Source: Paucibacter sp. Y2R2-4
Lineage (GTDB): Bacteria; Pseudomonadota; Gammaproteobacteria; Burkholderiales; Burkholderiaceae_C
Assembly: GCF_025717535.1 (NCBI RefSeq)
Contig: NZ_JAJIRO010000003.1
Location: forward strand, 1 to 64,000
Direction: 5' to 3'
DNA length: 64,000 nt
Made by a program: the position numbers and the translations under genes. This document shows, piece by piece, positions 1-64,000 of the stretch; the first letter of the stretch is position 1; each line of letters begins with the position of its first letter. The notes beneath the pieces were generated by a model. It did not search any database. It saw only the letters and a list, made by a program, of their open reading frames with translations, and was not told where the DNA came from.

Positions 1-62
1 CGGGTGCGGGTGCGGGTGCGGGTGCGGGTGCGGGTGCGGGTGCGGGTGCGGGTGCGGGTGCG
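1..62. repeat. Hexanucleotide tandem repeat (GGGTGC), at least 10 copies
   Basis: The first 60 bases are ten perfect copies of a 6-bp unit, and the array probably continues past the left edge. On the minus strand it encodes alternating Ala and Pro and forms the linker of the lipoprotein described in the next entry. On the plus strand it is a run of GGG triplets with 3-nt loops, a pattern that can fold as a G-quadruplex. Because the unit is six bases, copy-number changes would lengthen or shorten the linker without breaking the frame. Confidence 0.95.
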
Positions 63-217
63 GGAGCAGGACTCGGGCTGCCTTCACTGTTGCCGCCCCC
101 TCCGCACGCGCTCAGCATGGCGGCGCTTGTTGCCGCCAGCGCGGCGGCCATCAGCAAGTTGTCCGCCCCACGAGGGCGGCGATTGCGGGGGGAGCGAGAA
201 GATGGGGAAGGCTGCAT
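1..217 (-). CDS. Putative lipoprotein with Ala-Pro repeat linker, N-terminal fragment
   Basis: Partial gene running off the left edge. Read on the minus strand from an ATG at 217-215 (another in-frame ATG lies at 151-149), it gives an arginine-rich n-region, a hydrophobic Ala-rich segment and a lipobox-like MLSAC followed by GGGG. A short Ser/Gly/Pro stretch and then at least nine Ala-Pro pairs from the hexamer array follow, up to the edge. The C-terminal domain is outside the window, so the function is unknown. The signal sequence plus low-complexity linker suggests a lipoprotein whose functional domain is held away from the membrane. It is divergent from the histidine kinase. The start is uncertain because no convincing ribosome binding site is seen. 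Confidence 0.6.
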   Translation of the reverse strand, partial: MQPSPSSRSPRNRRPRGADNLLMAAALAATSAAMLSACGGGGNSEGSPSPAPAPAPAPAPAPAPAPAPAPAP

Positions 218-349
218 GGAAGGAGGTCTTGATGGAGTCAACGATCAGTGAAGGCCTTGCCTCGGCATGCTTGGCGCCAGAGACAAGGGCATGGCCCCGG
301 ATGCTATGGATACACTCGCGCCACCGTAATCGCTTCGGAGTTGACATCG

Positions 350-1984
350 ATGTCAACCGCAAGACGACACGGCCGCATGACGAGGAGTGTTGACCTGAAC
401 CGCCACCTGCCCACCCGCGCAAGAACTGCCCTCGCCTTGCTCGGCCTGCTTCTGGCCTTGTTGTGGGTCTCGGGCATTGCCGCAGCCTGGATGCTTGATC
501 GAGAGCGCGTGGACCGCGAAGTGCAGGATGAGCTGCATCGGATCAGCATCCTTGCCAACGCTGAACGGCAACGATTCTTCAGCGCCAGCGACTTTTGGCA
601 TGAGCACATCGTCCGCGGCGCCGACGGTCAACTCACGCTGGACCTGGGGTCGCCCGCCTTGCGAGCCGCCTGCCAGCGGCTGCGCGAGCAGGGCGCGCGC
701 TCGGCCCTGGTGTGGCAAGACCGGCGGTGGACCTGCGACCCTGCGGACAGCGGTTCGCCTGTGGTCAGCGCGCCCGGTGCCGATGAACACGCCACCCTCG
801 AGCGCATGGCCCGGCTGAGCTATCGGACGCCCGAGGACACGGTGCGCGTTCGGCTTGAGCCCGAGGACAGCGCGCCGGCTTGGCTGATGCCGGTGTGGGA
901 GGGCGCGCCGCCCTGGGCTGCAGAGGCTGGCGCCATGCCTGGGCGCGTCGTCGGCTACGTCCAGCTGGAGATGCCCATCGCCGCGATGATGGCCCGCGCC
1001 ACGTCGCGCTGGGAGCACTCCGCCCGCGTGCAGTACCGCGCGCTGGCTCTCGGCTCGGTGGGAACGCCGACCCGGGTGCTGTGGTCGCAGGGCTCGCTGC
1101 CGGTGCGGGCCTACACGGACTCGCTGGGCGCGGGCTTCTTGGATCTCGCCGGGTCGCCGCTGCCGATGCGGCTTTATGCGAGCCAAGCGCTCGAGCCGGT
1201 GGCGACCGTGATGCTGGGCACGGCCGCTGTGCTGGGCCTGTTGTTTGGCACGCTGTGGTGGCTCAGCTGGCGTCTGCTGGCCAGCCGCGTGCGCTTGGCC
1301 GAGGTGCTGGCGCGGCGCACGGCCAGGGCCCAGCACCGCCAGCGCGCCCTCGCCGACAGCCGCGAGGTGAACCGCGCGCTGGTGGGGGCGGCTCGCCAGG
1401 CCGGCGCCGTGGTGCGCCAGCGGCTGGGCGCCGAGTTGCACGACAACACCGGCCAATTGCTCACGGCCGCCCAGCTGCAGGCCCGACATTTGGCCCTGGT
1501 GGTCGACCCGGCGCTGCAGCCCGCTTGCGAGACCTTGGCCGACACCTTGCGCGATGCCGCACAGGCGGTGCGCGAACTGTCCCATGACTGGCACCTCGCA
1601 CCGACCCACCAGGCGGACGCTCCGGACCTGCTCGCCGAACTGGCTCGCCTGGCCGAACGCAGCCGACCGCTGCCGGTGGAATTGGTGCTGCCGCATGAAT
1701 TGCCAGCCTGGGATGCGGACGCTTGCCAAGCATTGCTTCGCATCGCACAGGAAGCCGTCAGCAATGCGCTGCGCCATGCGCGCGCCAGTGCCGTACGGCT
1801 GTTGCTGAGTCCGGGGCCCGATGAACTGCTGCGCATCGAAGATGACGGGGTCGGCTTTGATGCGGGCCGCGTCGAAAGCGGCGTGGGCCTCGCTTCGATG
1901 CGCGCGCGCGCGGCGACACTGGGAGCCCGCCTCGCGGTCGACCGCGCCAGTGGCTGGACGCGCGTCAGCGTCACAAGCACCTGA
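350..1984 (+). CDS. Sensor histidine kinase, NarX/DegS type (HisKA_3)
   Basis: Membrane sensor kinase that autophosphorylates and passes phosphate to a NarL-type regulator, most likely the next gene 83 bp downstream. The start chosen here (544 aa) has GGAG nine bases upstream; ATG 377 is an alternative. A first membrane helix lies at about residues 26-47, then an extracytoplasmic sensor region of about 235 residues with no domain I recognise, and a second helix at about 284-308. The dimerisation motif ELHDNTGQ holds the phospho-acceptor His364 and is typical of HisKA_3. The ATPase domain shows EAVSNALRHA (N box), DDGVGFD (G1) and GVGLASM (G2). The signal sensed cannot be told from the sequence. 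Confidence 0.93.
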   Translation: MSTARRHGRMTRSVDLNRHLPTRARTALALLGLLLALLWVSGIAAAWMLDRERVDREVQDELHRISILANAERQRFFSASDFWHEHIVRGADGQLTLDLGSPALRAACQRLREQGARSALVWQDRRWTCDPADSGSPVVSAPGADEHATLERMARLSYRTPEDTVRVRLEPEDSAPAWLMPVWEGAPPWAAEAGAMPGRVVGYVQLEMPIAAMMARATSRWEHSARVQYRALALGSVGTPTRVLWSQGSLPVRAYTDSLGAGFLDLAGSPLPMRLYASQALEPVATVMLGTAAVLGLLFGTLWWLSWRLLASRVRLAEVLARRTARAQHRQRALADSREVNRALVGAARQAGAVVRQRLGAELHDNTGQLLTAAQLQARHLALVVDPALQPACETLADTLRDAAQAVRELSHDWHLAPTHQADAPDLLAELARLAERSRPLPVELVLPHELPAWDADACQALLRIAQEAVSNALRHARASAVRLLLSPGPDELLRIEDDGVGFDAGRVESGVGLASMRARAATLGARLAVDRASGWTRVSVTST

Positions 1985-2067
1985 ACCTCGCGCCCGCCTC
2001 AGCGCCTTGCCGCACAAGCCCAAACGCCTTATCCAAGCCCGTTCCATGCCCTTTCCAAGCCTTTTCC

Positions 2068-2736
2068 ATGCCTGCTCCCTGCCCCTCTGACAAGGCCTTC
2101 GAGGAGAGTCCTTTTCTGCTGGTCGACGATCACCCGGTTGTGCGTGCCGGATTGGCGCAACTGCTGCGTCAAGCCTGGCCGCAGCGCGCCTGCGACGAGG
2201 CTGACACCGTGGCTGGCGGGCTGGCAGCGCTAGACACACAGCGCTATGCGCTGGTGGTGCTGGACCTGAAGCTGCGCCATGAAACAGGCCTGGACCTGCT
2301 GCACGCTCTGCGTGAGCGGACGGCCGTGCCGCCTGTCTTGGTGATGTCGATGCACGAGAGCCCAGCCCTGCTCAATGCCGCACTCAAGGCTGGCGCGCGC
2401 GGCTATGTATCCAAGCTTTCGGCCGCTGAGGAGCTGGCCAAGGCCGTGCGCAGCTTGCTGGAAGGCGGGCACTACTGGTCGAGCGCGGTGTTGGACGCCC
2501 TGGTTGGCGCTGAGCTGAGCCAAGGCGGTCTCCCGGCGCTGGCACCCCGCGAGTGGCAGGTCTTCACGCTGTTGGCGGAAGGCTGCGACAAGCCGGAAAT
2601 GGCAACACGGCTGGGTCTGAGCGAGAGCACCGTCGAGACCTATCGCCAGCGTCTGCGCAGCAAGCTGGGCCTGGCAGACAATCTGCAACTCGTCAAAGCG
2701 GCGGTGGAGCACTTCATCGCCAATGGCGCGCGCTGA
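2068..2736 (+). CDS. NarL/LuxR-family response regulator
   Basis: 222-aa two-domain response regulator. The N-terminal receiver has the acidic pair in LLVDDHPVV, the phospho-accepting Asp66 in VVLDLKLR, and a conserved Lys in GYVSK. The C-terminal LuxR-type helix-turn-helix (about residues 150-215) shows PREWQVFTLLAEG, then SESTVETYRQRLRSKLG. It follows the histidine kinase on the same strand, so the two should form one two-component system. Its targets are unknown; the TonB-dependent receptor that starts about 80 bp downstream is the obvious candidate. No strong ribosome binding site is visible before the start. Confidence 0.93.
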   Translation: MPAPCPSDKAFEESPFLLVDDHPVVRAGLAQLLRQAWPQRACDEADTVAGGLAALDTQRYALVVLDLKLRHETGLDLLHALRERTAVPPVLVMSMHESPALLNAALKAGARGYVSKLSAAEELAKAVRSLLEGGHYWSSAVLDALVGAELSQGGLPALAPREWQVFTLLAEGCDKPEMATRLGLSESTVETYRQRLRSKLGLADNLQLVKAAVEHFIANGAR

Positions 2737-2817
2737 GCGCTGCAGCGCCCGGACCCGCCCAGCGCGTCTGCGTCTGCTCAAGACGGCAGCCCGTCGCGCC
2801 CCAGTTTCCCCAACCCC

Positions 2818-5040
2818 ATGCCCCGATCTGCTTTTGCCATGAATTTGGATATCCGTCCGCTGTCGCGCCTTCCGTCCGTGCCCAAGGTCGATTGGACGCT
2901 GCGACTCCGCACAGCGCACGCGCTCCGCTTGAGCGCCCTAACCGCCCTGAGCGCCATGCTGGGTGGCGCCGTCTTGCTGAATGCTCAAGCACAAACCGTG
3001 CTGGAGCCGCAGTCTTTGGTCTCCAAGCGCGAAGCGACGGGACTGCTGGCCCTCGTGATCCACCGCGAGACGCTGGAGCGCACCGGCGCGCGCGATCTGG
3101 CCGCGGCACTGGCGCAATTGCCAGGCGTCGTGCTGGACCGCTCCGGCGAAGGCGAGGGCGACCCGCCACGCTTGTCTTTGCGCGGCATGAGCGGCGGCTA
3201 CACGCTGGTGCGGGTGAATGGCCTGCCGATGAAAACGCTGGGCCCCGGCCTCGCACTCGACGGGCTTTCCTTGGATCGCGTCGAGCGGGTGGAGGTGCGC
3301 ACAGCGCCGCGCGCCGCCGATGGGGGCGAGGCCGTGGCGGGCATCATTGACGTGGTCTTGCGCGAATCGGCGCCCCCCGGGGCCAGGCTGTCGACCGCCC
3401 TGCTGCCGCGCGGCAGCCGGCTGGGTGCCGAAGTCGGCTGGCGACAAGGCTGGGTGGGGGCCGGTTGGCAGGCGCAGCTGGGTGCCATGGGACGGGATGC
3501 GCCCTCGGCTTGGACCGACCGGGTCGGGCAACACATCGATTTCGCCGGGTCTGAGGCCCCGCCGCCCGCACGGATGGAAGATGCGCTGTCGCGCCATGCC
3601 TCGGACCGCGCGCTCGTGCTGGACGCCACGCTGCAGGCCATCAGCGACAACGATCAATGGCTCCTCAAGCTGATGCGTTCCGCTGACGATGCATCCCAGC
3701 GCACCGCCACCCGGCATGCGCTGCACCAGGCACCGTTCCCGCCCGACGACGAGGGCAGCGATTTGCAGTGGACCGAACGACGCGTCACCGAAATGGCGAA
3801 CGCGAGCTGGCGCCGGCACGGCACGACGACGCTGTCCATCGACGCTTGGCTGCGCCGCGACCGCAATGACAGCACTGGGCAACAGCTCGCCGTCGGCGCC
3901 GCGCCCGACAACGCCGATCGCTGGGCCGACCAGCAACATGAACACGAATGGCGCGCTGCCGCCACTTTGGAGCGCGAATTGACGCCCCAATGGGTGTTGG
4001 CGGCCGGCGCTCAGCTCGGCGCTTCCGAGTCGTGCACGGTCAGCGAAGGTGACGAAGGCCCCCAACCCTGCCAGCGCCGGCGTCAACCGGCCCTCTGGGG
4101 CGAGTTGCAATGGAAGCCAGACGCCTTGCATCAGCTGGTGCTGGGGCTCCGACGCGAGGGCAGTCAGCTCGAGGGTATTGCCAGCCCGCGCAATGATCGG
4201 TTCACCCTGCTCAATCTGGGATGGCAGCAGACCTTGAGCGCAGCCCATGCACTGCGGCTGGAAGCCTCGCTCGCGGGCAGCATGCGGCTGCCGCGCTTGC
4301 GTGAGTTGCATGACGGCGTGCGTGAGCGTGCCGGTACGCTGAGCTATCCAGATTTAGTCGGCAACCCGGCGCTGCGCCCCGAGCGTGTGAACAGCGCCGA
4401 GCTGGCACTTGCTGGCTCGCTTGCTGCGGCATGGACCGGCCGCGTGGGCGTGTTTGGGCGGCACTTCGACGATGCGATGCAGCCTGTGCTTTCACCCACG
4501 GCAGACGGCCGCTGGCAGCAGCAGACGCGCAATGTCGGGCGCGTGCGCAGCACCGGGCTGGAGCTGTCGGCCGAGGGGCGGCTCCTGCCGGGGTGGCAGC
4601 TGTCCCTCAGCCACGCCTTGTACCGATCCACGGTCGAGGCTCTGCCGGCGCCGGACAACCGCCTCGTCGGCCAGCCATCGGCGCGCACCACCCTGTCCCT
4701 GCAGGGCGGGCTTGCCGCTTGGCAGCTGAACGCGGCGCTTCGCTGGCAGCCTGGCTACGCGGCGCGCACGACGGCGGTGCAGACGCTGCAGCGCGATGCC
4801 GAATTGCGGCTGGACTTGGGCGTTCAGACCGAGCTGCCGGCGTTTTGGCGCAGCGCTTCCAACGCCACCGCAGCACAGGCACAACAGCCGGTGCGCCTGC
4901 GCATCGGCGCGACCGATATCGGGCCCCGCAATCCAGGCAGCGAGCTGAGCTGGACCGACGAAGCAGGCAATCGTCGGCGCAGCCGCTTCTCGGCCGATCG
5001 TCCGCCGGTCCTGAAGGTGTCGCTCGACTGGCCGGTTTGA
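2818..5040 (+). CDS. TonB-dependent outer-membrane receptor
   Basis: 740-aa outer-membrane receptor that should import a ligand with energy from TonB-ExbB-ExbD. A hydrophobic signal segment ends near residue 60 (AQAQT). The plug domain follows (about residues 75-190), with the family patterns LPGVVLDR, SLRGM, VRVNGLP and VERVEV. The rest is a beta-barrel of alternating strands rich in aromatic and charged residues. ATG 2839 is an equally possible start. The last residue is Val, not the common Phe. The ligand cannot be predicted. Its place directly after a two-component system suggests regulated expression. Confidence 0.88.
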   Translation: MPRSAFAMNLDIRPLSRLPSVPKVDWTLRLRTAHALRLSALTALSAMLGGAVLLNAQAQTVLEPQSLVSKREATGLLALVIHRETLERTGARDLAAALAQLPGVVLDRSGEGEGDPPRLSLRGMSGGYTLVRVNGLPMKTLGPGLALDGLSLDRVERVEVRTAPRAADGGEAVAGIIDVVLRESAPPGARLSTALLPRGSRLGAEVGWRQGWVGAGWQAQLGAMGRDAPSAWTDRVGQHIDFAGSEAPPPARMEDALSRHASDRALVLDATLQAISDNDQWLLKLMRSADDASQRTATRHALHQAPFPPDDEGSDLQWTERRVTEMANASWRRHGTTTLSIDAWLRRDRNDSTGQQLAVGAAPDNADRWADQQHEHEWRAAATLERELTPQWVLAAGAQLGASESCTVSEGDEGPQPCQRRRQPALWGELQWKPDALHQLVLGLRREGSQLEGIASPRNDRFTLLNLGWQQTLSAAHALRLEASLAGSMRLPRLRELHDGVRERAGTLSYPDLVGNPALRPERVNSAELALAGSLAAAWTGRVGVFGRHFDDAMQPVLSPTADGRWQQQTRNVGRVRSTGLELSAEGRLLPGWQLSLSHALYRSTVEALPAPDNRLVGQPSARTTLSLQGGLAAWQLNAALRWQPGYAARTTAVQTLQRDAELRLDLGVQTELPAFWRSASNATAAQAQQPVRLRIGATDIGPRNPGSELSWTDEAGNRRRSRFSADRPPVLKVSLDWPV

Positions 5041-5121
5041 AGATCGGCGACGCGGGGTGACGATGGCCCGAAGCACGTGAGCACGGCAGCCGGGGGTCTG
5101 TCTTGACCGACAATCTGGCCC

Positions 5122-6498
5122 ATGCTTGCCCGTCATCAAGACCCCATCGCCGCCATCGCCACCGCCCCTGGACGCGGGGCCGTGGGCATCGTGCGGGTGT
5201 CCTCCCCGCAAGACCTGACCCCTTTGGTGGAGGCGATTTGCGGCCGAGCCTTGCGAGCGCGTGAAGCAACCTATCTGCCGTTTCGAGACGCGACCGGCGT
5301 GGCCATCGACCAAGGCCTGGCCCTGCTGTTCCCGGCGCCGCATTCCTATACCGGCGAGCATGTGTTGGAGTTGCAAGCCCATGGCGGCCCGGTGGTGCTG
5401 CAGCTGCTGTTGGCACGCTGCTTGGAAGCTGGCGCCGAGCTGAAGATTCGCCTCGCCGAGCCGGGTGAGTTCACCCAACGGGCTTTTCTCAATGGCAAGC
5501 TGGACCTGGCCCAGGCCGAAGCCGTCAGCGACCTGATCGACGCCAGCACCGAGGCTGCGGCGCGCAGCGCCGGCCGCGCGCTGGCGGGTGCGCTCTCCCA
5601 CGAGGTGGGCGAGCTGCGCGATGCGCTGATCAAGCTGCGCATGCTGGTGGAGGCCACGCTGGACTTTCCTGAAGAGGAAATCGATTTCCTGCAGCAAGCC
5701 GACGCGCTGGGCCGGCTGGCGCGCTTGCAAGAGCGGCTCGAAGCCGTGCTGGATCGCACCCAGCAAGGCGCGCTTTTGCGCGAAGGCATCAAGGTCGTCT
5801 TGGCCGGGCAGCCGAATGTGGGCAAGAGCTCGCTGTTGAACGCCTTGGCCGGGGCCGAGCTGGCCATCGTCACGCCGATTGCCGGCACCACCCGAGACAA
5901 GGTCAGCCAGACGATTCAGATCGAAGGCGTACCGCTGCACATCAGCGACACCGCCGGCCTGCGCGACACCGAGGATGAAGTCGAGCGCATCGGCGTGGCT
6001 CGCAGCTGGGAAGCCATTGAGGATGCGGACGTGTTGCTGTTCATGCACGATCTGACGCGCCTGGGCCAAGCCGAGTACGAAGCCGAGGACAAGCTGATCT
6101 CGGCCCGCTTGGCGCAAGTGCCGCCCGAGCGCATCGTGCAGGTCTTCAACAAGGCCGATGCGGCCCACACCGAGGCGCTGCCCGGAGGCGCTTTGCGGAT
6201 GTCGGCCAAGTCCGGCGCAGGCTTGGCCGAATTGCGCCAGCGCCTGCTGCAGCAAGTGGGTTGGCATGCCACGCCCGAAGGCGTGTTCATCGCGCGCGAA
6301 CGCCATGTGCAATCGCTCAAGCGCACCCGCGAACATCTGTCGCAAGCGATGGCAGTGGCGCATCTGCAGCCACCAGCACTCGACTTATTGGCGGAAGAGT
6401 TACGCCTGTCTCACGACGCGCTGGGCGAGATCACCGGCGCCTTCTCGGTCGACGATTTGCTCGGCGAGATCTTCAGCAAATTCTGTATCGGCAAGTGA
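5122..6498 (+). CDS. mnmE: tRNA modification GTPase MnmE
   Basis: With MnmG, this GTPase installs the (carboxymethyl)aminomethyl group on wobble uridine U34 of certain tRNAs. The 458-aa length is typical. The N-terminal tetrahydrofolate-binding domain begins with [17 protein letters not shown]. The G domain has G1 [10 protein letters not shown]2 GTTRD, G3 DTAG and G4 NKAD. The protein ends in the FCIGK motif that carries the catalytic Cys. In most relatives mnmE follows rpmH-rnpA-yidC; here a TonB receptor and a two-component system lie upstream. Its partner mnmG is about 50 kb away in the same window. Confidence 0.98.
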
Positions 6499-6520
6499 GG
6501 CTCGGCCTTGCGCCGAGCGA

Positions 6521-6754
6521 TCAACGCCCGTGCGGGAAGGTCGATTTGGCAGTGGGCTTCTTCACGCCTTTGCCCTGGGCGACCCACATCTTGTAAGCGG
6601 CCGGGGTCAGTTCGCGCTTCATCAGCTGCACCAGCTCACCCTCGCCCAAAGCGTGTTGCAAGAACACCTTCCGAAAGGGCGGCGTGTCTTCCCAAGCCGT
6701 CTTGATGATGGCTTGGATTTGCTCGGGGCTGAGGCGGGGGATTGTTTTGGCCAT
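6521..6754 (-). CDS. DUF2805/TIGR03643 family small protein
   Basis: 77-aa protein with no known function. It matches the DUF2805 pattern as I know it: LSPEQIQAIIKTAWED, then LVQLMKRELTP and YKMW, followed by a basic tail. The spacing resembles a small helical, possibly helix-turn-helix-like fold, but no biochemical role is established. It is convergent with mnmE (22 bp between stops) and lies just downstream of apt on the same strand (22 bp), so it may be co-transcribed with apt. Confidence 0.8.
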   Translation of the reverse strand: MAKTIPRLSPEQIQAIIKTAWEDTPPFRKVFLQHALGEGELVQLMKRELTPAAYKMWVAQGKGVKKPTAKSTFPHGR

Positions 6755-6776
6755 GGCTCAATTGTCCGTCAAAGCG

Positions 6777-7325
6777 TCAATGGCCCTCGAACTCGAGCAA
6801 GGTGAACAGCGGCAAGCCGGCCGCTCGCAGCTTGGCGGAGCCGCCGAGCTCGGGCAGGTCGACGATGCAAGCCCCTTCGATCACCTCGGCGCCCAGGCGC
6901 TGCAAGAGCTTGGCACCGGCCATCATGGTGCCGCCGGTGGCGATCAAATCATCGATCAAGACGACCCGGTCGCCCGGCTTGACGGCATCGGTGTGCATCT
7001 CCACCGTGGCGCTGCCGTATTCCAACTCATAACTCTCTTCCACCGTGGTGAAGGGTAGCTTGCCCTTCTTGCGAATCGGCACAAAACCCAGGCCCAGCTC
7101 ATAAGCCAGCACCGAGCCGATGATGAAGCCGCGCGCATCCAGCCCGGCAATCGCCGTCGGTCGGGCATCAAAGTAGCGGTGCACAAACTGATCGATCAGC
7201 ACCCGGAATACGCGTGGGTTGGAGAGCAGCGGCGTGATGTCGCGGAACTGCACGCCGGGCGCGGGCCAATCAGGCACGGTGCGGATGTGGCTGCGGATGT
7301 AGTCGGCGGGGCTGATCGTGGACAT
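6777..7325 (-). CDS. apt: Adenine phosphoribosyltransferase
   Basis: Converts adenine and PRPP to AMP in purine salvage. The start chosen ([10 protein letters not shown], 182 aa) gives the normal family length; an upstream TTG would add 23 residues with no family resemblance. The type I PRTase features are clear: [11 protein letters not shown] near the middle, the flexible-loop region RKKGKLPF, and the PRPP-binding motif [14 protein letters not shown]. It is cytoplasmic. Confidence 0.97.
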
Positions 7326-7423
7326 GGGGAAGGGCTCGCTGAAGCTGGGGCCGCGCTGAGTAGCGGGAAGACCGCGGCGGCGAATAGCCCGCATCGTAGC
7401 GGCTTGCGCCGCGGCGGGCAGCC

Positions 7424-8977
7424 TCAGGCCGCCAGCTCGCTGCTGACCATGCGTGAGCGACCACCCTGCTTGGCGGCGTAGAGCGCAGCGTCGGCCCGCT
7501 CCAACATGGGCAGCCCGTTGGAATGCGTATCGGCGATGCAGGCAGCCACGCCAATGCTGAGGCTCAGGCGCCGACGCATTGGCGCGGCTTCATGGGGGAT
7601 GGCGGCCAAGCGAATGCTGTCCAAGCAGCGTTGAGCCACCACCTGGGCCTCGGCCAAATCACACTCGGCCAGCAAGATGACAAACTCCTCGCCACCATAA
7701 CGGCACACCGCATCGGAGCTGCGACCGGCACAAGCGCGCAGCAGGTCGGCCACCCGACGCAAGCAATCGTCTCCGGCCACATGACCATAACGGTCATTGA
7801 AAAGCTTGAAGTGATCAATGTCCACCATGATGCAGGCCAGCGAATGGCCATGCCGCGCGCTGCGCTGCCACTCTTGTTGCAAGAGCTGGTCGAAGTAGCG
7901 ACGGTTGCCCACGCCGGTCAGACCGTCGGTGATGGACTGTCGCGCCAGCAAAGCATTGGCCTCTTTCAACTCGGTCTCTTGGCGCTTGCGCTCGCTGAGG
8001 TCGGTGATGACGCATACAAAGCGATGGGTGGTCTCGGTCTTGACCTCGGCCACACTGAGTTGCAAGGTCAAGAGCCGGCCATCGCGGTGCCGCGCGCTCA
8101 GTTCCTGCGGGCGGCCCAGCATGGCGGCCGGACTCAGGCGCTCGCCCATCCAGATGCCAAAAAGCAGATCGATATGGCTGCCCTGCAGCTCCGGGGCGCT
8201 GAAGCCGAAGAGCGCCTCGGCCGCCGGGTTCAGCTCCAGCACATGGCCGGCCGTGTCCAAGGTCAAGACGCCATTGGGCGTGGCGCGCACAAAGGCCGTC
8301 AAATGCGCCTTGCTGGCCGCCAAGCGTTGCTGCTCGCGCACCAGATCGCTGACATCCATGCGAACGCCAATCGTGCCACCCGAGGGCAAGGGCCGCTCAT
8401 AGACCCGAATCCAACGGTCACTGGGCAGTTGCAGATGCTGCAAGAGCGGTTCGGCAGCAGCGTCAGCGCGCAGACGACGCGCGGCGATGCGCTCGGCCAA
8501 CCAGTCCTCCTCACGACCCACCGCCCCGGGCACGCAACCCCGGCGGATAGACGTGCGCACCAGTTCTTCAAAGCGCACGCCAATCTTGAGATCCGCTTGC
8601 ATATGCGGATAGATGTGCAAGAGCTGAGGGTTGAAGGCCACCAGACGATCTTCTTCATCAAAGATTTCGACGCTGGCGGGCAGGGCGGCAATGGCTTCAT
8701 CCAGAGTGCTGCGGACTTTTGCTGCCGTGCGCTGCGCGCCGCGCAAGGCCCGCAAGCCCAGCAGGGCGGTCAGCACCGCCATCAACAAGGCGGCGCAAGC
8801 CAGCCCCAGCACCCAGGCACCCAAAGCACTCGTACCGCCGCCGCTGACCTCGAACCAAGGGCCGCGTGCCACCAGCACCACCAAAGCCAACATCGAGCCC
8901 AAACACGCCGTCAACGCCAAGCCCAAGGCGGATGGCGCGACTGAAACACTGGGCTGGGTGGACGAGGTGGCTTTCAT
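7424..8977 (-). CDS. Membrane diguanylate cyclase with two PAS domains
   Basis: 517-aa protein predicted to make cyclic di-GMP from GTP. Two hydrophobic helices (about residues 18-40 and 48-70) anchor it in the membrane with only a short loop between them. A PAS_7-type domain starts near residue 90 ([18 protein letters not shown]). A second PAS domain follows ([25 protein letters not shown]). The C-terminal GGDEF domain has the active-site form GGEEF. An RSSD motif five residues before it fits the product-inhibition I-site RxxD. There is no EAL or HD-GYP domain. It lies alone between apt and the acyl-CoA dehydrogenase. Confidence 0.95.
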
Positions 8978-9076
8978 TGCCGCTCAGGCTATCGCAAGCC
9001 TCAGCGCAGGCACCATCCCCCCACAAGGAGGGGCTGTTTCGATCGCGCGACAAAGCGCCCCCGGGAAATCCCTAGG

Positions 9077-10339
9077 CTAGCTGCCGCGCGTTACCGGCAT
9101 CTCGATCTCGCTGGCCACTTGGCGCATATGGCGTGCCAATTCCAGCTTGGCCAATGAGTTGCGGTGGACCTCGTCCGGGCCATCGGCCAGCCGCAAGGTG
9201 CGCTGGTGAGCCCACATCATGGCCAAAGGCGTGTCATCGCTGACGCCCATCGCGCCATGCACCTGAATCGCCCAATCGATGACCTTCAGCGCCATGCTGG
9301 GCGCCACGATCTTGATCATGGCGATCTCGGCCTTGGCGACCTTGTTGCCCACTGTGTCCATCATGTAGGCGGCCTTCAAGGTCAAAAGACGGGCCTGCTC
9401 AATGCTGCAGCGCGCCTCGGCGATGCGCTCTTGGGTGACGGTCTGCTGGGCAATCGGCTCGCCAAAAGCCACGCGGGCGATAGCGCGCTGACACATCAGT
9501 TCCAGCGCCCGCTCGGCCGCGCCGATGCTGCGCATGCAATGGTGGATGCGGCCGGGGCCCAAGCGCCCCTGGGCAATTTCAAAGCCGCGCCCTTCACCCA
9601 GCAAGAGATTGCTGGCCGGCACGCGCACCTCTTTCAGTTCGATCTCCATATGGCCATGCGGCGCATCGTCATAGCCAAACACGCTCAAGGGGCGCTTGAC
9701 CCTCACCCCTGGCGTATCGGCCGGCACCACGATCATGGACTGCTGCTCATGGCGGCCGGCTTCCGGATTGGTCTTGCCCATCACGATATAGACCGCACAA
9801 CGCGGGTCGCCCGCGCCGCTGGACCACCACTTGCTGCCGTTGATCACGTAGTCATCGCCATCCCGCTCGATGCGGCATTGGATATTGGTCGCGTCGCTGG
9901 AGGCCACCTCGGGCTCGGTCATCAAGAAGGCCGAGCGGATCTCGCCGCGCAGCAGCGGCTCCAGCCATTGGTTTTTCAAATCTTCTGAGGCGTAGCGTTC
10001 CAGCGTTTCCATATTGCCGGTGTCCGGTGCCGAGGCATTGAAGACCTCGGCCGCCCAACTGACCCGGCCCATGATTTCGCACAGCGGCGCGTACTCCAGA
10101 TTCGACAAGCCTTCGGGCGCCCGGCTGGAGCGGGGCAAAAACAAATTCCACAGGCCGGCGGCACGCGCCAGCGGCTTCAGCTCTTCGACCAGCCGAGTCG
10201 GCACCCATGCGTTGCCAGCCCGTCGGTTGGCATCCACTTCCTCGAAAAAGCGCCGCTCATTCGGGTAGATATGAGCTTCAAAAAAAGCCAACAGGCGCGC
10301 TTGCAGGTCCTGGACCTTGGGGCTGTAGTCAAAGTTCAT
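9077..10339 (-). CDS. Acyl-CoA dehydrogenase family protein (ACAD10/11-like)
   Basis: FAD-dependent alpha,beta-dehydrogenation of an acyl-CoA. The start MNFDYSP has an AAAGAG sequence about nine bases upstream and gives 420 aa. N-terminal helical, middle beta ([28 protein letters not shown]) and C-terminal helical domains are all present. The segment [10 protein letters not shown] carries an Asp where medium-chain enzymes use a catalytic Glu, as in the ACAD10/11 group. The substrate is unknown. It is divergent from gshA. The reverse strand is also open over much of its length, but the family match fixes the coding strand. Confidence 0.93.
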
Positions 10340-10498
10340 TCGAATTCGCTCTTTCGGGCTGCAGTCTCGGCAGTGTGGCCGAAAGCGGGCCGCGGGGCTG
10401 TCGCCGATGTGGCAAGTTTCAGCCCCGCCCAAGACAGGTTTGGCCTCTGTCTGTTACCGTGCGGCCTTAGAAAAAGTTGGTGAATTGGAACAATACGC

Positions 10499-12052
10499 AT
10501 GAGCGAAGAAAACAAGCGCGCCCAAGCAGCCGCCCTCGCCGTCACCCCGGACGATTTGCGAGGCATTCGCCGTGGGATCGAAAAAGAAAGCCTGCGCGCC
10601 CGACCAAATGGCACGCTGGCATTGACGCCACATCCGGCGGCCATGGGCTCGGCCCTGACGCACCCGCACATCACCACCGATTACAGCGAGTCGCAGGTCG
10701 AGTTGATCACCGGTGTGCACAGCAGCGTCGAAGCCTGTTTGCAAGAGTTGACCGAGGTGCACCAAGGCGTCTACCGGGTGCTGGACAAGCAAAGTTGCGG
10801 CCAAGAAGCCGAACGCCTGTGGGTCGGCTCCATGCCCTGCGGCCTGCCCACCGACGAGACCATTCCACTGGGGCGTTATGGCAAATCGAATGTCGGGCGC
10901 TCCAAGAGCGTCTACCGCATGGGTTTGGGCCAGCGCTATGGCCGGCGCATGCAGACGATTTCGGGCATCCACTACAACTGGTCTTTGCCCGGCGTCAGCA
11001 GCGAACAGTATTTCTCGCTGATTCGCAACTTCCGCCGCCACTCCTTTGTGTTGCTGTATCTGTTTGGCGCCTCGCCGGCCCTATGTTCCAGCTTTGTGGA
11101 AGGGCGCCGTCATGAGCTGAAGGCGCTGGGCGGCCACACGCTCTATATGCCTTACGGCACCTCGCTGCGCATGGGCCGTTTGGGCTATCAAAGCGATGCC
11201 CAGTCTTCGCTGGCGGTCAGCTACAACTGTTTAGAAAGTTATGCCGACTCGCTGCACGAAGCGCTAACGCGGCCTTATCCGGCCTATGAAGCGATTGGCG
11301 TGCGCAACCCTGGCGGCGACTACAACCAGCTCAGCACCAGCTTGCTGCAGATTGAAAACGAGTTCTACGGCACCATCCGCCCCAAGCGCGTGATTCAAGC
11401 GGGGGAGCGCCCCTTGCATGCGCTGCGCGAACGTGGCGTTGAGTACGTCGAAGTGCGCTGCATGGATCTGGACCCCTTTGTGCCGGTGGGCATCAATGCA
11501 CAGACGATTCGCTTCCTCGATCTCTTTTTGCTGCATTGCCTGTTGACCGACAGCCCGCCGGACACCCCGGCCGAGATCGCCACGCTGGCCGAAAACCAGC
11601 ACCTGGTCGCGGCACGCGGACGCGAGCCCGGCTTGAAGCTGACGCGGGCCGACGGCAGCCAAACGCTCTTGAGCGACTGGGCGGCCGAGCTGCTGGCGCA
11701 ATGTGCGCCCATGGCCCGCATGCTGGACGAAGCCCAAGGCGGCACCGCCCACGCGGAAGCCCTGGCCGCCGCTAAGGCCACGCTGGCCGATCCGCACAGC
11801 ACCCCCTCGGCCCGTGTGCTGCGTGCCATGGCCCAGGACTTTGACGACAGCTATATCGACTTTCTGCGCCAGCAGTCCGAGCAGACCCGCAAGACGCTGA
11901 TGGACCTGCCCTATAGCGAAGCACAAGCCCAGCGCTTCAAAGTACAGGCCGAGGCATCCTTGGTGGAGCAGGCGCGCATCGAAGCGGCAGACACCTTGCC
12001 CTTTGATGAGTACCTGAGGCAATACCTGTCCCCGGCACGCATGGAAGTTTGA
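10499..12052 (+). CDS. gshA: Glutamate-cysteine ligase
   Basis: First step of glutathione synthesis: ATP-dependent joining of glutamate and cysteine. 517 aa, normal for the enterobacterial-type (class I) enzyme. Family motifs include GIEKESLRA near the N-terminus, TTDYSESQVELIT, WVGSMPCGLP, GIHYNWSLP and YVEVRCMDLDPF. It is transcribed alone, divergent from the acyl-CoA dehydrogenase gene. It ends exactly where the convergent DUF2939 gene ends (no gap between stops at 12052 and 12053). No gshB is in the window. Confidence 0.97.
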   Translation: MSEENKRAQAAALAVTPDDLRGIRRGIEKESLRARPNGTLALTPHPAAMGSALTHPHITTDYSESQVELITGVHSSVEACLQELTEVHQGVYRVLDKQSCGQEAERLWVGSMPCGLPTDETIPLGRYGKSNVGRSKSVYRMGLGQRYGRRMQTISGIHYNWSLPGVSSEQYFSLIRNFRRHSFVLLYLFGASPALCSSFVEGRRHELKALGGHTLYMPYGTSLRMGRLGYQSDAQSSLAVSYNCLESYADSLHEALTRPYPAYEAIGVRNPGGDYNQLSTSLLQIENEFYGTIRPKRVIQAGERPLHALRERGVEYVEVRCMDLDPFVPVGINAQTIRFLDLFLLHCLLTDSPPDTPAEIATLAENQHLVAARGREPGLKLTRADGSQTLLSDWAAELLAQCAPMARMLDEAQGGTAHAEALAAAKATLADPHSTPSARVLRAMAQDFDDSYIDFLRQQSEQTRKTLMDLPYSEAQAQRFKVQAEASLVEQARIEAADTLPFDEYLRQYLSPARMEV

Positions 12053-12616
12053 TCAGGGCAGGCGCAATTCCGTCAAACGCCAGCTGAACAGGCCCTGGCG
12101 ACTTAGCACCAGGTCGATCGGGTCTTCATCCTCACCCGCCTGGCGCACGCTGAACACAAAGCGGTTCAAACCCTCGTAGCGCATCTGAGTCTCCAGCCGC
12201 TTTGGCAGCTCTGCATCGGACTTGTCGGCGCCCTGTGGCTTCAACAGGGCTTGGGCCGGGCTCTGGCCTCGCAACAAGCGCGCCAGGCTGTCTGGCGTGA
12301 TCAAGGCATCCACCATAGGCCCCAGCAAGGCCCCAGCCACCGCCGCCCCCATCAGCGAGGCTGCGGTGGGTTGCCCCTGCGCGTTCTGTCGCGACAAGGC
12401 CAAACGCTGATGGACACCGACTTTCAAGTTGGCCCGCAAGGCCGGAAAGTCGATCCAGGCGGCCAGCCGTTCACCCTCATGCGCAGCGGCCGCGGCCTGC
12501 ATGCGCTGCAAGCTCAGGTAAGGGCTCAGGTACAGCGCGAGCACGGCCACCACCAAGCAAGAAGCTCCGGCCGCCAGTGCCCAGCGCCGTCTCGACACAA
12601 ACCAGTTGGCGCTCAC
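12053..12616 (-). CDS. DUF2939 family membrane-anchored protein
   Basis: 187-aa protein of unknown function with one N-terminal membrane helix (WALAAGASCLVVAVLALYL) and a periplasmic remainder. The pattern YLSLQRMQAAAAAHEGERLA followed by WIDFPALRANLK is typical of DUF2939. The start is taken as the GTG at 12616, whose last two bases overlap the TGA of the lysE-like gene (GTGA, 4-bp overlap), so the two genes are probably translationally coupled. A longer frame upstream lies inside the lysE-like gene and has no family resemblance. Confidence 0.82.
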   Translation of the reverse strand: MSANWFVSRRRWALAAGASCLVVAVLALYLSPYLSLQRMQAAAAAHEGERLAAWIDFPALRANLKVGVHQRLALSRQNAQGQPTAASLMGAAVAGALLGPMVDALITPDSLARLLRGQSPAQALLKPQGADKSDAELPKRLETQMRYEGLNRFVFSVRQAGEDEDPIDLVLSRQGLFSWRLTELRLP

Positions 12617-13257
12617 GTGCGCTCGCCCAGGGCCAGCTTCAGGCCAAAAGACAAGAACATCAGCCCGATCAGGCGATTCAAAGCATAGCCCCAGCGCCCA
12701 CCCAAGCGAAGCCGCCGACTGGCCTGAGCGGTGGCATACGCCAGGCCGTGGCACCACAACATGCCATTGAAATTGAAGATCGCCCCGAGCAGCAAGAAAG
12801 CCAAGGCCTTGTGCGGCGCGTCGGGCGCGATGAACTGCGGCACAAAGGCCAAGAAAAACAGCGCCACCTTGGGATTGAGCACATTGGTCAAGAAGCCCTG
12901 CGCAAAGATCTTGCGATAGGACAGCATCACCGGCTGCTCCGCCGCCTGCGTCGGGGTCCGGCTCGGTTTTCTAGGGCTGAAGAGCATGACGACACCGAGA
13001 TAAACCAGATAGGCCGCGCCCAAATACTTCAAAAGCCCGAAGGCCCAGGCCGAACTGGCCATCAAAGCAGATAGCCCCAAGGCCGCCGCCAAGACATGCA
13101 AACAGGTGCCCGCGCCTATGCCCAGAGCCGCCGCCGAGCCCGCACGCCAGCCCTGGGTGGCGCTGCGCGTCATGATGAGCATCGAGTCGGGCCCAGGCGC
13201 CATATTCAGCAGCAAACCGGAGGCCACAAAAAGGGGTAAATCTTGAATGCCCAGCAT
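12613..13257 (-). CDS. LysE/RhtB family amino-acid exporter
   Basis: Inner-membrane exporter of the LysE superfamily (214 aa from ATG 13257, which has GGAG about 11 bases upstream; ATG 13290 is possible). Typical sequence: NMAPGPDSMLIMTRS after the first helix, then GAGTCLHVLAAALGLSALM and a third hydrophobic block YLGAAYLVYLGVVMLF. About six membrane helices are visible. The substrate is probably a small neutral amino acid or homoserine lactone, by family only. It is coupled to the DUF2939 gene and follows DUF3147 on the same strand with a gap of about 45 bp. Confidence 0.92.
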   Translation of the reverse strand: MLGIQDLPLFVASGLLLNMAPGPDSMLIMTRSATQGWRAGSAAALGIGAGTCLHVLAAALGLSALMASSAWAFGLLKYLGAAYLVYLGVVMLFSPRKPSRTPTQAAEQPVMLSYRKIFAQGFLTNVLNPKVALFFLAFVPQFIAPDAPHKALAFLLLGAIFNFNGMLWCHGLAYATAQASRRLRLGGRWGYALNRLIGLMFLSFGLKLALGERT

Positions 13258-13302
13258 GGCGACTGAAACTCCGCAAAAGCGCTCCATCATCGGAGCCGCA
13301 TC

Positions 13303-13653
13303 TCAAAGCAAATGAATGTCAAAGCGGCGCAGGACCAGCGCAAAAGCGGCAAAACACAGCACCGTGATCAGCACGCTGAAGACCAGGCTGAGCCAGAACC
13401 CAAAACGCGGCAACAGCGCCGGGAAAACCAGAAACATGGGCAGCGTCGGGATCACATACCAAAAGGTGTAACGCGCATGGTTGGCGATCTTGTCCATGGG
13501 CTGCTTTTCAAGATACAGCCAGATCAAGGCCAATAACGTCACCAAGGGCAAGGCAGCGATCAGGCCACCCAATTTGTCACTGCGCTTGGCGAACTCCGAA
13601 ACCAAAACCACCACGCCGGCAGTCAACAGATATTTGATGATCAGCCAAGCCAT
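13303..13653 (-). CDS. DUF3147 family small membrane protein
   Basis: 116-aa hydrophobic protein with four predicted membrane helices. It matches DUF3147 in order: IIKYLLTAG, SEFAKRSDKLGGLIAALPLVTLLALIW, then NHARYTFWYVIPTLPMFLVFP. The function is not established for the family. It lies 29 bp downstream of an acetyltransferase gene on the same strand and upstream of the LysE-like exporter, so the four minus-strand genes from 14114 to 12053 could form one transcript. Confidence 0.85.
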   Translation of the reverse strand: MAWLIIKYLLTAGVVVLVSEFAKRSDKLGGLIAALPLVTLLALIWLYLEKQPMDKIANHARYTFWYVIPTLPMFLVFPALLPRFGFWLSLVFSVLITVLCFAAFALVLRRFDIHLL

Positions 13654-13682
13654 GGTGATGTGGTGATGCCTTTGCTCAAGAC

Positions 13683-14114
13683 TCAGTGTGGGCGCTGCAA
13701 GGTGTAGAAGACTTCCACCGCATCCTTCATCTCGCCGCGCGTCCAGCCCTTGGCTTGATAGAAACGATCGGCCCGGGTGTTGGCCTCGGTGCCCAGCGTC
13801 ACTTGCGCATGGCCCAGGCTGAACAACCAGTCAACCGCCAATTGGAGCAAGGGGCCACCGGCACCCAGGCCCTCTTTGTCGGGATGCACAAACAAGGCCC
13901 AGATCGAAGCATCGGCCTTGGCGGCATAAGAGAAAGCAATCACCACGCCGTCTTGCTCACACACCCAGCCACGACCCAGCGCTTCGAGATAGTCCTCGTA
14001 CATCTGCACGGTCACTCGCGCCGGGTTGTTCAGCTTGTTCTCTCGCACCGCCAGGCGAATGGCTGACATGGCGGGAATATCGGCGCTTGTCGCCTGTCGG
14101 AAATGAAGGGGCAT
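13683..14114 (-). CDS. GNAT family N-acetyltransferase
   Basis: 143-aa single-domain GNAT protein. It opens with FRQATSADIPAMSAIR. The acetyl-CoA-binding strand and P-loop region is ALFVHPDKEGLGAGGPLLQ, a Q/RxxGxG/A-like motif in which EGLGAGG stands for the usual RGxGxG. The C-terminal part has ADRFYQAKGWTR, the usual F/YxxxGW element. The substrate is unknown. It is probably the first gene of the minus-strand run that continues with DUF3147, the LysE-like exporter and DUF2939. Confidence 0.88.
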   Translation of the reverse strand: MPLHFRQATSADIPAMSAIRLAVRENKLNNPARVTVQMYEDYLEALGRGWVCEQDGVVIAFSYAAKADASIWALFVHPDKEGLGAGGPLLQLAVDWLFSLGHAQVTLGTEANTRADRFYQAKGWTRGEMKDAVEVFYTLQRPH

Positions 14115-14223
14115 GGCCTGGGGCTTCTAAGCAATCTCTGAGGAAACCGCATTGTGAAGCACGCCAGGGACCAGCACCTTTCGGCGCGGACCTTGGCGAT
14201 TCAGGCTTGAATTGACGCGCGAC

Positions 14224-14625
14224 TCAGGCGACCGTCTTCTTCACCGCCTCGGCGGCTTCAGCGGCCGATGCTGAAGCATCTTTGCTCAACTCATTGGCGC
14301 TCTCGGACAAGGCACTGGCAGCGTGCTTGGTGGAGTCCCAAGCCTCGCCTGCAGCGGCGGCGGCTTTCTCGGCCACCTCGCCGGCCACGGCCTTGGCTTC
14401 ATGGGTTTTTTCAGCGGCGATTTCGGCCACATTGCTGGCAACTTCCTTGCTGGAGTCCCAGGCGCTGCTGGCCACTTCGGCGGTCTTGTCTGCCAACTCG
14501 CTGACGGCGAGCTTGGCTTCATGCGCCTTCTCGGCGGCCACTTCGGCCACCTGCTTGCTGGCTTCTGCCACGGCCTCACCGGCTTGATGCGCGGCTTCCT
14601 TGACCTTGTTCCACAAATCGGACAT
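14224..14625 (-). CDS. Ala-rich amphipathic repeat protein (LEA-like or phasin-like)
   Basis: 133-aa protein rich in Ala, Glu and Lys, with no Cys or Pro and almost certainly all helix. It holds a 40-residue internal duplication: residues 26-65 (starting VAEVAAEKAHEAK) and 66-105 (starting VAEIAAEKTHEAK), each with an AWDSxK element. The pattern resembles group 3 LEA proteins and stress-related hydrophilic helical proteins; phasin-like coiled coils are an alternative. There is no signal peptide, so it is cytoplasmic. It stands alone, with about 110 bp before and 160 bp after it. Confidence 0.75.
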   Translation of the reverse strand: MSDLWNKVKEAAHQAGEAVAEASKQVAEVAAEKAHEAKLAVSELADKTAEVASSAWDSSKEVASNVAEIAAEKTHEAKAVAGEVAEKAAAAAGEAWDSTKHAASALSESANELSKDASASAAEAAEAVKKTVA

Positions 14626-14788
14626 GACTCTTTCTCCCTGTTGCGCTAACGATGGAATGTGCCGCTGGGTTCAGGTGCGCAGCGCGATGACAGCGCGCGG
14701 CCCACCCCCAAAGACTCGGCAACGCCCGCATTCTGCGCGAGCATTTACGCAATTAGGTGTCGATTTGCTGACAAGTGCCAGCAACCCC

Positions 14789-16657
14789 CTAATTCCTCAG
14801 ACCAGCGGCTTGCTCCAGCATCAAACGCCGCACCATGCGCACCGGCGCGCTGCCATGGCTCAAGAACTCTTCGTGGAATGCCTTCAGCTTGAAAGCCTCG
14901 CCACGCTGCGCTTTCAGTTGCTCGCGCAGCGCCAGGATCTCGGAAAATCCCGCAAAGTAACTGCTCAGTTGTGCGGAACTCACTTGCGCCCGGTGCCATT
15001 TTTCCTTGGCCTCGGTCTTGGACTGAAAAGCCTCGCGCTCCAGCAATTGCAGGGCCTCAGACTCAGACATGCCCAGCACATGCACGCTGTAATCGAGGAT
15101 GGCGTTAGAGACCACGCGCAAATTCCATTTGGCGTACATCAGGCCCATCTCCAGGCTGGGCTTGCCGTCCACCGCACCCCAGCCGCTCTCCATCATCATG
15201 CGTTCCGCATAGACGGCCCAACCCTCCACCATCGCCCCGTTGCCAAACAAGGTCTTGATCTTGGAGGGTGATTTGTTCGCATGCAGCAGCTGCACATAGT
15301 GGCCGGGAATGGCCTCATGGATGTTCAAGACCTGCAACATCCAGTGGTTGTACTCACGCAGAAAAGACTCGGCTTCGGCGGGTGTGTACTTGTCCAGCGG
15401 ATCGACGTTGTAATAGGTGTCACCCTTGGGGTCCAAAGGTCCCGGGGCGCTGATGGAAGCGCCAGCCACGCCGCGCATATAGGCCGGCGTCTCGCGCACG
15501 ACCAGGGGCCGGCTCGGGTCCAAGCTCAACAAATCATGCGCCGTGACCCAGGCGGCCAGCGCCGGGATCTGCGATTTGATCTCGTCGACAAAGCGCTCAG
15601 GCGCCACATGGCGCTCAGACAATTTGTCGATCACCCGGCCGATCTTGTCAAAGCGGTCGGCCGGCTTGGCGGCATCGCCGAACAAGCCCGGCCAGAGTTG
15701 CTCCGAGAGCTCGTCCATGCGCTGCAAGAGGCGCGCCTTGTCGGCCAGCGCCCGTTGATACAGGCCGGCGGCATCCACACTGGCTTGAATCTCATAGTCA
15801 AACTTGGCCTCGAACAAGGCCTTGCCCAGGCGGAAGCTGCGGCCACCGCCGGACTGCTCAAGCGAACGATCTATGCGCTTCAAGGCGGCGATATGCGCAA
15901 GCACCGCCCGCAGGGCTTGGGCGTTATGGCGCTGCAGCGATGCTGCGGCCTCACCCTTCAATCCCGCTTGCTTGATGGCCTTGGGGATGTCTTCGCGGAA
16001 CAGGACCAAGCCACCTTCGAGCTGATCAATGGCCAGCTTCAGATGCACCGGGCTGGGGTTCTTCAGCTGCTTCAGCGCGGCTTGGTAGTAGGCCGGCACC
16101 TGGCGCAAGCGTTGATCGATCCAGGCCAAGCGCTGGCCCGCCGGCGCATAGTCCGGCTTGTTCAGCAACTGAGCAAAAGGGTCGGCCACATTGGATTCGC
16201 TGGCGTCCCACTGATCGCTGCGCAGCTCGGTCATGCTCCAGCGCATGGCGCGCAAATGGTTATCCAACAGGGCCAGATCGCCGAGCTGGGCCGGCGTCAG
16301 CGCGGACTTGCCGGCGGCCTGAAGGCGGCCCGGCAAGTCGGCCAGACGCTGCAACCAGCGCTCACAAAAAATCAGCAAGGCCTGCCGACGCGCTTCGGTG
16401 GGCGCTGGCAGCTGGGCGGCTGCCTCAAAGCGGCCAGCGGCCACGGCGGCGTCTGGGACGAGACGCCAATAGTCCGCCAAAAAGGCATCCACCTCGGTTT
16501 CAAACTGCAGAGCAGCGGCAGCCTGCACTTGCGCACTGCTCGGAGCCTGAACGGCAAAGGCCGGCGGGGCCAGATTCAGCAAGGCCGAGAGCGACAACAC
16601 GGAGGCCGCGCTCAGGCGCGCAGCGAGGGCAGACTTGATTTGGGCTTGTTTTTTCAT
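14789..16657 (-). CDS. DUF885 family exported metallopeptidase-like protein
   Basis: 622-aa protein with a signal peptide (basic MKKQAQIKSALAAR, hydrophobic core, AFA cleavage region near residue 35). The C-terminal half carries HEAIPGH, the zinc-binding motif of DUF885, followed about 35 residues later by EGWAVYAE, which supplies the likely third ligand Glu. Members are annotated as possible carboxypeptidase-like metalloenzymes; the substrate is unknown. The protein should be periplasmic. It is divergent from the histidine kinase, whose start lies about 110 bp away. Confidence 0.9.
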   Translation of the reverse strand: MKKQAQIKSALAARLSAASVLSLSALLNLAPPAFAVQAPSSAQVQAAAALQFETEVDAFLADYWRLVPDAAVAAGRFEAAAQLPAPTEARRQALLIFCERWLQRLADLPGRLQAAGKSALTPAQLGDLALLDNHLRAMRWSMTELRSDQWDASESNVADPFAQLLNKPDYAPAGQRLAWIDQRLRQVPAYYQAALKQLKNPSPVHLKLAIDQLEGGLVLFREDIPKAIKQAGLKGEAAASLQRHNAQALRAVLAHIAALKRIDRSLEQSGGGRSFRLGKALFEAKFDYEIQASVDAAGLYQRALADKARLLQRMDELSEQLWPGLFGDAAKPADRFDKIGRVIDKLSERHVAPERFVDEIKSQIPALAAWVTAHDLLSLDPSRPLVVRETPAYMRGVAGASISAPGPLDPKGDTYYNVDPLDKYTPAEAESFLREYNHWMLQVLNIHEAIPGHYVQLLHANKSPSKIKTLFGNGAMVEGWAVYAERMMMESGWGAVDGKPSLEMGLMYAKWNLRVVSNAILDYSVHVLGMSESEALQLLEREAFQSKTEAKEKWHRAQVSSAQLSSYFAGFSEILALREQLKAQRGEAFKLKAFHEEFLSHGSAPVRMVRRLMLEQAAGLRN

Positions 16658-16769
16658 GCGGACTCAGAAAGTTCAACCCGGATGCTAGCGGCTAGCAAGT
16701 ACGGGCTGGCTTCTGCTATCGTCAACCCGGCCACCCTGGCGCCCATCAAAGCTCAAACCAAGGCCTCAC

Positions 16770-19001
16770 TTGATTGGCAAGTCTCTGCTTCAACGTGCAT
16801 TGGCATGGGGTCATGCGGGCGCCATCCTGGGCATTTTTGTCGGCCTGACCTCGGTCGCCATCTTGGCCCAGACCGGCTGGGCCATCCGCCAGGATCGCGA
16901 GCTGACCTTGGAAGCCGAGCGGCAAAGCGGCCTCGTCACCGCACGCTTGCTGGAAGAACATGCGGCCCAGCAGCTGAAGGCCGCCGCCAGTCGCCTGGAA
17001 GTGATTGCCTCGATTGCGGCCATGGGGCCGATGAGCGAGGCCGAGGTCGATCAGCACATTCGCACGCTGATCGAGGAGCAACTCAAATCCAGCCGCACCG
17101 CCAACGCCCTGCAGTTTGTCAATCTGCAAGGCCTGCGCTGGGCCAGCATGACCGACTTTCCGGCCTTTGTGTTTGCACTCGAGGAGCGGGAGTTCATTCC
17201 CTTTTTGCTGAAGAACCCCGAGCATCGCGGCCTGGTGTTTGGGCGCCCTTTCAAGCGCTTCATTGACGGCGAGTTGGTGCTGCCGATGGCGCGCAATCTC
17301 TACGAGCGCGGCGGCCGCCATGTGGGCCTGATCAGTACCGAGGTGAATGTCGACTACTTCAGCGGCATCTATGCGAATGTGGCCAAGAACAACCGGGCGG
17401 TGGTGCAGCTCTTTGCCGAAGCCGGCTTTGTGGTGGCGCGCTCACCGGAGGACGCGCGAACCGCCACCGCCGACCTGAGCAGCGGCCCGGCGATGCAGTC
17501 CCTGCAAGCGGGGCCCCAGGAAGGCTCAGTGCAGGACCAAAGCCTCTTGGTGGACGGCGTGTCGCGCCTGCTCAGCTACCGCAAGATCAGCGGCTTTCCC
17601 CTGGTGGTGGGCTTGGGCCGCGACTATGACGACATCTTGGCCACCTGGCGACAACGAGCCTGGGACCGGGTGCTGTTCTCGGGCGTCTTCATTGCCCTGC
17701 ATCTGCTGCTGACCTATGTCTTGCTGCTGCATATGCGGCGTTTGCAGCAATCAGAGGCCATGCTGCGTGAAAGTGAAGCCAAGTTCGTCGATCTGTTTCA
17801 GCGCTCGCCCGTTCCGCTGGCTCTGGTTTTGGTGCAAAGCCAGCAGACGCTGGAGGCGAACGATGCCTTGCTGAAACAGTTCGGTCTGGATCGCCGAGAC
17901 CTGGCCGCGCATTCGCCGATGGACGCCCAGCATTGGCAGGACCTGCAGCAGCGAGAGACCTATCTCACCCTGCTGGCCAAGGCCGAAGAGATCGACGGCT
18001 TCGAAGCGGTGCTCAGGCGCCGTGACGGCAGCTTGTTCACCTGCCAGTTGGCGACCCGTCGTATCGACACCGGTGGCCGCCCAGTGGGCATCTTGTCGGT
18101 CATCGATATCAGCCAGCAGCGCCAGGTCGAACAGGACATTCGGGAGCTGAACGCCAAGCTGGAGCAACGGGTCTCTGAGCGCACCCATCATCTGGAAGAC
18201 GCACTGGCCACGGTCAAGAATATGCAGGGCGAATTGGTGCGCTCCGAGAAGATGGCGGCCCTGGGTTCCTTGGTGGCCGGCATTGCACATGAACTGAACA
18301 CCCCCATTGGCAATGGCGTCACCATGGCCAGCACCATAGAAGCGCAAAGCCGCGCCTTGATGGAAGAGTTCGGCTCAGAGCGGCCGCGCCGCTCGCGCAT
18401 TGAGCCGGTCTTGGGCGCCATTCAACAAGGTGCCGACATCTTGGTGCGCAGCCTGGATCGCGCTGCCGCGCTGATCTCCAGCTTCAAACATGTGGCGGTG
18501 GATCAGTCCAGCGACCAGCGCCGCAGCTTTGATCTGAAGGACACCATTGCCGAATTGGTCTTGATGCTGGAGTCGATGTACCGCAACAAGCATCAGGTGG
18601 TGCTGGACTTGAGTACGGGTCTGCAGATGGACAGTTATCCCGGCGCATTGACCCAGGTGTTGACCAATTTCATCAGCAACTCGGTGGCCCATGCTTTCGC
18701 CGAGGGCGAACAGGGCGAGATGCGTATCAGCAGCCGTTTGATGGCCGAGGAACAGGTCGAGATCGTCTTCAGTGACAACGGCCGCGGCATTCCGCCCGAA
18801 GACCTAGACCATGTGTTTGAGCCCTTTTTCACCACCAAGCTGGGCCAAGGCGGCTCGGGCCTGGGCATGAGCATCGTTTACAACTTAGTCACCGGCGTGC
18901 TGGCCGGCAGCATCTCTTTGTCCAGCGCCGTCGGCAACGGCACTCGCCTGCGTCTCACATTGCCGCTCAAAGCCCCGAGCTTGGGTGGGCCGGTGGACTG
19001 A
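16770..19001 (+). CDS. Membrane sensor histidine kinase with PAS domain
   Basis: 743-aa hybrid of an extracytoplasmic sensor and a cytoplasmic kinase. The start is a TTG with AAGG six bases upstream; no in-frame ATG fits better. Membrane helices are at about 13-35 and 309-331, with a roughly 270-residue cache-like extracytoplasmic region between them. A PAS domain follows (EAKFVDLFQRSPVPLALV). A coiled-coil linker leads to the HisKA motif SLVAGIAHELNTPIG with phospho-acceptor His507. The ATPase domain has NFISNSVAHAF, DNGRGIP and GGSGLGMSIV. There is no receiver domain and no regulator gene beside it. It converges on a periplasmic cache protein with stops 6 bp apart. Confidence 0.93.
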   Translation: MIGKSLLQRALAWGHAGAILGIFVGLTSVAILAQTGWAIRQDRELTLEAERQSGLVTARLLEEHAAQQLKAAASRLEVIASIAAMGPMSEAEVDQHIRTLIEEQLKSSRTANALQFVNLQGLRWASMTDFPAFVFALEEREFIPFLLKNPEHRGLVFGRPFKRFIDGELVLPMARNLYERGGRHVGLISTEVNVDYFSGIYANVAKNNRAVVQLFAEAGFVVARSPEDARTATADLSSGPAMQSLQAGPQEGSVQDQSLLVDGVSRLLSYRKISGFPLVVGLGRDYDDILATWRQRAWDRVLFSGVFIALHLLLTYVLLLHMRRLQQSEAMLRESEAKFVDLFQRSPVPLALVLVQSQQTLEANDALLKQFGLDRRDLAAHSPMDAQHWQDLQQRETYLTLLAKAEEIDGFEAVLRRRDGSLFTCQLATRRIDTGGRPVGILSVIDISQQRQVEQDIRELNAKLEQRVSERTHHLEDALATVKNMQGELVRSEKMAALGSLVAGIAHELNTPIGNGVTMASTIEAQSRALMEEFGSERPRRSRIEPVLGAIQQGADILVRSLDRAAALISSFKHVAVDQSSDQRRSFDLKDTIAELVLMLESMYRNKHQVVLDLSTGLQMDSYPGALTQVLTNFISNSVAHAFAEGEQGEMRISSRLMAEEQVEIVFSDNGRGIPPEDLDHVFEPFFTTKLGQGGSGLGMSIVYNLVTGVLAGSISLSSAVGNGTRLRLTLPLKAPSLGGPVD

Positions 19002-19007
19002 GCTGGG

Positions 19008-19505
19008 CTATTTGTAAATGCCGGTACCGAGACATAGATCGGTGCCGGGCACCCGTTCCAGATAGCCGGCCTTGTCTTCCATCTGCTTGCTGACCGGATT
19101 GGGCCAGCGGTAATTGACCCAGCCCTTGCCCTCGGGGGTGGCAAAGCAAACGCGAACGAACTCGCGGATCAGGTAAACGCCGTCTACATCGCGCATATCG
19201 TACTTATTGGTACCACGGATGCGCGGGTTGATGCCGTGGATGACTTGAAAACCTTTCGGGTCCACCGAGTACAGGTAGAGGTCGCCATTGCGATTGATTT
19301 CGCTCTTGCTGTTGAAGGGGCTGGCCGGGTTGTTGAACTCGAGCACGGCCTTCTCTCGCCCATGGGTCTTCAAATAGTCCTGCGCTTTTTTCATCAGCGC
19401 GGTGGCTTCCTCGGCTGTGCTTTTTCGCTCATTGGCCCAGGGCGTGCTGGACATGACACTCAGCAGCAAAGCCATCGTCAAGGTCTTGAATGCCCGGTGC
19501 TTCAT
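19008..19505 (-). CDS. Periplasmic single-cache (sCache_2) protein
   Basis: 165-aa exported protein with a cleavable signal peptide (TMALLLSVMSSTPWA). The remainder looks like a single cache type 2 domain: DYLKTHGREKAVLEFNNP, GDLYLYSVDPKGFQVIHG, then GKGWVNYRWPNP and a Gly-rich end. Such domains bind small ligands and often occur as the sensor part of chemoreceptors and kinases. Here the domain is free-standing. It is convergent with a cache-like histidine kinase, so it could act as that kinase's ligand carrier or competitor, but this is inference. Confidence 0.82.
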   Translation of the reverse strand: MKHRAFKTLTMALLLSVMSSTPWANERKSTAEEATALMKKAQDYLKTHGREKAVLEFNNPASPFNSKSEINRNGDLYLYSVDPKGFQVIHGINPRIRGTNKYDMRDVDGVYLIREFVRVCFATPEGKGWVNYRWPNPVSKQMEDKAGYLERVPGTDLCLGTGIYK

Positions 19506-19669
19506 GCTGAATCTCCCCGCTGTGAAGTGAAGTGGTGTGCGAGCGGTGAACGGCGCTCAGCCATATTAAGTCAACGCTTGGCTCGATAATGACGTTCCAC
19601 CAGTTCTTTGATTGCGACCCAGCGCGCTCTGGGTTCATGCGTGCCCCCGTGGCAGCCGACCTTCTGACC

Positions 19670-20269
19670 ATGATGACCGGATCCGCCCAACTCTCCACAT
19701 TTTTCAAGCGAGCCAGCGCCTGCGCTGCGGCGCTGCTGCTCCTGTGCAGCTGCTCCAGCCTGCGCAGTCCGTTTTCTGGCGAAGAAAAGGCCGCGCCCAA
19801 GTCGCAGGTCTATCTGCGCGAGAACTTTCAGGCCGACGAGACTTTTTCGCGCCTGTTTGACGGCAATGTCGAAGAAACCTGTGAAGCGGCACGGCGCGCC
19901 TTGCTGAGCCAGGGCTATCTGATCAGCGACCTGCCGGACAAAAGCCGCGTCAATGGCCGCAAGCGCTTCCAGCCCGAGGGCGAGGTGCATGTGGAGATCA
20001 ACTTCAATGTGGTTTGCGTGCCCGATGGTCAAGGCGACCGCCTGACCACCGTTTTTGTGTCGGCGCTGCAAGACCGCTACTCGCTGAAGAAAAGCCCCAA
20101 CTCGACCAGCATCGGCGTGAGCGCCATCGGCTCGATCTCTTTGCCCTTGTCGTCCTCGGATGACGCCTTGGTGAAGGTGGCCTCGGAGACGATTCCGGCC
20201 GGCGCGTTTTACGACCGTTACTTCGCGCTGATGCAGCGTTTGGTGAGCGAGCGCGCCGCCGACAAGTAA
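19670..20269 (+). CDS. DUF2242 family lipoprotein
   Basis: 199-aa putative lipoprotein of unknown function. The chosen ATG gives a signal peptide with the hydrophobic run AALLLLC and a plausible lipobox LCSC; an upstream in-frame ATG at 19637 would add 11 residues. The mature part shows the DUF2242 pattern: QADETFSRLFDG, ETCEAARRALLSQGYLIS and, towards the end, SDDALVKVASETIPAG with FYDRYFALMQRLV. It lies between convergent genes: the GTPase gene ends 10 bp beyond its stop on the other strand. Confidence 0.82.
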   Translation: MMTGSAQLSTFFKRASACAAALLLLCSCSSLRSPFSGEEKAAPKSQVYLRENFQADETFSRLFDGNVEETCEAARRALLSQGYLISDLPDKSRVNGRKRFQPEGEVHVEINFNVVCVPDGQGDRLTTVFVSALQDRYSLKKSPNSTSIGVSAIGSISLPLSSSDDALVKVASETIPAGAFYDRYFALMQRLVSERAADK

Positions 20270-20279
20270 AGCAGCCTCC

Positions 20280-21686
20280 TTAGCGCTGAGGCGCTTCACC
20301 GGCCAGCGCCTGCAACTGGCCCAGCAAGGCCTGCAGGTGTTTTTGGCGCAGCTTGTCCTGCGCCGCTGCCACCGAGGCCTCGGCCCATTCGGGATGGCTG
20401 CGCGCCGCAGCCAATACCCCCAACAGAGCCGCTGACTGCTGCGCATCCAGCCACAAACCCAGCTCGGTGCGCAAGATACCCAGAGCCGCATGGCCTCTTT
20501 GCTCCAGGCCGGCCAAAAGGCTCAGATGCTGGCGCGCCAGCAGCAGCAAGGCGCTGTCCTCCAGGCTCAAATCGATGCTGCCGCGCAACTTGTTCAGCAA
20601 GCGTCGCCCGACCAAACCACCGCCCTGGCTGAGCACCCCGCCCACCGCTGCGCCCACACTGGTGGCCGCGCCCAGCGACAGACCGGCCAGCGCCACGTCC
20701 AGCCCCAGGCCGATAGCGCCACCAATCGCTGCGCCGCGGCCCAAGCGTTGGCCGGCATCCTTCAAGGCCTCGGGCTCGAACAAATCAGCCTCCCAGCGTC
20801 CCGCCAGCTGCGGCAGCTCGGCCACCTCAGCGCTGTCTGGCGCAAAGCCGTGCAAGGCCAAGAGTGTTTGTAAACCCTGCAAGCTGCGTGCCGCCACCCG
20901 GCCTCGAAACGCCTGGATGCGCGCTGCGCGAATCTGCGGGGCGGCTTGGCTGGGCTTGTCGAGCGCTTCGCGAGTCGCCGCCAGGCTCAGCAACATCTCG
21001 GCCAGCAAACGCAGGCTGGCCAGATGGCGCGCTTCGGCTTCCTGACGCAGATGTGTGGCCACCGCTTGCAGAGCTTGGCGCCGCTGGGGCAAGAGGGCGC
21101 CCAAGTCCGAATACAAATGCTGCTCAGAGCCAACAAAGGGCGCCACCGCATCAAAGCGCACATAGGCATGCAGGCCGTGGGCAGCCAAGAGGCGCCGCCA
21201 AGCCGGTTCTTGCGAGGCGGCACTTTGAACAAAGTTCAGCACCGGCATCAAGGGTTTGGCACAGAGCATCAAAGCCTCGATCTCGCTCTCAAACTTGGGC
21301 AAGGGCGTTTCGCGGGCGTCGATCACCAAAAGCGCCGCATCCGCCTCCAGCAGGCAGCGCAAGACCTTGGCCTCTTGCTCAAAATCGCCCTCCGCCGCCG
21401 GGCCGCCCAAAAAGGCTTGCAAACGCTGCTCACGGCTCAGGCGGGCATCGAGCTCTTGCAAATAGTCCAGCAACGCGGGTGCATCCTCCAGGCCCGGCGT
21501 GTCCAGAAAACGCAGGGTTTGCGGGCCGGCCTTCAGCAGCAGCGCCTCGATATGCCGGGTGGTGCCGGGTTGCGAAGAGACCTCGCCAAAGTCGGCGCGC
21601 CGCGTCAATGTGCGCATCAAAGACGTCTTGCCCGCATTGGTGTGGCCCACCAGGGCGAAGCTGAGCGGGCTGCTTTCAGCGCGCAT
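20280..21686 (-). CDS. Era-like GTPase with C-terminal DUF3482
   Basis: 468-aa protein. The N-terminal G domain has G1 GHTNAGKTS, G2 GTTR and G3 DTPG. At the G4 position the usual NKxD is replaced by NFVQS, so guanine specificity may be altered or unusual. The C-terminal region (DUF3482) is helical and includes a Gly/Ala-rich hydrophobic stretch (AAIGGAIGLGLDVALAGLSLGAATSVGAAVGG) that could touch or cross the membrane. The gene overlaps the upstream DUF2868 gene by 11 bp. The two families commonly travel as a pair; the joint function is not known. Confidence 0.88.
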   Translation of the reverse strand: MRAESSPLSFALVGHTNAGKTSLMRTLTRRADFGEVSSQPGTTRHIEALLLKAGPQTLRFLDTPGLEDAPALLDYLQELDARLSREQRLQAFLGGPAAEGDFEQEAKVLRCLLEADAALLVIDARETPLPKFESEIEALMLCAKPLMPVLNFVQSAASQEPAWRRLLAAHGLHAYVRFDAVAPFVGSEQHLYSDLGALLPQRRQALQAVATHLRQEAEARHLASLRLLAEMLLSLAATREALDKPSQAAPQIRAARIQAFRGRVAARSLQGLQTLLALHGFAPDSAEVAELPQLAGRWEADLFEPEALKDAGQRLGRGAAIGGAIGLGLDVALAGLSLGAATSVGAAVGGVLSQGGGLVGRRLLNKLRGSIDLSLEDSALLLLARQHLSLLAGLEQRGHAALGILRTELGLWLDAQQSAALLGVLAAARSHPEWAEASVAAAQDKLRQKHLQALLGQLQALAGEAPQR

Positions 21687-23106
21687 CTTGAGCTCCCAAG
21701 GCGGCGGCCCAGGTCAGCGCATGCGCCGCCTCATCGAATACCGCATCGGGCGGCGCATCCAGTTGCGCGAGCCATTGGCGCCAGCGCTGCAGACTCGTTG
21801 CACTGAGCTCACCGCCGGCCAACAAAACGGCAAGGCTAGCGACCTGGCTACCGGCGTCACGCAAAAAGCGCTCGGTCGCGCGGTCCGGGCTGGCAGAGGC
21901 ATTGCAGACCAGCAGCAGACCTTGCGCCTGCAGCGATTGCAGCTGGGCCAGCAGTTGCCGCTTGTCCGCCACCGAGCCATCGCAGCGCGCTTGCAACAAG
22001 GGCTGGGGATTGCCGCTGAAGGCCGGCAAAGGCGGCCAGGTCAGGCTTTGGGGCAGCTCATAGCCAATCAGCGCCAGGCCGGGCCGGGTAGGGGCTTGAG
22101 CACGCCGGGGCGCTGTGGCGGCCGCATTGGGGCGGTGTTCAGGGTCCAAGACTTCGACCGCCTGCATGGCCTCAAAGCGGGCCAGCAAACGGCGCACATA
22201 GGGGTCGCTGACGTCCACGCCCACCCAAGGCCGCAGCTGAGTCCACAAGACCAGGGCGCTGATCGCCAAGCACAAGAGGCGCAAGCCCAAGCCATAGACC
22301 AAGGTGCAGCCCAGCAGCCAAATGGCCCAGCCGCGATGGTCGCCGCTGCCCTCCAGCAAATGGCCCACATCAGGCGTGGCAAAGCCCCACTGGGCCGGCA
22401 GCCAGCCGATCAAGCTGGCGAAGCGGGCAAAAGCGCTGGCGTCGAGGATGGTGGTCTCCCAAGTCAGCTGAAATGACATGAAAGAAAAGGCCGCCAACAG
22501 GCCCAGCAGCGTGAAGACAAAGGCCAAGCTCCAAACGGCATGGTTCAGCAGACCCAAGGCCCAAGCGGCCATACGCGCAGGCCCACGCTGCAAGAGCGCT
22601 TGCATGGCCTCCAAGAGCAATCGGCTGGGCTCGCCGCCCAAGCCCGGGATGCGGGTGCTGGCGCGCAACAACGCCGGCAGAAAGCCGCCCCCCGATCCAC
22701 CAAAAACAAGCGCCGCCAACCAAAGCAACAAGCTCAGCAGATGTGGGGCCAGAACGGCCACCAGCGCCGCCATTGCATTGATGCGCCGGTCACTGCCCAC
22801 CACGGCGTTGACCAGGCCATAAGACAAAAGTCCCACCAACAAGGCGGCAAACGCCGCCACCAAGAGCAGGCGCCCGCGCCAATGGCGCATTTCATGGTCC
22901 AGCCCCAGTTGTGGCGCCAGCAAGGCGGCGCGCGCCAAGACGCGGTCGGGGCCGCTGTCAAAAGCGGCATGCGCCTCGCGCATGGCTTGAATATCATCAA
23001 GGCCGTGCTGGCGTGGCCCTTGCTCGGCCAGTTGCACGGCCTGCATCTGAAGCAAACGAGCGAAGCTGGCCGAGCGGCAAACTTCTGCGGCTGAACTCGA
23101 TTTCAA
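21676..23106 (-). CDS. DUF2868 family membrane protein, partner of the DUF3482 GTPase
   Basis: 476-aa membrane protein of unknown function. The start is a TTG; a later ATG (23046) would remove residues that look conserved (FARLLQMQAVQLAEQ), so the longer form is preferred. Helices include LLLVAAFAALLVGLLSYGLV, the Ala/Leu-rich block LVAVLAPHLLSLLLWLAALVFG, one near the middle (VWSLAFVFTLLGLLAAFSF) and another around WLLGCTLVYGLGLRLLCLAI. The C-terminal third is soluble and begins with ALIGYELPQS. The 11-bp overlap with the GTPase gene suggests coupled translation and a two-part GTPase-membrane module. Confidence 0.87.
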   Translation of the reverse strand: MKSSSAAEVCRSASFARLLQMQAVQLAEQGPRQHGLDDIQAMREAHAAFDSGPDRVLARAALLAPQLGLDHEMRHWRGRLLLVAAFAALLVGLLSYGLVNAVVGSDRRINAMAALVAVLAPHLLSLLLWLAALVFGGSGGGFLPALLRASTRIPGLGGEPSRLLLEAMQALLQRGPARMAAWALGLLNHAVWSLAFVFTLLGLLAAFSFMSFQLTWETTILDASAFARFASLIGWLPAQWGFATPDVGHLLEGSGDHRGWAIWLLGCTLVYGLGLRLLCLAISALVLWTQLRPWVGVDVSDPYVRRLLARFEAMQAVEVLDPEHRPNAAATAPRRAQAPTRPGLALIGYELPQSLTWPPLPAFSGNPQPLLQARCDGSVADKRQLLAQLQSLQAQGLLLVCNASASPDRATERFLRDAGSQVASLAVLLAGGELSATSLQRWRQWLAQLDAPPDAVFDEAAHALTWAAALGAQDAR

Positions 23107-23195
23107 GAAGGAATCCCCTGGCGCCGCCCTGCGGCGCTGACACGCTGACTTTAGGCGTCAGTGTAGGGGTTGGGGCGGCTCGATTGGGGCAGCGC

Positions 23196-23993
23196 TCAGG
23201 GCACGCCGGCGTAATCGATATAGCCCTTGTTGATCTCGCTGAGCTTGCGCACCAGGGCATAGACGCCACCGCCTTCGCGGGTGCGACTGGCATCGGTATT
23301 GCCTTCAATGGTGTTCAACAAACCCCCGCTGACCGACACGATCAGGCCGGTGTGCCCCAGGCCCTTGCCATGGTCCATGATGAAGAGCATGCCGGGGCGC
23401 AAGAGCCCTGGATCGGCCTGGGCAGCCGCGGCCGAGATCAGCTTGGCGCCACGTGCCGGCGCATCCTGCCAGTGCTTGAGGCAGCCGCCGGTCTTCACCA
23501 TCGGGTTGCGTCGGTGCAGTTGAGTGGCCGCCTGCTGGAAACACCAGTAGGTAAAGGCACAGCACCAGGAGAAGCCGCCGTCCAAGCCAACGCTGGCCAG
23601 GTACTTCTCTACATCCGGGCCGCGGTTGGAATTGGTGGGTTGTTCGCGCACCGGTCGTCCCAATTCAACACGAGCCACCTTGATGACCTCGGCCATCAAG
23701 GGGTCGAGGGCAGTGGCGGCTTGAGGCACGCTTTGTTGGCCGAACAAGACCGACCAGGTGATGGCGCCCACCTCGCCGTCTTGCTTCAGCGGACGGCCTT
23801 CGGGGTCCACATGGCGAGCCTGAAAGAGCTTGACCACTTGGCGCATCTTGGCGCCAAAGCTGCCCTCGCTCTCATCGAGCCGCAGGCTTGGATCATTCGC
23901 CAAGCTCAGAACCAAATTGAGTTGGGCCTTGAGCGCTTTGACGATGGTGGCGTCGGGCTCACCGGCCTTGATCGTGTGTCCAGGAAACAGCAT
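23196..23993 (-). CDS. Peptidoglycan-binding/CHAP-amidase domain protein
   Basis: 265-aa protein. The N-terminal part (about residues 10-90) resembles a PG_binding_1 repeat (QARHVDPEGRPLKQDGEVGAITW). The C-terminal part resembles a CHAP or NlpC/P60-type amidase: WCCAFTYWCF holds the candidate catalytic Cys, GHTGLIVSV the His, and EGNTD a third polar residue. It probably cleaves a peptide amide bond in cell wall material. No signal peptide is visible, so export would need another route such as a phage-type or type VI-type system; none is in the window. It is divergent from the helicase gene. Confidence 0.83.
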   Translation of the reverse strand: MLFPGHTIKAGEPDATIVKALKAQLNLVLSLANDPSLRLDESEGSFGAKMRQVVKLFQARHVDPEGRPLKQDGEVGAITWSVLFGQQSVPQAATALDPLMAEVIKVARVELGRPVREQPTNSNRGPDVEKYLASVGLDGGFSWCCAFTYWCFQQAATQLHRRNPMVKTGGCLKHWQDAPARGAKLISAAAAQADPGLLRPGMLFIMDHGKGLGHTGLIVSVSGGLLNTIEGNTDASRTREGGGVYALVRKLSEINKGYIDYAGVP

Positions 23994-24155
23994 GGCAACA
24001 TCCTCGCTTCCTCACTGCCTGTGCCGAGTGTGGCGCAAGCTTGGCCGCCAGTGTGCGGACAAGAACCTTGCGCCAACATCCCTAGGACCGCGATCAAAGC
24101 CCATTGGCGCCACCTCAGGCCGCAGCCGCACGGCCGCCTGTGTTCCACTTGCGGC

Positions 24156-26411
24156 GTGAGTGAAACAAAAAAAGAAACCCCATTGAGCCCGGCCGCCAGC
24201 CCCAAAGCCGCACCGGCCCTGCCCAACCCCCGTCATCTGCAACGCCTGCCCGCCGGGCTGGACGCTGAAATGCTGCTGCGTGTGCGTCAAGCCGCGTACC
24301 AGTTGCCCCAGGTCAGCACGCCTGAGGACTTTGGCGAGGACGAAGACGCCAAGCGCCAAGAAGATCGCATGGACAAGCTGGGCTTGATCCTGCTGCAAAA
24401 AGCGGTGCCGGGTGCAAGGCCCAGTCGTTGGATCGCGCCGGACTTGATCAGCGTGGCACTGAGCCATCTGGACGTGATCGGCACTGCGCCGGCGGTGCGC
24501 GCTTTGATGCAGCAAAGACTCGGTCAGTTGGAGTCCGCCGGCATCAGCCGCTTTGGCCTGCGCTGGGAACGCTTGTGCAGCCAGAGCCTGAAGCTCTCGC
24601 AAGCGGGCTGGACGGTGCCGGTGGCTTTTCGCGTGGAGCTGGAGGCGGGCCCAGTCTGGGACTATTTCAGAGACGGCGATATGGCCGCTCTGCAAGCCGC
24701 CATCGGCCCGCAGCCACCTTATGCCCATGCCGCTGAACTGCTGAGCCACTTAGAGAACTTGTTAGCCCGCAGCGCTTCTGGTCACAGCGAGCATCTGGAC
24801 TCATTGCTGCCGCGCTTGCAAGCCGAATGCGCCACGCCGCAGGCCCTGCCGGAGCTGAAGGCCGGCTGCACCCGCGCGCAAGACCGCTGGGAGCGCCGCG
24901 TCGCCGAGCTGAATGCCTTGGCCGGACTGAACAGCGAGTTAGCCTTCCAAGGCTATCCCGATACCTTTGACACCGCCCGCAATCTGCAGCGCTCGGTCAC
25001 GCTTTACGTTGGCCCACCGAACAGCGGCAAGACCCACGCCGCCTTTGAGCGCCTGGCGCAAGCGCATGACGGCGCCTATCTGGCGCCGCTGCGTTTGCTG
25101 GCCCTGGAAGGGCGCGACCGCCTGGTCGGCCGCGGCGTGCCTTGCTCGCTGCTGACCGGCGAAGAGAACGTGCCGGCCGATGAGGCGCGCGTGGTCTCCA
25201 GCACCATCGAGATGGTCAACACCACACGGCCCATCGACGTGGCGGTGATCGACGAAGCGCAGATGCTTTTTGATCTGTACCGCGGCTGGGCCTGGACTCA
25301 AGCCATCGTGGCGGTGCCTGCCAATGAGCTGATCATCATTTGCTCGGCTTATGCGGTGCCCGCGATTGAGAACCTCTTAGGTCTATGCGGCGAGCGCTGC
25401 ACAGTCCGGCATTTCGAACGCAAGCAAGAGGTGCAGCTGCTGCCCGCGCCGGTGCCGATTGCCAGCCTGAAGAAGGGCGATGCGGTGGTGGCCTTCAGCC
25501 GCCGCGAGGTGCTGATGTTGCGCGACCAGATTGCCGCCGCCGGTCATCCAGTCTCGGTGATTTACGGGGCTTTGCCACCGGAGGTGCGGCGCCGCGAAGC
25601 CGAGCGCTTTGCCAATGGGGCCAGCCATATTCTGGTCGCCACCGATGCCATCGGCATGGGTTTGAACCTGCCGATTCGCCGAGTGCTGTTCAGCACCCTG
25701 AGCAAGTTTGATGGCCAGGGCGACCGCGACTTGACCGTCTCCGAAGTGCACCAAATTGCCGGTCGGGCGGGGCGTTATGGCATGCACGACGAGGGCTTTT
25801 GCGGCGTGCTGCGCGAGGCTGAACCCAAGGCCGCGCGCATCCTGAAGGAGCTGTTGCCCAAGACGCCGCGCGCGCCGCGCGACTTCAAGGCGGCGGTGGC
25901 GCCCAACTGGTGGCATGTCAGCACGATTGCCAATCGGCTGGGGCTGACACAGTTGCGCGCCGTGCTGGGCGTCTTCATGGAGCAGCTGCGTCTGGACGAT
26001 GCCCACTTCGCAGTGGCCGAGTTGGAGCAGATGTTGGAGCTGGCCGATGAGCTGGACCGCAGCGCCAAGGGCTTGGGTCTGAAGCAGCGCTTTATCTATG
26101 CGCAAGCGCCGGTCGACACCCGCACCGATGCCCAAGTGCAGCAGTTCCTCGATTGGACGCATCGCCACGCCTTGACCGGCAACGCTGGCTCGCCCTGGTT
26201 CTTGCAAGATGTGGATGAACACAGCCGCCTGGACCGCATGGAGCAGGCGCTGCGCTCTTGCACCTTGTGGCTGTGGCTGGATCTGCGCTTCCCCGGTGTT
26301 TATGGCCAGGTCGAGGCCGTGGTGGATTTGCGTGGCCGTTTGAACGACGGCATCGAGCGCCACCTCAAGGGCAAAAAGCCTTTGTGGCAGACGCGCGGCG
26401 GCAGGCGCTAG
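24156..26411 (+). CDS. SUV3-type ATP-dependent RNA helicase
   Basis: 751-aa superfamily 2 helicase resembling mitochondrial SUV3. The GTG at 24156 is chosen because the protein then starts VSETKKETPLSP; the frame stays open far upstream, but that stretch lies antisense to two other genes. A helical N-terminal domain is followed by motif I GPPNSGKT (about residue 287), motif II DEAQ, motif III-like CSAYA, and the second RecA domain with VIYGALPPEVR, ATDAIGMGLN and motif VI HQIAGRAGRYG. The end resembles the SUV3 C-terminal domain (VYGQVEAVVDLRGRLNDGIERHL). It probably unwinds structured RNA during turnover. Confidence 0.9.
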   Translation: MSETKKETPLSPAASPKAAPALPNPRHLQRLPAGLDAEMLLRVRQAAYQLPQVSTPEDFGEDEDAKRQEDRMDKLGLILLQKAVPGARPSRWIAPDLISVALSHLDVIGTAPAVRALMQQRLGQLESAGISRFGLRWERLCSQSLKLSQAGWTVPVAFRVELEAGPVWDYFRDGDMAALQAAIGPQPPYAHAAELLSHLENLLARSASGHSEHLDSLLPRLQAECATPQALPELKAGCTRAQDRWERRVAELNALAGLNSELAFQGYPDTFDTARNLQRSVTLYVGPPNSGKTHAAFERLAQAHDGAYLAPLRLLALEGRDRLVGRGVPCSLLTGEENVPADEARVVSSTIEMVNTTRPIDVAVIDEAQMLFDLYRGWAWTQAIVAVPANELIIICSAYAVPAIENLLGLCGERCTVRHFERKQEVQLLPAPVPIASLKKGDAVVAFSRREVLMLRDQIAAAGHPVSVIYGALPPEVRRREAERFANGASHILVATDAIGMGLNLPIRRVLFSTLSKFDGQGDRDLTVSEVHQIAGRAGRYGMHDEGFCGVLREAEPKAARILKELLPKTPRAPRDFKAAVAPNWWHVSTIANRLGLTQLRAVLGVFMEQLRLDDAHFAVAELEQMLELADELDRSAKGLGLKQRFIYAQAPVDTRTDAQVQQFLDWTHRHALTGNAGSPWFLQDVDEHSRLDRMEQALRSCTLWLWLDLRFPGVYGQVEAVVDLRGRLNDGIERHLKGKKPLWQTRGGRR

Positions 26412-26606
26412 GCTGGCCCTACACTGGGCTGGAGCGAGCGGATGTTTTGAAACCTGCTTGCCAGCCCGTCTTGCCTCCGAGCATGCCTCCCGTGTACGTG
26501 CCTCACAGGCGCTACACCCGACCATTCCCGTGCCGCACTGCGCCGATTGAAGGACCTCGTTTCGGGCTTGCATGCCCCAAGCGCGGGAACCCGCAAGGGA
26601 ATGGTC

Positions 26607-27323
26607 ATGCCTGGATTTCTCTTCAAGCAAGAGAGCATCGCCATCGACGGCGTCGCCGATTTGATGATTCGCTCGCTGCTGGACAAGCAGCAGTTTGCCG
26701 ACCCGTTGGGCGAGGCCGAGTCTTTGGGCATCTCTTCCGCTGCCTGGCCCTTGTTCGGCCTGCTCTGGCCTTCGGGTTTGCACTTGGCCGAGTTGATGGC
26801 CAAGCGAGCCATGGTGGTGGATGAAAGCATTTTGGAGATTGGCTGCGGCCTCGGTCTGGCCAGCCTGGTCAGCCACAGGCGCGGCGGCTTGGTCACGGCC
26901 AGCGATTCCCATCCACTGGCCGGCAGCTTTTTGCTGGAGAACCTGCGCTTGAATGAATTGCCGCCGCTGCGTTACTGCCACGGCAATTGGGCCAAACAGG
27001 TGGCGGGCCAGGCGCTGAGCGGCCGCGTGCCTTCGGTGCAGGGTCGCTTTGATCTAATCATTGGCAGCGATGTGCTGTACGAGCGCGATGAAGAGGGGCT
27101 TTTGGCCGCCTTCATCGCCAAACATGCTTTGCCGGCCAGCCAGGTCATGATCATCGACCCGGATCGCGGCAACCGCGCCGCTTTCAGCAAGCGCATGGCC
27201 GCCTTGGGCTACAGCCTGCAAGACAGCCCCATCAAGACTTCGGCCAGCGCCGAGGCTCTGGCCTACAAGGGTCGTTTGCTGCACTACACCCGCAGCCACA
27301 GCGGCCAGATTCATCGTTGCTGA
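26607..27323 (+). CDS. Class I SAM-dependent methyltransferase (methyltransf_16-like)
   Basis: 238-aa protein. The start MPGFLFKQES is chosen because AAGGGA lies just upstream; a longer TTG-started form is possible. The SAM-binding motif I is ILEIGCGLGLASLV, followed by the acidic residue in VTASDSHP. The next motif is FDLIIGSDVLYER, close to the D/E-x-x-Y pattern of lysine methyltransferases of the METTL21/ETF-beta group. A protein substrate is therefore plausible but not shown. It follows the helicase gene on the same strand after about 195 bp. Confidence 0.85.
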   Translation: MPGFLFKQESIAIDGVADLMIRSLLDKQQFADPLGEAESLGISSAAWPLFGLLWPSGLHLAELMAKRAMVVDESILEIGCGLGLASLVSHRRGGLVTASDSHPLAGSFLLENLRLNELPPLRYCHGNWAKQVAGQALSGRVPSVQGRFDLIIGSDVLYERDEEGLLAAFIAKHALPASQVMIIDPDRGNRAAFSKRMAALGYSLQDSPIKTSASAEALAYKGRLLHYTRSHSGQIHRC

Positions 27324-27348
27324 AGGCCTGAGGAACGCCGCTCCTGGC

Positions 27349-27570
27349 TGTGTATAAGCTTGTGGATGGATCTTGAATAACTGAGGGCTTGTCCACAGGC
27401 CGAGGCAAGCGCCGCGACTTGTTCAGTTTGCTGCTTCCAGTTCAAGGCCTTCGGCACACAAGCTTTCACTGCTCCCAAGTGCTTGAATTTAGATGGAAAA
27501 ACAGCCTTGTCCACAAAGACAGCCCGCCCCTATTACAACCACTATCTTTCTAAATCTAAATTCTTATAAG
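27349..27570. other. Origin-like element 1: DnaA-box cluster with AT-rich stretch
   Basis: Four near-consensus DnaA boxes: TGTGTATAA at 27349-27357 (one mismatch, minus orientation), TGTGGATGG at 27361-27369 (two mismatches, minus), and TTGTCCACA at 27389-27397 and 27507-27515 (one mismatch each, plus). The last box is followed by a GC-rich spacer, then CTA-type trinucleotides (27530-27546) and a strongly AT-rich stretch (27547-27570). This order matches a bacterial basal origin element. It fills the roughly 385-bp gap between the methyltransferase and queD. No gene is seen here. Confidence 0.6.
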
Positions 27571-27708
27571 AGAAGAGAGAACTCGTTTGAGACTCAAACC
27601 CTGATGTGCTGGGGGATAGCCGTGCTGATGCCAGCGCTGCGCACGAAGTGCGCGCTTCATGTCACACTCTTGCCCCACGCACCCGCCTGATGCCGGTGTT
27701 GGAATCCC

Positions 27709-28827
27709 TTGAAGACAAGCACCCAACAACCCACGATTTACTCCGCCTCTTGCGGCTTTGAGTCTGCCTGCCAGATCTCGGCCCTGCCTGAAGGCCACCG
27801 CAGCCGCGGCCTGCATGGCCACAGCTATTTCGCCACCATCCGCGCCCATTTGCCCGAAGGCTGGGCACCGTTTCCTGGTGCCGAGGTGGAAGAACTGCGC
27901 CGCCGCTTGGAAGCCTGCGTGGCGCCGCTTGACCATGCGCTGCTGAACGCCTCCATCACCGAGCCGACCGACGAAAACATTGCACGCTGGATCAAGCATC
28001 GCCTGGAGCATGAATTCGGCGTGCCCGGCATTCAGCAGGTGGGGATTCAAAGCACCCAGCATTCGGGCGTGGATCTCGACGCCGATGGCATGGCTCATGT
28101 GTGGCGGCGTTATCGCTTCCAGGCCGCGCATCGCCTGCCCAATGTGCCGGCCGGCCATAAATGTGGCCGCATGCATGGCCATGGCTTTGAAGTGATTGTT
28201 CATGCCAACCAAGATTTGGGTGAGCGCGATCTGAGCGTGGACTACGACCATCTGGACGAGGTCTGGGCGCCTTTCCACATGCAGCTGAACTACCACTGCC
28301 TGAACGAGATCGAAGGGCTGAGCAATCCGACCAGCGAAGTGATCTCGGCCTGGTTGTGGGCACGCATGAAGCCGCAGTTGCCCGAGCTGTCGTGGTTGAC
28401 CGTCTACGAGACCGGCTCTTGCGGCGCCAATTTCGATGGCCAGCATTACCGCATCTGGAAGGAGCTGACGTTGGACAGCGCGATCCAGCTCAAGCGCGCA
28501 CCGAACGAGCATCCGCTGCGCGGCATCCATGGCCACACCTACACCTTGCGTCTGCATCTGAGTGCGGAGTTGGATCAACTGATGGGTTGGACGGTGGACT
28601 TCGGCGACGTCAAGACGCAGTTCGATCCGATCTTCAAGGCGATTGACCACCGGCCTTTGTTCGAGATTGCCGACCTGCCTGATGGCGACACCGCCAGTCT
28701 TTCGGCCTGGATCCTGGCCAAGGGCCGCGCCGTGCTGCCGCAGTTGGACCGGGTCGATATGTACGAAACCCGCGGCTGCGGCGCCATCGTCTGCGCCGAT
28801 GTGGAAGGGCCGGTGATTCCCGTATGA
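27709..28827 (+). CDS. queD: 6-carboxytetrahydropterin synthase with three T-fold units
   Basis: Makes 6-carboxy-5,6,7,8-tetrahydropterin in queuosine and 7-deazaguanine synthesis. At 372 aa it is about three times the usual 120-aa QueD. The middle unit (about 132-255) is complete: FQAAHRL, candidate nucleophile Cys152, zinc-binding HGHG (156-159) and YETGSCG. The first unit (about 10-130) keeps HGHSY but has Cys in place of the first zinc His. The third (about 258-365) keeps HGHTY and YETRGCG but lacks the first His and the Cys. The start is a TTG. The gene overlaps queE by 4 bp (ATGA). Confidence 0.88.
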   Translation: MKTSTQQPTIYSASCGFESACQISALPEGHRSRGLHGHSYFATIRAHLPEGWAPFPGAEVEELRRRLEACVAPLDHALLNASITEPTDENIARWIKHRLEHEFGVPGIQQVGIQSTQHSGVDLDADGMAHVWRRYRFQAAHRLPNVPAGHKCGRMHGHGFEVIVHANQDLGERDLSVDYDHLDEVWAPFHMQLNYHCLNEIEGLSNPTSEVISAWLWARMKPQLPELSWLTVYETGSCGANFDGQHYRIWKELTLDSAIQLKRAPNEHPLRGIHGHTYTLRLHLSAELDQLMGWTVDFGDVKTQFDPIFKAIDHRPLFEIADLPDGDTASLSAWILAKGRAVLPQLDRVDMYETRGCGAIVCADVEGPVIPV

Positions 28828-29459
28828 CTTACGCCGTCAAGGAAATGTTCTACACCTTGCAAGGCGAGGGCGCACAGGCCGGCCGGGCCTCGGTGTTCTG
28901 CCGTTTTGCGGGTTGTAATTTGTGGAATGGCCGCGAGGAAGACCGGGCCAGCGCGGTCTGCAATTTCTGCGACACCGATTTCATCGGCACCGATGGTGAA
29001 GGCGGCGGAAAGTTTGCCGACGCTGAAGCACTGGCCTCAGCGATTGCCAGCAAATGGCCGCAAGGCCAGCCCGGCAAGCCCTATGTGGTGTGCACCGGCG
29101 GCGAGCCACTTTTGCAATTGGACAAGGCTTTGATCGACGCTTTGCATGCGCGAGGTTTTGAGATTGCGGTCGAGACCAATGGCACCCAGCCCGCGCCTGA
29201 AGGCCTGGACTGGATTTGCGTCAGCCCCAAGGCCGATGCCGAGATCGTGTTGACCCGTGGCCATGAATTGAAACTGGTGTTTCCTCAGCCCTTGGCGCGC
29301 CCGGAGCGCTTTGCTGCCATGGACTTCCAACATTTCTTCCTGCAGCCCATGGACAGTGTGTTGAAGACTCAGCACACCCGCGACGCCGTGGCCTACTGCA
29401 TGGCCCATCCGCAGTGGCGTTTGTCGGTGCAGATGCATAAGGTGATTGGGATCGCTTGA
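28824..29459 (+). CDS. queE: 7-carboxy-7-deazaguanine synthase
   Basis: 211-aa radical SAM enzyme converting the QueD product to 7-carboxy-7-deazaguanine. The N-terminal pattern YTLQGEGAQAGR and FCRFAGCNLW fits QueE. The cluster-binding cysteines are spread as C(NLWNGREEDRASAV)CNFC, the long-spaced form seen in many proteobacterial QueE proteins. CTGGEPLLQ and VETNGT follow. It is coupled to queD by an ATGA overlap. queC and queF are not in the window. Confidence 0.94.
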   Translation: MTYAVKEMFYTLQGEGAQAGRASVFCRFAGCNLWNGREEDRASAVCNFCDTDFIGTDGEGGGKFADAEALASAIASKWPQGQPGKPYVVCTGGEPLLQLDKALIDALHARGFEIAVETNGTQPAPEGLDWICVSPKADAEIVLTRGHELKLVFPQPLARPERFAAMDFQHFFLQPMDSVLKTQHTRDAVAYCMAHPQWRLSVQMHKVIGIA

Positions 29460-29788
29460 TTCGCGCTGAAGCTTGAGAGCCAGCATTCGATTGCTGATGG
29501 CTGCTCCTTAGCAGGCCGACTGGGCACTCTGCCCCGCTCCTGTCCCCCGCCCCAGGCTATGCCTGGGTCTCCTCCTTTACCTCGCGGTTCAGAGCGCCCA
29601 GCCGTCCTGCTCCGGCAGGATTGGTCGTTGGCCAAAAGCAAACGCCAAGGGCGTCGGGTGTACGGTGAAGCGAAGTAAAGGGGGAGGGTCTGGCGTAGCC
29701 AGAGCCGGAGGACATGAGCGGAATCGTGCACCCGATGGACTTGGCCAGAGAAGGGCGTTGGTCCTATGCGCTAGACAGATTCACCGAC
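29460..29788. other. Intergenic region with hairpin, no gene supported
   Basis: About 330 bp between queE and the OmpW terminator. No frame here looks like protein on either strand. The sequence includes a perfect 6-bp inverted repeat TCTGGC/GCCAGA at 29689-29703 inside a purine-rich stretch, and several GC-rich, translationally poor segments. It could be a decayed gene end or a member of an interspersed intergenic repeat family. No second copy is present in this window, so that idea is untested. Confidence 0.4.
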
Positions 29789-29817
29789 AAAAAAAGGGGA
29801 GCTTGAAGCTCCCCTTG
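29789..29817 (-). terminator. Rho-independent terminator of the OmpW gene
   Basis: Inverted repeat with arms AAGGGGAGCTT and AAGCTCCCCTT separated by one or two bases. Read on the minus strand it is followed by seven T residues. It lies about 32 bp past the OmpW stop codon, where a terminator for that transcript is expected. Confidence 0.88.
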
Positions 29818-29848
29818 CTGCTTCACAAGGAAGCTATGAATTTTTTGC

Positions 29849-30526
29849 TCAGAAGGTATAGCCAATACCAAACGACAAAGCCAAGGGGTTCAGTTCGGTT
29901 TCGATGGTTTGGCCGGTGGACAAAGTGCCGGTGGTCTTCAACAAGACCTTGGTGACCGAGCCGTTCAATGACCAGCGATCGCTGAACTTCACATCCAAGC
30001 CCAGTTGCACCGTTGGGCCATAAGCGTTCTTCATCGACATGGTGGTCGGATTGCTGGGACTGCCGCCTGTCAGACCCGAAAGCGCTGAAGTGGCCTTGGC
30101 GTTGGAGAACACCGCATAGGTCAGACCGGCGCCCACAAAGGGACGGAACATGCTGCTCGGAGCACCAAAACGGTACTGTGCCGTCACGGTGATGGGCAAG
30201 GCTTTGACGTCGGCCAACTTGCCGGTCCCCTCGATCGCGCCGGCCCCCATCACATCGTGTTTGAAGGGGATGCCGATGGGCACATCGATCGCGATGTTCT
30301 CGGTCAGCATGTAGAAGACACCGCCGGTGATTTGACTGGCGTCTTTGATATCGACCTTGGTGCCTACCAAACTTGGCGCACTCAGGTCACCGCTGCTAAC
30401 GGCTGGTTTGATCATGGTGGCGCCGAGTCGAACGGTGAGGCTGCCGACCGCTTGGGCTTGGGCGCTGCCGGCGGCCGACATGGCCATCAAGGCCATCGTG
30501 GCCAGACAGAAGAGATTGTTTTTCAT
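29849..30526 (-). CDS. OmpW family outer-membrane protein
   Basis: 225-aa small beta-barrel. A signal peptide ends at AQAQA (about residue 25). The mature part shows the OmpW pattern: SLTVRLGATMIKP at the first strand, NIAIDVPIGIPFKHD, QYRFGAPSSMFRPFVGAGLTYAVF, and the terminal strand LSFGIGYTF ending in Phe, the usual outer-membrane assembly signal. It probably passes small hydrophobic molecules. AGGAG lies about 10 bases before the start. It lies 30 bp downstream of the GDSL lipoprotein gene on the same strand, so the two are probably one operon ended by the terminator at 29789-29817. Confidence 0.93.
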   Translation of the reverse strand: MKNNLFCLATMALMAMSAAGSAQAQAVGSLTVRLGATMIKPAVSSGDLSAPSLVGTKVDIKDASQITGGVFYMLTENIAIDVPIGIPFKHDVMGAGAIEGTGKLADVKALPITVTAQYRFGAPSSMFRPFVGAGLTYAVFSNAKATSALSGLTGGSPSNPTTMSMKNAYGPTVQLGLDVKFSDRWSLNGSVTKVLLKTTGTLSTGQTIETELNPLALSFGIGYTF

Positions 30527-30556
30527 GGTGCGATTGCTCCTGTGCTTTGCCGCGCT

Positions 30557-31702
30557 TTACAGCCAGCCCTTGAGGGTCAAGCTCTTGGAGATCAGCTGGC
30601 TGAGCAGCTGATGACCATAGGGCGTCGGGTGGAAACCGTCGGAGAAGGCATATGTCTTCCACCAGTCGGCACCCGTCACGCCACTGGGCGGCGCCGCGTT
30701 CAAGGCCGTGGCCGAACACGTCGCAAAGGTATAGGTCGGCAGACCATCGGCACCCATGCCGGTGATGGGGCAAGCCGGTGTCTTCACATTGGTCAGGCCG
30801 AACTGAGCCGGCATGGAGACCTGGTCATTGAAGGCGGTGTAGAAGTCGGCAATCGCGACCCGGCTTTCACCGGCAAACTTGCTGTCCAGCTGCTTGTTGA
30901 AGCCCTCCATCCACGAGCGGAACAAGGCCTCTGACTGCGCACGCGCGGTGGCACCGGCTGTACCGCCACCCGAGGCTGCGGCAATGCCGTCCAAGACCAT
31001 CTGGAAGCGCGGTGTGTTGGTGATGCTGGGCATGTTCAGAATCACCACGCGTTGAGCAGACTTGTCCAGAACATTCGTCTTGATGCTGGCTTGGAAAGTG
31101 TCTGCCAGGGCCTGCATATAGGTCACGCCGCCGGCGGCAATGGTGCTGGCGCCACCGGCCATGATGGCGCCGACCTGGGTAGGCGTCAGCAAAGTGCCGA
31201 GCAGCTTCATGTAGGAAGCGCCGCTGTCTTTGGGGATGGCGAGATAGGCGCCGACCAAGTCGGCTGCATCATTGCCGCCACCGTCGATCACCACCAAGTC
31301 GGTGGCGTTGTAGGCACCCAGCGCAGCCGCTGTCGCCAATTGCACCGGCACGCGGCGCGGATCAGCGGCTACCAGCGTGGCGGAGTTGATCACGCCGCCG
31401 CCAATGGCGAAATTGGTGCACCCTGCTTTTGAATTGGGGGCAAAAGTCGTTCCGGTGAAAGCGTAGAAGTTGCACAGGGTCTTGCCGTACGCGGCGGCAA
31501 TGCGCTCCGGGTAGATCTGGGTGTCCGCGCTCTGCACGGTGAACTTGAGCCCAAAGGTGCCCGAGTCAGCCAAGCTGTCACCGAACACCTTGACGGTGCT
31601 GACCTCAATTGGGGGCGTAGTGTCCGCGGTACTGCCGCCGCCACAGGCGGCAACAAGCAAGCTGCTTGCGAGCGCCGCGATCGTGAACTTCAAATGTTTC
31701 AT
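30557..31702 (-). CDS. GDSL/SGNH hydrolase lipoprotein
   Basis: 381-aa exported esterase-like protein. The start MKHLKF is chosen because AGGAGA lies eight bases upstream; a further ATG adds nine residues. A lipobox (LLVAAC) precedes GGGS, so it should be lipid-anchored. Block I is VFGDSLADSG with the nucleophile Ser. Block III-like DLVVIDGGGNDAADL gives the oxyanion Asn. Block V is DGFHPTPYGH with the catalytic Asp and His. The substrate ester is unknown. Its neighbour OmpW downstream may supply passage for the products. Confidence 0.9.
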   Translation of the reverse strand: MKHLKFTIAALASSLLVAACGGGSTADTTPPIEVSTVKVFGDSLADSGTFGLKFTVQSADTQIYPERIAAAYGKTLCNFYAFTGTTFAPNSKAGCTNFAIGGGVINSATLVAADPRRVPVQLATAAALGAYNATDLVVIDGGGNDAADLVGAYLAIPKDSGASYMKLLGTLLTPTQVGAIMAGGASTIAAGGVTYMQALADTFQASIKTNVLDKSAQRVVILNMPSITNTPRFQMVLDGIAAASGGGTAGATARAQSEALFRSWMEGFNKQLDSKFAGESRVAIADFYTAFNDQVSMPAQFGLTNVKTPACPITGMGADGLPTYTFATCSATALNAAPPSGVTGADWWKTYAFSDGFHPTPYGHQLLSQLISKSLTLKGWL

Positions 31703-32145
31703 GGGGTGTCTCCTGCTATTGGCCTTCATTGAGGCTCTGACTTTGACCGACCATGCAATCTAGCCACGCTTGTCGGCCCCCGGCATGGTGGTTTGCCCGA
31801 GATGACGTGATTTGCCATGATTTTTTGTGACGCTTTGACGACAAGAAAGTGCGTTTCTGTCACCCAGGCGACAAGTTTTTTAAGTGGTGTTGAAGCGGCC
31901 TTTGAGACACAAGTTCCGCCCCCGCTCAAAAGAGCCGATCACGCTATCTTTTTTCTAGGCCCAGGACTCTAATCACCTGCGTTTCGTCGGGACCAGACGA
32001 CAAGCTCAAGGCTTTCACCGGTGAGGCCCTCGTCTTCTGTTTGCACAATCGATCGCTCTTGTTCAGCGCCTTTTTTGGTGCTTGAACCCCCAGCTCCGGC
32101 AATAGATCAGAGCACCAACGATTTTGAGAAAAAGGAGACACCCTC
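31703..32145. promoter_or_regulatory. Divergent promoter region between the GDSL and PhoD genes
   Basis: 443 bp with no gene. It must hold the promoters of both neighbours. Three direct copies of CGACAAG occur at 31840-31846, 31870-31876 and 31998-32004; the first two are 30 bp apart, about three helical turns. AAGGAG precedes the PhoD start. A weak Pho-box-like match on the minus strand at 31828-31845 is discussed under findings and not relied on here. Confidence 0.5.
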
Positions 32146-34470
32146 ATGGACAGACGTAGCTTTTTGCGCAAATCGGTCATTCAGACCGGCGCCTTGATTA
32201 CCGCCTCATCCGCACTGACCGGCCTCAGTGGTTGCATGAGCAATGACAACGGCTCAGGCATTGAGCCCCTGCCTCCCACCTTCCCCGGCAGCAGCACCGC
32301 CTTGCCCGACACGCCTCCCGCCAGCGGTGTCTTCAAGTTCCCGCAAAGCGTGGCCTCCGGTGACCCCAAGAGCGACGGCGCCCTGTTGTGGGCGCGTGTG
32401 GTGCCGAACTCGGCCGACGATGTCGTCACGGCCGCAGCCGACGCGAACTTCCAGGTGAAACTGCGCATCAGCAGCGCCGACAACGCCGCCCTGCTGGGCA
32501 GCAACACCGCACTGGGCGGCAATATCGACAGCGAGGTCGATGTGCCGGTCTACGCTTTCTATGACAACACGGTGCGCCACAAGATCAGCGGCCTCAAGCC
32601 TGCGACGGTCTACTACTACCAGTTCACAGCTGGCGACAGCCGTTCCAAGGTCGGCCGCTTCAAGACCGCACCGGCGGTGGATGCCGACATCGACAAGCTG
32701 AAGTTCGCCTTCATGACCTGCCAGGACTGGAGCGTCAACCACTGGGCCGGCATGAGCAGCCTGGCCAGGGAAGACCTGGACTTCATCGTCCACTTGGGCG
32801 ACTACATCTACGAAGCCGTCGGTGCCAGCTATCAGGCCGGCGCGGTGGAAGCCGCCCACGGCGCCTTGGTGCTGCCGAATGGCGTGGCCCTGCCCAGCGG
32901 CGGCAAGTACGCCAACACCTTGGTGGACTACCGCTACCTCTACAAGCGCTATCGCAGCGACCCGCGCCTGCAAGCCTTGCATGAGCGCTTTGCCTTCGTC
33001 GCCATCTGGGACGACCATGAGTTCTCGGACGACTGCTGGCAAGACCGCGAAACCTATGACAACGGCAGCTACAACGCTGCGACCGGTGGTGACAATGTGG
33101 CCCAGCCCAGCCGTCGCCGCTCCGCCAGCCAAGCCTGGTTTGAGTTCATGCCAGCCGAGGTGTCCTTCACCTTGGACGCCGCCTCGGGCATCAACAATAT
33201 TCGCATCTACCGTGACCTGAAGTTCGGGAAGCTGATGCATCTGGTGATGACCGACGAACGCCTCTACCGCGCCGACCACCTGATCCCCGAAGCTGCGCCG
33301 AACCCCTCCACCGGCCAGCCACTGGGCGAGATTGGTGCCCGCTATATGGTGCCCGAGGCCAGCTTGGCCGCCGTCGAAAAACAGAAGATCGATGTGGCGG
33401 CCTCCTTCGGTCTGGCCGACAAGCTCACCATGGTCAGCATGTTGGGTACCAGCCAGCGCGCTTGGTGGAAGGACACCATGAAGGCTTCGACCGCCTTGTG
33501 GAAGATCTGGGGCAATGAAACCTCACTGCTGAAGATGAGCGTGAACGGTGCCGCACTGCCCACCGCGCCTGCCGATCTGAAAACACGCTTCATCTTGAAC
33601 GCCGACCAATGGGACGGCTACAACGGTGAGCGCAAAGACCTGATGGCGCACCTGAGCAGCAACAAGATCAGCAATGTGGTGGCCATCACCGGCGACTTGC
33701 ATGCCTTCTTTGCCGGCGAGGTGATGGACGACTACGCCGCCGCCACACCCACGCCGGTGATGGTGGACCTGGTCACCTCCGGTATCTCCAGCAACTCCTT
33801 CTTCAGCTACTTTGTTGGCGCCTCGGCCAACCCCGCATTTGCGCCGGTAAAGCCTTTGGTGGTGATCAATGAAGTGGCAGCCGAAGGCATTGCCATCCAG
33901 ATGCTGTCGGCGGCCGTCGCCATGGCTGCGGGTGTCACCGATCTGAGCAATACGGCGGCGGTGCAAGCGGCAGTGATGGGCGCCATCGGTGCCGGCAAGA
34001 TTCCGGCTGCTGCGGTCAGCGCGACCCCTGGCCTGAGCACGGCGCCGATCAACACCTTTGACGAGACGCTGATGGGCAATATGGGCAACACCATTGCGGC
34101 CACCAACGCTGCTCTGGCAGGCGCCAGCAAGTCGGTGCCGGCCATGACGCTGTACGGCCTGATCGCCCAAAACCTGGCCACGGCCTTGGGCATTCCGGTC
34201 GCCTTTGTGCCGGCCGCCGAGGTGGTCAAGCGCATGAACCCCTTCGCCAACCCGACGACCGGTGTGCCGCCGGCCATCAACAACCCCTGGATTCGCCATG
34301 CCGACTCCAACGCCCAGGGCTATGCGGTGGTCAGCCTGAGCAAGACCGAATTGGTTTGCGACTTCAACAAGATTGCACCGCTGAGCGCTGGCGTGGCGCC
34401 GACGACTCCAATCGCTTCGGTCAAACGGGTGCGCGTGCCTGTGGGCAAGGCCCAGGTCACCCTGGGCTAA
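32146..34470 (+). CDS. PhoD-like alkaline phosphatase, Tat-exported lipoprotein
   Basis: 774-aa phosphodiesterase/phosphomonoesterase of the PhoD family. The N-terminus has the twin-arginine motif DRRSFLRK and a lipobox-like LSGC, so it is probably Tat-exported and possibly lipidated. Metal-site motifs appear in order: FMTCQDW, HLGDYIYE, WDDHEFSDD and, later, ITGDLHAFFAG. Usual PhoD proteins are about 520-600 aa. The extra length is an Ala-rich insertion of about 130 residues (roughly residues 575-705) after the last metal motif. A strong AAGGAG precedes the start. A terminator follows at 34538. Confidence 0.92.
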   Translation: MDRRSFLRKSVIQTGALITASSALTGLSGCMSNDNGSGIEPLPPTFPGSSTALPDTPPASGVFKFPQSVASGDPKSDGALLWARVVPNSADDVVTAAADANFQVKLRISSADNAALLGSNTALGGNIDSEVDVPVYAFYDNTVRHKISGLKPATVYYYQFTAGDSRSKVGRFKTAPAVDADIDKLKFAFMTCQDWSVNHWAGMSSLAREDLDFIVHLGDYIYEAVGASYQAGAVEAAHGALVLPNGVALPSGGKYANTLVDYRYLYKRYRSDPRLQALHERFAFVAIWDDHEFSDDCWQDRETYDNGSYNAATGGDNVAQPSRRRSASQAWFEFMPAEVSFTLDAASGINNIRIYRDLKFGKLMHLVMTDERLYRADHLIPEAAPNPSTGQPLGEIGARYMVPEASLAAVEKQKIDVAASFGLADKLTMVSMLGTSQRAWWKDTMKASTALWKIWGNETSLLKMSVNGAALPTAPADLKTRFILNADQWDGYNGERKDLMAHLSSNKISNVVAITGDLHAFFAGEVMDDYAAATPTPVMVDLVTSGISSNSFFSYFVGASANPAFAPVKPLVVINEVAAEGIAIQMLSAAVAMAAGVTDLSNTAAVQAAVMGAIGAGKIPAAAVSATPGLSTAPINTFDETLMGNMGNTIAATNAALAGASKSVPAMTLYGLIAQNLATALGIPVAFVPAAEVVKRMNPFANPTTGVPPAINNPWIRHADSNAQGYAVVSLSKTELVCDFNKIAPLSAGVAPTTPIASVKRVRVPVGKAQVTLG

Positions 34471-34537
34471 TCTAGGGTCAATCAAGCCAGCAGGGCGCTT
34501 TAGGAGGCCTTGCCAGGGCTGCAAACGGTATGAGTGA

Positions 34538-34566
34538 GAGGGGAGCCAGTGGCTCCCCTTTTTTTC
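34538..34566 (+). terminator. Rho-independent terminator of the PhoD gene
   Basis: Arms AGGGGAGCC and GGCTCCCCT around an AGT loop, followed directly by a run of seven or more T residues on the plus strand. It is about 70 bp beyond the PhoD stop codon. Confidence 0.9.
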
Positions 34567-34638
34567 GTCTGGACGAGGCGCAAAGAACCATGAAATTCAG
34601 CGTCTGCACAGGCTCCGTGCGCTGTCAAGGAACAAGGC

Positions 34639-34855
34639 TGTGGATAAAAAAAGTACAAGAAGGGGTTTATCCACAGGCCCAAGCGCAAATCCGGACTTGT
34701 TATCGCTTCAGCACTTTGCAAACCCGGGTTCCGCCCACATGGTTTTCTAAGACTCAAGTGATTGAGCTAAAAAGGAAAAAACGGCTTATCCACAGGAAAG
34801 GGTCGCCTCTACTAAGACTACCAATTTAAAAAATTACATTGCTATGAATAAGAAG
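34639..34855. other. Origin-like element 2: three perfect DnaA boxes with AT-rich stretch
   Basis: Three exact TTATCCACA boxes in 156 bp: 34639-34647 (minus orientation), 34667-34675 (plus) and 34786-34794 (plus). After the last box come a GC-rich spacer (34795-34808), CTA-type trinucleotides (34809-34820) and an AT-rich stretch (34823-34855). This is the layout of a basal replication origin: DnaA boxes, GC cluster, DnaA-trios, then the unwinding element. It sits in the gap of about 360 bp between the PhoD terminator and the MazG-like gene, in a window that also carries parA, parB, rsmG, mnmG and parS. I consider it the better of the two origin candidates. Confidence 0.72.
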
Positions 34856-34924
34856 TCGGAGCACTTTTTTTGAAACTGCACACTGGGGCCCGCAGGCGCT
34901 TTGGACATGCCACACTTGCGACCC

Positions 34925-35251
34925 ATGGACATAGCAACTTTGCAAAAGCGGCTGCGTGAGTTCGCCGCTGAGCGCAACTGGCAGCCTTATCAAACGCCCA
35001 AGAACCTGGCTATGGCCATGGTGGTGGAAGCTGCTGAACTGGTGGAAATCTTTCAATGGCTGACACCTGAAGAATCGCAGCAACTTCAAAGCGACCCGGC
35101 CAAACACCAGCATTTGGGCGAAGAGATCGCCGACGTGATGCTTTACCTTTTGCAGATTGCTGACCACAGCGGAATCGACCTGGAAGCTGCCTTAGAGCGA
35201 AAGCTGGCCTTGAACGCTGTCAAACACCCGGCTCCAACAGCGGCGCAATGA
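34925..35251 (+). CDS. MazG-like nucleotide pyrophosphohydrolase
   Basis: 108-aa all-helical house-cleaning NTPase that probably removes non-canonical or excess dNTPs (dCTPase/RS21-C6 branch). The start MDIATLQKRL is preferred; a TTG 24 bases upstream is unlikely. Metal-binding residues follow the family pattern: EAAELVEIFQW, then EEIADVMLYLLQIAD. Length is normal for the single-domain group. It overlaps the next exonuclease gene by 4 bp (ATGA), suggesting a shared role in nucleotide or nucleic acid quality control. It is the first gene right of origin-like element 2. Confidence 0.92.
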   Translation: MDIATLQKRLREFAAERNWQPYQTPKNLAMAMVVEAAELVEIFQWLTPEESQQLQSDPAKHQHLGEEIADVMLYLLQIADHSGIDLEAALERKLALNAVKHPAPTAAQ

Positions 35252-35922
35252 GCAGCAAACAAACCATTGCGGTGATCGACTTTGAAACTTCGGGCTTAGG
35301 ACCCACAGCAGGAGGTCGAGCCACCGAGATTGCCGCTGTGCTGGTGCGCGATGGGCAAATCGTTGATTCATTTCAAAGCCTGATGAAAACCGGTGTGTGG
35401 GTGCCACCCTTCATTCAAGCGCTGACCGGCATCAGCAATGAAATGCTGGCCACGGCGCCGCCGGCCAGTCAGGTGATGCGTGAATTGGCGAGCTTTACCC
35501 GTGGCCTGCCGCTGGTGGCACACAACGCTTCGTTTGATCGAGGCTTTTGGCAAGCCGAATTGAGTCTTGCCGCTTGTGAACCAGACCCTGCACATGAGTT
35601 CGCTTGCACTGTTCTGTTGTCGCGGCGGCTCTACCCGGAAGCCCCCAATTGCAAGCTCGGCAGCCTGGCGCAGTTTCATGCCCTGCCGGATATGGGCCGG
35701 GCTCACCGCGCCTTGGCCGACGCCAGCACCACCGCGCATTTGCTGCTTCGGATTCAAGACGATGTCTCACGTCGCTTTGAAAATGAGTTGCAGGGCATGG
35801 CGGTCAGTCATGGCTTGTTGAACAGGCTTCAGCGCAGCAGCAAGACCGCCTTGAAGCGTTGCATTCAAGACTTCCGCTTGGCCCAAGAAAGGCAAGAAGA
35901 AGGTCAAGAAGCTGTCGCTTGA
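35248..35922 (+). CDS. DnaQ-like DEDDh 3'-5' exonuclease
   Basis: 224-aa exonuclease-fold protein. Exo I is VIDFETSG with Asp11 and Glu13, Exo II is HNASFDRGF, and Exo III has GRAHRALADA with the His and Asp of the DEDDh type. A C-terminal extension of about 45 residues has no recognised domain. It is not the usual DNA polymerase III epsilon in size or context and may act on RNA or damaged DNA. Its start overlaps the end of the MazG-like gene. Confidence 0.92.
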   Translation: MSSKQTIAVIDFETSGLGPTAGGRATEIAAVLVRDGQIVDSFQSLMKTGVWVPPFIQALTGISNEMLATAPPASQVMRELASFTRGLPLVAHNASFDRGFWQAELSLAACEPDPAHEFACTVLLSRRLYPEAPNCKLGSLAQFHALPDMGRAHRALADASTTAHLLLRIQDDVSRRFENELQGMAVSHGLLNRLQRSSKTALKRCIQDFRLAQERQEEGQEAVA

Positions 35923-36069
35923 AGCAGCCCAGTGCTCGGGCTGAGCCAGATTCGTGCGATGGACGCCCGATCCGGTTGAGCAAAATATCGCCCTGTCAAG
36001 CGCTGATGCAGGCCGCTTTGACGCGCAAAATACCGCCCTTCCGTTCGTGTCCCCATAGAGTTTCTTTGT

Positions 36070-36588
36070 ATGTCGAGTATTCAGGTTCGCCCCGCCACAC
36101 TGCGTGATGCCAAAGTCATTGCAGAAATTCATGTCGCGGCTTGGCAAGACGCCTACAAGGGTTTGTTGCCCGACTCCGCGCTGGATGCGCTGTCGGTTCA
36201 AAAGCGCCAGGCTTTCTGGCGTGAAGCCATCGATTTGTGTGAGCCCCAGGTTGTGGTGGCTCATCTCGACAATGAAGTGATGGGTTTTGTCGGCTTCGAC
36301 CGGTCGCGCGACAAGGGTACGCCGTCCAGCACCGGCGAGATTTGGGCCATGTACGCCAACCCGATTCATTGGGACAAGGGCGTGGGTCTGGCGCTGTGGG
36401 ATGCTGCCCGCGACGGCCTGCAAGAAGAAGGCTGCACCAAGGTCACTTTGTGGACCTATCTGCGCAATGAACGCGCGCTGCGTTTCTTCGAGTTGGCCGG
36501 CTTCAAGCGCGAACTGGGCAGCGCCAAGACCACCGAAGTGGCCGGCACCCGTTTGGAAGAACTGCGTCTGCATCGCTCCTTGGTCTGA
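36070..36588 (+). CDS. GNAT family N-acetyltransferase
   Basis: 172-aa acetyltransferase. It opens IQVRPATLRDAKVIAEIHVAAWQDAYKGLLPD, the phosphinothricin/RimI-like opening. The acetyl-CoA site is IWAMYANPIHWDKGVGLALWDAA, with KGVGLAL in place of RGxGxG/A. The typical RALRFFELAGFK follows. The substrate is unknown. It is transcribed alone and ends in a strong terminator about 45 bp downstream. Confidence 0.92.
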   Translation: MSSIQVRPATLRDAKVIAEIHVAAWQDAYKGLLPDSALDALSVQKRQAFWREAIDLCEPQVVVAHLDNEVMGFVGFDRSRDKGTPSSTGEIWAMYANPIHWDKGVGLALWDAARDGLQEEGCTKVTLWTYLRNERALRFFELAGFKRELGSAKTTEVAGTRLEELRLHRSLV

Positions 36589-36633
36589 TCCTTCAGACCC
36601 ACGAATTTGGCCGAGAAAAACGGCCGCTAAAGA

Positions 36634-36666
36634 AACCGTGAGCCCTTGGGCTTCACGGTTTTTTTT
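36634..36666 (+). terminator. Rho-independent terminator after the GNAT gene
   Basis: Arms AACCGTGAGCCC and GGGCTTCACGGTT with a TTG loop, followed by a run of eight T residues on the plus strand. It isolates the acetyltransferase from the AbrB-PIN pair that follows. Confidence 0.92.
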
Positions 36667-36786
36667 CGTCCAGAATGGACCATAAAGGTGAGTAAAAAAT
36701 TCAGACGAGGCAAGACCTGACCCCCTTGTTTGGCTCGCCTTTTCTTGTTGTGATCGCCTTCAGCGTTTGTCCCTTTTTCTTTCCTC

Positions 36787-36830
36787 ATTACTTTCGCCAA
36801 AGGCAGCTTGCATTAACGCGCTAAAGTAAT
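36787..36830. promoter_or_regulatory. Inverted repeat over the AbrB start, candidate autoregulatory operator
   Basis: Perfect arms ATTACTTT (36787-36794) and AAAGTAAT (36823-36830) with 28 bp between them. The right arm runs into the ATG of the AbrB-like gene (36829). Antitoxins of the AbrB fold often bind palindromes at their own promoter, so this is a plausible operator. There is no good ribosome binding site between the arms. Confidence 0.5.
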
Positions 36831-37386
36831 GGCCCCTTACTTTCTGAATCTCTCCCAAGTGCTGGCCAAGCTGACTTCCAAGAACCAATTGACGCTGCCA
36901 AAAAGCGTGACAGAACCCCTCGGACCCGTGCAGTACTTCGAGGTGCAAACCAAGGCGGGCCAAATCATCCTGACCCCGGTCAAAATTCAACGCGGTGATG
37001 CGGTGCGCGCCAAACTCGCCGAGCTGGCCATCGACGAAAAAACCATTGAGTCCGCTTTGAGCTGGGCCGAAGGAGCGAAAAAAGTGCTCGTCAAGAAAAC
37101 GGCGGCGAAACCAGCGCTGAAAAAAACGGTGGCAAAAAAGGCTGCGAGCCCAAAAGCGGCTGCAAAACCATTGAGTGCCAAAACAGCGCCTAAAACTGTG
37201 CCAAGAGCAGCCGGCAAGCTTGCTGAAAAAACTGCAACCGTGGCAGTGAAAAAAACGTTGAGCAGCAGCAGCCCTTCGCCGAGCAAGAAAACGGTGGCAG
37301 ATAGCGTCAAAAAGAAGACAGTGCTCAGCAGTCCCAAAGCCTCGAGTAGCCCCGCCAGCAAACGACAGCCGGCGCTTCAGCAATGA
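36829..37386 (+). CDS. AbrB/SpoVT-type antitoxin-like protein with Lys/Ala-rich tail
   Basis: 185-aa protein. Residues 13-52 form a swapped-hairpin AbrB domain (LTSKNQLTLPKSV, then YFEVQTKAGQIILTPVKI). A short helical segment follows (GDAVRAKLAELAIDEKTIESALSWA), as in PIN-linked AbrB antitoxins. From about residue 83 to the end the protein is low-complexity, rich in Lys, Ala, Ser and Pro, and resembles a histone H1 tail. Such a tail is not usual in antitoxins. It could add non-specific DNA binding. The gene overlaps the PIN gene by 4 bp (ATGA), so the pair is one operon. Confidence 0.82.
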   Translation: MAPYFLNLSQVLAKLTSKNQLTLPKSVTEPLGPVQYFEVQTKAGQIILTPVKIQRGDAVRAKLAELAIDEKTIESALSWAEGAKKVLVKKTAAKPALKKTVAKKAASPKAAAKPLSAKTAPKTVPRAAGKLAEKTATVAVKKTLSSSSPSPSKKTVADSVKKKTVLSSPKASSSPASKRQPALQQ

Positions 37387-37850
37387 CAAGAAGCGTAGTG
37401 CGGAATAAGAAGTCAGCCCTTGCATCCGCTCAGAAGACGCCTCGCGTTGCGCTCGATACCGACGTGCTCTTGCGCGCCTTGCTGGGCAGCGATCGTTTGG
37501 CGCAATCGCTTCGCCAGTCTTGGCAAGCAGGGCAGTGCCAGCCGGTGATCGCGGCCGAAGGTGCGCAGCTCTTGATCAAGACTTTGGGATTTCCAAACTT
37601 TGCTTTGGATGCCTCGCAACAGCGCGAGTTGCTGGCGGATTTTTTGCCTTATGCCGAGGCGGTGAAGGCCGAGTCTCAGGCTCGCCAAATGGTGCTTGCA
37701 GCCCCCGTATTGAGGTTGGCTAAAGCTGCCGGTGCTGACATCTTGGTCAGCGAATGCGCAACGGTGCGCCGAGCATTCGAAAAGTCGCGTTTGGGCGCTT
37801 GCCAACTGCTGAGTTCAGCGGAGTTTTTGGCAGCGCTGTCTACACCTTGA
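37383..37850 (+). CDS. PIN-domain toxin-like protein with degenerate active site
   Basis: 155-aa protein resembling the COG1569 PIN family of toxin components. It has an extra basic N-terminus of about 20 residues. The first acidic site is present (VALDTDVLL, Asp25 and Asp27) and the central Glu is plausible (IAAEG, Glu59). The later region, where relatives have two Asp residues in a DxxD-like segment and a GD turn, reads SQARQMVLAAPVL and GADILVSECAT, so only Asp119 and Glu124 remain. Nuclease activity is therefore doubtful. It is coupled to the AbrB-like gene. Confidence 0.75.
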   Translation: MTRSVVRNKKSALASAQKTPRVALDTDVLLRALLGSDRLAQSLRQSWQAGQCQPVIAAEGAQLLIKTLGFPNFALDASQQRELLADFLPYAEAVKAESQARQMVLAAPVLRLAKAAGADILVSECATVRRAFEKSRLGACQLLSSAEFLAALSTP

Positions 37851-37906
37851 GCGCAGTTTGAGGCCGGGCTCTGGTAGATTTCTCCTCCGTTGGGATGACG
37901 AGGACG

Positions 37907-38137
37907 ATGATCAATAGCAAGGGCTTCAATCAGCCCGAAATATCCAAGGGCATGTGGCGCGTCGTGTTCTACGAGCGCCGCGCCAACCGGGTGCATGTGG
38001 ACAAGACAGGCCCATGGCTGCCGACAAAACAATTGGCCCTGCAATGGGCCAATTGGTTCGGTGCCTTGGGCTACTACGTCGCCTTGCAAGACCAGTTCGG
38101 TGAACTGGAACGCTTCAGCGTCGGCCTGCCTGGCTGA
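37907..38137 (+). CDS. Hypothetical small protein
   Basis: 76-aa protein, not recognised. GAGGA lies four bases before ATG 37907; ATG 37895 would add four residues. It is rich in aromatic residues (MWRVVFYERR, LALQWANWFGALGYYVALQDQFG) and has no signal peptide or membrane helix. It follows the PIN gene by about 56 bp on the same strand and could be a third gene of that transcript. The reading is supported by its position and balanced composition only. Confidence 0.5.
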   Translation: MINSKGFNQPEISKGMWRVVFYERRANRVHVDKTGPWLPTKQLALQWANWFGALGYYVALQDQFGELERFSVGLPG

Positions 38138-38188
38138 CTTTAGTTTTGTCCATTCCAGGGCAGGCCGTTGTCCCCTTTTGAGGAGTGC

Positions 38189-38986
38189 TTACTTGGCAGC
38201 GCGGCGACGAGCCACGAAGCCGATAGCGCCCAGACCAGCCAGCAGCATGGCGTAGGTTTGTGGCTCGGGGACAGCGGCAGCTACGGTGAAGGCGGTGGTG
38301 TCGGGGATGGCGCTTGCGTAGGAACCATCGGTGATGTCAACAGTCCAGTTGTTCAAGTCAGCAACCTTTGCTTTGTAAAGATCAAAGCTTTCCAAACCGC
38401 TGCGGACGCCTGAGTAAACGCCATAGTCTGGCGAAGCCGTTGGTTTAAGGGTGTTTAGACGAATCGCGTTGCTGCTGCCAACGGTCAAACCGGTGTTTGT
38501 CAAAACGCCTTCGCCAGCAACTGAGAAGCTTGCATTAGTGATGGCTGCAAGGAATGTTGTTGGAGCTGCACCAGAAACGCCAATGTAAGCGTACACAGTC
38601 TCACCAGAATTGCCCAGTGCACTTGTTACTGTGCTGCCTGAAGTGACAGTCGAAGTACGAGAGAAGCCGTTTGTCGCTGCAGCATTGGCAGTGTCAACAG
38701 CACTGAATCGAATAACGGTGCCGGCGGCGACGTCCGAGCCGGCAACCCATTCGCTGGTTCCTTCACCGGTATTGAATGCGCCACCGGCGCCAATGGCAGA
38801 TCCGTTCCACTCGTTGTCTGTGAAGTAGATTTTGGTACCAGCAGCGATTTGGGTGAAGGCCACCAAAGCCCAACCATCTTCATCAGCGTTGAAGGAAGTG
38901 AAAGCGATGTCGCCAGTGGTCAGTGCAGCTTGTGCCGGGGCGATAGCAGCAGCGGCCAGGGCCAGTGCGAGCAGAGTCTTTTGCAT
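38189..38986 (-). CDS. PEP-CTERM sorting domain protein
   Basis: 265-aa secreted protein. The signal peptide is clear (ALALAAAAIAPAQA). The body is rich in Thr, Ser, Gly and Ala, with patterns such as TKIYFTDNEWNGSAIG and GETVYAYIGVSG that suggest beta structure similar to lamin-tail-like or adhesin domains. The C-terminus is a canonical PEP-CTERM signal: VPEP, a hydrophobic helix (YAMLLAGLGAIGF) and the basic end VARRRAAK. It should be cut by an exosortase and released or anchored at the surface, often with exopolysaccharide production. No exosortase gene is in the window. Confidence 0.9.
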   Translation of the reverse strand: MQKTLLALALAAAAIAPAQAALTTGDIAFTSFNADEDGWALVAFTQIAAGTKIYFTDNEWNGSAIGAGGAFNTGEGTSEWVAGSDVAAGTVIRFSAVDTANAAATNGFSRTSTVTSGSTVTSALGNSGETVYAYIGVSGAAPTTFLAAITNASFSVAGEGVLTNTGLTVGSSNAIRLNTLKPTASPDYGVYSGVRSGLESFDLYKAKVADLNNWTVDITDGSYASAIPDTTAFTVAAAVPEPQTYAMLLAGLGAIGFVARRRAAK

Positions 38987-39205
38987 GAGGTACTCCAGAG
39001 AATTAGAAGAAAGTGAAGTTCAGTCAAGACTGAAAAATTGAGACGCAAGCGTTTGCGTTTCTTGTCACCCCATCGCCAAACTCGGGCATGTCCTCCCTTT
39101 GCAAGCGCCGGTGGTGCTGAGCGGACTGTGGACGCGGGCTATGACTGCAACGTGAATACCCTATGGCTGTTCGGCTCATGACCCCGTGAATGAGGGGTTA
39201 GCAAG

Positions 39206-40354
39206 TTAGTGATTTGTGCTCGACGCACAGCCTTGGATGCTTGGTGCACAAAAGCCCTTGCGCTCCAAAGCCCAACCCTCGGTGGCACTCGGCTGGCTGT
39301 GTTGTTGCACATGCATGCAGCTGATCAGGCGTTTGGCGGCCGCACGTTGGACCAAGGCTTCGGTTTGAGCGGCGTTCAGGTGCAGGGCAAAGCGCAGCCA
39401 GCGTTTTTGCAGCAGCGGCTGTTGCCAGGCGTCTTCTAGGGCCCAGCGGATCTGCGGCTCTTGATTCAGGTCTTGAACCGCCAGCACGCGGGGCGCCAAA
39501 GCCATCAGGAAGCGATTGAAATCGCCCTTGGCACCCTCGGTAGGTAAAAGGGCTTCAATGCGCGCCAGGCGGGCGCTCCAGCCCGGCGTGGCCAGTTGGC
39601 GAGTCACCAGGGCTTGCAAGGCCTGGATGGGGTTGAACAGACGCAGGCGATTCGGCGGCATCACCAGCAGAGGTACTGCAGCGGCTTCTTCATGGCTCAA
39701 TTCGGTGACGAAGGAACTCAGTACCGCCACGCGTTGCCATTCGGCAGGCCCCAGGCTGGCAATGCGCTGAATGGGGCCGGCTTCGACACTGCGCGCCACC
39801 TCCAAGGCCTGCAGCCAGCCATGCTCGGCTTTGGCGAGGTTGGCGGCGCGGCTCATCATGACCAGATTGCCAGCCGCGTAGCCGGCGTCGTTGCGCACCC
39901 GGTCGATGCTGCGTTGCTTGCTGCTGCCGGGATGATCGTCCAGACGCTGGCGGGTGATGGGGCAATGGCTGACCTCGATCTGCTGCAGGTAGTTGGGCGT
40001 GACTTGCACATCCTCAAAGCTGCGGCCGCGGGTCCAGGCATGGGTGCGTAGTGCCAGCCAGAGCTGGGTGTGGCGGTGGGCACGCAGGGTGCGGTGGCCA
40101 AAGGTGGCGCAACCGGCTTGATAGCCTTGGCGCAGCGGTGAGGCGGCAAACAGATGCAGGGCAGGGGGCGTCAGGCCATGGTGGGCATAGTCCCAGCCGA
40201 GGGCGAAGCCCAGGCTTTGGCTTGCCGGCAAGGCGGCGGCAGGCTCGGCCACTACGTCTTGGGCCTCATCTCTGCTGATGCCAAGTTCGAGTTGGGCTGC
40301 CAACAAGTTGCTTGTTGGAAGGGTGACTGCTGCTGTGCTTGCGATCTGTGCCAT
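39206..40354 (-). CDS. HNH-endonuclease-like protein
   Basis: 382-aa protein, not recognised as a named family. Residues about 131-178 resemble an HNH/homing-type zinc module: CPITRQRL, then SIDRVRNDAGYAAGNLVMMSR and ANLAKA. In phage HNH enzymes the same layout reads SLDRIDxxKGYxxGN. The classic first His is not obvious here. Flanking regions are helical, Ala- and Leu-rich, and unassigned; the end carries several Cys and His residues. GGAG lies seven bases before the start. It is divergent from a WYL regulator, with an inverted repeat between them. Confidence 0.6.
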   Translation of the reverse strand: MAQIASTAAVTLPTSNLLAAQLELGISRDEAQDVVAEPAAALPASQSLGFALGWDYAHHGLTPPALHLFAASPLRQGYQAGCATFGHRTLRAHRHTQLWLALRTHAWTRGRSFEDVQVTPNYLQQIEVSHCPITRQRLDDHPGSSKQRSIDRVRNDAGYAAGNLVMMSRAANLAKAEHGWLQALEVARSVEAGPIQRIASLGPAEWQRVAVLSSFVTELSHEEAAAVPLLVMPPNRLRLFNPIQALQALVTRQLATPGWSARLARIEALLPTEGAKGDFNRFLMALAPRVLAVQDLNQEPQIRWALEDAWQQPLLQKRWLRFALHLNAAQTEALVQRAAAKRLISCMHVQQHSQPSATEGWALERKGFCAPSIQGCASSTNH

Positions 40355-40451
40355 GGCTTGCTCCGGTGTTGCGGCCGTTTCTGCTGCCGCTGCTGACTTT
40401 GGGGCTTGATCGAGGGATTTCGTTCAAGCTTGTGGCACAGTCTCGATCTCA

Positions 40452-40474
40452 ACTGGCTCATTGCGTGAGCCAGT
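40452..40474. promoter_or_regulatory. 9-bp inverted repeat, candidate operator of the WYL regulator
   Basis: Perfect arms ACTGGCTCA and TGAGCCAGT with a 5-bp TTGCG spacer, 35 bp before the WYL start and about 100 bp before the HNH-like start on the other strand. No T run follows, so it is not a standard terminator. Its position in a divergent promoter region fits a site bound by a dimeric regulator. Confidence 0.6.
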
Positions 40475-40508
40475 AAAAGCCAAGCGATAAAAAGTTAGGA
40501 AGAACGCC

Positions 40509-41510
40509 ATGGACCGGACCGAGCGCTTCTACAAAATCGAAATGCTGATTCGTTCGCGCGAATGCGTCAGCTTTGCCACTTTGCTAGAGGCGCTGGAGGT
40601 GTCGCCGGCCACCTTGAAGCGCGATCTGCAATACCTGCGCGAGCGCATGGATGCGCCGATTGAGTACGACGCCATGGGCAATGGCTATCGCTTCGGCAAG
40701 CAATGGCGCGGGCGCCAGCATGAGCTGCCCGGCGTTTGGTTCAGTGAGAAAGAGTTGCATGCCTTGTTGACCATGCACCAAATGCTGGCCAGCCTGGATG
40801 ACCAAGGCATCTTGAGCCGGCACCTGACGCCGATGTTCGACAAGCTGACCGGCATGCTGGGCGTGGACGAGGTCGAGGCGCAGGAACTGACCCGGCGCAT
40901 CAAACTGATCAGCACCGCCAGGCGGCGGGTGGCGTCGGAGTATTTCGAGACCGTAGGCAGCGCGGTGGTGAAGCGCCGGCGTTTGCGTTTGCTGTATCGC
41001 AGCCGGGGGCGCGGCGAGGGTGCCGCTGCAAGGCGAACGGCCAAAGCCGGTGCGCGCGAGGTCTCACCGCAGCGCCTGGTGCATTACCGAAACACTTGGT
41101 ATTTGGACGCCTGGTGCCATCAGAGCGAGGGTTTCCGGCGCTTTGCCCTGGATGCAATGGAAGGGGCCGAGTTGCTGGACGAGAAAGCCAAGACCGTGCC
41201 GACCGCGCAGTTGGAGGCCGAGTTGGACCAGGGTTACGGCATCTTTGCCGGCGCCAGCCCAAAGCAAGCCAACTTGGTGTTCAGCGCCGAGGCGGCGCAG
41301 TGGGTGTCCAAAGAGGAATGGCACCCGGCTCAGCAAAGTGAATGGTTGGAGGACGGCCGTTGGCGCTTGAAAGTGCCTTTTGTCGATGCCACCGAGCTGT
41401 TGATGGACCTGCTGCGCCATGCGGGGCAGGTGGAAGTAAAAGCGCCCGCAGACTTGCGGGCGGCTTATGCCAAACGACTACGTGAGGCGGTCGCTCAGTT
41501 GGAGGCTTGA
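40509..41510 (+). CDS. WYL-domain transcriptional regulator
   Basis: 333-aa regulator. The N-terminal winged helix-turn-helix (about residues 1-60) reads ERFYKIEMLI, LLEALEVSPATLKRDLQYLRE and YRFGKQW, the usual opening of WYL/DeoR-like regulators. The WYL domain follows (about 140-235): LRLLYRS, SPQRLVHYRNTWYLDAWCH and FRRFALDAME. A C-terminal WCX-like part is present. WYL proteins bind nucleotides or nucleic acid ligands and often control DNA-repair or anti-phage genes. AGGAAG precedes the start. Confidence 0.92.
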   Translation: MDRTERFYKIEMLIRSRECVSFATLLEALEVSPATLKRDLQYLRERMDAPIEYDAMGNGYRFGKQWRGRQHELPGVWFSEKELHALLTMHQMLASLDDQGILSRHLTPMFDKLTGMLGVDEVEAQELTRRIKLISTARRRVASEYFETVGSAVVKRRRLRLLYRSRGRGEGAAARRTAKAGAREVSPQRLVHYRNTWYLDAWCHQSEGFRRFALDAMEGAELLDEKAKTVPTAQLEAELDQGYGIFAGASPKQANLVFSAEAAQWVSKEEWHPAQQSEWLEDGRWRLKVPFVDATELLMDLLRHAGQVEVKAPADLRAAYAKRLREAVAQLEA

Positions 41511-41577
41511 GTTGGCTTGACCGGTCCGCCTATCAAGCGATCAACCGATCAAAGAACCCAAGGCCAAACCCAAAAAA

Positions 41578-41979
41578 TCAGGCAATCAGATCAGCCGGCA
41601 CATTGCCGCCGTTGGCGGCCAGCTTTTGCAGCACGGTCTTGTGCAGCCACATATTCATCTGGGCCGAGTCGCCCATTTTTTCAGCCGGGCAGCCCAGTTC
41701 GGTGGCCAGTTCCTTGCGCGAGGCCAGGCTGCTGTCCAGGTCCAGCAGCTTCAGCAGGTCAACGATGGAGACCTTCCAGTTGAGCTTTTCGGCGTGCTTG
41801 GCGGCCAGGCCTTCCAGTTGCGACACCACATCGACCACCGAGATGGCGACCGGTGCAGGGGCTGCGACTTCGGCTGGAGCCGCCGAGGCGGATGCAGCTT
41901 CCAGAACCGGTGCTTCGACCGGGGCGGCGGACTTGGGACCGAAGCCAAGCTTGCTGAGGATATTGCTGAACATTCCCAT
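41578..41979 (-). CDS. DUF3597 family protein
   Basis: 133-aa cytoplasmic protein of unknown function. The N-terminus (MFSNILSKLGFG) is followed by an Ala/Pro linker. The C-terminal domain reads LNWKVSIVDLLKLLDLDSSLASRKELATELG and MNMWLHKTVLQKLAANGG, typical of DUF3597. GGAG lies 10 bases before ATG 41979. It is convergent with the WYL regulator gene. Confidence 0.88.
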   Translation of the reverse strand: MGMFSNILSKLGFGPKSAAPVEAPVLEAASASAAPAEVAAPAPVAISVVDVVSQLEGLAAKHAEKLNWKVSIVDLLKLLDLDSSLASRKELATELGCPAEKMGDSAQMNMWLHKTVLQKLAANGGNVPADLIA

Positions 41980-42145
41980 TTTTAATCTCTCCCTGAGTTG
42001 GAATGGTGGCCGCCCGCAGCCTCGAGTTTGAGGGTGAGGCCGAGGCGAATGAAGAAGCCCAGTCTGTCTAGACTTGGCGTCAGCATTGTGACCGTTGGGC
42101 TCTGCGGAGGCACCGCCGAACTAGGGATTCAGGGAATGGGAATAT

Positions 42146-42727
42146 TTAGCTCTCGGCTTGCAGCTTTTGCAGGCGTTCGCTGTGCCAGTAGACGTCGTCG
42201 CCGCCCAGGCCATCCAGATTGGCGCGGTTCAAGACGCGGGCCAAGACGAACAAGAGGTCGGAAAGGCGATTCAGGTACTGGCGCGGCGCGGCGTTGATGG
42301 TCTCGTTGGCGGCCAGGGTCACCACGGCGCGTTCGGCGCGGCGGGCCACGGTGCGGCACACATGCGAGATGGCGGCGCTGCGGGTGCCTGCCGGCAGGAT
42401 GAATTCCTTCAGGCGTGGCAGTTCGGCGTTGAAATGGGCCAGGGCTTCATCCAGGCGCAAGACCGCGTCGATCTTCAGCAACTCATAGCCTGGCATGCAC
42501 AACTCGCCACCCAGATTGAAGAGCTCGTGCTGAATGGTGATCAGCAGCTCGCGTACATCGTTGGGCAGCGGCTCGGCCAGCAGCACGCCGAGATTGGAGT
42601 TCAGCTCGTCCACATCGCCCATGGCTTGCACGCGCAGATGATCTTTGGGCACGCGGCTGCCGTCGCCGAGGCCGGTGCTGCCGTCGTCGCCGGTGCGGGT
42701 GGCTATTTGAGAGAGTCGATTGGCCAT
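42146..42727 (-). CDS. PduO-type cob(I)alamin adenosyltransferase
   Basis: 193-aa enzyme that adds the 5'-deoxyadenosyl group to cob(I)alamin to form adenosylcobalamin. The N-terminal ATP-binding motif is TRTGDDGSTGLGDGSRVPKD, followed by VDELNSNLG. Later motifs include FILPAGTRSAAISHVCRTVARRAER and LNRLSDLLFVLARVLN. Its length is normal. No cobalamin biosynthesis genes are near it. It probably supplies coenzyme B12 to enzymes encoded elsewhere. Confidence 0.95.
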   Translation of the reverse strand: MANRLSQIATRTGDDGSTGLGDGSRVPKDHLRVQAMGDVDELNSNLGVLLAEPLPNDVRELLITIQHELFNLGGELCMPGYELLKIDAVLRLDEALAHFNAELPRLKEFILPAGTRSAAISHVCRTVARRAERAVVTLAANETINAAPRQYLNRLSDLLFVLARVLNRANLDGLGGDDVYWHSERLQKLQAES

Positions 42728-42828
42728 GGGGCTGAAGTCGGGTCAGGCTGAGAAGACCCGCATCTTGCCCGAAATCCATCAGCCCCAGAGGCTGACAGGT
42801 GAAGCGCGCTAGGGCGGCTTCGGTGGCT

Positions 42829-43086
42829 TCAGTTGCGCTTGCCCGAACGATGGAATTCAGGCTTGGGGTGGGTGGGCCGCTGCTGTTGCTCGGCGTGATT
42901 CAGATCCAGCGGCGCGTGGCCGTGTTGCGGCTCGGCGCCGCCTGCTGCAAAGCCGGTGGGAGGATTCAAAGGCTTGTTGAGGGCCTCACGCCCCATGGCT
43001 CGCAGCAAGTCCCAGCGCAGCACGCCAGCGATGGCGAGCAGCAAGACCAGCCCCAGAGCAATCCAGCCTAGATCCAGTCCGAACAT
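42829..43086 (-). CDS. Small membrane protein of unknown function
   Basis: 85-aa protein with one N-terminal hydrophobic helix (WIALGLVLLLAIAGVL) followed by a hydrophilic tail rich in Pro, His and Gln. ATG 43086 is chosen because AAGGAG lies six bases upstream; an ATG two codons earlier overlaps that site. No family is recognised. It lies between the adenosyltransferase and the FadL gene on the same strand. Confidence 0.65.
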   Translation of the reverse strand: MFGLDLGWIALGLVLLLAIAGVLRWDLLRAMGREALNKPLNPPTGFAAGGAEPQHGHAPLDLNHAEQQQRPTHPKPEFHRSGKRN

Positions 43087-43187
43087 GAGCATCTCCTTGT
43101 GGGTGGGCGATGCTTCATGCTCGCACCGCAGCGAGCCAAAGACAAGTGCTCTGGATCAAGCTGCGGTCTTGCTTGCCCTTCAGTGCA

Positions 43188-44663
43188 TCAGAACTGGCGG
43201 TTGTACTGCACGCCAATCAGACCCGAGCTCAGCTTGTAGTTGCCCTTGATGGTGGCGCAGCTGGAGGTGTTGAGGTTGGAGTCGCAACTTGCCACGCCGT
43301 TCTTGGTGATGCCGCCGTTGTCATAGTTGTTGACCAGACCGGTGTTCACTTGGATGTAGCTCAGTGCGAAGTCGACGGAGCTTTGCTGGTCCAGCTTCCA
43401 GTTCAGGCCGCCGGATATCCACTTGCGGTCACCATCGGGAATCGACGGTGTGCGGTTGGCATCGCTGACGGGCGACTGGTCAAATGCCAGGCCGCCGCGC
43501 AGCTTGATGGCATCGCTCAGCTGGTAGTTCACGCCAAAGGCGGCGCGCACCGTCTTCACCCAGCGCTGCGGTGTATTCGAGTCAGCCAAAGTGGGCTGAT
43601 CGAAGTTGATGCGCAGCTCTTGGAAGCGCGAGTGGCGGGTCAGGGTGGCATCCGCCATCACCGCCAAACGCGGGTCGAGCTGCTTGAACACCGAGAAGGA
43701 CAGGGACTCAGGCGTGACCACATCCAGGCTGGCGCCACCGTCTTGATACTTGGCGAGCAGGGCGGCGACGACTTTCTTGTCGGTGCCGGTGGCAGCCAGG
43801 GCGGGAATTGCGCCCAGAACCTGGCCGATGTAAGCGGCTTGATCCTTGACTTGCCATTTGGCATCGCCGGTCAGGGTGTGCGAGATCTTGGAGCGGTATG
43901 CCACGCCGAAACGGGTGTTTTCGTCGTAGTTCAAGATCAGGCCAAGGTTGAAGCCGTAGCCCCAGTCCTTGCCGGACACTTCAACGCCGCCCGAGGAACT
44001 GGCATTGCCGGCCAGCTTGGGGACCAGTGCAGCAGTCAGTGGGCCTTGCAGGGCAGGAGGCAGACCGGGAACGATCAAACCGATCACGCCCGAACCGAAG
44101 TCGGCGCCCTTGGTCAGATCACCTTGAATGTACTGAGCCGTCACGCCGGCACCAATGCTCAGGGTGGGGTTGACCTTGAAGGCGATCGACGGATTCAAGG
44201 CAAAAGTCTTCAACTCGGTGCCGATGGTGTTGTAGCGGCCGGCCCAGTCTTTCTCGTACTCGCTCTTGGAGCCGAAGGGCACGAACATGCCCATTCCCAA
44301 GCTCAGCTGATCGCTCAGCTGGTAGGACAGATAGGCATGGGGCACCGCGGTCGGCTTGACGAACTTGCCGCCATTGCCGCCGCCGGTGGGCGTGCGCAGG
44401 GCGGTGATGCTGCCCTTGTCTTCGTACTCGCCCGTGGGCAGAACCACGTTCAAAACACCAGAGACTTGCAGACCCTTCAGGCGGCTGGAGACGGCCGGGT
44501 TGTAGAACAAGCCCGAAGCATCATCGCCCTCAACTGAATTGGCATTGGCCGTGCCTTGCGAAGCGGCCGACTGGGAGCCAAAGTGATAGCCCGAGGCCAG
44601 GGCGTTGCCAGCACACAGGCTAGCGATCAGGGCCAGGCTCAGAGAAGAGAGTTTGAACTGCAT
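43188..44663 (-). CDS. OmpP1/FadL-family outer-membrane transporter
   Basis: 491-aa long-chain fatty acid or aromatic hydrocarbon porin. The signal peptide ends at ALA (about residue 23). The mature N-terminus SGYHFGSQSAASQGTANANSVEGDDASGLFYNPA is the plug or hatch motif of the family. The 14-strand barrel follows and the last residue is Phe. GGAGA lies four bases before the start. The upstream region has a CCCC-GAAA-GGGG hairpin near 44690. The neighbouring oxidase is divergent. Confidence 0.93.
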   Translation of the reverse strand: MQFKLSSLSLALIASLCAGNALASGYHFGSQSAASQGTANANSVEGDDASGLFYNPAVSSRLKGLQVSGVLNVVLPTGEYEDKGSITALRTPTGGGNGGKFVKPTAVPHAYLSYQLSDQLSLGMGMFVPFGSKSEYEKDWAGRYNTIGTELKTFALNPSIAFKVNPTLSIGAGVTAQYIQGDLTKGADFGSGVIGLIVPGLPPALQGPLTAALVPKLAGNASSSGGVEVSGKDWGYGFNLGLILNYDENTRFGVAYRSKISHTLTGDAKWQVKDQAAYIGQVLGAIPALAATGTDKKVVAALLAKYQDGGASLDVVTPESLSFSVFKQLDPRLAVMADATLTRHSRFQELRINFDQPTLADSNTPQRWVKTVRAAFGVNYQLSDAIKLRGGLAFDQSPVSDANRTPSIPDGDRKWISGGLNWKLDQQSSVDFALSYIQVNTGLVNNYDNGGITKNGVASCDSNLNTSSCATIKGNYKLSSGLIGVQYNRQF

Positions 44664-44918
44664 AAGGTCTCCGTTGTATTCATGTCACCCCCGAAAAGGG
44701 GTCGCTTGTGACCTCATGATAGGAGGGCCCGCCAAATTTCAGTGTTGTGACAATCCCGAATTAGAGCTAACTCTCCATAGGTAAAAACACGGGTTCGAGC
44801 ACAGGCCGCCCCGTTTGGTGTAAGCCATCTTTAGCTTGCAGCAAGTGCAAGGTCTTGAACCTAGATCTGAACTTGAAGGTTCTGATATGAAGCCTCTTGA
44901 TTCGACCGGAGCCTTGTT

Positions 44919-46319
44919 ATGTTGAACCCGACCCTGCCCTCCGAGGCCTTGCCCCAGGACTTTTTGACGGCGCTGCAAGAGCGCTTGGGCGAACGTTTGA
45001 CGATGGCGCTGGCGCATCGCCAGCAACATGGCCGGGACGAGTCGCCCTTTGATGTGGCGCCGCCAGCTGCGGTGGTGTTTGCCGAGTCGGCCGAGGACGT
45101 CGCTTTCGTGCTGGCGCAGGCCCACGCGCACCAGGTGCCGGTGATTCCTTATGGCGCGGGTACTTCTTTGGAGGGCCATCTTTTGGCGGTGCAAGGAGGC
45201 ATCAGCCTGGACCTGTCGCGCATGAAGCAAATCCTGGCGGTTCATGCGCAGGACTTGACGGTGACGGTGCAGGCCGGTGTGACGCGTCATCAGCTGAATG
45301 CGGAGTTGCGACACGCGGGCCTGTTTTTTCCCATCGACCCCGGTGCAGACGCCACGCTCGGCGGCATGGCGGCCACCCGAGCGAGCGGGACCAATGCAGT
45401 GCGCTACGGCACCATGCGCGAAAACGTTTTGGGCCTGAAACTGCTGAGCGCACAAGGGCAAGAGGTCCGCACCGGTAGCCGTGCGCGCAAAAGCAGTGCG
45501 GGCTATGACTTGACGCGGCTCTTCGTCGGCAGCGAGGGCACGCTGGGCGTGATCACCGAGCTGACCTTGCGCGTCTATCCGCTGCCTGAGGCCTTGTCGG
45601 CGGCGATCTGCTTCTTCCCCAGCATCGATGCGGCGGTACAGACCGCCATGCTGATCATTCAGCTGGGTGTGCCAATCGCGCGTTGTGAGTTGTTGGACGC
45701 GCATGCGATTCGTGCGGTCAATGCGCATGACAAGTTAGGCCTGCGCGAAGCGCCCATGCTCTTGATGGAGTTTCATGGCAGCCCGGCCTCGGTGGAAGAG
45801 CAGGCGCGGACGGTGCAGGAGCTGGCGCGAGAGCAGGGCGGCGAGGATTTTGAATGGGCCACCACACCCGAGGCGCGCAGCCGGCTTTGGGCTGCGCGGC
45901 ACCATGCCTATCTGTCGGCCTTGCAGACCAAGCCGGGCTGCCGCTGTGTCACCACCGACACCTGCGTGCCGATATCGCATCTGGCCGAGATCATCAATGA
46001 ATCGGTCCGCGAAGCCCAGGTCTCCGGCCTGGACCATTTCATCGTCGGCCATGTCGGCGATGGTAATTTCCATATGGGCTATTTGATCGACCCGGCCTTG
46101 CCTGCCGAGCGCGAGACGGCGGAGCGGCTCAGCCAGCAAATGGTGGCCCGTGCCCTGCGCTTGGGCGGCACTTGCACTGGCGAGCATGGCATCGGCCTGC
46201 ACAAGCAAGATTTCTTGTTGGAGGAGTTGGGGGAGGCGGCGGTGGCCATGATGCGCAGCCTCAAGCAGGCGCTGGACCCGCAAAACATCATGAACCCCGG
46301 CAAGATCTTCAGGCTTTAA
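44919..46319 (+). CDS. FAD-linked oxidase, D-lactate dehydrogenase (cytochrome) type
   Basis: 466-aa flavoprotein of the VAO/PCMH fold. The FAD-binding region shows IPYGAGTSLEGHLLAV, GADATLGGMAATRASGTNAVRYGTMRENV and FVGSEGTLGVITE. The C-terminal substrate domain has HVGDGNFHMG and GEHGIGLHK, and the protein ends in NPGKIFRL, the usual end of the D-lactate/glycolate oxidase family. It probably oxidises D-lactate or another 2-hydroxy acid and passes electrons to the respiratory chain. It lies alone between FadL and the SpoVR genes. The substrate is not fixed by the sequence. Confidence 0.93.
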   Translation: MLNPTLPSEALPQDFLTALQERLGERLTMALAHRQQHGRDESPFDVAPPAAVVFAESAEDVAFVLAQAHAHQVPVIPYGAGTSLEGHLLAVQGGISLDLSRMKQILAVHAQDLTVTVQAGVTRHQLNAELRHAGLFFPIDPGADATLGGMAATRASGTNAVRYGTMRENVLGLKLLSAQGQEVRTGSRARKSSAGYDLTRLFVGSEGTLGVITELTLRVYPLPEALSAAICFFPSIDAAVQTAMLIIQLGVPIARCELLDAHAIRAVNAHDKLGLREAPMLLMEFHGSPASVEEQARTVQELAREQGGEDFEWATTPEARSRLWAARHHAYLSALQTKPGCRCVTTDTCVPISHLAEIINESVREAQVSGLDHFIVGHVGDGNFHMGYLIDPALPAERETAERLSQQMVARALRLGGTCTGEHGIGLHKQDFLLEELGEAAVAMMRSLKQALDPQNIMNPGKIFRL

Positions 46320-46460
46320 AGCCAGGCTTTTGGCTTAGCGACGCGAGTTCAAGAGCAAGCACAGAGGCGCGTAGGCGGAGGGCGGACCCGAGGTCCTGCA
46401 ACACCCTGGGCCTGCGCGCCTCCGTGGTTGCAAACCGCAAATTTCAACTTCAGAGGCTTA

Positions 46461-48059
46461 TCAGTGCGCCGGTGCGGGTACGGTCCAACGCTGTGTCACT
46501 TCACCGCGCTCATTGGCGCTTTCGATTTCAACGCCAAAACCCCACAAACGCGCCACATGCTTGATCACCTCTTGGGCGCTGTCGTGCAGAGGACGGCCTA
46601 GATGCTGGGTGTGGCGCAGCGTCAGCGAGCGGTCGCCGCGCAGATTGACGTTCCAGACTTGGATATTGGGCTCACGGGTGCTCAGATCGTATTGGCGCGA
46701 CAGCGCCTCGCGCACATGCTGGTAGCCGCTCTCATCATGGATGGCGGAGATCTCGTACTCGGCTTGTTTTTCGTCGTCGACGATGGAGAAGAGCCGGAAC
46801 TCGCGCATCAAATGCGGGCTCAGGTACTGGCCGATAAAGCTCTCGTCCTTGAAGTTGCGCATCGCATGGTCGATGGTGGGCAGCCAGTCACCACCGGCCA
46901 GGTCGGGGAACCAGCGACGGTCTTCCTCGGTGGGCTTTTCGCAGATGCGCTTGATGTCGGTATACATCGCAAACCCCAGCGCATAGGGGTTGAGATTGGC
47001 CATGGGCTGCTGCGCCACCACATTGGTGTGCGACTTCAGCCATTCAATCATCATGCCGTCGCTCAAATAGCCGTCGTCATACATCTGGTTCAGCAGGCGG
47101 TGGTGCCAGAACGTGGCCCAGCCTTCGTTCATCACCTGGGTCTGGCGCTGCGGGTAGAAGTACTGGGCGATCTTGCGCACGATGCGCACGATTTCTCTTT
47201 GCCAGGGCTCCAAAAGCGGCGCGTTCTTTTCGATGAAGTAGAGGATGTTTTCCTGCGGCTCATCGGGGAAGCGGCGCGCGGAGGCGGCTTCGGCCGCGGC
47301 ATCGGCCCGCTTGGGCAGGGTGCGCCAGAGTTCATTGATCTGCAGCTGTGCATGGGCCTCACGGTCGGCCTGGCGGCTGCGCTCCTGGCTCAGCGAGAGC
47401 TTGGCCGGGCGGCGGTAGCGGTCAACGCCGTAGCTCATCAAGGCGTGGCAGGAGTCCAGCGTTTTTTCGACCTCGGACATGCCGTGGCGCTGCTCGCAAT
47501 CGGCCACAAAGTTCTTGGCGTAGACCAGATAGTCAATGATGCTGGAGGCATCGGTCCACATGCGGAACAGGTAGTTGCCTTTGAAGAAGCTGTTGTGCCC
47601 ATAGCAGGCATGGGCGATCACCAAGGCCTGCATGGCCATGGTGTTTTCTTCCATCAGATAGGCGATGCAGGGGTCGGAGTTGATGACGATTTCATAGGCC
47701 AAGCCCATCTGCCCGCGCTTGTAATTGCGCTCGGTGGCGATGAACTCCTTGCCGTAGCTCCAGTGCCGGTAATTGACTGGCATGCCGACCGAGGCGTAGG
47801 CATCCATCATCTGCTCGGCGGTGATGATCTCCAGTTGGTTGGGGTAGGTGTCCAGGCCAAAGCGCTCGGCGGTGGCGCGGATCACGTCGTGGTACTCATC
47901 AATCAGCTCAAAGGTCCAGTCGCTGGGCGAGGCCAGTGGTTGGCTTGGGCGTGCTTTCAAGGGCAGCATTTCGCGCAGCGGCGGCTTGCAGCGCCGCCCG
48001 CCGTACTCATCGGTGAGGGGGGCGATGCCGATCTGGCGGCGGTTTTCAATCTGGCTCAT
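46461..48059 (-). CDS. SpoVR family protein (YcgB-like)
   Basis: 532-aa cytoplasmic protein of unknown biochemistry. SpoVR motifs are clear: WSYGKEFIATERNYKRGQMGLAYEIVINSDPC, HACYGHNSFFKGNYLF, and WATFWHHRLLNQMYDDG. In enterobacteria its homologue YcgB accompanies the YeaG-YeaH stress pair. Here it is the last of three genes (prkA, yeaH, spoVR) and overlaps yeaH by 4 bp (ATGA). The Cys/His-rich segments fit metal binding. Confidence 0.96.
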   Translation of the reverse strand: MSQIENRRQIGIAPLTDEYGGRRCKPPLREMLPLKARPSQPLASPSDWTFELIDEYHDVIRATAERFGLDTYPNQLEIITAEQMMDAYASVGMPVNYRHWSYGKEFIATERNYKRGQMGLAYEIVINSDPCIAYLMEENTMAMQALVIAHACYGHNSFFKGNYLFRMWTDASSIIDYLVYAKNFVADCEQRHGMSEVEKTLDSCHALMSYGVDRYRRPAKLSLSQERSRQADREAHAQLQINELWRTLPKRADAAAEAASARRFPDEPQENILYFIEKNAPLLEPWQREIVRIVRKIAQYFYPQRQTQVMNEGWATFWHHRLLNQMYDDGYLSDGMMIEWLKSHTNVVAQQPMANLNPYALGFAMYTDIKRICEKPTEEDRRWFPDLAGGDWLPTIDHAMRNFKDESFIGQYLSPHLMREFRLFSIVDDEKQAEYEISAIHDESGYQHVREALSRQYDLSTREPNIQVWNVNLRGDRSLTLRHTQHLGRPLHDSAQEVIKHVARLWGFGVEIESANERGEVTQRWTVPAPAH

Positions 48060-49339
48060 GCCCGCGCTCCTTCCTTCTTGAACAGTTCACGGAAGACCGG
48101 GTAAATCTGCGAAACCTCGGTGGCCTTGCGCATCGCAAAGTGCCCAACCTCTTCGCTGAGCTTGCTGTATTCCTCCCACAGGTTTTGTTCGGCGTCGGCC
48201 ACCTGCACATAGGCGAAGTAGCGGCACAGCGGCAGGATCTGCTGGGCCAGCAGTTCGCGGCAACGGCCGCTGTCGTGGTGCCAGTTGTCGCCATCGCTGG
48301 CCTGGGCGCCGTAGATATTCCATTCATTGCGCGGGTAGCGGGCGCGGATGATTTCTTCCATCAAGACCAGCGCGCTCGACACCACCGTGCCGCCGGTTTC
48401 GGTGGCATGGAAGAAGTTCTGCTCGTCGACTTCTTGCGCCTGGGTGTGGTGGCGGATGAAGACCACCTCGATCTTGTCGTAATGCCGGGTCAGGAAGAGG
48501 TAGAGCAGGATGAAGAAGCGCTTGGCCAGGTCCTTGCGGCTTTCGTCCATCGAGCCCGATACATCCATCAGGCAAAACATGACGGCGCGACTGCTCGGCA
48601 CCGGCACGCGCACTCGGTTGCGAAAACGCAGATCGATCGGGTCCAGAAAGGGAATGGCGGCGATGCGCCCGCGCAAAAAGGCGATGCGCTCCTCGGTCTC
48701 GACGCGCATGCGCTGGACCTCGGGGTCAGCCGGGTTCTCATGCTTGAGCAGTAACTCCAGGCGTTCTTCCAACTCATGCAATTCGCGGCGCTTGCTGGTG
48801 CCCAGCGCAATACGTCGACCCAGGGCACCGCGCATCGAGCGCACCACATGCAGATTGGTGGGGGTGCCGTCGGAGACGAAGCCGGCTCGGTGGCTCTTCC
48901 ATTCCGGGGTTTCGGCCAACTGGGTGCGCTCCAAATTGGGCAGGGCCAGATCCTCGAAGAAGACCTGCATGAACTCTTCGCGGCTGAGGTGGAAGACAAA
49001 GTCGTCTTCGCCTTCGCCGGAGTCGCTGGCTTGCCCGCCCCCTTGACCTTGGCCACCCCCTTTGGGCTTGGCAACCCGGTCGCCCTTCACATGCTCGGTA
49101 TTGCCGGGCCGCACCACTTCGCGCACACCCCCTTCACCATGGCCGAAGACCGGCTCGCTGAGGTCTTTCTTCGGGATGTGCACATCCTCGCCGCGCTCCA
49201 TATCGCGGATGCCGCGTCCATCCACCGCCCGGCGTACCGCTTCGCGCACCTGTTCCTTGTGGCGTTGCAGAAATCGCTCGCGGTTGCCAATGGACTTGTT
49301 CTTGCCCGAGAGCCTGCGATCGATGATTTGTTGAAGCAT
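48056..49339 (-). CDS. yeaH: YeaH/YhbH family protein (DUF444)
   Basis: 427-aa partner of the PrkA kinase. The N-terminus is strongly basic (NRERFLQRHKEQVREAVRRAV). A Gly/Gln-rich linker follows. The C-terminal half is von Willebrand A-like, with the MIDAS motif DVSGSMDES. It is cytoplasmic and thought to be a substrate or effector of the kinase in stationary phase and nitrogen limitation. Coupled by ATGA to spoVR; separated from prkA by 122 bp that hold a strong hairpin. Confidence 0.95.
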   Translation of the reverse strand: MLQQIIDRRLSGKNKSIGNRERFLQRHKEQVREAVRRAVDGRGIRDMERGEDVHIPKKDLSEPVFGHGEGGVREVVRPGNTEHVKGDRVAKPKGGGQGQGGGQASDSGEGEDDFVFHLSREEFMQVFFEDLALPNLERTQLAETPEWKSHRAGFVSDGTPTNLHVVRSMRGALGRRIALGTSKRRELHELEERLELLLKHENPADPEVQRMRVETEERIAFLRGRIAAIPFLDPIDLRFRNRVRVPVPSSRAVMFCLMDVSGSMDESRKDLAKRFFILLYLFLTRHYDKIEVVFIRHHTQAQEVDEQNFFHATETGGTVVSSALVLMEEIIRARYPRNEWNIYGAQASDGDNWHHDSGRCRELLAQQILPLCRYFAYVQVADAEQNLWEEYSKLSEEVGHFAMRKATEVSQIYPVFRELFKKEGARA

Positions 49340-49414
49340 GGAAAAAATGCCTTCCCCCGCTCAGCGGTGTGTCAGCAAAGCCTTCACCAGCCCAGTGCCG
49401 GCTTAGATGCGGCG

Positions 49415-49455
49415 CCTGGTCACCCTGGGTGCTTCAGGCGCACCCAGGGGCCAGG
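49415..49455 (-). other. Hairpin between prkA and yeaH
   Basis: A 10-bp core stem (CCCTGGGTGC with GCACCCAGGG) plus a further 5-bp stem CCTGG/CCAGG beyond a small bulge. There is no T run on the minus strand, so it is not a normal terminator. It could protect the upstream prkA mRNA from decay or reduce read-through, giving different levels of PrkA and YeaH. Confidence 0.65.
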
Positions 49456-49461
49456 CTGGCT

Positions 49462-51384
49462 TCAAGAACTCTTTCTGACGCGCAAATACCATTCGCACAA
49501 GAGTCGAACCTGCTTGGCCGTGTAGCCCTTGCCGACCATGCGATTGACGAAGTCCTCATGCTTCTTGGCCTCGTCGGTGCTGGCCTTGGCGTTGAAGCTG
49601 ATGACCGGCAGCAACTCCTCGGTGTTGGAGAACATCTTCTTCTCGATCACCGTGCGCAGCTTTTCGTAGCTGGTCCAGGCCGGGTTTTTGCCAGCGTTAT
49701 TGGCGCGGGCGCGCAGCACGAAGTTGACGATCTCGTTGCGGAAGTCTTTCGGGTTGCTGATGCCGGCGGGCTTTTCGATCTTCTCCAACTCACCGTTCAG
49801 GGCCGAGCGGTCAAAGACCTCGCCGGTGTCGGTGTCGCGGTACTCCTGGTCCTGGATCCAGTAGTCGGCATAAGTGACATAACGGTCAAAGATGTTCTGG
49901 CCGTACTCGCTATAGCTTTCCAGATAAGCGGTTTGGATCTCTTTGCCGATGAACTCGGCATAGCGTGGCGCCAGCAGCTCCTTGATGAAGCCCACATACT
50001 TTTGCTCGGTGTCGGTGGGGAATTGCTCGCGTTCGATCTGCTGCTCCAGCACATACATCAGGTGCACTGGATTGGCCGCCACTTCGGAGGAGTCGAAGTT
50101 GAAGACCTTGGACAAGATCTTGTAAGCGAAGCGGGTCGAGATGCCGCTCATGCCTTCGTCCACCCCCGCGTAGTCGCGGTACTCCTGGAAGCTCTTGGCC
50201 TTGGGGTCGGTGTCCTTCAGGCTCTCGCCGTCGTAGACCTGCATCTTGGAGTACAGCGAGGAGTTCTCCGGCTCTTTCAGCCGAGTCAGTACCGCGAACT
50301 GGCTCATGATCTTGAGTGTGCCGGGGGCGCACTTGGCCTCGGCCAGGGATGAGCTGCGGATCAGTTTCTCGTAGATCTTCACCTCTTCGCTAACGCGCAG
50401 GCAGTACGGCACCTTGACGATGTAGATGCGGTCCAGGAAGGCTTCGTTGTTCTTGTTGTTGCGGAAGGTCTTCCACTCGCTCTCGTTCGAGTGCGCGAGC
50501 ACGATGCCGTCGAAGGGAATCGCGCCAAAGCCTTCGGTGCCTTTGTAATTGCCTTCTTGCGTTGCGGTCAGCAGTGGGTGCAGCACCTTGATGGGCGCTT
50601 TGAACATTTCCACAAACTCCAGCAGACCTTGGTTGGCCAGGCACAGACCGCCGGAGTAGCTGTAGGCATCGGGGTCGTCCTGCGCAAAGGTCTCGAGCTT
50701 GCGGATGTCGACCTTGCCGACCAGAGAGCTGATGTCCTGGTTGTTTTCGTCGCCCGGCTCGGTCTTGGCCACACCCACCTGCTTGAGCACACTGGGGTAG
50801 CGCTTCACCACCTTGAAGCGGCGGATGTCGCCGCCAAACTCATCCAGGCGTTTGACCGCCCAGGGGCTGAGGATGCGGTTCAGGTAGCGGCGCGGAATGC
50901 CGTATTCCTTCTCCAGCAGCGGGCCGTCTTCGGCGGGGTCGAACAAGCCCAGCGGCGACTCATTCACCGGCGAGCCGGCCAAGGCATAGAAGGGCACTTG
51001 CTCCATCAACTGCTTGAGGCGTTCGGCGATCGAACTCTTGCCGCCGCCCACAGGCCCGAGCAGATAAAGGATCTGCTTCTTTTCCTCCAAGCCCTGGGCG
51101 GCATGGCGGAAATAGCTAACGACTTGTTCAATCGCCTCTTCAAGCCCGTAGAACTCGGCGAAGGCGGGGTAGATCTTGATGGTTTTGTTGGCGAACAGAC
51201 GCGACAGGCGCACATCGTTGCGCGTATCGATCATCTCGGGTTCGCCAATCGCCTGCAGCATTCGCTCGGCGGCGCTTGCGTAGGCAATGGGGTTGTTTTT
51301 GCATTCCGCGAGATAGTCTTCAAGAGACATCTCTTCGACGCGGGTGCGTTCATAGCGCTTGGTGAAACTGCTGATCACGTCCAT
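49462..51384 (-). CDS. prkA: PrkA family serine protein kinase/AAA protein (YeaG)
   Basis: 640-aa, normal for the family. The start MDVISSFTKRYERTR is chosen because GGAGG lies about eight bases upstream. The N-terminal AAA domain has the P-loop GPVGGGKSS (residues 111-119). The C-terminal kinase-like domain is distant from usual kinases. With YeaH and SpoVR it forms a widely conserved stress module induced in stationary phase or nitrogen limitation. It is the first gene of the operon. Confidence 0.97.
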   Translation of the reverse strand: MDVISSFTKRYERTRVEEMSLEDYLAECKNNPIAYASAAERMLQAIGEPEMIDTRNDVRLSRLFANKTIKIYPAFAEFYGLEEAIEQVVSYFRHAAQGLEEKKQILYLLGPVGGGKSSIAERLKQLMEQVPFYALAGSPVNESPLGLFDPAEDGPLLEKEYGIPRRYLNRILSPWAVKRLDEFGGDIRRFKVVKRYPSVLKQVGVAKTEPGDENNQDISSLVGKVDIRKLETFAQDDPDAYSYSGGLCLANQGLLEFVEMFKAPIKVLHPLLTATQEGNYKGTEGFGAIPFDGIVLAHSNESEWKTFRNNKNNEAFLDRIYIVKVPYCLRVSEEVKIYEKLIRSSSLAEAKCAPGTLKIMSQFAVLTRLKEPENSSLYSKMQVYDGESLKDTDPKAKSFQEYRDYAGVDEGMSGISTRFAYKILSKVFNFDSSEVAANPVHLMYVLEQQIEREQFPTDTEQKYVGFIKELLAPRYAEFIGKEIQTAYLESYSEYGQNIFDRYVTYADYWIQDQEYRDTDTGEVFDRSALNGELEKIEKPAGISNPKDFRNEIVNFVLRARANNAGKNPAWTSYEKLRTVIEKKMFSNTEELLPVISFNAKASTDEAKKHEDFVNRMVGKGYTAKQVRLLCEWYLRVRKSS

Positions 51385-51799
51385 GCTCTGGCCTCCGGTT
51401 GGGCCCAGGCGACACACAGACACACAGGGTGGCTATGTGCCGGCTGGGAAGTTCTGATGGCGTCCCGTGCGGGCCACATCGGGCGCGCGAGGGCTGGGGC
51501 GTCATCAGAGCTTTCCGAGAGCGGCTCTGTCAGTCCTTGCTCAGAGCTTGAACTCTTGGGCTTCCATTGAACGAATGAAAAGGCCAGAGTTCAGCTTGGT
51601 ACAAAACTGCTTGCTGAGCAATTCTGGATGCGATGCTACGCCGATTGCTTGTGGCCTGCTTAGGCCTTGCGAGAACTGCTGCAAAGGCTGTCGCGAAAAC
51701 AAGGCAATTTTTCGGCAGCGCGGTCGGCGTGGCCGCAGTCGGTGTAGATTAGAAAGTTGGCCAAGCAAACTAGCGCTTGGCCTTGCGACGGATGCCGAC
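51385..51799. promoter_or_regulatory. Intergenic region: prkA promoter and parB terminator
   Basis: About 415 bp with no supported gene. A short open frame on the minus strand (51541-51768) has no family resemblance. The left part must hold the prkA promoter; no clear -35/-10 pair or stationary-phase motif could be assigned by eye. The right part holds the hairpin described as the parB terminator. Confidence 0.6.
51757..51784 (-). terminator. Probable terminator of parB
   Basis: Perfect 8-bp arms GGCCAAGC and GCTTGGCC around an 8-base loop. On the minus strand it is followed by AACTTTCT, a weak T tract. It lies just past the parB stop. Confidence 0.6.
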
Positions 51800-52711
51800 T
51801 TATTGCGGGCCGCGCAGACGGTCGATCAGACCGTTCAGCTCATCGAGCGATCCAAATTGAATCGACAACTCGCCTTGTTCGCCGCGCTTGGTGCGCTTCT
51901 TGACTCGCACCTCGACGACGGCGGTCAACAGATCAGATAACTCTTCTTCTAAGCGCAAGAGATCGCGGCTCTTGTCGCCTTTGACGCGCAGCAGCGGCGT
52001 CTGCCGGCCTGCGCCTTGGCGTGACACCAGCTTCTCGGCCTCGCGCACGCTGAGCTTCTTGGCGGCGATCTCGGTGGCGCAGGTGATCTGATGGGCGCCG
52101 TCCAAAGGCAGCAGCGCACGCGCGTGGCCCATGTCGATATCGCCGGCCATCAGCATGTTTTGCACCGGTTCCACCAATTGCAGCAGGCGCAGCAGATTGC
52201 TGGCGGCGCTGCGCGAGCGGCCCACCGCTTGCGCGGCCTGCTCATGGGTCAGGTGGAACTCGTTCACCAGGCGCTGCAGGCCTTGCGCTTCTTCCAGCGG
52301 ATTCAGGTCTTCACGTTGGATGTTTTCGATCAGGGCCATGGCGGCCGCGGCCTCGTCGGGGACGGCCTTGACCAGCACCGGCACCTCGCGCAAACCGGCC
52401 AGCTTGGCGGCCCGGAAGCGGCGTTCACCGGCGATGATCTCGTAGCGCACTTCGCTGAGGTCTGAAGGCGGCTTGATGGGTCGCACCAGGATGGGCTGCA
52501 TGATGCCCTGGCCCTTGATGCTCTCGGCCAGCTCATAGAGCGAGCCTTCGTCCATGCGGGTGCGTGGCTGGTACTTGCCGGCTTGCATCTGTTCCAGGCG
52601 CAAGGCGCTAGGGCTGCCTTCGCGGGCGGCGGCCGCTTCGGAATCGCTGACTTTGGGGCCGAGCAGTGCTTCAAGGCCGAGGCCGAGGCCTTTGGGTTTT
52701 TTTGTGACCAT
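51800..52711 (-). CDS. parB: Chromosome-partitioning protein ParB
   Basis: 303-aa CTPase and DNA clamp that loads on parS and spreads. The ParB/Sulfiredoxin fold has GERRFRAAKLAG, and the next block reads ALIENIQREDLNPLEEA. The helix-turn-helix follows (THEQAAQAVGRSRSAASNLLRLL). The C-terminal dimerisation part ends in SLDELNGLIDRLRG. Its partner parA is about 2.8 kb away, not adjacent, with a hydrolase, argC and two acetyltransferases between. Three parS-like palindromes occur at 56.4-57.6 kb. Confidence 0.97.
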   Translation of the reverse strand: MVTKKPKGLGLGLEALLGPKVSDSEAAAAREGSPSALRLEQMQAGKYQPRTRMDEGSLYELAESIKGQGIMQPILVRPIKPPSDLSEVRYEIIAGERRFRAAKLAGLREVPVLVKAVPDEAAAAMALIENIQREDLNPLEEAQGLQRLVNEFHLTHEQAAQAVGRSRSAASNLLRLLQLVEPVQNMLMAGDIDMGHARALLPLDGAHQITCATEIAAKKLSVREAEKLVSRQGAGRQTPLLRVKGDKSRDLLRLEEELSDLLTAVVEVRVKKRTKRGEQGELSIQFGSLDELNGLIDRLRGPQ

Positions 52712-52736
52712 GGGTGCGATTGTCTCTTACCGTTGT

Positions 52737-53276
52737 CTAGGCCCGTAATTCGGCCAGCCAGGCCTGAGCCTCTGGCCAGTCGCCCAGCTTTGATTCGCTG
52801 TTCAGGTGTCCTCGTGGCCCGGCCTCGACCAATCGGCAACCCCAGTCGGCGGCCATGGCACTGCCGCGCTCGGGTGCGCAAAAGGGGTCATCGCTGCTGA
52901 TCACCGCGATGCTGGGGAAGGGCAGGCGCCTGCGCCGAATGGGTCGCCAGTTATGCAGCTGCGGCGGCATGTCCGCGCGCTCGGTGTCGGGCGGCGCCAC
53001 CAGCAGCGCGCCGGCCACCCGTGCGGTATGGCGCGAATGCTCGGCCCAGCTGGCCACCAATTGGCAGCCCAGCGAGTGGGCGACCAGCAAGGCGGAGCGC
53101 TCGTCGCCGAGCAAAACTTCATCCAAGCGGGCCATCCAGTCGCCGCGGCGCGGCCAGTCCCAGTCGGCCTGTTCGACGCGCTCAAAACCAAATTGTTGCT
53201 CCCACAGGCTCTGCCAATGCGCGGGGTCAGAGTTCAGCCAACCGGGTAAGAGCAGCACTCGGTGTTCTTGATTCAT
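52737..53276 (-). CDS. RBBP9/YdeN-family alpha/beta hydrolase
   Basis: 179-aa serine hydrolase. The pattern [20 protein letters not shown] is the family opening. The nucleophile elbow is VAHSLGC, the acid is in SSDDPFC, and the His is in GHLNSES. Substrates of this family are not well known. It lies 25 bp upstream of parB on the same strand and is divergent from argC (51 bp between starts). Confidence 0.9.
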
Positions 53277-53327
53277 GGGCTTGCCTTATGCTTAGCTGTC
53301 TTTGAATTTGATTGTGCTGGAGAGATC

Positions 53328-54269
53328 ATGACTTACGCGGTTTTTGTGGATGGCCAAGAGGGTACGACGGGGCTGCGTATTCACGAATATCTGGCGGCGC
53401 GCAGCGATGTGGAAGTACTGCGCATCGACGCCGACAAGCGCAAGGACCCCGCTGAACGTGCGCGTTTGTTGAACGCGGCCGATGTGGCGTTTTTGTGCCT
53501 GCCCGATGCGGCTTCACGTGAAGCGGCCGCCATGATCACGAATCCCAATACTTGCTTGATCGACGCCAGCACCGCGCACCGCACCGTGCCGGGTTGGGCC
53601 TTTGGCCTGCCCGAGTTGGCCAAGGGCCAGCGCGAGCAACTGCGCGCCGCCAAACGCATCGCCAACCCCGGCTGCCATGCCTCGGCCTTTATTCTGGCCC
53701 TGCGCCCACTGGTCGATGCCGGTCTGCTGAGCCCGGACGCTTTGGTTTCGGCCACTTCCATCACCGGCTATTCCGGTGGCGGCAAAAGCATGATTGCCGA
53801 GTACGAAGCGGGCGGCAATGCTTTGCTGAACTCACCCCGTCCTTATGCCCTGGGCCTGGCGCATAAGCATCTGCCCGAGATGATGGCGCACACCGGTTTG
53901 AAAAACGCGCCGGTCTTCATGCCCATCGTCGGCAGCTTCTACAAAGGCCTGGCGGTGACCGTGCCGCTGCACCTGAGCCAGTTGCGCGCTGGTGCGCGCG
54001 CTGAGGATATTCATGCCGCGCTGTCTGCCCATTACGCCGGTGAACGCTTCATCCGCGTGATGCCGCTGCGCGATGCCGACACCTTGGCCTGCGGCTTCTT
54101 CGATGTGCAGGGTTGCAATGACACGAACCGGGTCGACCTGTTCGTGTTTGGCTCCGAGACCCAGGTCTTGGTGATGGCTCGCCTGGACAACCTCGGCAAA
54201 GGGGCCAGCGGGGCCGCTGTGCAGGCGATGAATGTGCACTTGGGGCTTGATGAGGGTCTGGGCCTTTAA
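53328..54269 (+). CDS. argC: N-acetyl-gamma-glutamyl-phosphate reductase, type 2
   Basis: 313-aa enzyme of arginine biosynthesis that reduces N-acetylglutamyl phosphate to the semialdehyde using NADPH. The start MTYAVFVDG has GGAGA five bases upstream. The N-terminal dinucleotide site is [10 protein letters not shown]. The active-site Cys is in NPGCHASAF. The type 2 form is shorter than the type 1 form (about 340 aa), and this length fits. It separates parB and parA on the opposite strand. Confidence 0.95.
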
Positions 54270-54296
54270 TCGCCCTAAGGGCATTGAGAGGCTCAG

Positions 54297-54740
54297 GTGA
54301 CTTCGGCTGATCAGTCTTTGATTTGGCGGCGTGATGCCGAAGTGCCGCAGGCCGATTTGGATGCGGTACGCGCGGGCGTCTTGCTGTACGGCCGCCAGCA
54401 AGCTCAGGGCAGCGATGCACGCGACATCGCTTGCGCCTTGTATGAAGGCGAGCGCCTCTTGGCGGGCGCCCAGGGCCGCACCGAGTTCGGGCGGCTCTAC
54501 ATCAACTATCTGTGGGTCGAGGCCGAGCATCGCGGCCAGGGCTTGGGCAGCAAATGCCTGCGCCAGTTAGAGGCCCAAGCGCTGCAACGCGGCTGTATTG
54601 ACGCCTTGATCGAAACCCTGTCGGACGACACGGCGCAGATCGATGAGCATCTGGGCTATGTCTGCATCGCCCATGTGCACGACTATGTGCCGGGCTTCAC
54701 CCGCCATATCTTGCTGAAGGTCTGGAAGCCGCGCGACTGA
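54297..54740 (+). CDS. GNAT family N-acetyltransferase
   Basis: 147-aa acetyltransferase starting at GTG 54297. The acetyl-CoA site is YLWVEAEHRGQGLGSKCL with a classic RGQGLG. A later segment DEHLGYVCIAHVHDYVPG gives the GY element, and the protein ends in a basic strand. The substrate is unknown. It follows argC by 27 bp on the same strand and is probably co-transcribed. Confidence 0.9.
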   Translation: MTSADQSLIWRRDAEVPQADLDAVRAGVLLYGRQQAQGSDARDIACALYEGERLLAGAQGRTEFGRLYINYLWVEAEHRGQGLGSKCLRQLEAQALQRGCIDALIETLSDDTAQIDEHLGYVCIAHVHDYVPGFTRHILLKVWKPRD

Positions 54741-54751
54741 AGGCAGGGCGC

Positions 54752-55543
54752 TCAGTCGACCACCGACTCCGGGCTGCGGTAGTGATAGCGGTAGGCAAAA
54801 ACAAAGCCGAGGCGCGCATAAACACGCTGGGCCACCGCGTTATCCGAACCCACTTGCAGATAGGCTTGCTTAGCACCTTCGGCTCGAGCCTCTTGCAGCA
54901 ACTGCCTGCACAGCTGAAATGCATGACCACGACCGCGCTGCTCAGGCGGCGTGAAGATGTCGTACAGACCGACGAGGGTGTCTTCGCGGGCGAACTGCCC
55001 GCAAGCCAGGAGGGCGCCTTGCGCATCTCGCAGGGCAAAGCCCCGATAGACCACAGGCGACTTTTTCATGCGCTCGGCGTGGGCGGCGATGGCGGTCGCG
55101 GATGAGCCGCGCAGGGCGCCGACCAGGGTGGCATAGGCTTCCGCCTCCAGGCGTTCCAAACGATGTTCTCCAGCGCTGTCCTCAGGGCCCTGGGCGTCGA
55201 TGCGATTCAGCACCCAGACATCGGCTGAATCAAAAGCCAGCCAGCCTTTGGCGGCCAAGAGCTCGTCAAGATTTGCCGGTTGGCTGTAAGGCGTAACGCG
55301 GACGATAAGCGGCAATTTGGCGGCCTTGAAGGCGGCCTCGCTGCGCGCCAGCAGTTCGTCCAAAGGCAGGCTGCCTTGGGCCAGCGCATTGATGCAGCGC
55401 GAGCGTTTGGCCTTGCCGGGGGAGAGGCGGATCAGCCAGCCATCCACCGTTCTTTGCTGCGGCGGTGCGCTGGCGTTCAGCCCGGCTTCTTCGGCGCGAC
55501 GCGCCAGCGCTTCATCGACCAAGCCGGCTTGCTCCTGAATCAC
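54752..55543 (-). CDS. GNAT acetyltransferase with extended N-terminal domain
   Basis: 263-aa protein with a second, N-terminal half of about 130 residues that looks like a degenerate GNAT domain (VDGWLIRLSPGKAKRSRCINA, PLIVRVTPYSQPANL). The C-terminal half has the functional acetyl-CoA motif LYDIFTPPEQRGRGHAFQL and VYARLGF. Its start overlaps the parA stop by 4 bp (ATGA), so it is probably in the parA transcript. No link to partitioning is known. Confidence 0.87.
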   Translation of the reverse strand: MIQEQAGLVDEALARRAEEAGLNASAPPQQRTVDGWLIRLSPGKAKRSRCINALAQGSLPLDELLARSEAAFKAAKLPLIVRVTPYSQPANLDELLAAKGWLAFDSADVWVLNRIDAQGPEDSAGEHRLERLEAEAYATLVGALRGSSATAIAAHAERMKKSPVVYRGFALRDAQGALLACGQFAREDTLVGLYDIFTPPEQRGRGHAFQLCRQLLQEARAEGAKQAYLQVGSDNAVAQRVYARLGFVFAYRYHYRSPESVVD

Positions 55544-56310
55544 ATCGTGTTGACGCGGCGCACCATTTCACGTGCGAAGTCCACGAAGGCATGCGCGCCT
55601 TTGGATGAGGGATCAAAGACCACGCCGGGCAGGCCGTAGCTGGGCGCTTCGGCCAAGCGCACATTGCGCGGAATGACGGAGTCGAACACCTTGTCGCCGA
55701 AGTGGCTCTTCAGTTGATCGCTGACCTGGTTTTGCAAGGTGATGCGGGGGTCGAACATGACCCGCAGCAGGCCGATGATTTGCAGGTCGGGATTCAGGTT
55801 GGCATGCACCTGCTTGATGGTGTTGACCAGGTCCGACAAGCCTTCGAGAGCAAAATACTCGCACTGCATGGGCACGACCACGCCGTGAGCGCAGCACAAG
55901 CCGTTCAGCGTCAGCATCGACAGCGAGGGCGGACAGTCGATCAGCACAAAGTCGTAATCGTCTTTGGCGGCGGCCAAGGCGGTCTTCAAACGACGTTCGC
56001 GGCGCTCCAGGTCGACCAATTCCACCTCAGCCCCGGCCAGTTCGCGGTTGGCGCCCAAGACGTCGTAGCCGGCTTTTTCACTGTGTTGCTTGGCTTCGGC
56101 CACGCTGCAGGATTCCAACAGCACGTCATAGACGCTCAGCTCCAACTGGCGCTTGTCGATGCCCGAACCCATGGTGGCATTGCCTTGAGGGTCGAGGTCC
56201 ACAACCAGCACGCGTTGGCCGACCTTGGCCAAGCCGGCGGCGAGGTTGACGGTGGTGGTGGTCTTGCCGACCCCGCCTTTTTGGTTTGCAACGCAGAAAA
56301 TCTTGGCCAT
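55540..56310 (-). CDS. parA: Chromosome-partitioning ATPase ParA/Soj
   Basis: 256-aa deviant Walker ATPase. The P-loop is KGGVGKTTTTVNLA, the second Walker motif lies in DFVLIDCPPSLSMLT, and the nucleoid-facing region carries the usual basic residues. The absence of an N-terminal helix-turn-helix fits the chromosomal type. It follows rsmG by 64 bp and overlaps a GNAT gene. With ParB and parS it should move the origin region to the cell poles. Confidence 0.97.
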   Translation of the reverse strand: MAKIFCVANQKGGVGKTTTTVNLAAGLAKVGQRVLVVDLDPQGNATMGSGIDKRQLELSVYDVLLESCSVAEAKQHSEKAGYDVLGANRELAGAEVELVDLERRERRLKTALAAAKDDYDFVLIDCPPSLSMLTLNGLCCAHGVVVPMQCEYFALEGLSDLVNTIKQVHANLNPDLQIIGLLRVMFDPRITLQNQVSDQLKSHFGDKVFDSVIPRNVRLAEAPSYGLPGVVFDPSSKGAHAFVDFAREMVRRVNTM

Positions 56311-56374
56311 TTGCTCGGGAATAGGTGAACGTCGACAGCTTAAACGCTGAGGGCTTGGCTGGCGTGATGCCGCC

Positions 56375-57040
56375 TTAGTTTTTTGGTCGAATCCAGATCA
56401 AACAACGCTGGGCATCCAGGTTCGGAACCTCCAGTTGTTCCACGTGAAACACATCCAGGTCGGCCGGCAGGGCGGCGATTTCCTCGGCCGGGTGTTGGCC
56501 CTTCATGGCCAACCAGATGGAACCTGATTCAGCCCCCGGCTTCAGGTGCTGGCGGGTGAGGGTGGTGAAGTCCAGCAGCGAAGCAAAGGCGCGCGAGGTG
56601 ATCAAGTCAAAGGGCGCCGTCTTCAGCGCCTCGACCCGCGAATGCTCGCCATGCAGATTGGGTAGACGCAGCTCCGCCGCCACTTGCTTGATGAAGGTGG
56701 CTTTCTTGGCCACGGCGTCCACGCAGGTGACGTCGATCTCGGGGTTGCAGATGGCGATGACCACGCCCGGCAGGCCGCCGCCGCTGCCCACGTCCATCAA
56801 GCGCAGCGGCTTGCCCGCCGCGTGTCGACGCAGGGCCGGCAGCAAGCTCAGACTGTCGATCAGGTGATGGGTCAGCATGGCTTGCGGGTCGCGCAGCGAG
56901 GTCAGGTTGTAGACCTTGTTCCACTTGGCGATCAAGGCCAGATAGGCCAGCAGGGCTTCTTGCTGCTGAGCACTCAAGTCGAGTTGCAAACGGGCGGCGG
57001 CGTCTGCCAGGGGCTGACGCAGAGGGGCGAGATCGGTCAT
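56375..57040 (-). CDS. rsmG: 16S rRNA (guanine527-N7)-methyltransferase RsmG
   Basis: 221-aa SAM-dependent enzyme that methylates G527 of 16S rRNA. The SAM motif is LMDVGSGGGLPGVVIAI. The next strand is VTCVDAVAKKATFIKQVA. The usual N-terminus with AKWNKVYNLTSLRDP is present. It lies between mnmG (42 bp) and parA in the conserved gid-par order. A parS-like palindrome lies inside it. Confidence 0.97.
   Translation of the reverse strand: MTDLAPLRQPLADAAARLQLDLSAQQQEALLAYLALIAKWNKVYNLTSLRDPQAMLTHHLIDSLSLLPALRRHAAGKPLRLMDVGSGGGLPGVVIAICNPEIDVTCVDAVAKKATFIKQVAAELRLPNLHGEHSRVEALKTAPFDLITSRAFASLLDFTTLTRQHLKPGAESGSIWLAMKGQHPAEEIAALPADLDVFHVEQLEVPNLDAQRCLIWIRPKN
56436..56451. other. parS: parS site, one mismatch, inside rsmG
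   Basis: Sequence TGTTCCACGTGAAACA, one base from the parS consensus TGTTTCACGTGAAACA. In the rsmG frame it encodes VFHVEQ. Position and proximity to parA and parB support a working site. Confidence 0.85.
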
Positions 57041-57082
57041 CTTGGGATTCTTCTTTTGGGTGACGCGGTGGCGCTTTGAGAT

Positions 57083-59077
57083 TCAGGCTGCGCTGTCTTG
57101 GGTGCTGGTTTGGGCTTGAGTTTGGCCATCGGTGCCAAAACCCTTGAAGCGGTGCTTGCGCAAATGCACCAGCAGCAAAGAGATGGATGCGGGTGTGACG
57201 CCAGAAATCCGCGAAGCCTGGCCCAGGGTTTCGGGCTTGTGCTTGCCCAGCTTTTGGCGCGCCTCGAAGGAGAGGGCGCTGACTTGCGAGTAGTCCAGGT
57301 CTTCCGGCAAGCGCATATTCTCGTAGTGCGAGGCGCGGGCCACATCTTCGGTCTGCTTGTTGATGTAGCCGGCGTATTTGACGCTGACCTCGACTTGCTC
57401 GATCACGGCTTCAGCCAAAGTCTCGCCCAACTCGGCCTTCAGTGTTTCACGTGAAACACCGGCATTGGGCCGAGCGATGCTGGCCACTTCGGCCAGGGTG
57501 TCGTAGACCACGCCCGGGCGACGCAGCAGGTCGATGAAGTTGTATTCGCGTTCCAGCGCTTTGCCGACCAGGCGCTCGGCATCGGCTGCCGGCAGGATGC
57601 TGGGGTGCACCCAGGTCGACTTCAGCTTCTCTGTTTCACGTGAAACAGCATCGCGTTTGCGGTTGAAGGCTTCCCAGCGGGCGTCGTCCACCAAGCCCAG
57701 TTCGCGGCCGGCTTCGGTCAAGCGCATGTCGGCGTTGTCTTCACGCAGCTGCAGGCGAAACTCGGCGCGGCTGGTGAACATGCGGTAGGGCTCGGTCACG
57801 CCCTTGGTGATCAGGTCGTCCACCAACACGCCCAGATAGGCTTGGTCACGGCCGGGCAACCAGGGGCCTTGGCCGCGCACTTGCAGGGCGGCATTCAAGC
57901 CGGCGAACAGGCCTTGAGCGGCGGCTTCTTCGTAGCCGGTCGTGCCATTGATCTGGCCAGCGAAGAAGAGGCCGGCGATGTCGCGGGTTTCGAAGCTGGA
58001 CTTCAGGCCACGCGGGTCGAAGTAGTCGTATTCGATGGCGTAGCCGGGCCGCATGATGTGGGCGTTCTCCAGGCCCGGAATCGAGCGCACGGCGGCCAGT
58101 TGGATGTCGAAGGGCAGGGAGGTGGAGATGCCGTTGGGGTAGTACTCGTGGGTGGTGAGGCCCTCGGGTTCCAGAAAGATCTGGTGGCTGTCCTTGTCGG
58201 CGAAGCGGTTCACCTTGTCTTCGATGCTGGGGCAGTAGCGCGGGCCCACGCCTTCGATCACGCCGGTGAACATCGGGCTGCGGTCAAAGCCGGAGCGGAT
58301 GATGGCGTGCGTGGCCTCCGAGGTGTGGGTGATCCAGCAAGGCACTTGGCGCGGGTGCTGCGAAGCCTGGCCCATGAAGCTGAAGACCGGCAGCGGGTCC
58401 AGGTCACCGTCTTGCTCCACGCATTTGGAAAAGTCGATCGAGCGGCCGTCGATGCGCGGCGGCGTGCCGGTCTTCAGGCGCCCTTGCGGCAGCTTCAGTT
58501 CTTTCAGCCGGGCCGAGAGGCTGATGGCCGGCGGATCACCGGCGCGGCCGGCGGCGTAGTTCTGCAGGCCGACGTGGATGCGGCCATCGAGAAAGGTGCC
58601 GGCGGTCAGCACTACTGCGCGGGCACGGAACTGCAAGCCCATCTGAGTGACGGCGCCGACCACGCGCTCAGTCGTGCCATCGGACTCCACCAAAAGATCG
58701 TCCACCGCCTGCTGGAAGAGCCAGAGATTGGGCTGGTTTTCCAGCCGGTAGCGGATGGCGGCCTTGTACAAAACCCGGTCGGCTTGAGCACGGGTGGCGC
58801 GCACGGCGGGGCCCTTGGAGCCATTCAAAATGCGGAACTGAATGCCGGCCTCGTCGGTGGCGGCCGCCATGGCGCCGCCCAGGGCGTCGACTTCCTTGAC
58901 CAAATGGCCCTTGCCGATGCCGCCGATCGAGGGGTTGCAACTCATCTGCCCCAGGGTCTCGATGTTGTGCGTCAGCAGCAGGGTGGCGCAGCCCATGCGG
59001 GCGGCGGCCAGCGCGGCCTCGGTGCCGGCATGTCCACCGCCGACCACGATGACATCAAATTCCTTGGGGTATTGCAT
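57083..59077 (-). CDS. mnmG: tRNA uridine 5-carboxymethylaminomethyl modification enzyme MnmG
   Basis: 664-aa FAD protein that works with MnmE on U34 of tRNA. The start [15 protein letters not shown] is preferred; the frame upstream lacks family resemblance. The FAD site is [19 protein letters not shown]. Later motifs are [22 protein letters not shown] and [10 protein letters not shown]. The gene opens the gid-par run mnmG-rsmG-parA. It carries two parS sites, which encode VSRET in its reading frame. Confidence 0.98.
57443..57458. other. parS: parS site, perfect, inside mnmG
   Basis: Exact TGTTTCACGTGAAACA palindrome in the mnmG coding sequence, read in frame as GVSRETL on the minus strand. 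This is the universal ParB-loading consensus. Confidence 0.96.
57632..57647. other. parS: parS site, perfect, inside mnmG
   Basis: Second exact TGTTTCACGTGAAACA palindrome, 189 bp from the first, read in frame as AVSRETE. Two perfect sites and one near-perfect site within 1.2 kb form a parS cluster. Confidence 0.96.
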
Positions 59078-59156
59078 GAGCTGATTCGCCTTGAAAACAC
59101 GGGCCGCAGCGCCTGTGAAAATCCAGCGCGGGCAAACCTTGAATTTTACGCGGGCC

Positions 59157-59165
59157 TGTGGATAA
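59157..59165 (-). promoter_or_regulatory. Perfect DnaA box upstream of mnmG
   Basis: TGTGGATAA (TTATCCACA on the minus strand) in the roughly 130-bp divergent region between mnmG and the YkgJ-like gene. It is single, with only a short AT-rich piece (TTGAATTTTA) nearby. It may regulate mnmG or be a remnant of an ancestral origin next to gidA. Confidence 0.6.
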
Positions 59166-59204
59166 GTGCGGGCTTTGCTGCCGCTCTCGAAGGACAATTG
59201 CGCC

Positions 59205-59501
59205 ATGAAATGCCGTGATCATTGCGCCGCCTGTTGCATCGCCCCCTCCATCAGTTCTCCCATCCCTGGCATGCCGGTGGTGAATGGCATTTCCAAGCCG
59301 GCCGGCGTGCGCTGCATTCAGCTCGACGAGCAAGACCGCTGCAAGATTTTTGGCCAGCCCGAGCGCCCGGCAGTCTGCGGCTCGCTGCAGCCCTCGGCCC
59401 TGATGTGCGGCGAGAACCGCGAGCAGGCGATGCGCTGGCTGGGTTGGATGGAGCGCGAAACCCAGCCCAGTGGGTCCGCTGGACCCGCTTTGCAGGATTG
59501 A
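59205..59501 (+). CDS. YkgJ-like cysteine cluster protein
   Basis: 98-aa protein with an eight-Cys pattern: [12 protein letters not shown], then [29 protein letters not shown] and LMCGE. It probably binds zinc or an iron-sulfur cluster; the function is unknown. The start MKCRDHC is chosen because AAGGA lies about 11 bases upstream. It is divergent from mnmG. Confidence 0.85.
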
Positions 59502-59596
59502 GCCTGCAGGTTTACCCGCTTGTGGGCAGCACGTAGCCCCGGCCGGGTGGCGAGGTCTAGACTGCTTGGAAACCAAGCCAGCAGGAGACAGCCACG

Positions 59597-60640
59597 ATGA
59601 TGCCCACGCCAACGGACCTATTTCAGTCTCTCGACGCAGACCCAGACTCGGCCGAGCGCCGCGACTTTCTCAGGGCCGGCCTCGCAGGCTTGGCAGCGGG
59701 TGGCGCTGGCTTGCTGGGCCTGCCCGCCTTCGCCCAAGGCGCGGCCTGGCCCAACCGCAGCATCCGCTTGGTCGTGCCCTTCGCACCCGGTGGCAGCTCC
59801 GAGATCGTGGCCCGCGCCACCGCCTATGAGCTGAGCAAGACCTTGGGCCAAACCGTCTATGTCGAGAACAAGCCCGGTGGTGGCGGCAATATCGCCATGG
59901 CCGAGGTGGCCCGCGCCGAAGACCAGCACACCTTGGTGCTGGGTCATATCGGCACGCTGGCCGTCAACCCTTACATCTACGACAAGCTGCCCTATGACCC
60001 GGTCAAGGACTTCAAGCCCATCACCTTGTTGGCCAAGGTGCCCAGTCTCTATGTGGTGCATCCGGACCTGCCGGTCAAAAACCTGAAGGAGTTTGTCGCC
60101 CTGGTGCGCAGCAAACCGGGCCGCTACAACTACGGCTCGGCCGGCAATGGCAGCGCGGGCCACCTGGCCATGGAGTACCTGAAAATGGCCGCCGAGCTTT
60201 TCATGGTGCACGTGCCTTACCGGGGCACGGGGCCGCAGCTGACCGACTTGTTGGCCGGGCGGCTCGACGCCGCTTCGGTCGGCGCCCCCGCCATTCTTCA
60301 GTTCATCAAGGCCGGCAAATTGCGCTGTCTGGCCACTGGTTCGAAAAACCGTTTGCCGCAGTTGCCCGATGTGCCCACCGTGGCGGAGCAGGGCTTCCCG
60401 GGCTTTGAGATGACGCAGTGGTACGGGCTGATGGCGCCGGCCAATCTGGCGCCGGCGCATGCCGACAAGCTCGCGGCCGAGGCCGCCAAGGCCATTCAAA
60501 GCAAGAGCTCGGCCGAGCGACTCAGCACCGATGCGGCCGAGGCCGTGGGCAACACGCCGGCGCAGTTCGCGGCCTTTATTGCTCAGGAGCAGCAGCGCTG
60601 GAAGCCGGTGTTGGCGCGCGCCAAGGTCAAGCCTGATTGA
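59597..60640 (+). CDS. Bug-family tripartite tricarboxylate transporter substrate-binding protein
   Basis: 347-aa periplasmic binding protein of the TctC/Bug family, abundant in Burkholderiales. It has a twin-arginine-like signal (ERRDFLRAGLAGLAAGG) ending at AFAQG. The mature part opens WPNRSIRLVVPFAPGGSSEIVARA, followed by ENKPGGGGNIA and NPYIYDKLPYDPVKDFKPIT. It binds carboxylates or similar small anions. No tctA or tctB is near it, so it is an orphan binding protein. AGGAGA lies about 10 bases before the start. It overlaps the convergent DUF2061 gene by 14 bp. Confidence 0.94.
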   Translation: MMPTPTDLFQSLDADPDSAERRDFLRAGLAGLAAGGAGLLGLPAFAQGAAWPNRSIRLVVPFAPGGSSEIVARATAYELSKTLGQTVYVENKPGGGGNIAMAEVARAEDQHTLVLGHIGTLAVNPYIYDKLPYDPVKDFKPITLLAKVPSLYVVHPDLPVKNLKEFVALVRSKPGRYNYGSAGNGSAGHLAMEYLKMAAELFMVHVPYRGTGPQLTDLLAGRLDAASVGAPAILQFIKAGKLRCLATGSKNRLPQLPDVPTVAEQGFPGFEMTQWYGLMAPANLAPAHADKLAAEAAKAIQSKSSAERLSTDAAEAVGNTPAQFAAFIAQEQQRWKPVLARAKVKPD

Positions 60641-60872
60641 GCATTGCTGAAGGGACTTGCTCCGCAGCCCGGCTGCGGCCTCGCAGCTGGGCCCAGACGG
60701 CCTGCAACTTGGGGTGCGCCCAGTATTTATCGAAGAAGTGATGCATCACCGTGTTGACCAGCGGCTCCACAAAAGTCACCGCGCCGGCGATGGCCACATT
60801 GCCGGTCAAGGCATAGGTCACCCCGAAAGAGGTGCAGAGATGAAGAATGCCGAAGCTGGCGGTCTTGGCCAT
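60627..60872 (-). CDS. DUF2061 small membrane protein
   Basis: 81-aa protein with two short hydrophobic helices. The sequence ILHLCTSFGVTYALTGNVAIAGAVTFVEPLVNTVMHHFFDKYW is typical of DUF2061. The function is unknown. It lies downstream of the ABC exporter on the same strand; a small hairpin (60908-60926) lies between them. Confidence 0.87.
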   Translation of the reverse strand: MAKTASFGILHLCTSFGVTYALTGNVAIAGAVTFVEPLVNTVMHHFFDKYWAHPKLQAVWAQLRGRSRAAEQVPSAMLNQA

Positions 60873-60907
60873 GAGCGTGTTCCTGTGATGAGCTGCTCAT
60901 GCTACGC

Positions 60908-60926
60908 AGACCCGCGCTGCGGGTCT
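60908..60926. other. Hairpin between the ABC exporter and DUF2061 genes
   Basis: Perfect 8-bp arms AGACCCGC and GCGGGTCT with a 3-base loop. No T tract follows on the minus strand, the direction of both neighbours, so its role as a terminator is doubtful. Confidence 0.5.
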
Positions 60927-60980
60927 ATTTGAGACTTTTGATCACGGCGATAGCGAAGCGCCGCCGCTGTTCAAACGGGC

Positions 60981-63110
60981 TCAGTCCTGCACCCGCCCTT
61001 GTTCCAGCCGAATCACCCGCTGCGCCGAGGCAATGGTCTCTGGCCTGTGGGCGATTTGTATCCGTGTGATCTTTAAGTTATTGAGTGAGGCGTTGACCTC
61101 GCGTTCGCGCTCCACATCCAGGGCGCTGGTGGCCTCGTCCAAGAACAAAAACTGCGGCCGCTTGTAGAGCGCGCGGGCCAACAGCACCCGTTGCCGCTGG
61201 CCGCCCGAGAGGCTGTTGCCCATATCGCCAATCAGGCTTTGAAAGCCCATGGGCATGGTCTCGATGTCCTCTTGCACGCAGGCCAGGCGGGCGCACTCGC
61301 GCACCCAGGCTGGGTCGGCGTCGGGGTCAAAGAAGCTGATGTTGTCGGCAATGCTGCCGGCGAAGAGCTGGTCGTCTTGCATCACCGTGCCAATGCGCTG
61401 CCGCCAGGCCTCCAGGCCCAGCGTTTGCAGCGGCTCTTGGCCCAGCAGAATCTGGCCGCTTTGCGCGGGGTGTATGCCCAGCATCAGCTTCAAAAGCGTG
61501 GTTTTGCCGCAGCCCGAGCTGCCGACGATGGCGACCGACTCACCCGGTTCGATGCGCAAGGAGCAGCCTTGGAGGACCTCGGGCTCGCCGTCGGCATAGC
61601 GGAAGCTCAAGTCCTTCAGCACCAGGGCAGCGGGCGCTGCAGAGGCCTTGGGATTGGGCTGTGGACGAGCCGCAGCGGCGTCTTGTTCTGGCGCGCTCAG
61701 CACAATGTCCGCCAGCCGCTGCGCCTGCAGGCCCAGCATGCTCAGCTCCACGGTCTTGTCGATCAGGCCGGCCAGGCGCAGGGTGAACTGCTCTTTGTAG
61801 GCCAAGAAGGCGAACAGCATGCCGACCGAAAGCTGCCGGTCCAGCACCAGCAAGGCGCCCAACCAAATGATGGCCACGCGCTCGATGCCGAAGAGCAGCT
61901 TGTGGCCCACATCCATCCACAAGTCCAAGCGCCGCACCGCCACGCCGGCGTTCATTTGCTCCACCACCCGATTGGCAAAGCTGGCGCTGCGCTCGGCCTC
62001 GGCATTGAAGAGCTTGATGGCTTGAGCGCCGCGCAGCGATTCCAGGAAATGGCTGTTCTGCTTGGCCTCATGCACCAAGGCTTCTTCCGAGGCCTCGCGC
62101 AGCGGCCTGAAGAAGGCCCAGCGCAGCAGGCCATAGCCAGCCACCGCCAGCAGCGCCACCGCGCTCAAACTCGGGCTGTAGACCGCCATCATGGCCAGGG
62201 TGATCAGCACCATCAGGCCATCCAACACCGCTTCGGCGAAGCGGGTGGAGAGGGTGCGTTGGATCTGCTGCACGCTGCCAAAGCGCGACCAGATATCGCC
62301 CAGATGGCGCTTTTCAAACCAAGCCAGGGGCAGGCGCAGCAAATGGCCGAAAACCTGGGTCAGCCACTGCACATTCAAATTGGCTGAGAGATACAGCACC
62401 GCCCAGGAGCGCAAAGCGCCCACCGCCACTTGCAAGCCGACCAAGAGCCCAAAGCCCAGGCCCAGTGTGACCAGCAGGTCGCGGTCGGCGCTGACCAAGA
62501 CGCCATCCACCACCCATTGCAGGAAAAAGGGCGAAAGCAGGGCCAGCGTCTCCAGAGCCAGCGCCAGGCCCAAGATCTCCAGCAGCGAGCGTTTCAGGCC
62601 GATGATGGGGCCGAACAACTGCCGCCAGCGCAGGCGTGGGGCAGGGGGCTGCGGGTTGAAATTCGCCGCCGGGCGCAGCTCCATCGCTACGCCGGTGAAA
62701 TGCGCTGATAGCTCTTTCAGCTTCATGCGCCGGGCGCCATGGGCCGGGTCGTGAATCAAGGCCTGTTCGCCCCGCACCTCGACCAGCACCACAAAATGAT
62801 TGAAGTCCCAGTGCAAGATGGCCGGCCATTGCAACTGCGCCAAATGTTCGGGCTCGGCCCGCAAGGCCCGGCTGCTCAGGCCCAAATCGGACGCCATGCG
62901 CACCAAGTCCGCCATGGTGGCGCCCTTGAGCGAGAGCGAAAAGCGCGCCCGCAGCTGGGCGAGATCCAGATGCAGCCGGTGGCGATGCGCCACCATCGCC
63001 AAGCAGGCCAGGCCGCATTCGGCCGCCTCGGTCTGCAATAGCAGCGGCGTGCGCGAACGCGGGCCTCGCCAGCCCAGATGCAAGCGTTGAAACAAGCTCA
63101 GTTCAGACAC
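60981..63110 (-). CDS. C39-peptidase ABC exporter (RaxB/CvaB type)
   Basis: 709-aa exporter that cuts a leader peptide and exports the product. The N-terminal C39 domain has QTEAAECGLACLAMV with Cys32, HWDFNHFVVL with His105, and HDPAHG with Asp121, so the triad is complete. Six membrane helices follow (about 165-440). The ATPase domain has Walker A GSSGCGKTTLLKLM, signature NSLSGGQRQRV and Walker B FLFLDEATSALD. It overlaps the HlyD adaptor gene by 8 bp. Such exporters carry double-glycine-leader bacteriocins or similar peptides; none is visible in the window. Confidence 0.94.
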   Translation of the reverse strand: MSELSLFQRLHLGWRGPRSRTPLLLQTEAAECGLACLAMVAHRHRLHLDLAQLRARFSLSLKGATMADLVRMASDLGLSSRALRAEPEHLAQLQWPAILHWDFNHFVVLVEVRGEQALIHDPAHGARRMKLKELSAHFTGVAMELRPAANFNPQPPAPRLRWRQLFGPIIGLKRSLLEILGLALALETLALLSPFFLQWVVDGVLVSADRDLLVTLGLGFGLLVGLQVAVGALRSWAVLYLSANLNVQWLTQVFGHLLRLPLAWFEKRHLGDIWSRFGSVQQIQRTLSTRFAEAVLDGLMVLITLAMMAVYSPSLSAVALLAVAGYGLLRWAFFRPLREASEEALVHEAKQNSHFLESLRGAQAIKLFNAEAERSASFANRVVEQMNAGVAVRRLDLWMDVGHKLLFGIERVAIIWLGALLVLDRQLSVGMLFAFLAYKEQFTLRLAGLIDKTVELSMLGLQAQRLADIVLSAPEQDAAAARPQPNPKASAAPAALVLKDLSFRYADGEPEVLQGCSLRIEPGESVAIVGSSGCGKTTLLKLMLGIHPAQSGQILLGQEPLQTLGLEAWRQRIGTVMQDDQLFAGSIADNISFFDPDADPAWVRECARLACVQEDIETMPMGFQSLIGDMGNSLSGGQRQRVLLARALYKRPQFLFLDEATSALDVEREREVNASLNNLKITRIQIAHRPETIASAQRVIRLEQGRVQD

Positions 63111-64000
63111 GATGGGCCAGGCTCAAGAGCGGCTCAAAAATCCACTCGATCAGCCGGCGCCGCTCCAGCAGCACATCGGCCTCCAACTGCATGCCGGCCG
63201 ACAGCGGCTGGGCTTCGCCATAGGCTTGGACCGTTTGGGCGTCGAGGCCGACGGTGACACGATACAGCGGTTCGCTCTGCTGGCTCTGGCTGAGCGCGGC
63301 CGGCAGGTGCAAGGTGGCCAGCTCGGCCGGCAGCAAAGGTGTGCGCGAGACCTGCAGCACCCGGCCGTATTGCAGGCCGAATTTTTGGTAGGGAAAGGCC
63401 TGGTAGCGCAGATGCACCGACTGCTGGGGGCGCAAGAAGCCCACCGCGCTAGAGGGCGCATAGAGCTGCGCCTGCATCTCGGTGCGAGCCGGCAAAAGGC
63501 TGGCCAGGGCGGCACCGCTGGCCACGCTTTGGCCGGGTTCGGCCAGCAAGGTGGCCACGATGCCATCGCTGGGCGCGCGCAGCACCAGGCGGCGGCGGTT
63601 CTCGGTTTCCAGGCCGAGGCGGCCCAGCTCGGCCCGGTCACGGGCAATCTCGCCCTGCAGCACCTCGGCTCGCAGCGGCAATTGGCGCGCCTCGCTTTGC
63701 GTGGCCTGCAAGTCGCGCTGCAGCGACTCGCGCTGCCGCTCCAGCGCTTGGCCCTGGGCCTTCAAGGCCAAGAGATCTTCGCGTTTGCTTTGCAGCTGTG
63801 CGGCAGAGATGAAGTTGTCTCGGCTGAGTTGCTCCTGGCGCGCCAAAGTCTCGCTCGCCAGCGCCAGTCTTTCGGCCTGCAGGCTGCTTTCCGCCTTCAG
63901 CAACTGCAGCTCTCGCTCCAGCCCCAGCCTGCGCTGATTCAGCGCTTGCTGCTGAGTGTGCGCTAACTGGCGCTCTTGTTCGGCGGTGTTTTGCAGGCTG
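63103..64000 (-). CDS. HlyD-family membrane fusion adaptor, cut by the right edge
   Basis: Partial gene whose N-terminus lies beyond the window; the minus-strand frame stays open to base 64000. The visible part is a long coiled coil rich in Glu, Gln, Arg and Leu (QNTAEQERQLA, RRLGLERELQLLK), then the lipoyl-like segment LVLRAPSDGIVATLLAEPGQSVASG and the beta-barrel part VHLRYQAFPYQKFG. It should link the C39 ABC exporter to an outer-membrane channel. It overlaps the exporter gene by 8 bp. Confidence 0.9.
   Translation of the reverse strand, partial: SLQNTAEQERQLAHTQQQALNQRRLGLERELQLLKAESSLQAERLALASETLARQEQLSRDNFISAAQLQSKREDLLALKAQGQALERQRESLQRDLQATQSEARQLPLRAEVLQGEIARDRAELGRLGLETENRRRLVLRAPSDGIVATLLAEPGQSVASGAALASLLPARTEMQAQLYAPSSAVGFLRPQQSVHLRYQAFPYQKFGLQYGRVLQVSRTPLLPAELATLHLPAALSQSQQSEPLYRVTVGLDAQTVQAYGEAQPLSAGMQLEADVLLERRRLIEWIFEPLLSLAHRV

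Follow-up and report, generated by a model that had tools for sequence, protein, structure and literature searches.

A probably twinned chromosome origin, away from dnaA, in a Paucibacter/Roseateles-like genome

The chromosome origin of this Paucibacter/Roseateles-like bacterium is probably twinned, with one oriC module (ORI2) serving as the main start and a second (ORI1) as an auxiliary one. Judged from sequence, both modules are supported as origin elements that combine boxes with trios, and the region that holds them is likely the origin of the chromosome. They lie in a window of 64,000 nucleotides (the whole stretch of DNA that was analysed), where their parts and neighbouring genes are as follows.

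27349–27577, + strand: ORI1, a second and complete oriC module lying upstream of queD (nhmmer, cmsearch)
27349–27357, − strand: ORI1 extra DnaA box TTATACACA, one mismatch, 12 bp ahead of box A
27361–27369, − strand: ORI1 box A CCATCCACA, degenerate, two mismatches (read directly, alignment)
27389–27397, + strand: ORI1 box B TTGTCCACA, one mismatch (motif search)
27507–27515, + strand: ORI1 box C TTGTCCACA, one mismatch, 118 bp past box B (motif search)
27530–27544, + strand: ORI1 DnaA-trio tract CTA-TTA-CAA-CCA-CTA (read directly, alignment)
27545–27577, + strand: ORI1 AT-rich stretch, presumed unwinding region (read directly)
27709–28827, + strand: queD, fused protein with three PTPS stretches (Pfam, synteny)
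28824–29459, + strand: queE, radical SAM (Pfam, 28.4 bits, cut-off 29.5; synteny)
34628–34855, + strand: ORI2, complete and stronger oriC module upstream of mazG (nhmmer, cmsearch)
34639–34647, − strand: ORI2 box A TTATCCACA, exact (motif search)
34667–34675, + strand: ORI2 box B TTATCCACA, exact (motif search)
34786–34794, + strand: ORI2 box C TTATCCACA, exact, 119 bp past box B (motif search)
34809–34823, + strand: ORI2 DnaA-trio tract CTA-CTA-AGA-CTA-CCA (read directly, alignment)
34821–34855, + strand: ORI2 AT-rich stretch, presumed unwinding region (read directly)
34901–35251, + strand: MazG-like gene, right neighbour of ORI2 (Pfam, synteny)

The oriC module measures about 230 bp and runs from boxes A, B and C through a GC-rich spacer and DnaA-trios to an AT-rich stretch. 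ORI1 and ORI2 point the same way, and each is complete in itself, having boxes, a GC-rich spacer, a trio tract and an AT-rich region, with trio repeats following a DnaA box and AT-rich DNA following the trios. The earlier note, made from the letters of the sequence, had described the same order of parts in both gaps; this order holds, and to it is added a common box spacing (28 bp from A to B, 118–119 bp from B to C), which indicates homologous modules and not merely a similar arrangement. Also found where they were first noted are both trio tracts and AT-rich stretches, the three exact boxes of ORI2 (34639 on the minus strand, 34667 and 34786 on the plus strand) and the four imperfect boxes of ORI1, three with one mismatch and one with two (27361–27369, minus strand). 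ORI1 had rightly been taken as the weaker of the two in the window, its boxes being poorer and its HMM score lower. Pfam confirms the naming of the intervening genes for PTPS/QueD, OmpW, GDSL lipase and PhoD, and places the QueE match just under its cut-off.

As an independent test with nhmmer, an HMM from which the four same-genus rows had been left out recovers ORI2 with 169.6 bits (E 1.3e-49) and ORI1 with 123.5 bits (E 1.5e-35), while the same HMM gave any match at all in 6 of 100 dinucleotide-shuffled windows, with a top score of 9.0 bits. The cmsearch scores of 152.3 bits for ORI2 and 121.1 bits for ORI1 (27352–27577) come from model R1, which contains both window elements and therefore matches them by construction. 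Exact TTATCCACA boxes number only 13 in the 5.13-Mb genome, three of them in ORI2 and the other ten scattered singly. The genome box count and the comparison of the HMM with shuffled windows show that the DnaA boxes of the two modules are clustered beyond chance, and chance clustering is ruled out on these same grounds. No third module or further cluster of exact DnaA boxes was seen in the genome, so that the richer cluster elsewhere that might have spoken against the modules did not appear among exact boxes. At gathering thresholds no Rfam family matches the window, and element 1 is on that basis rejected as a known RNA element. The proposal that both elements are origin-like, with boxes and trios, is thus borne out by the model, the shuffles and their conservation.

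This conservation extends over the family, in which model R1 finds the module in 286 of 299 genomes. Two or three modules per genome, mostly separated by less than 10 kb and sharing a strand, are present in 92 of the 299 (counted by eye from the match table, with a recount giving the same number). Besides the window, 29 of 80 named relatives show the order ORI1-queD-queE-(variable genes)-ORI2-mazG; queD sits between the modules in all 30 loci that have both, and the distance between modules, 7 kb in the window, is 2–7 kb in the relatives. In a few relatives, other genes intervene between ORI2 and the MazG-like gene. When 200 genomes were sampled across the order, R1 matched 56, of which 5 belong to the window's family; beyond that family the top match has an E value of 5.4e-13, and many matches are weak. 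A tree of the modules, poorly resolved, groups mostly ORI1 copies with ORI1 copies and ORI2 copies with ORI2 copies; the exceptions are loci L176, L179 and L170, together with L185 and L186, whose two modules fall in one group. Conservation in relatives had been set as a test capable of refuting the proposal, and both elements are kept, according to the family search and the synteny.

Both modules look kept by selection in many relatives. Among the 30 loci, identity between relatives is 0.80 in motif columns and 0.44 in spacers for ORI1, and 0.85 and 0.45 for ORI2, the motif columns having been picked from the conserved alignment itself; when columns were shuffled within three clades, 0 of 500 shuffles matched the motif-spacer difference in each. 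The AT-rich stretch has a mean AT of 0.73 in the 30 copies of ORI1 and of 0.76 in those of ORI2. Conservation of box B is 0.943 in ORI1 vs. 0.911 in ORI2, and that of box C 0.918 vs. 0.927, box B reading TT[A/G]TCCACA in 30 of 30 ORI1 copies and box C in 24 of 30. Box A (0.72 vs. 0.90) and the trio tract (0.72 vs. 0.89) are less conserved in ORI1. A further box just upstream of box A accompanies 8 of 30 ORI1 copies vs. 1 of 30 ORI2 copies.

These differences bear on what ORI1 does. It is a serious possibility, somewhat short of even chances, that only ORI2 unwinds and that ORI1 is a DnaA-binding partner or a titration or timing site (bipartite or datA-like) whose trio tract is a leftover; the weaker boxes of ORI1 in the window and its less conserved box A and trio tract agree with such a role, as does the fact that one region suffices for unwinding in vitro in the bipartite origins of B. 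subtilis and H. pylori, as outlined in PMC6669920. However, the ORI1 trio tract stands far above its spacers (0.72 vs. 0.44) and its box C is conserved as in ORI2, and a titration site would need no trio tract. It is quite unlikely that ORI1 represents the decaying remnant of an earlier origin. It scores under ORI2 in 24 of the 30 loci, its box A is degenerate and it is absent from several lineages, including 17 untruncated loci that retain ORI2 and in which it is by that token dispensable; but the constraint on its motif columns and the shuffles within clades argue against decay, and it is found in each of the three main branches that the Roseateles/Paucibacter group forms on the queD/queE tree, with a box B at least as conserved as that of ORI2. 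The suggestion that element 1 may have decayed is not supported, its box B, box C and trio tract being well above spacer level. In the remaining 6 of 30 loci ORI1 scores over ORI2, so the "main" module may differ among lineages.

The location of the chromosome origin is indicated by the neighbouring genes and by GC skew. The genes and sites lying 17–24 kb to the right of the modules (parAB-rsmG-mnmG) are the following.

51800–52711, − strand: parB (TIGR00180, 189 bits, cut-off 58.45)
55540–56310, − strand: parA-type ATPase (AAA_31, 220.7 bits; NF041546, 108.1 bits, under its cut-off of 180)
56375–57040, − strand: rsmG (gidB) (TIGR00138, 159.7 bits)
56436–57647, no strand assigned: three parS sites (56436, 57443, 57632), matches to GTTNCACGTGNAAC
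57083–59206, − strand: mnmG (gidA) (TIGR00136, 881.6 bits)

The three parS sites, 22 kb away and all within 23 kb of ORI2, are the only GTTNCACGTGNAAC matches in the genome, and the modules thus have mnmG, rsmG, parAB and parS nearby, as in an origin neighbourhood. The skew check that had been called for was run over the 64-kb window, where the cumulative minimum lies at the modules (28 kb), with a near-equal minimum at 36 kb; GC skew does not separate ORI1 from ORI2. Fetched stretches of two relatives agree: in G228, of the same genus, the minimum is at 76 kb, the modules at 74.8 and 81.3 kb and dnaA at 5.6 kb (two of four stretches farther right have near-zero skew), and in G258 these values are 100 kb, 96.9 and 100.8 kb, and 1.3 kb. 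In G154, all 4 stretches to the left of the modules have negative skew and 13 of 15 to the right have positive skew, with dnaA 612 kb from the modules inside the positive-skew arm; in G079 the skew turns at the single module, 139 kb from dnaA. Overall, on sampled stretches, the window as well as G228, G258, G154 and G079 have the switch at the modules, and it is ambiguous in G007 (minimum at 1.544 Mb, modules at 1.605 and 1.608, dnaA at 1.524) and G075 (mixed). The GC3 skew of queD (−0.155 with both modules, −0.159 with ORI2 only, −0.141 with none) is uninformative about which module fires, since it is alike in all three classes and gene-specific codon use dominates.

An oriC adjoining dnaA is frequent in bacteria and not necessary, E. 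coli being an exception. In the window genome, assembled in nine contigs, dnaA is on contig C4 and has no module beside it; its orientation there differs from the expectation based on G228. The Bac_DnaA_C domain has one match per genome searched (sets of 30, 80 and 80). Of 80 single-module genomes (hand-picked from 194, leaning to few-contig assemblies), 51 have a module no more than 1 kb from dnaA, vs. 6 of 80 multi-module genomes (80 of the 92, with dnaA on a module-bearing contig in 59 and on another contig, counted as non-adjacent, in 21); in the other 29 and 74, respectively, no module lies that close to dnaA on the same contig. A Fisher test relating doubling to dnaA adjacency takes no account of kinship and is descriptive only. 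It is very improbable that the active origin sits beside dnaA and that the modules are regulatory DnaA sites: dnaA adjacency is common among single-module relatives and the G007 minimum is nearer dnaA, but no module was found in the dnaA-bearing stretches of G000, G007, G075, G154 and G079, G154, G079, G228 and G258 have their skew switch at the modules, and in dnaA-adjacent relatives it is this same module that sits at dnaA.

Under the twinned-origin reading, and following known DnaA biology, the single cellular DnaA would bind boxes A–C, extend from box C across the spacer onto the trio strand and melt the AT-rich stretch, where the helicase would be loaded. ORI2, with its consensus boxes, would be the main start in this genome, and ORI1, with boxes of presumably lower affinity, an auxiliary start that may fire or assist and that would otherwise be copied passively almost at once, being only 7 kb from ORI2. 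The ancestral module probably lay directly downstream of dnaA, where many relatives still have it; a copy may have left dnaA, the old one been lost and the new locus then doubled. The wider proposal is that a large share of one family has two (sometimes three) functional DnaA-driven origins within a few kb on one chromosome, forming an initiation zone, redundant or cooperating, that arose once oriC had moved away from dnaA; it is advanced tentatively, with the balance slightly against it.

The twinned oriC is here a heritable trait shared by several genera, and some related lineages lack one copy. Such lineages offer natural pairs for asking how a cell with two starts keeps initiation to once per cycle, why doubling accompanies leaving dnaA, and how origins move. 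Given the number of genomes without a module within 1 kb of dnaA, annotation that assumes oriC at dnaA would be wrong for many of them.

In the bipartite origins of B. subtilis and H. pylori, the two halves flank dnaA. The earlier note had likened the window to these origins, and the likeness stands as regards two DnaA-box regions with coding DNA between; it is only partial in that the modules flank queD-queE and not dnaA, and in that each has a trio tract and an AT-rich stretch as its presumed unwinding region, whereas only one half of a bipartite oriC is needed for unwinding in vitro, as far as PMC6669920 describes it. The DnaA box, spacer, trios and AT-rich stretch of the basal system, as set out for B. 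subtilis incC in the same source, are also present in each module, but here there are two complete copies in the same orientation, 2–7 kb apart and away from dnaA. One origin per chromosome is the bacterial norm, and there was at the time of that survey no evidence of two functional origins used on one chromosome (Gao, 2015; PMC4403523). In the fused-chromosome strains NSCV1 and NSCV2 of Vibrio cholerae, two origins share one chromosome and both are active in NSCV1 (PMC6284228); these are unlike origin types joined by chromosome fusion, while the modules described here are homologous. The putative double origins of Acidaminococcus, Dehalobacter, Ralstonia pickettii and Ochrobactrum (Gao, 2015; PMC4403523) are, like the present case, two oriC-like loci per chromosome predicted from sequence, but they concern single genomes, in which the loci are separated by 150–882 kb or the dnaA region is doubled, whereas here one homologous module is twinned within kilobases and conserved over genera.

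Both origin-like elements that the earlier note had described are present in the window: a reading of the sequence and a search for DnaA boxes recovered, as claimed, three exact TTATCCACA boxes in element 2 (ORI2) and, in element 1 (ORI1), four boxes that each deviate at one or two positions. Exact copies of TTATCCACA are scarce, a genome-wide search giving only 13. Alignment with the modules of relatives (31 rows) defines a plan common to the two elements, which is listed here with the neighboring features:

27349..27577, ORI1, upstream of queD
27709..28827, fused queD, with queE next to it
34628..34855, ORI2, upstream of mazG
Each module, in order: box A (minus strand); box B (plus strand), 28 bp on; TTGTT motif; CCCACA motif; box C (plus strand), 118-119 bp after B
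Past box C: a short GC-rich spacer, then the DnaA-trio tract, then AT-rich DNA
51.8-59.2 kb, parB, parA, rsmG and mnmG (profile matches)
56436-57647 (56.4-57.6 kb), three parS sites, the only ones in the genome, in rsmG and mnmG beside parA and parB

A model built without the four same-genus rows scores the two modules at 169.6 and 123.5 bits and gives any hit in 6 of 100 dinucleotide-shuffled windows, the top one at 9.0 bits; its next-best match in the window (10.1 bits, E 0.64) lies inside mnmG, and the full model has no further match in the window at E 10. To judge by the alignment, ORI1 and ORI2 are homologous modules in the same orientation, each with all the sequence parts of an oriC. 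A lone exact DnaA box occurs at 59157-59165, within the start of mnmG.

This module is probably the oriC of the GTDB family to which the genome belongs. A profile search found it in 286 of the 299 genomes sampled from the family and, among 80 single-module genomes (hand-picked from 194), it lies less than 1 kb from the end of dnaA in 51, elsewhere on the contig of dnaA in 23 and on another contig in 6. The reading frame that follows the module resembles dnaN, as judged by eye, in several of the dnaA-adjacent loci, and Bac_DnaA_C has one match in each genome searched. Three weak module matches stand in tandem within 1.6 kb in a genome from another family of the order (G353:C1:1853644-1855261), and G305 and G472 have two matches each, approximately 1 kb or less apart.

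The window region is likely the origin region of the chromosome. GC skew, near zero or negative to the left, becomes positive over the 27-38 kb interval, and its cumulative curve has two minima of almost equal depth, at 28 and 36 kb; all 10 stretches fetched to the right of the window on the same contig have positive skew, and all 8 fetched from the contig that carries dnaA have negative skew. In G228, of the same genus, a single contig holds dnaA at 5.6 kb and modules at 74.8 and 81.3 kb, and cumulative skew over the first 100 kb wavers, drops to a minimum at 76 kb and then climbs (of four stretches sampled farther to the right, two have clearly positive skew and the others are close to zero). 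In G258, which has dnaA at 1.3 kb and its modules at 96.9 and 100.8 kb, the curve for the first 160 kb reaches its minimum at 100 kb, and in G154 the modules are 612 kb from dnaA, which is within the positive-skew arm. G079 has one module, located 139 kb from dnaA, and its skew switches there: five of seven stretches from dnaA to the module are negative, and six of seven past it, up to 2.0 Mb, are positive. Against an origin at the modules stand G007 (minima at 1.544 Mb and, second, 1.600 Mb; modules at 1.605 and 1.608; dnaA at 1.524) and G075, in which skew is mixed.

The surveys of the family and of queD loci found paired modules in relatives. By table count, two or three modules occur in 92 of the 299 genomes and 49 of 141 genera, the third matches of G188 and G039 being weak or partial, and each of the five genomes sampled from the genus of the window carries two (on different contigs in G013 and G144). 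The pair shares a contig in 87 multi-module genomes, on the same strand in 78, less than 1 kb apart in 28 and less than 10 kb apart in 74, figures in which the spacing for G121 may not be its true distance, as its modules are near the two ends of a single contig. A module lies less than 1 kb from dnaA in 6 of 80 multi-module genomes checked. In G272 (C1:2357454, 2386114) and G132 (C3:280054, 304596) one module is at dnaA and the second, in opposite orientation, is 29 and 25 kb off, respectively; this arrangement resembles an intermediate step of origin relocation, possibly caught in progress.

With the fused queD as bait, the order ORI1-queD-queE-(0 to several genes)-ORI2-mazG was found in the window and in 29 of the best 80 of 361 candidate loci, a few both-module loci having extra genes between ORI2 and mazG. 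The remaining loci have ORI2 only (19), ORI1 only (5) or neither (27), some absences being contig ends; with contig-end loci set aside, 17 have ORI2 only and 1 has ORI1 only. The bait itself is an unusual fusion: three PTPS (QueD-type) stretches are joined in one protein of 372 aa, and three relatives align with it from end to end. In the queD/queE tree, the 59-row Roseateles/Paucibacter/Mitsuaria group has three main branches, each of which contains both-module loci; ORI2-only lineages are nested among these loci, and the state "both" requires at least nine changes, four of them forced by well-supported branches. The simplest reading of this quick tree, with its many open forks, would be an ancestral pair from which ORI1 was lost repeatedly. 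The queD genes of two MAG contigs titled Actinomycetales and Methylotenera (L219, L222) group with Burkholderiales rows, probably through binning contamination.

The main rival explanation is that ORI1 is a titration or partner site. Conservation of the two copies was compared in the 30 both-module loci. In 24 of these the score of ORI1 is lower than that of ORI2, and in the other six (L169, L170, L171, L176, L179, L185) it is higher; box A is looser in ORI1 (0.72 vs 0.90), and in nine Paucibacter-like loci the ORI2 boxes are consensus or near-consensus and those of ORI1 mostly weaker. Box B reads TT[A/G]TCCACA in 30/30 copies of ORI1 vs 22/30 of ORI2, so the weakness of ORI1 does not extend to all sites; an extra box directly upstream of box A is present in 8/30 and 1/30 copies, respectively. 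Column identity in motifs and spacers is 0.80 and 0.44 for ORI1 and 0.85 and 0.45 for ORI2, a difference reached in 0 of 500 column shuffles for either copy in each of three clades taken apart. Because the motif columns were picked from the conserved alignment, this gap is favored for both copies alike; the telling point is that ORI1 shows it nearly as strongly as ORI2.

The sequence shows two homologous modules at a local skew switch, both conserved. DnaA would assemble at the boxes and its filament would start at box C and extend onto the trio strand, with melting and then helicase loading to follow. Together, ORI1 and ORI2 would form a single initiation zone that has a stronger and a weaker start, and firing at either would copy the other almost at once, given that they are so close.

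DnaA-trios are described in PMC6669920 and PMC10721633, and bipartite origins in the former. Among the matches listed for oriC in Burkholderiales groups and for double or second origins, the titles and abstract openings of the open-licence PMC literature did not contain the twin oriC arrangement. Isolated predicted double origins have been listed, at a time when there was no evidence that two functional origins are used on one bacterial chromosome (Gao, 2015; PMC4403523). PMC6284228 describes fused V. cholerae chromosomes with two unlike origins, both active in one strain.
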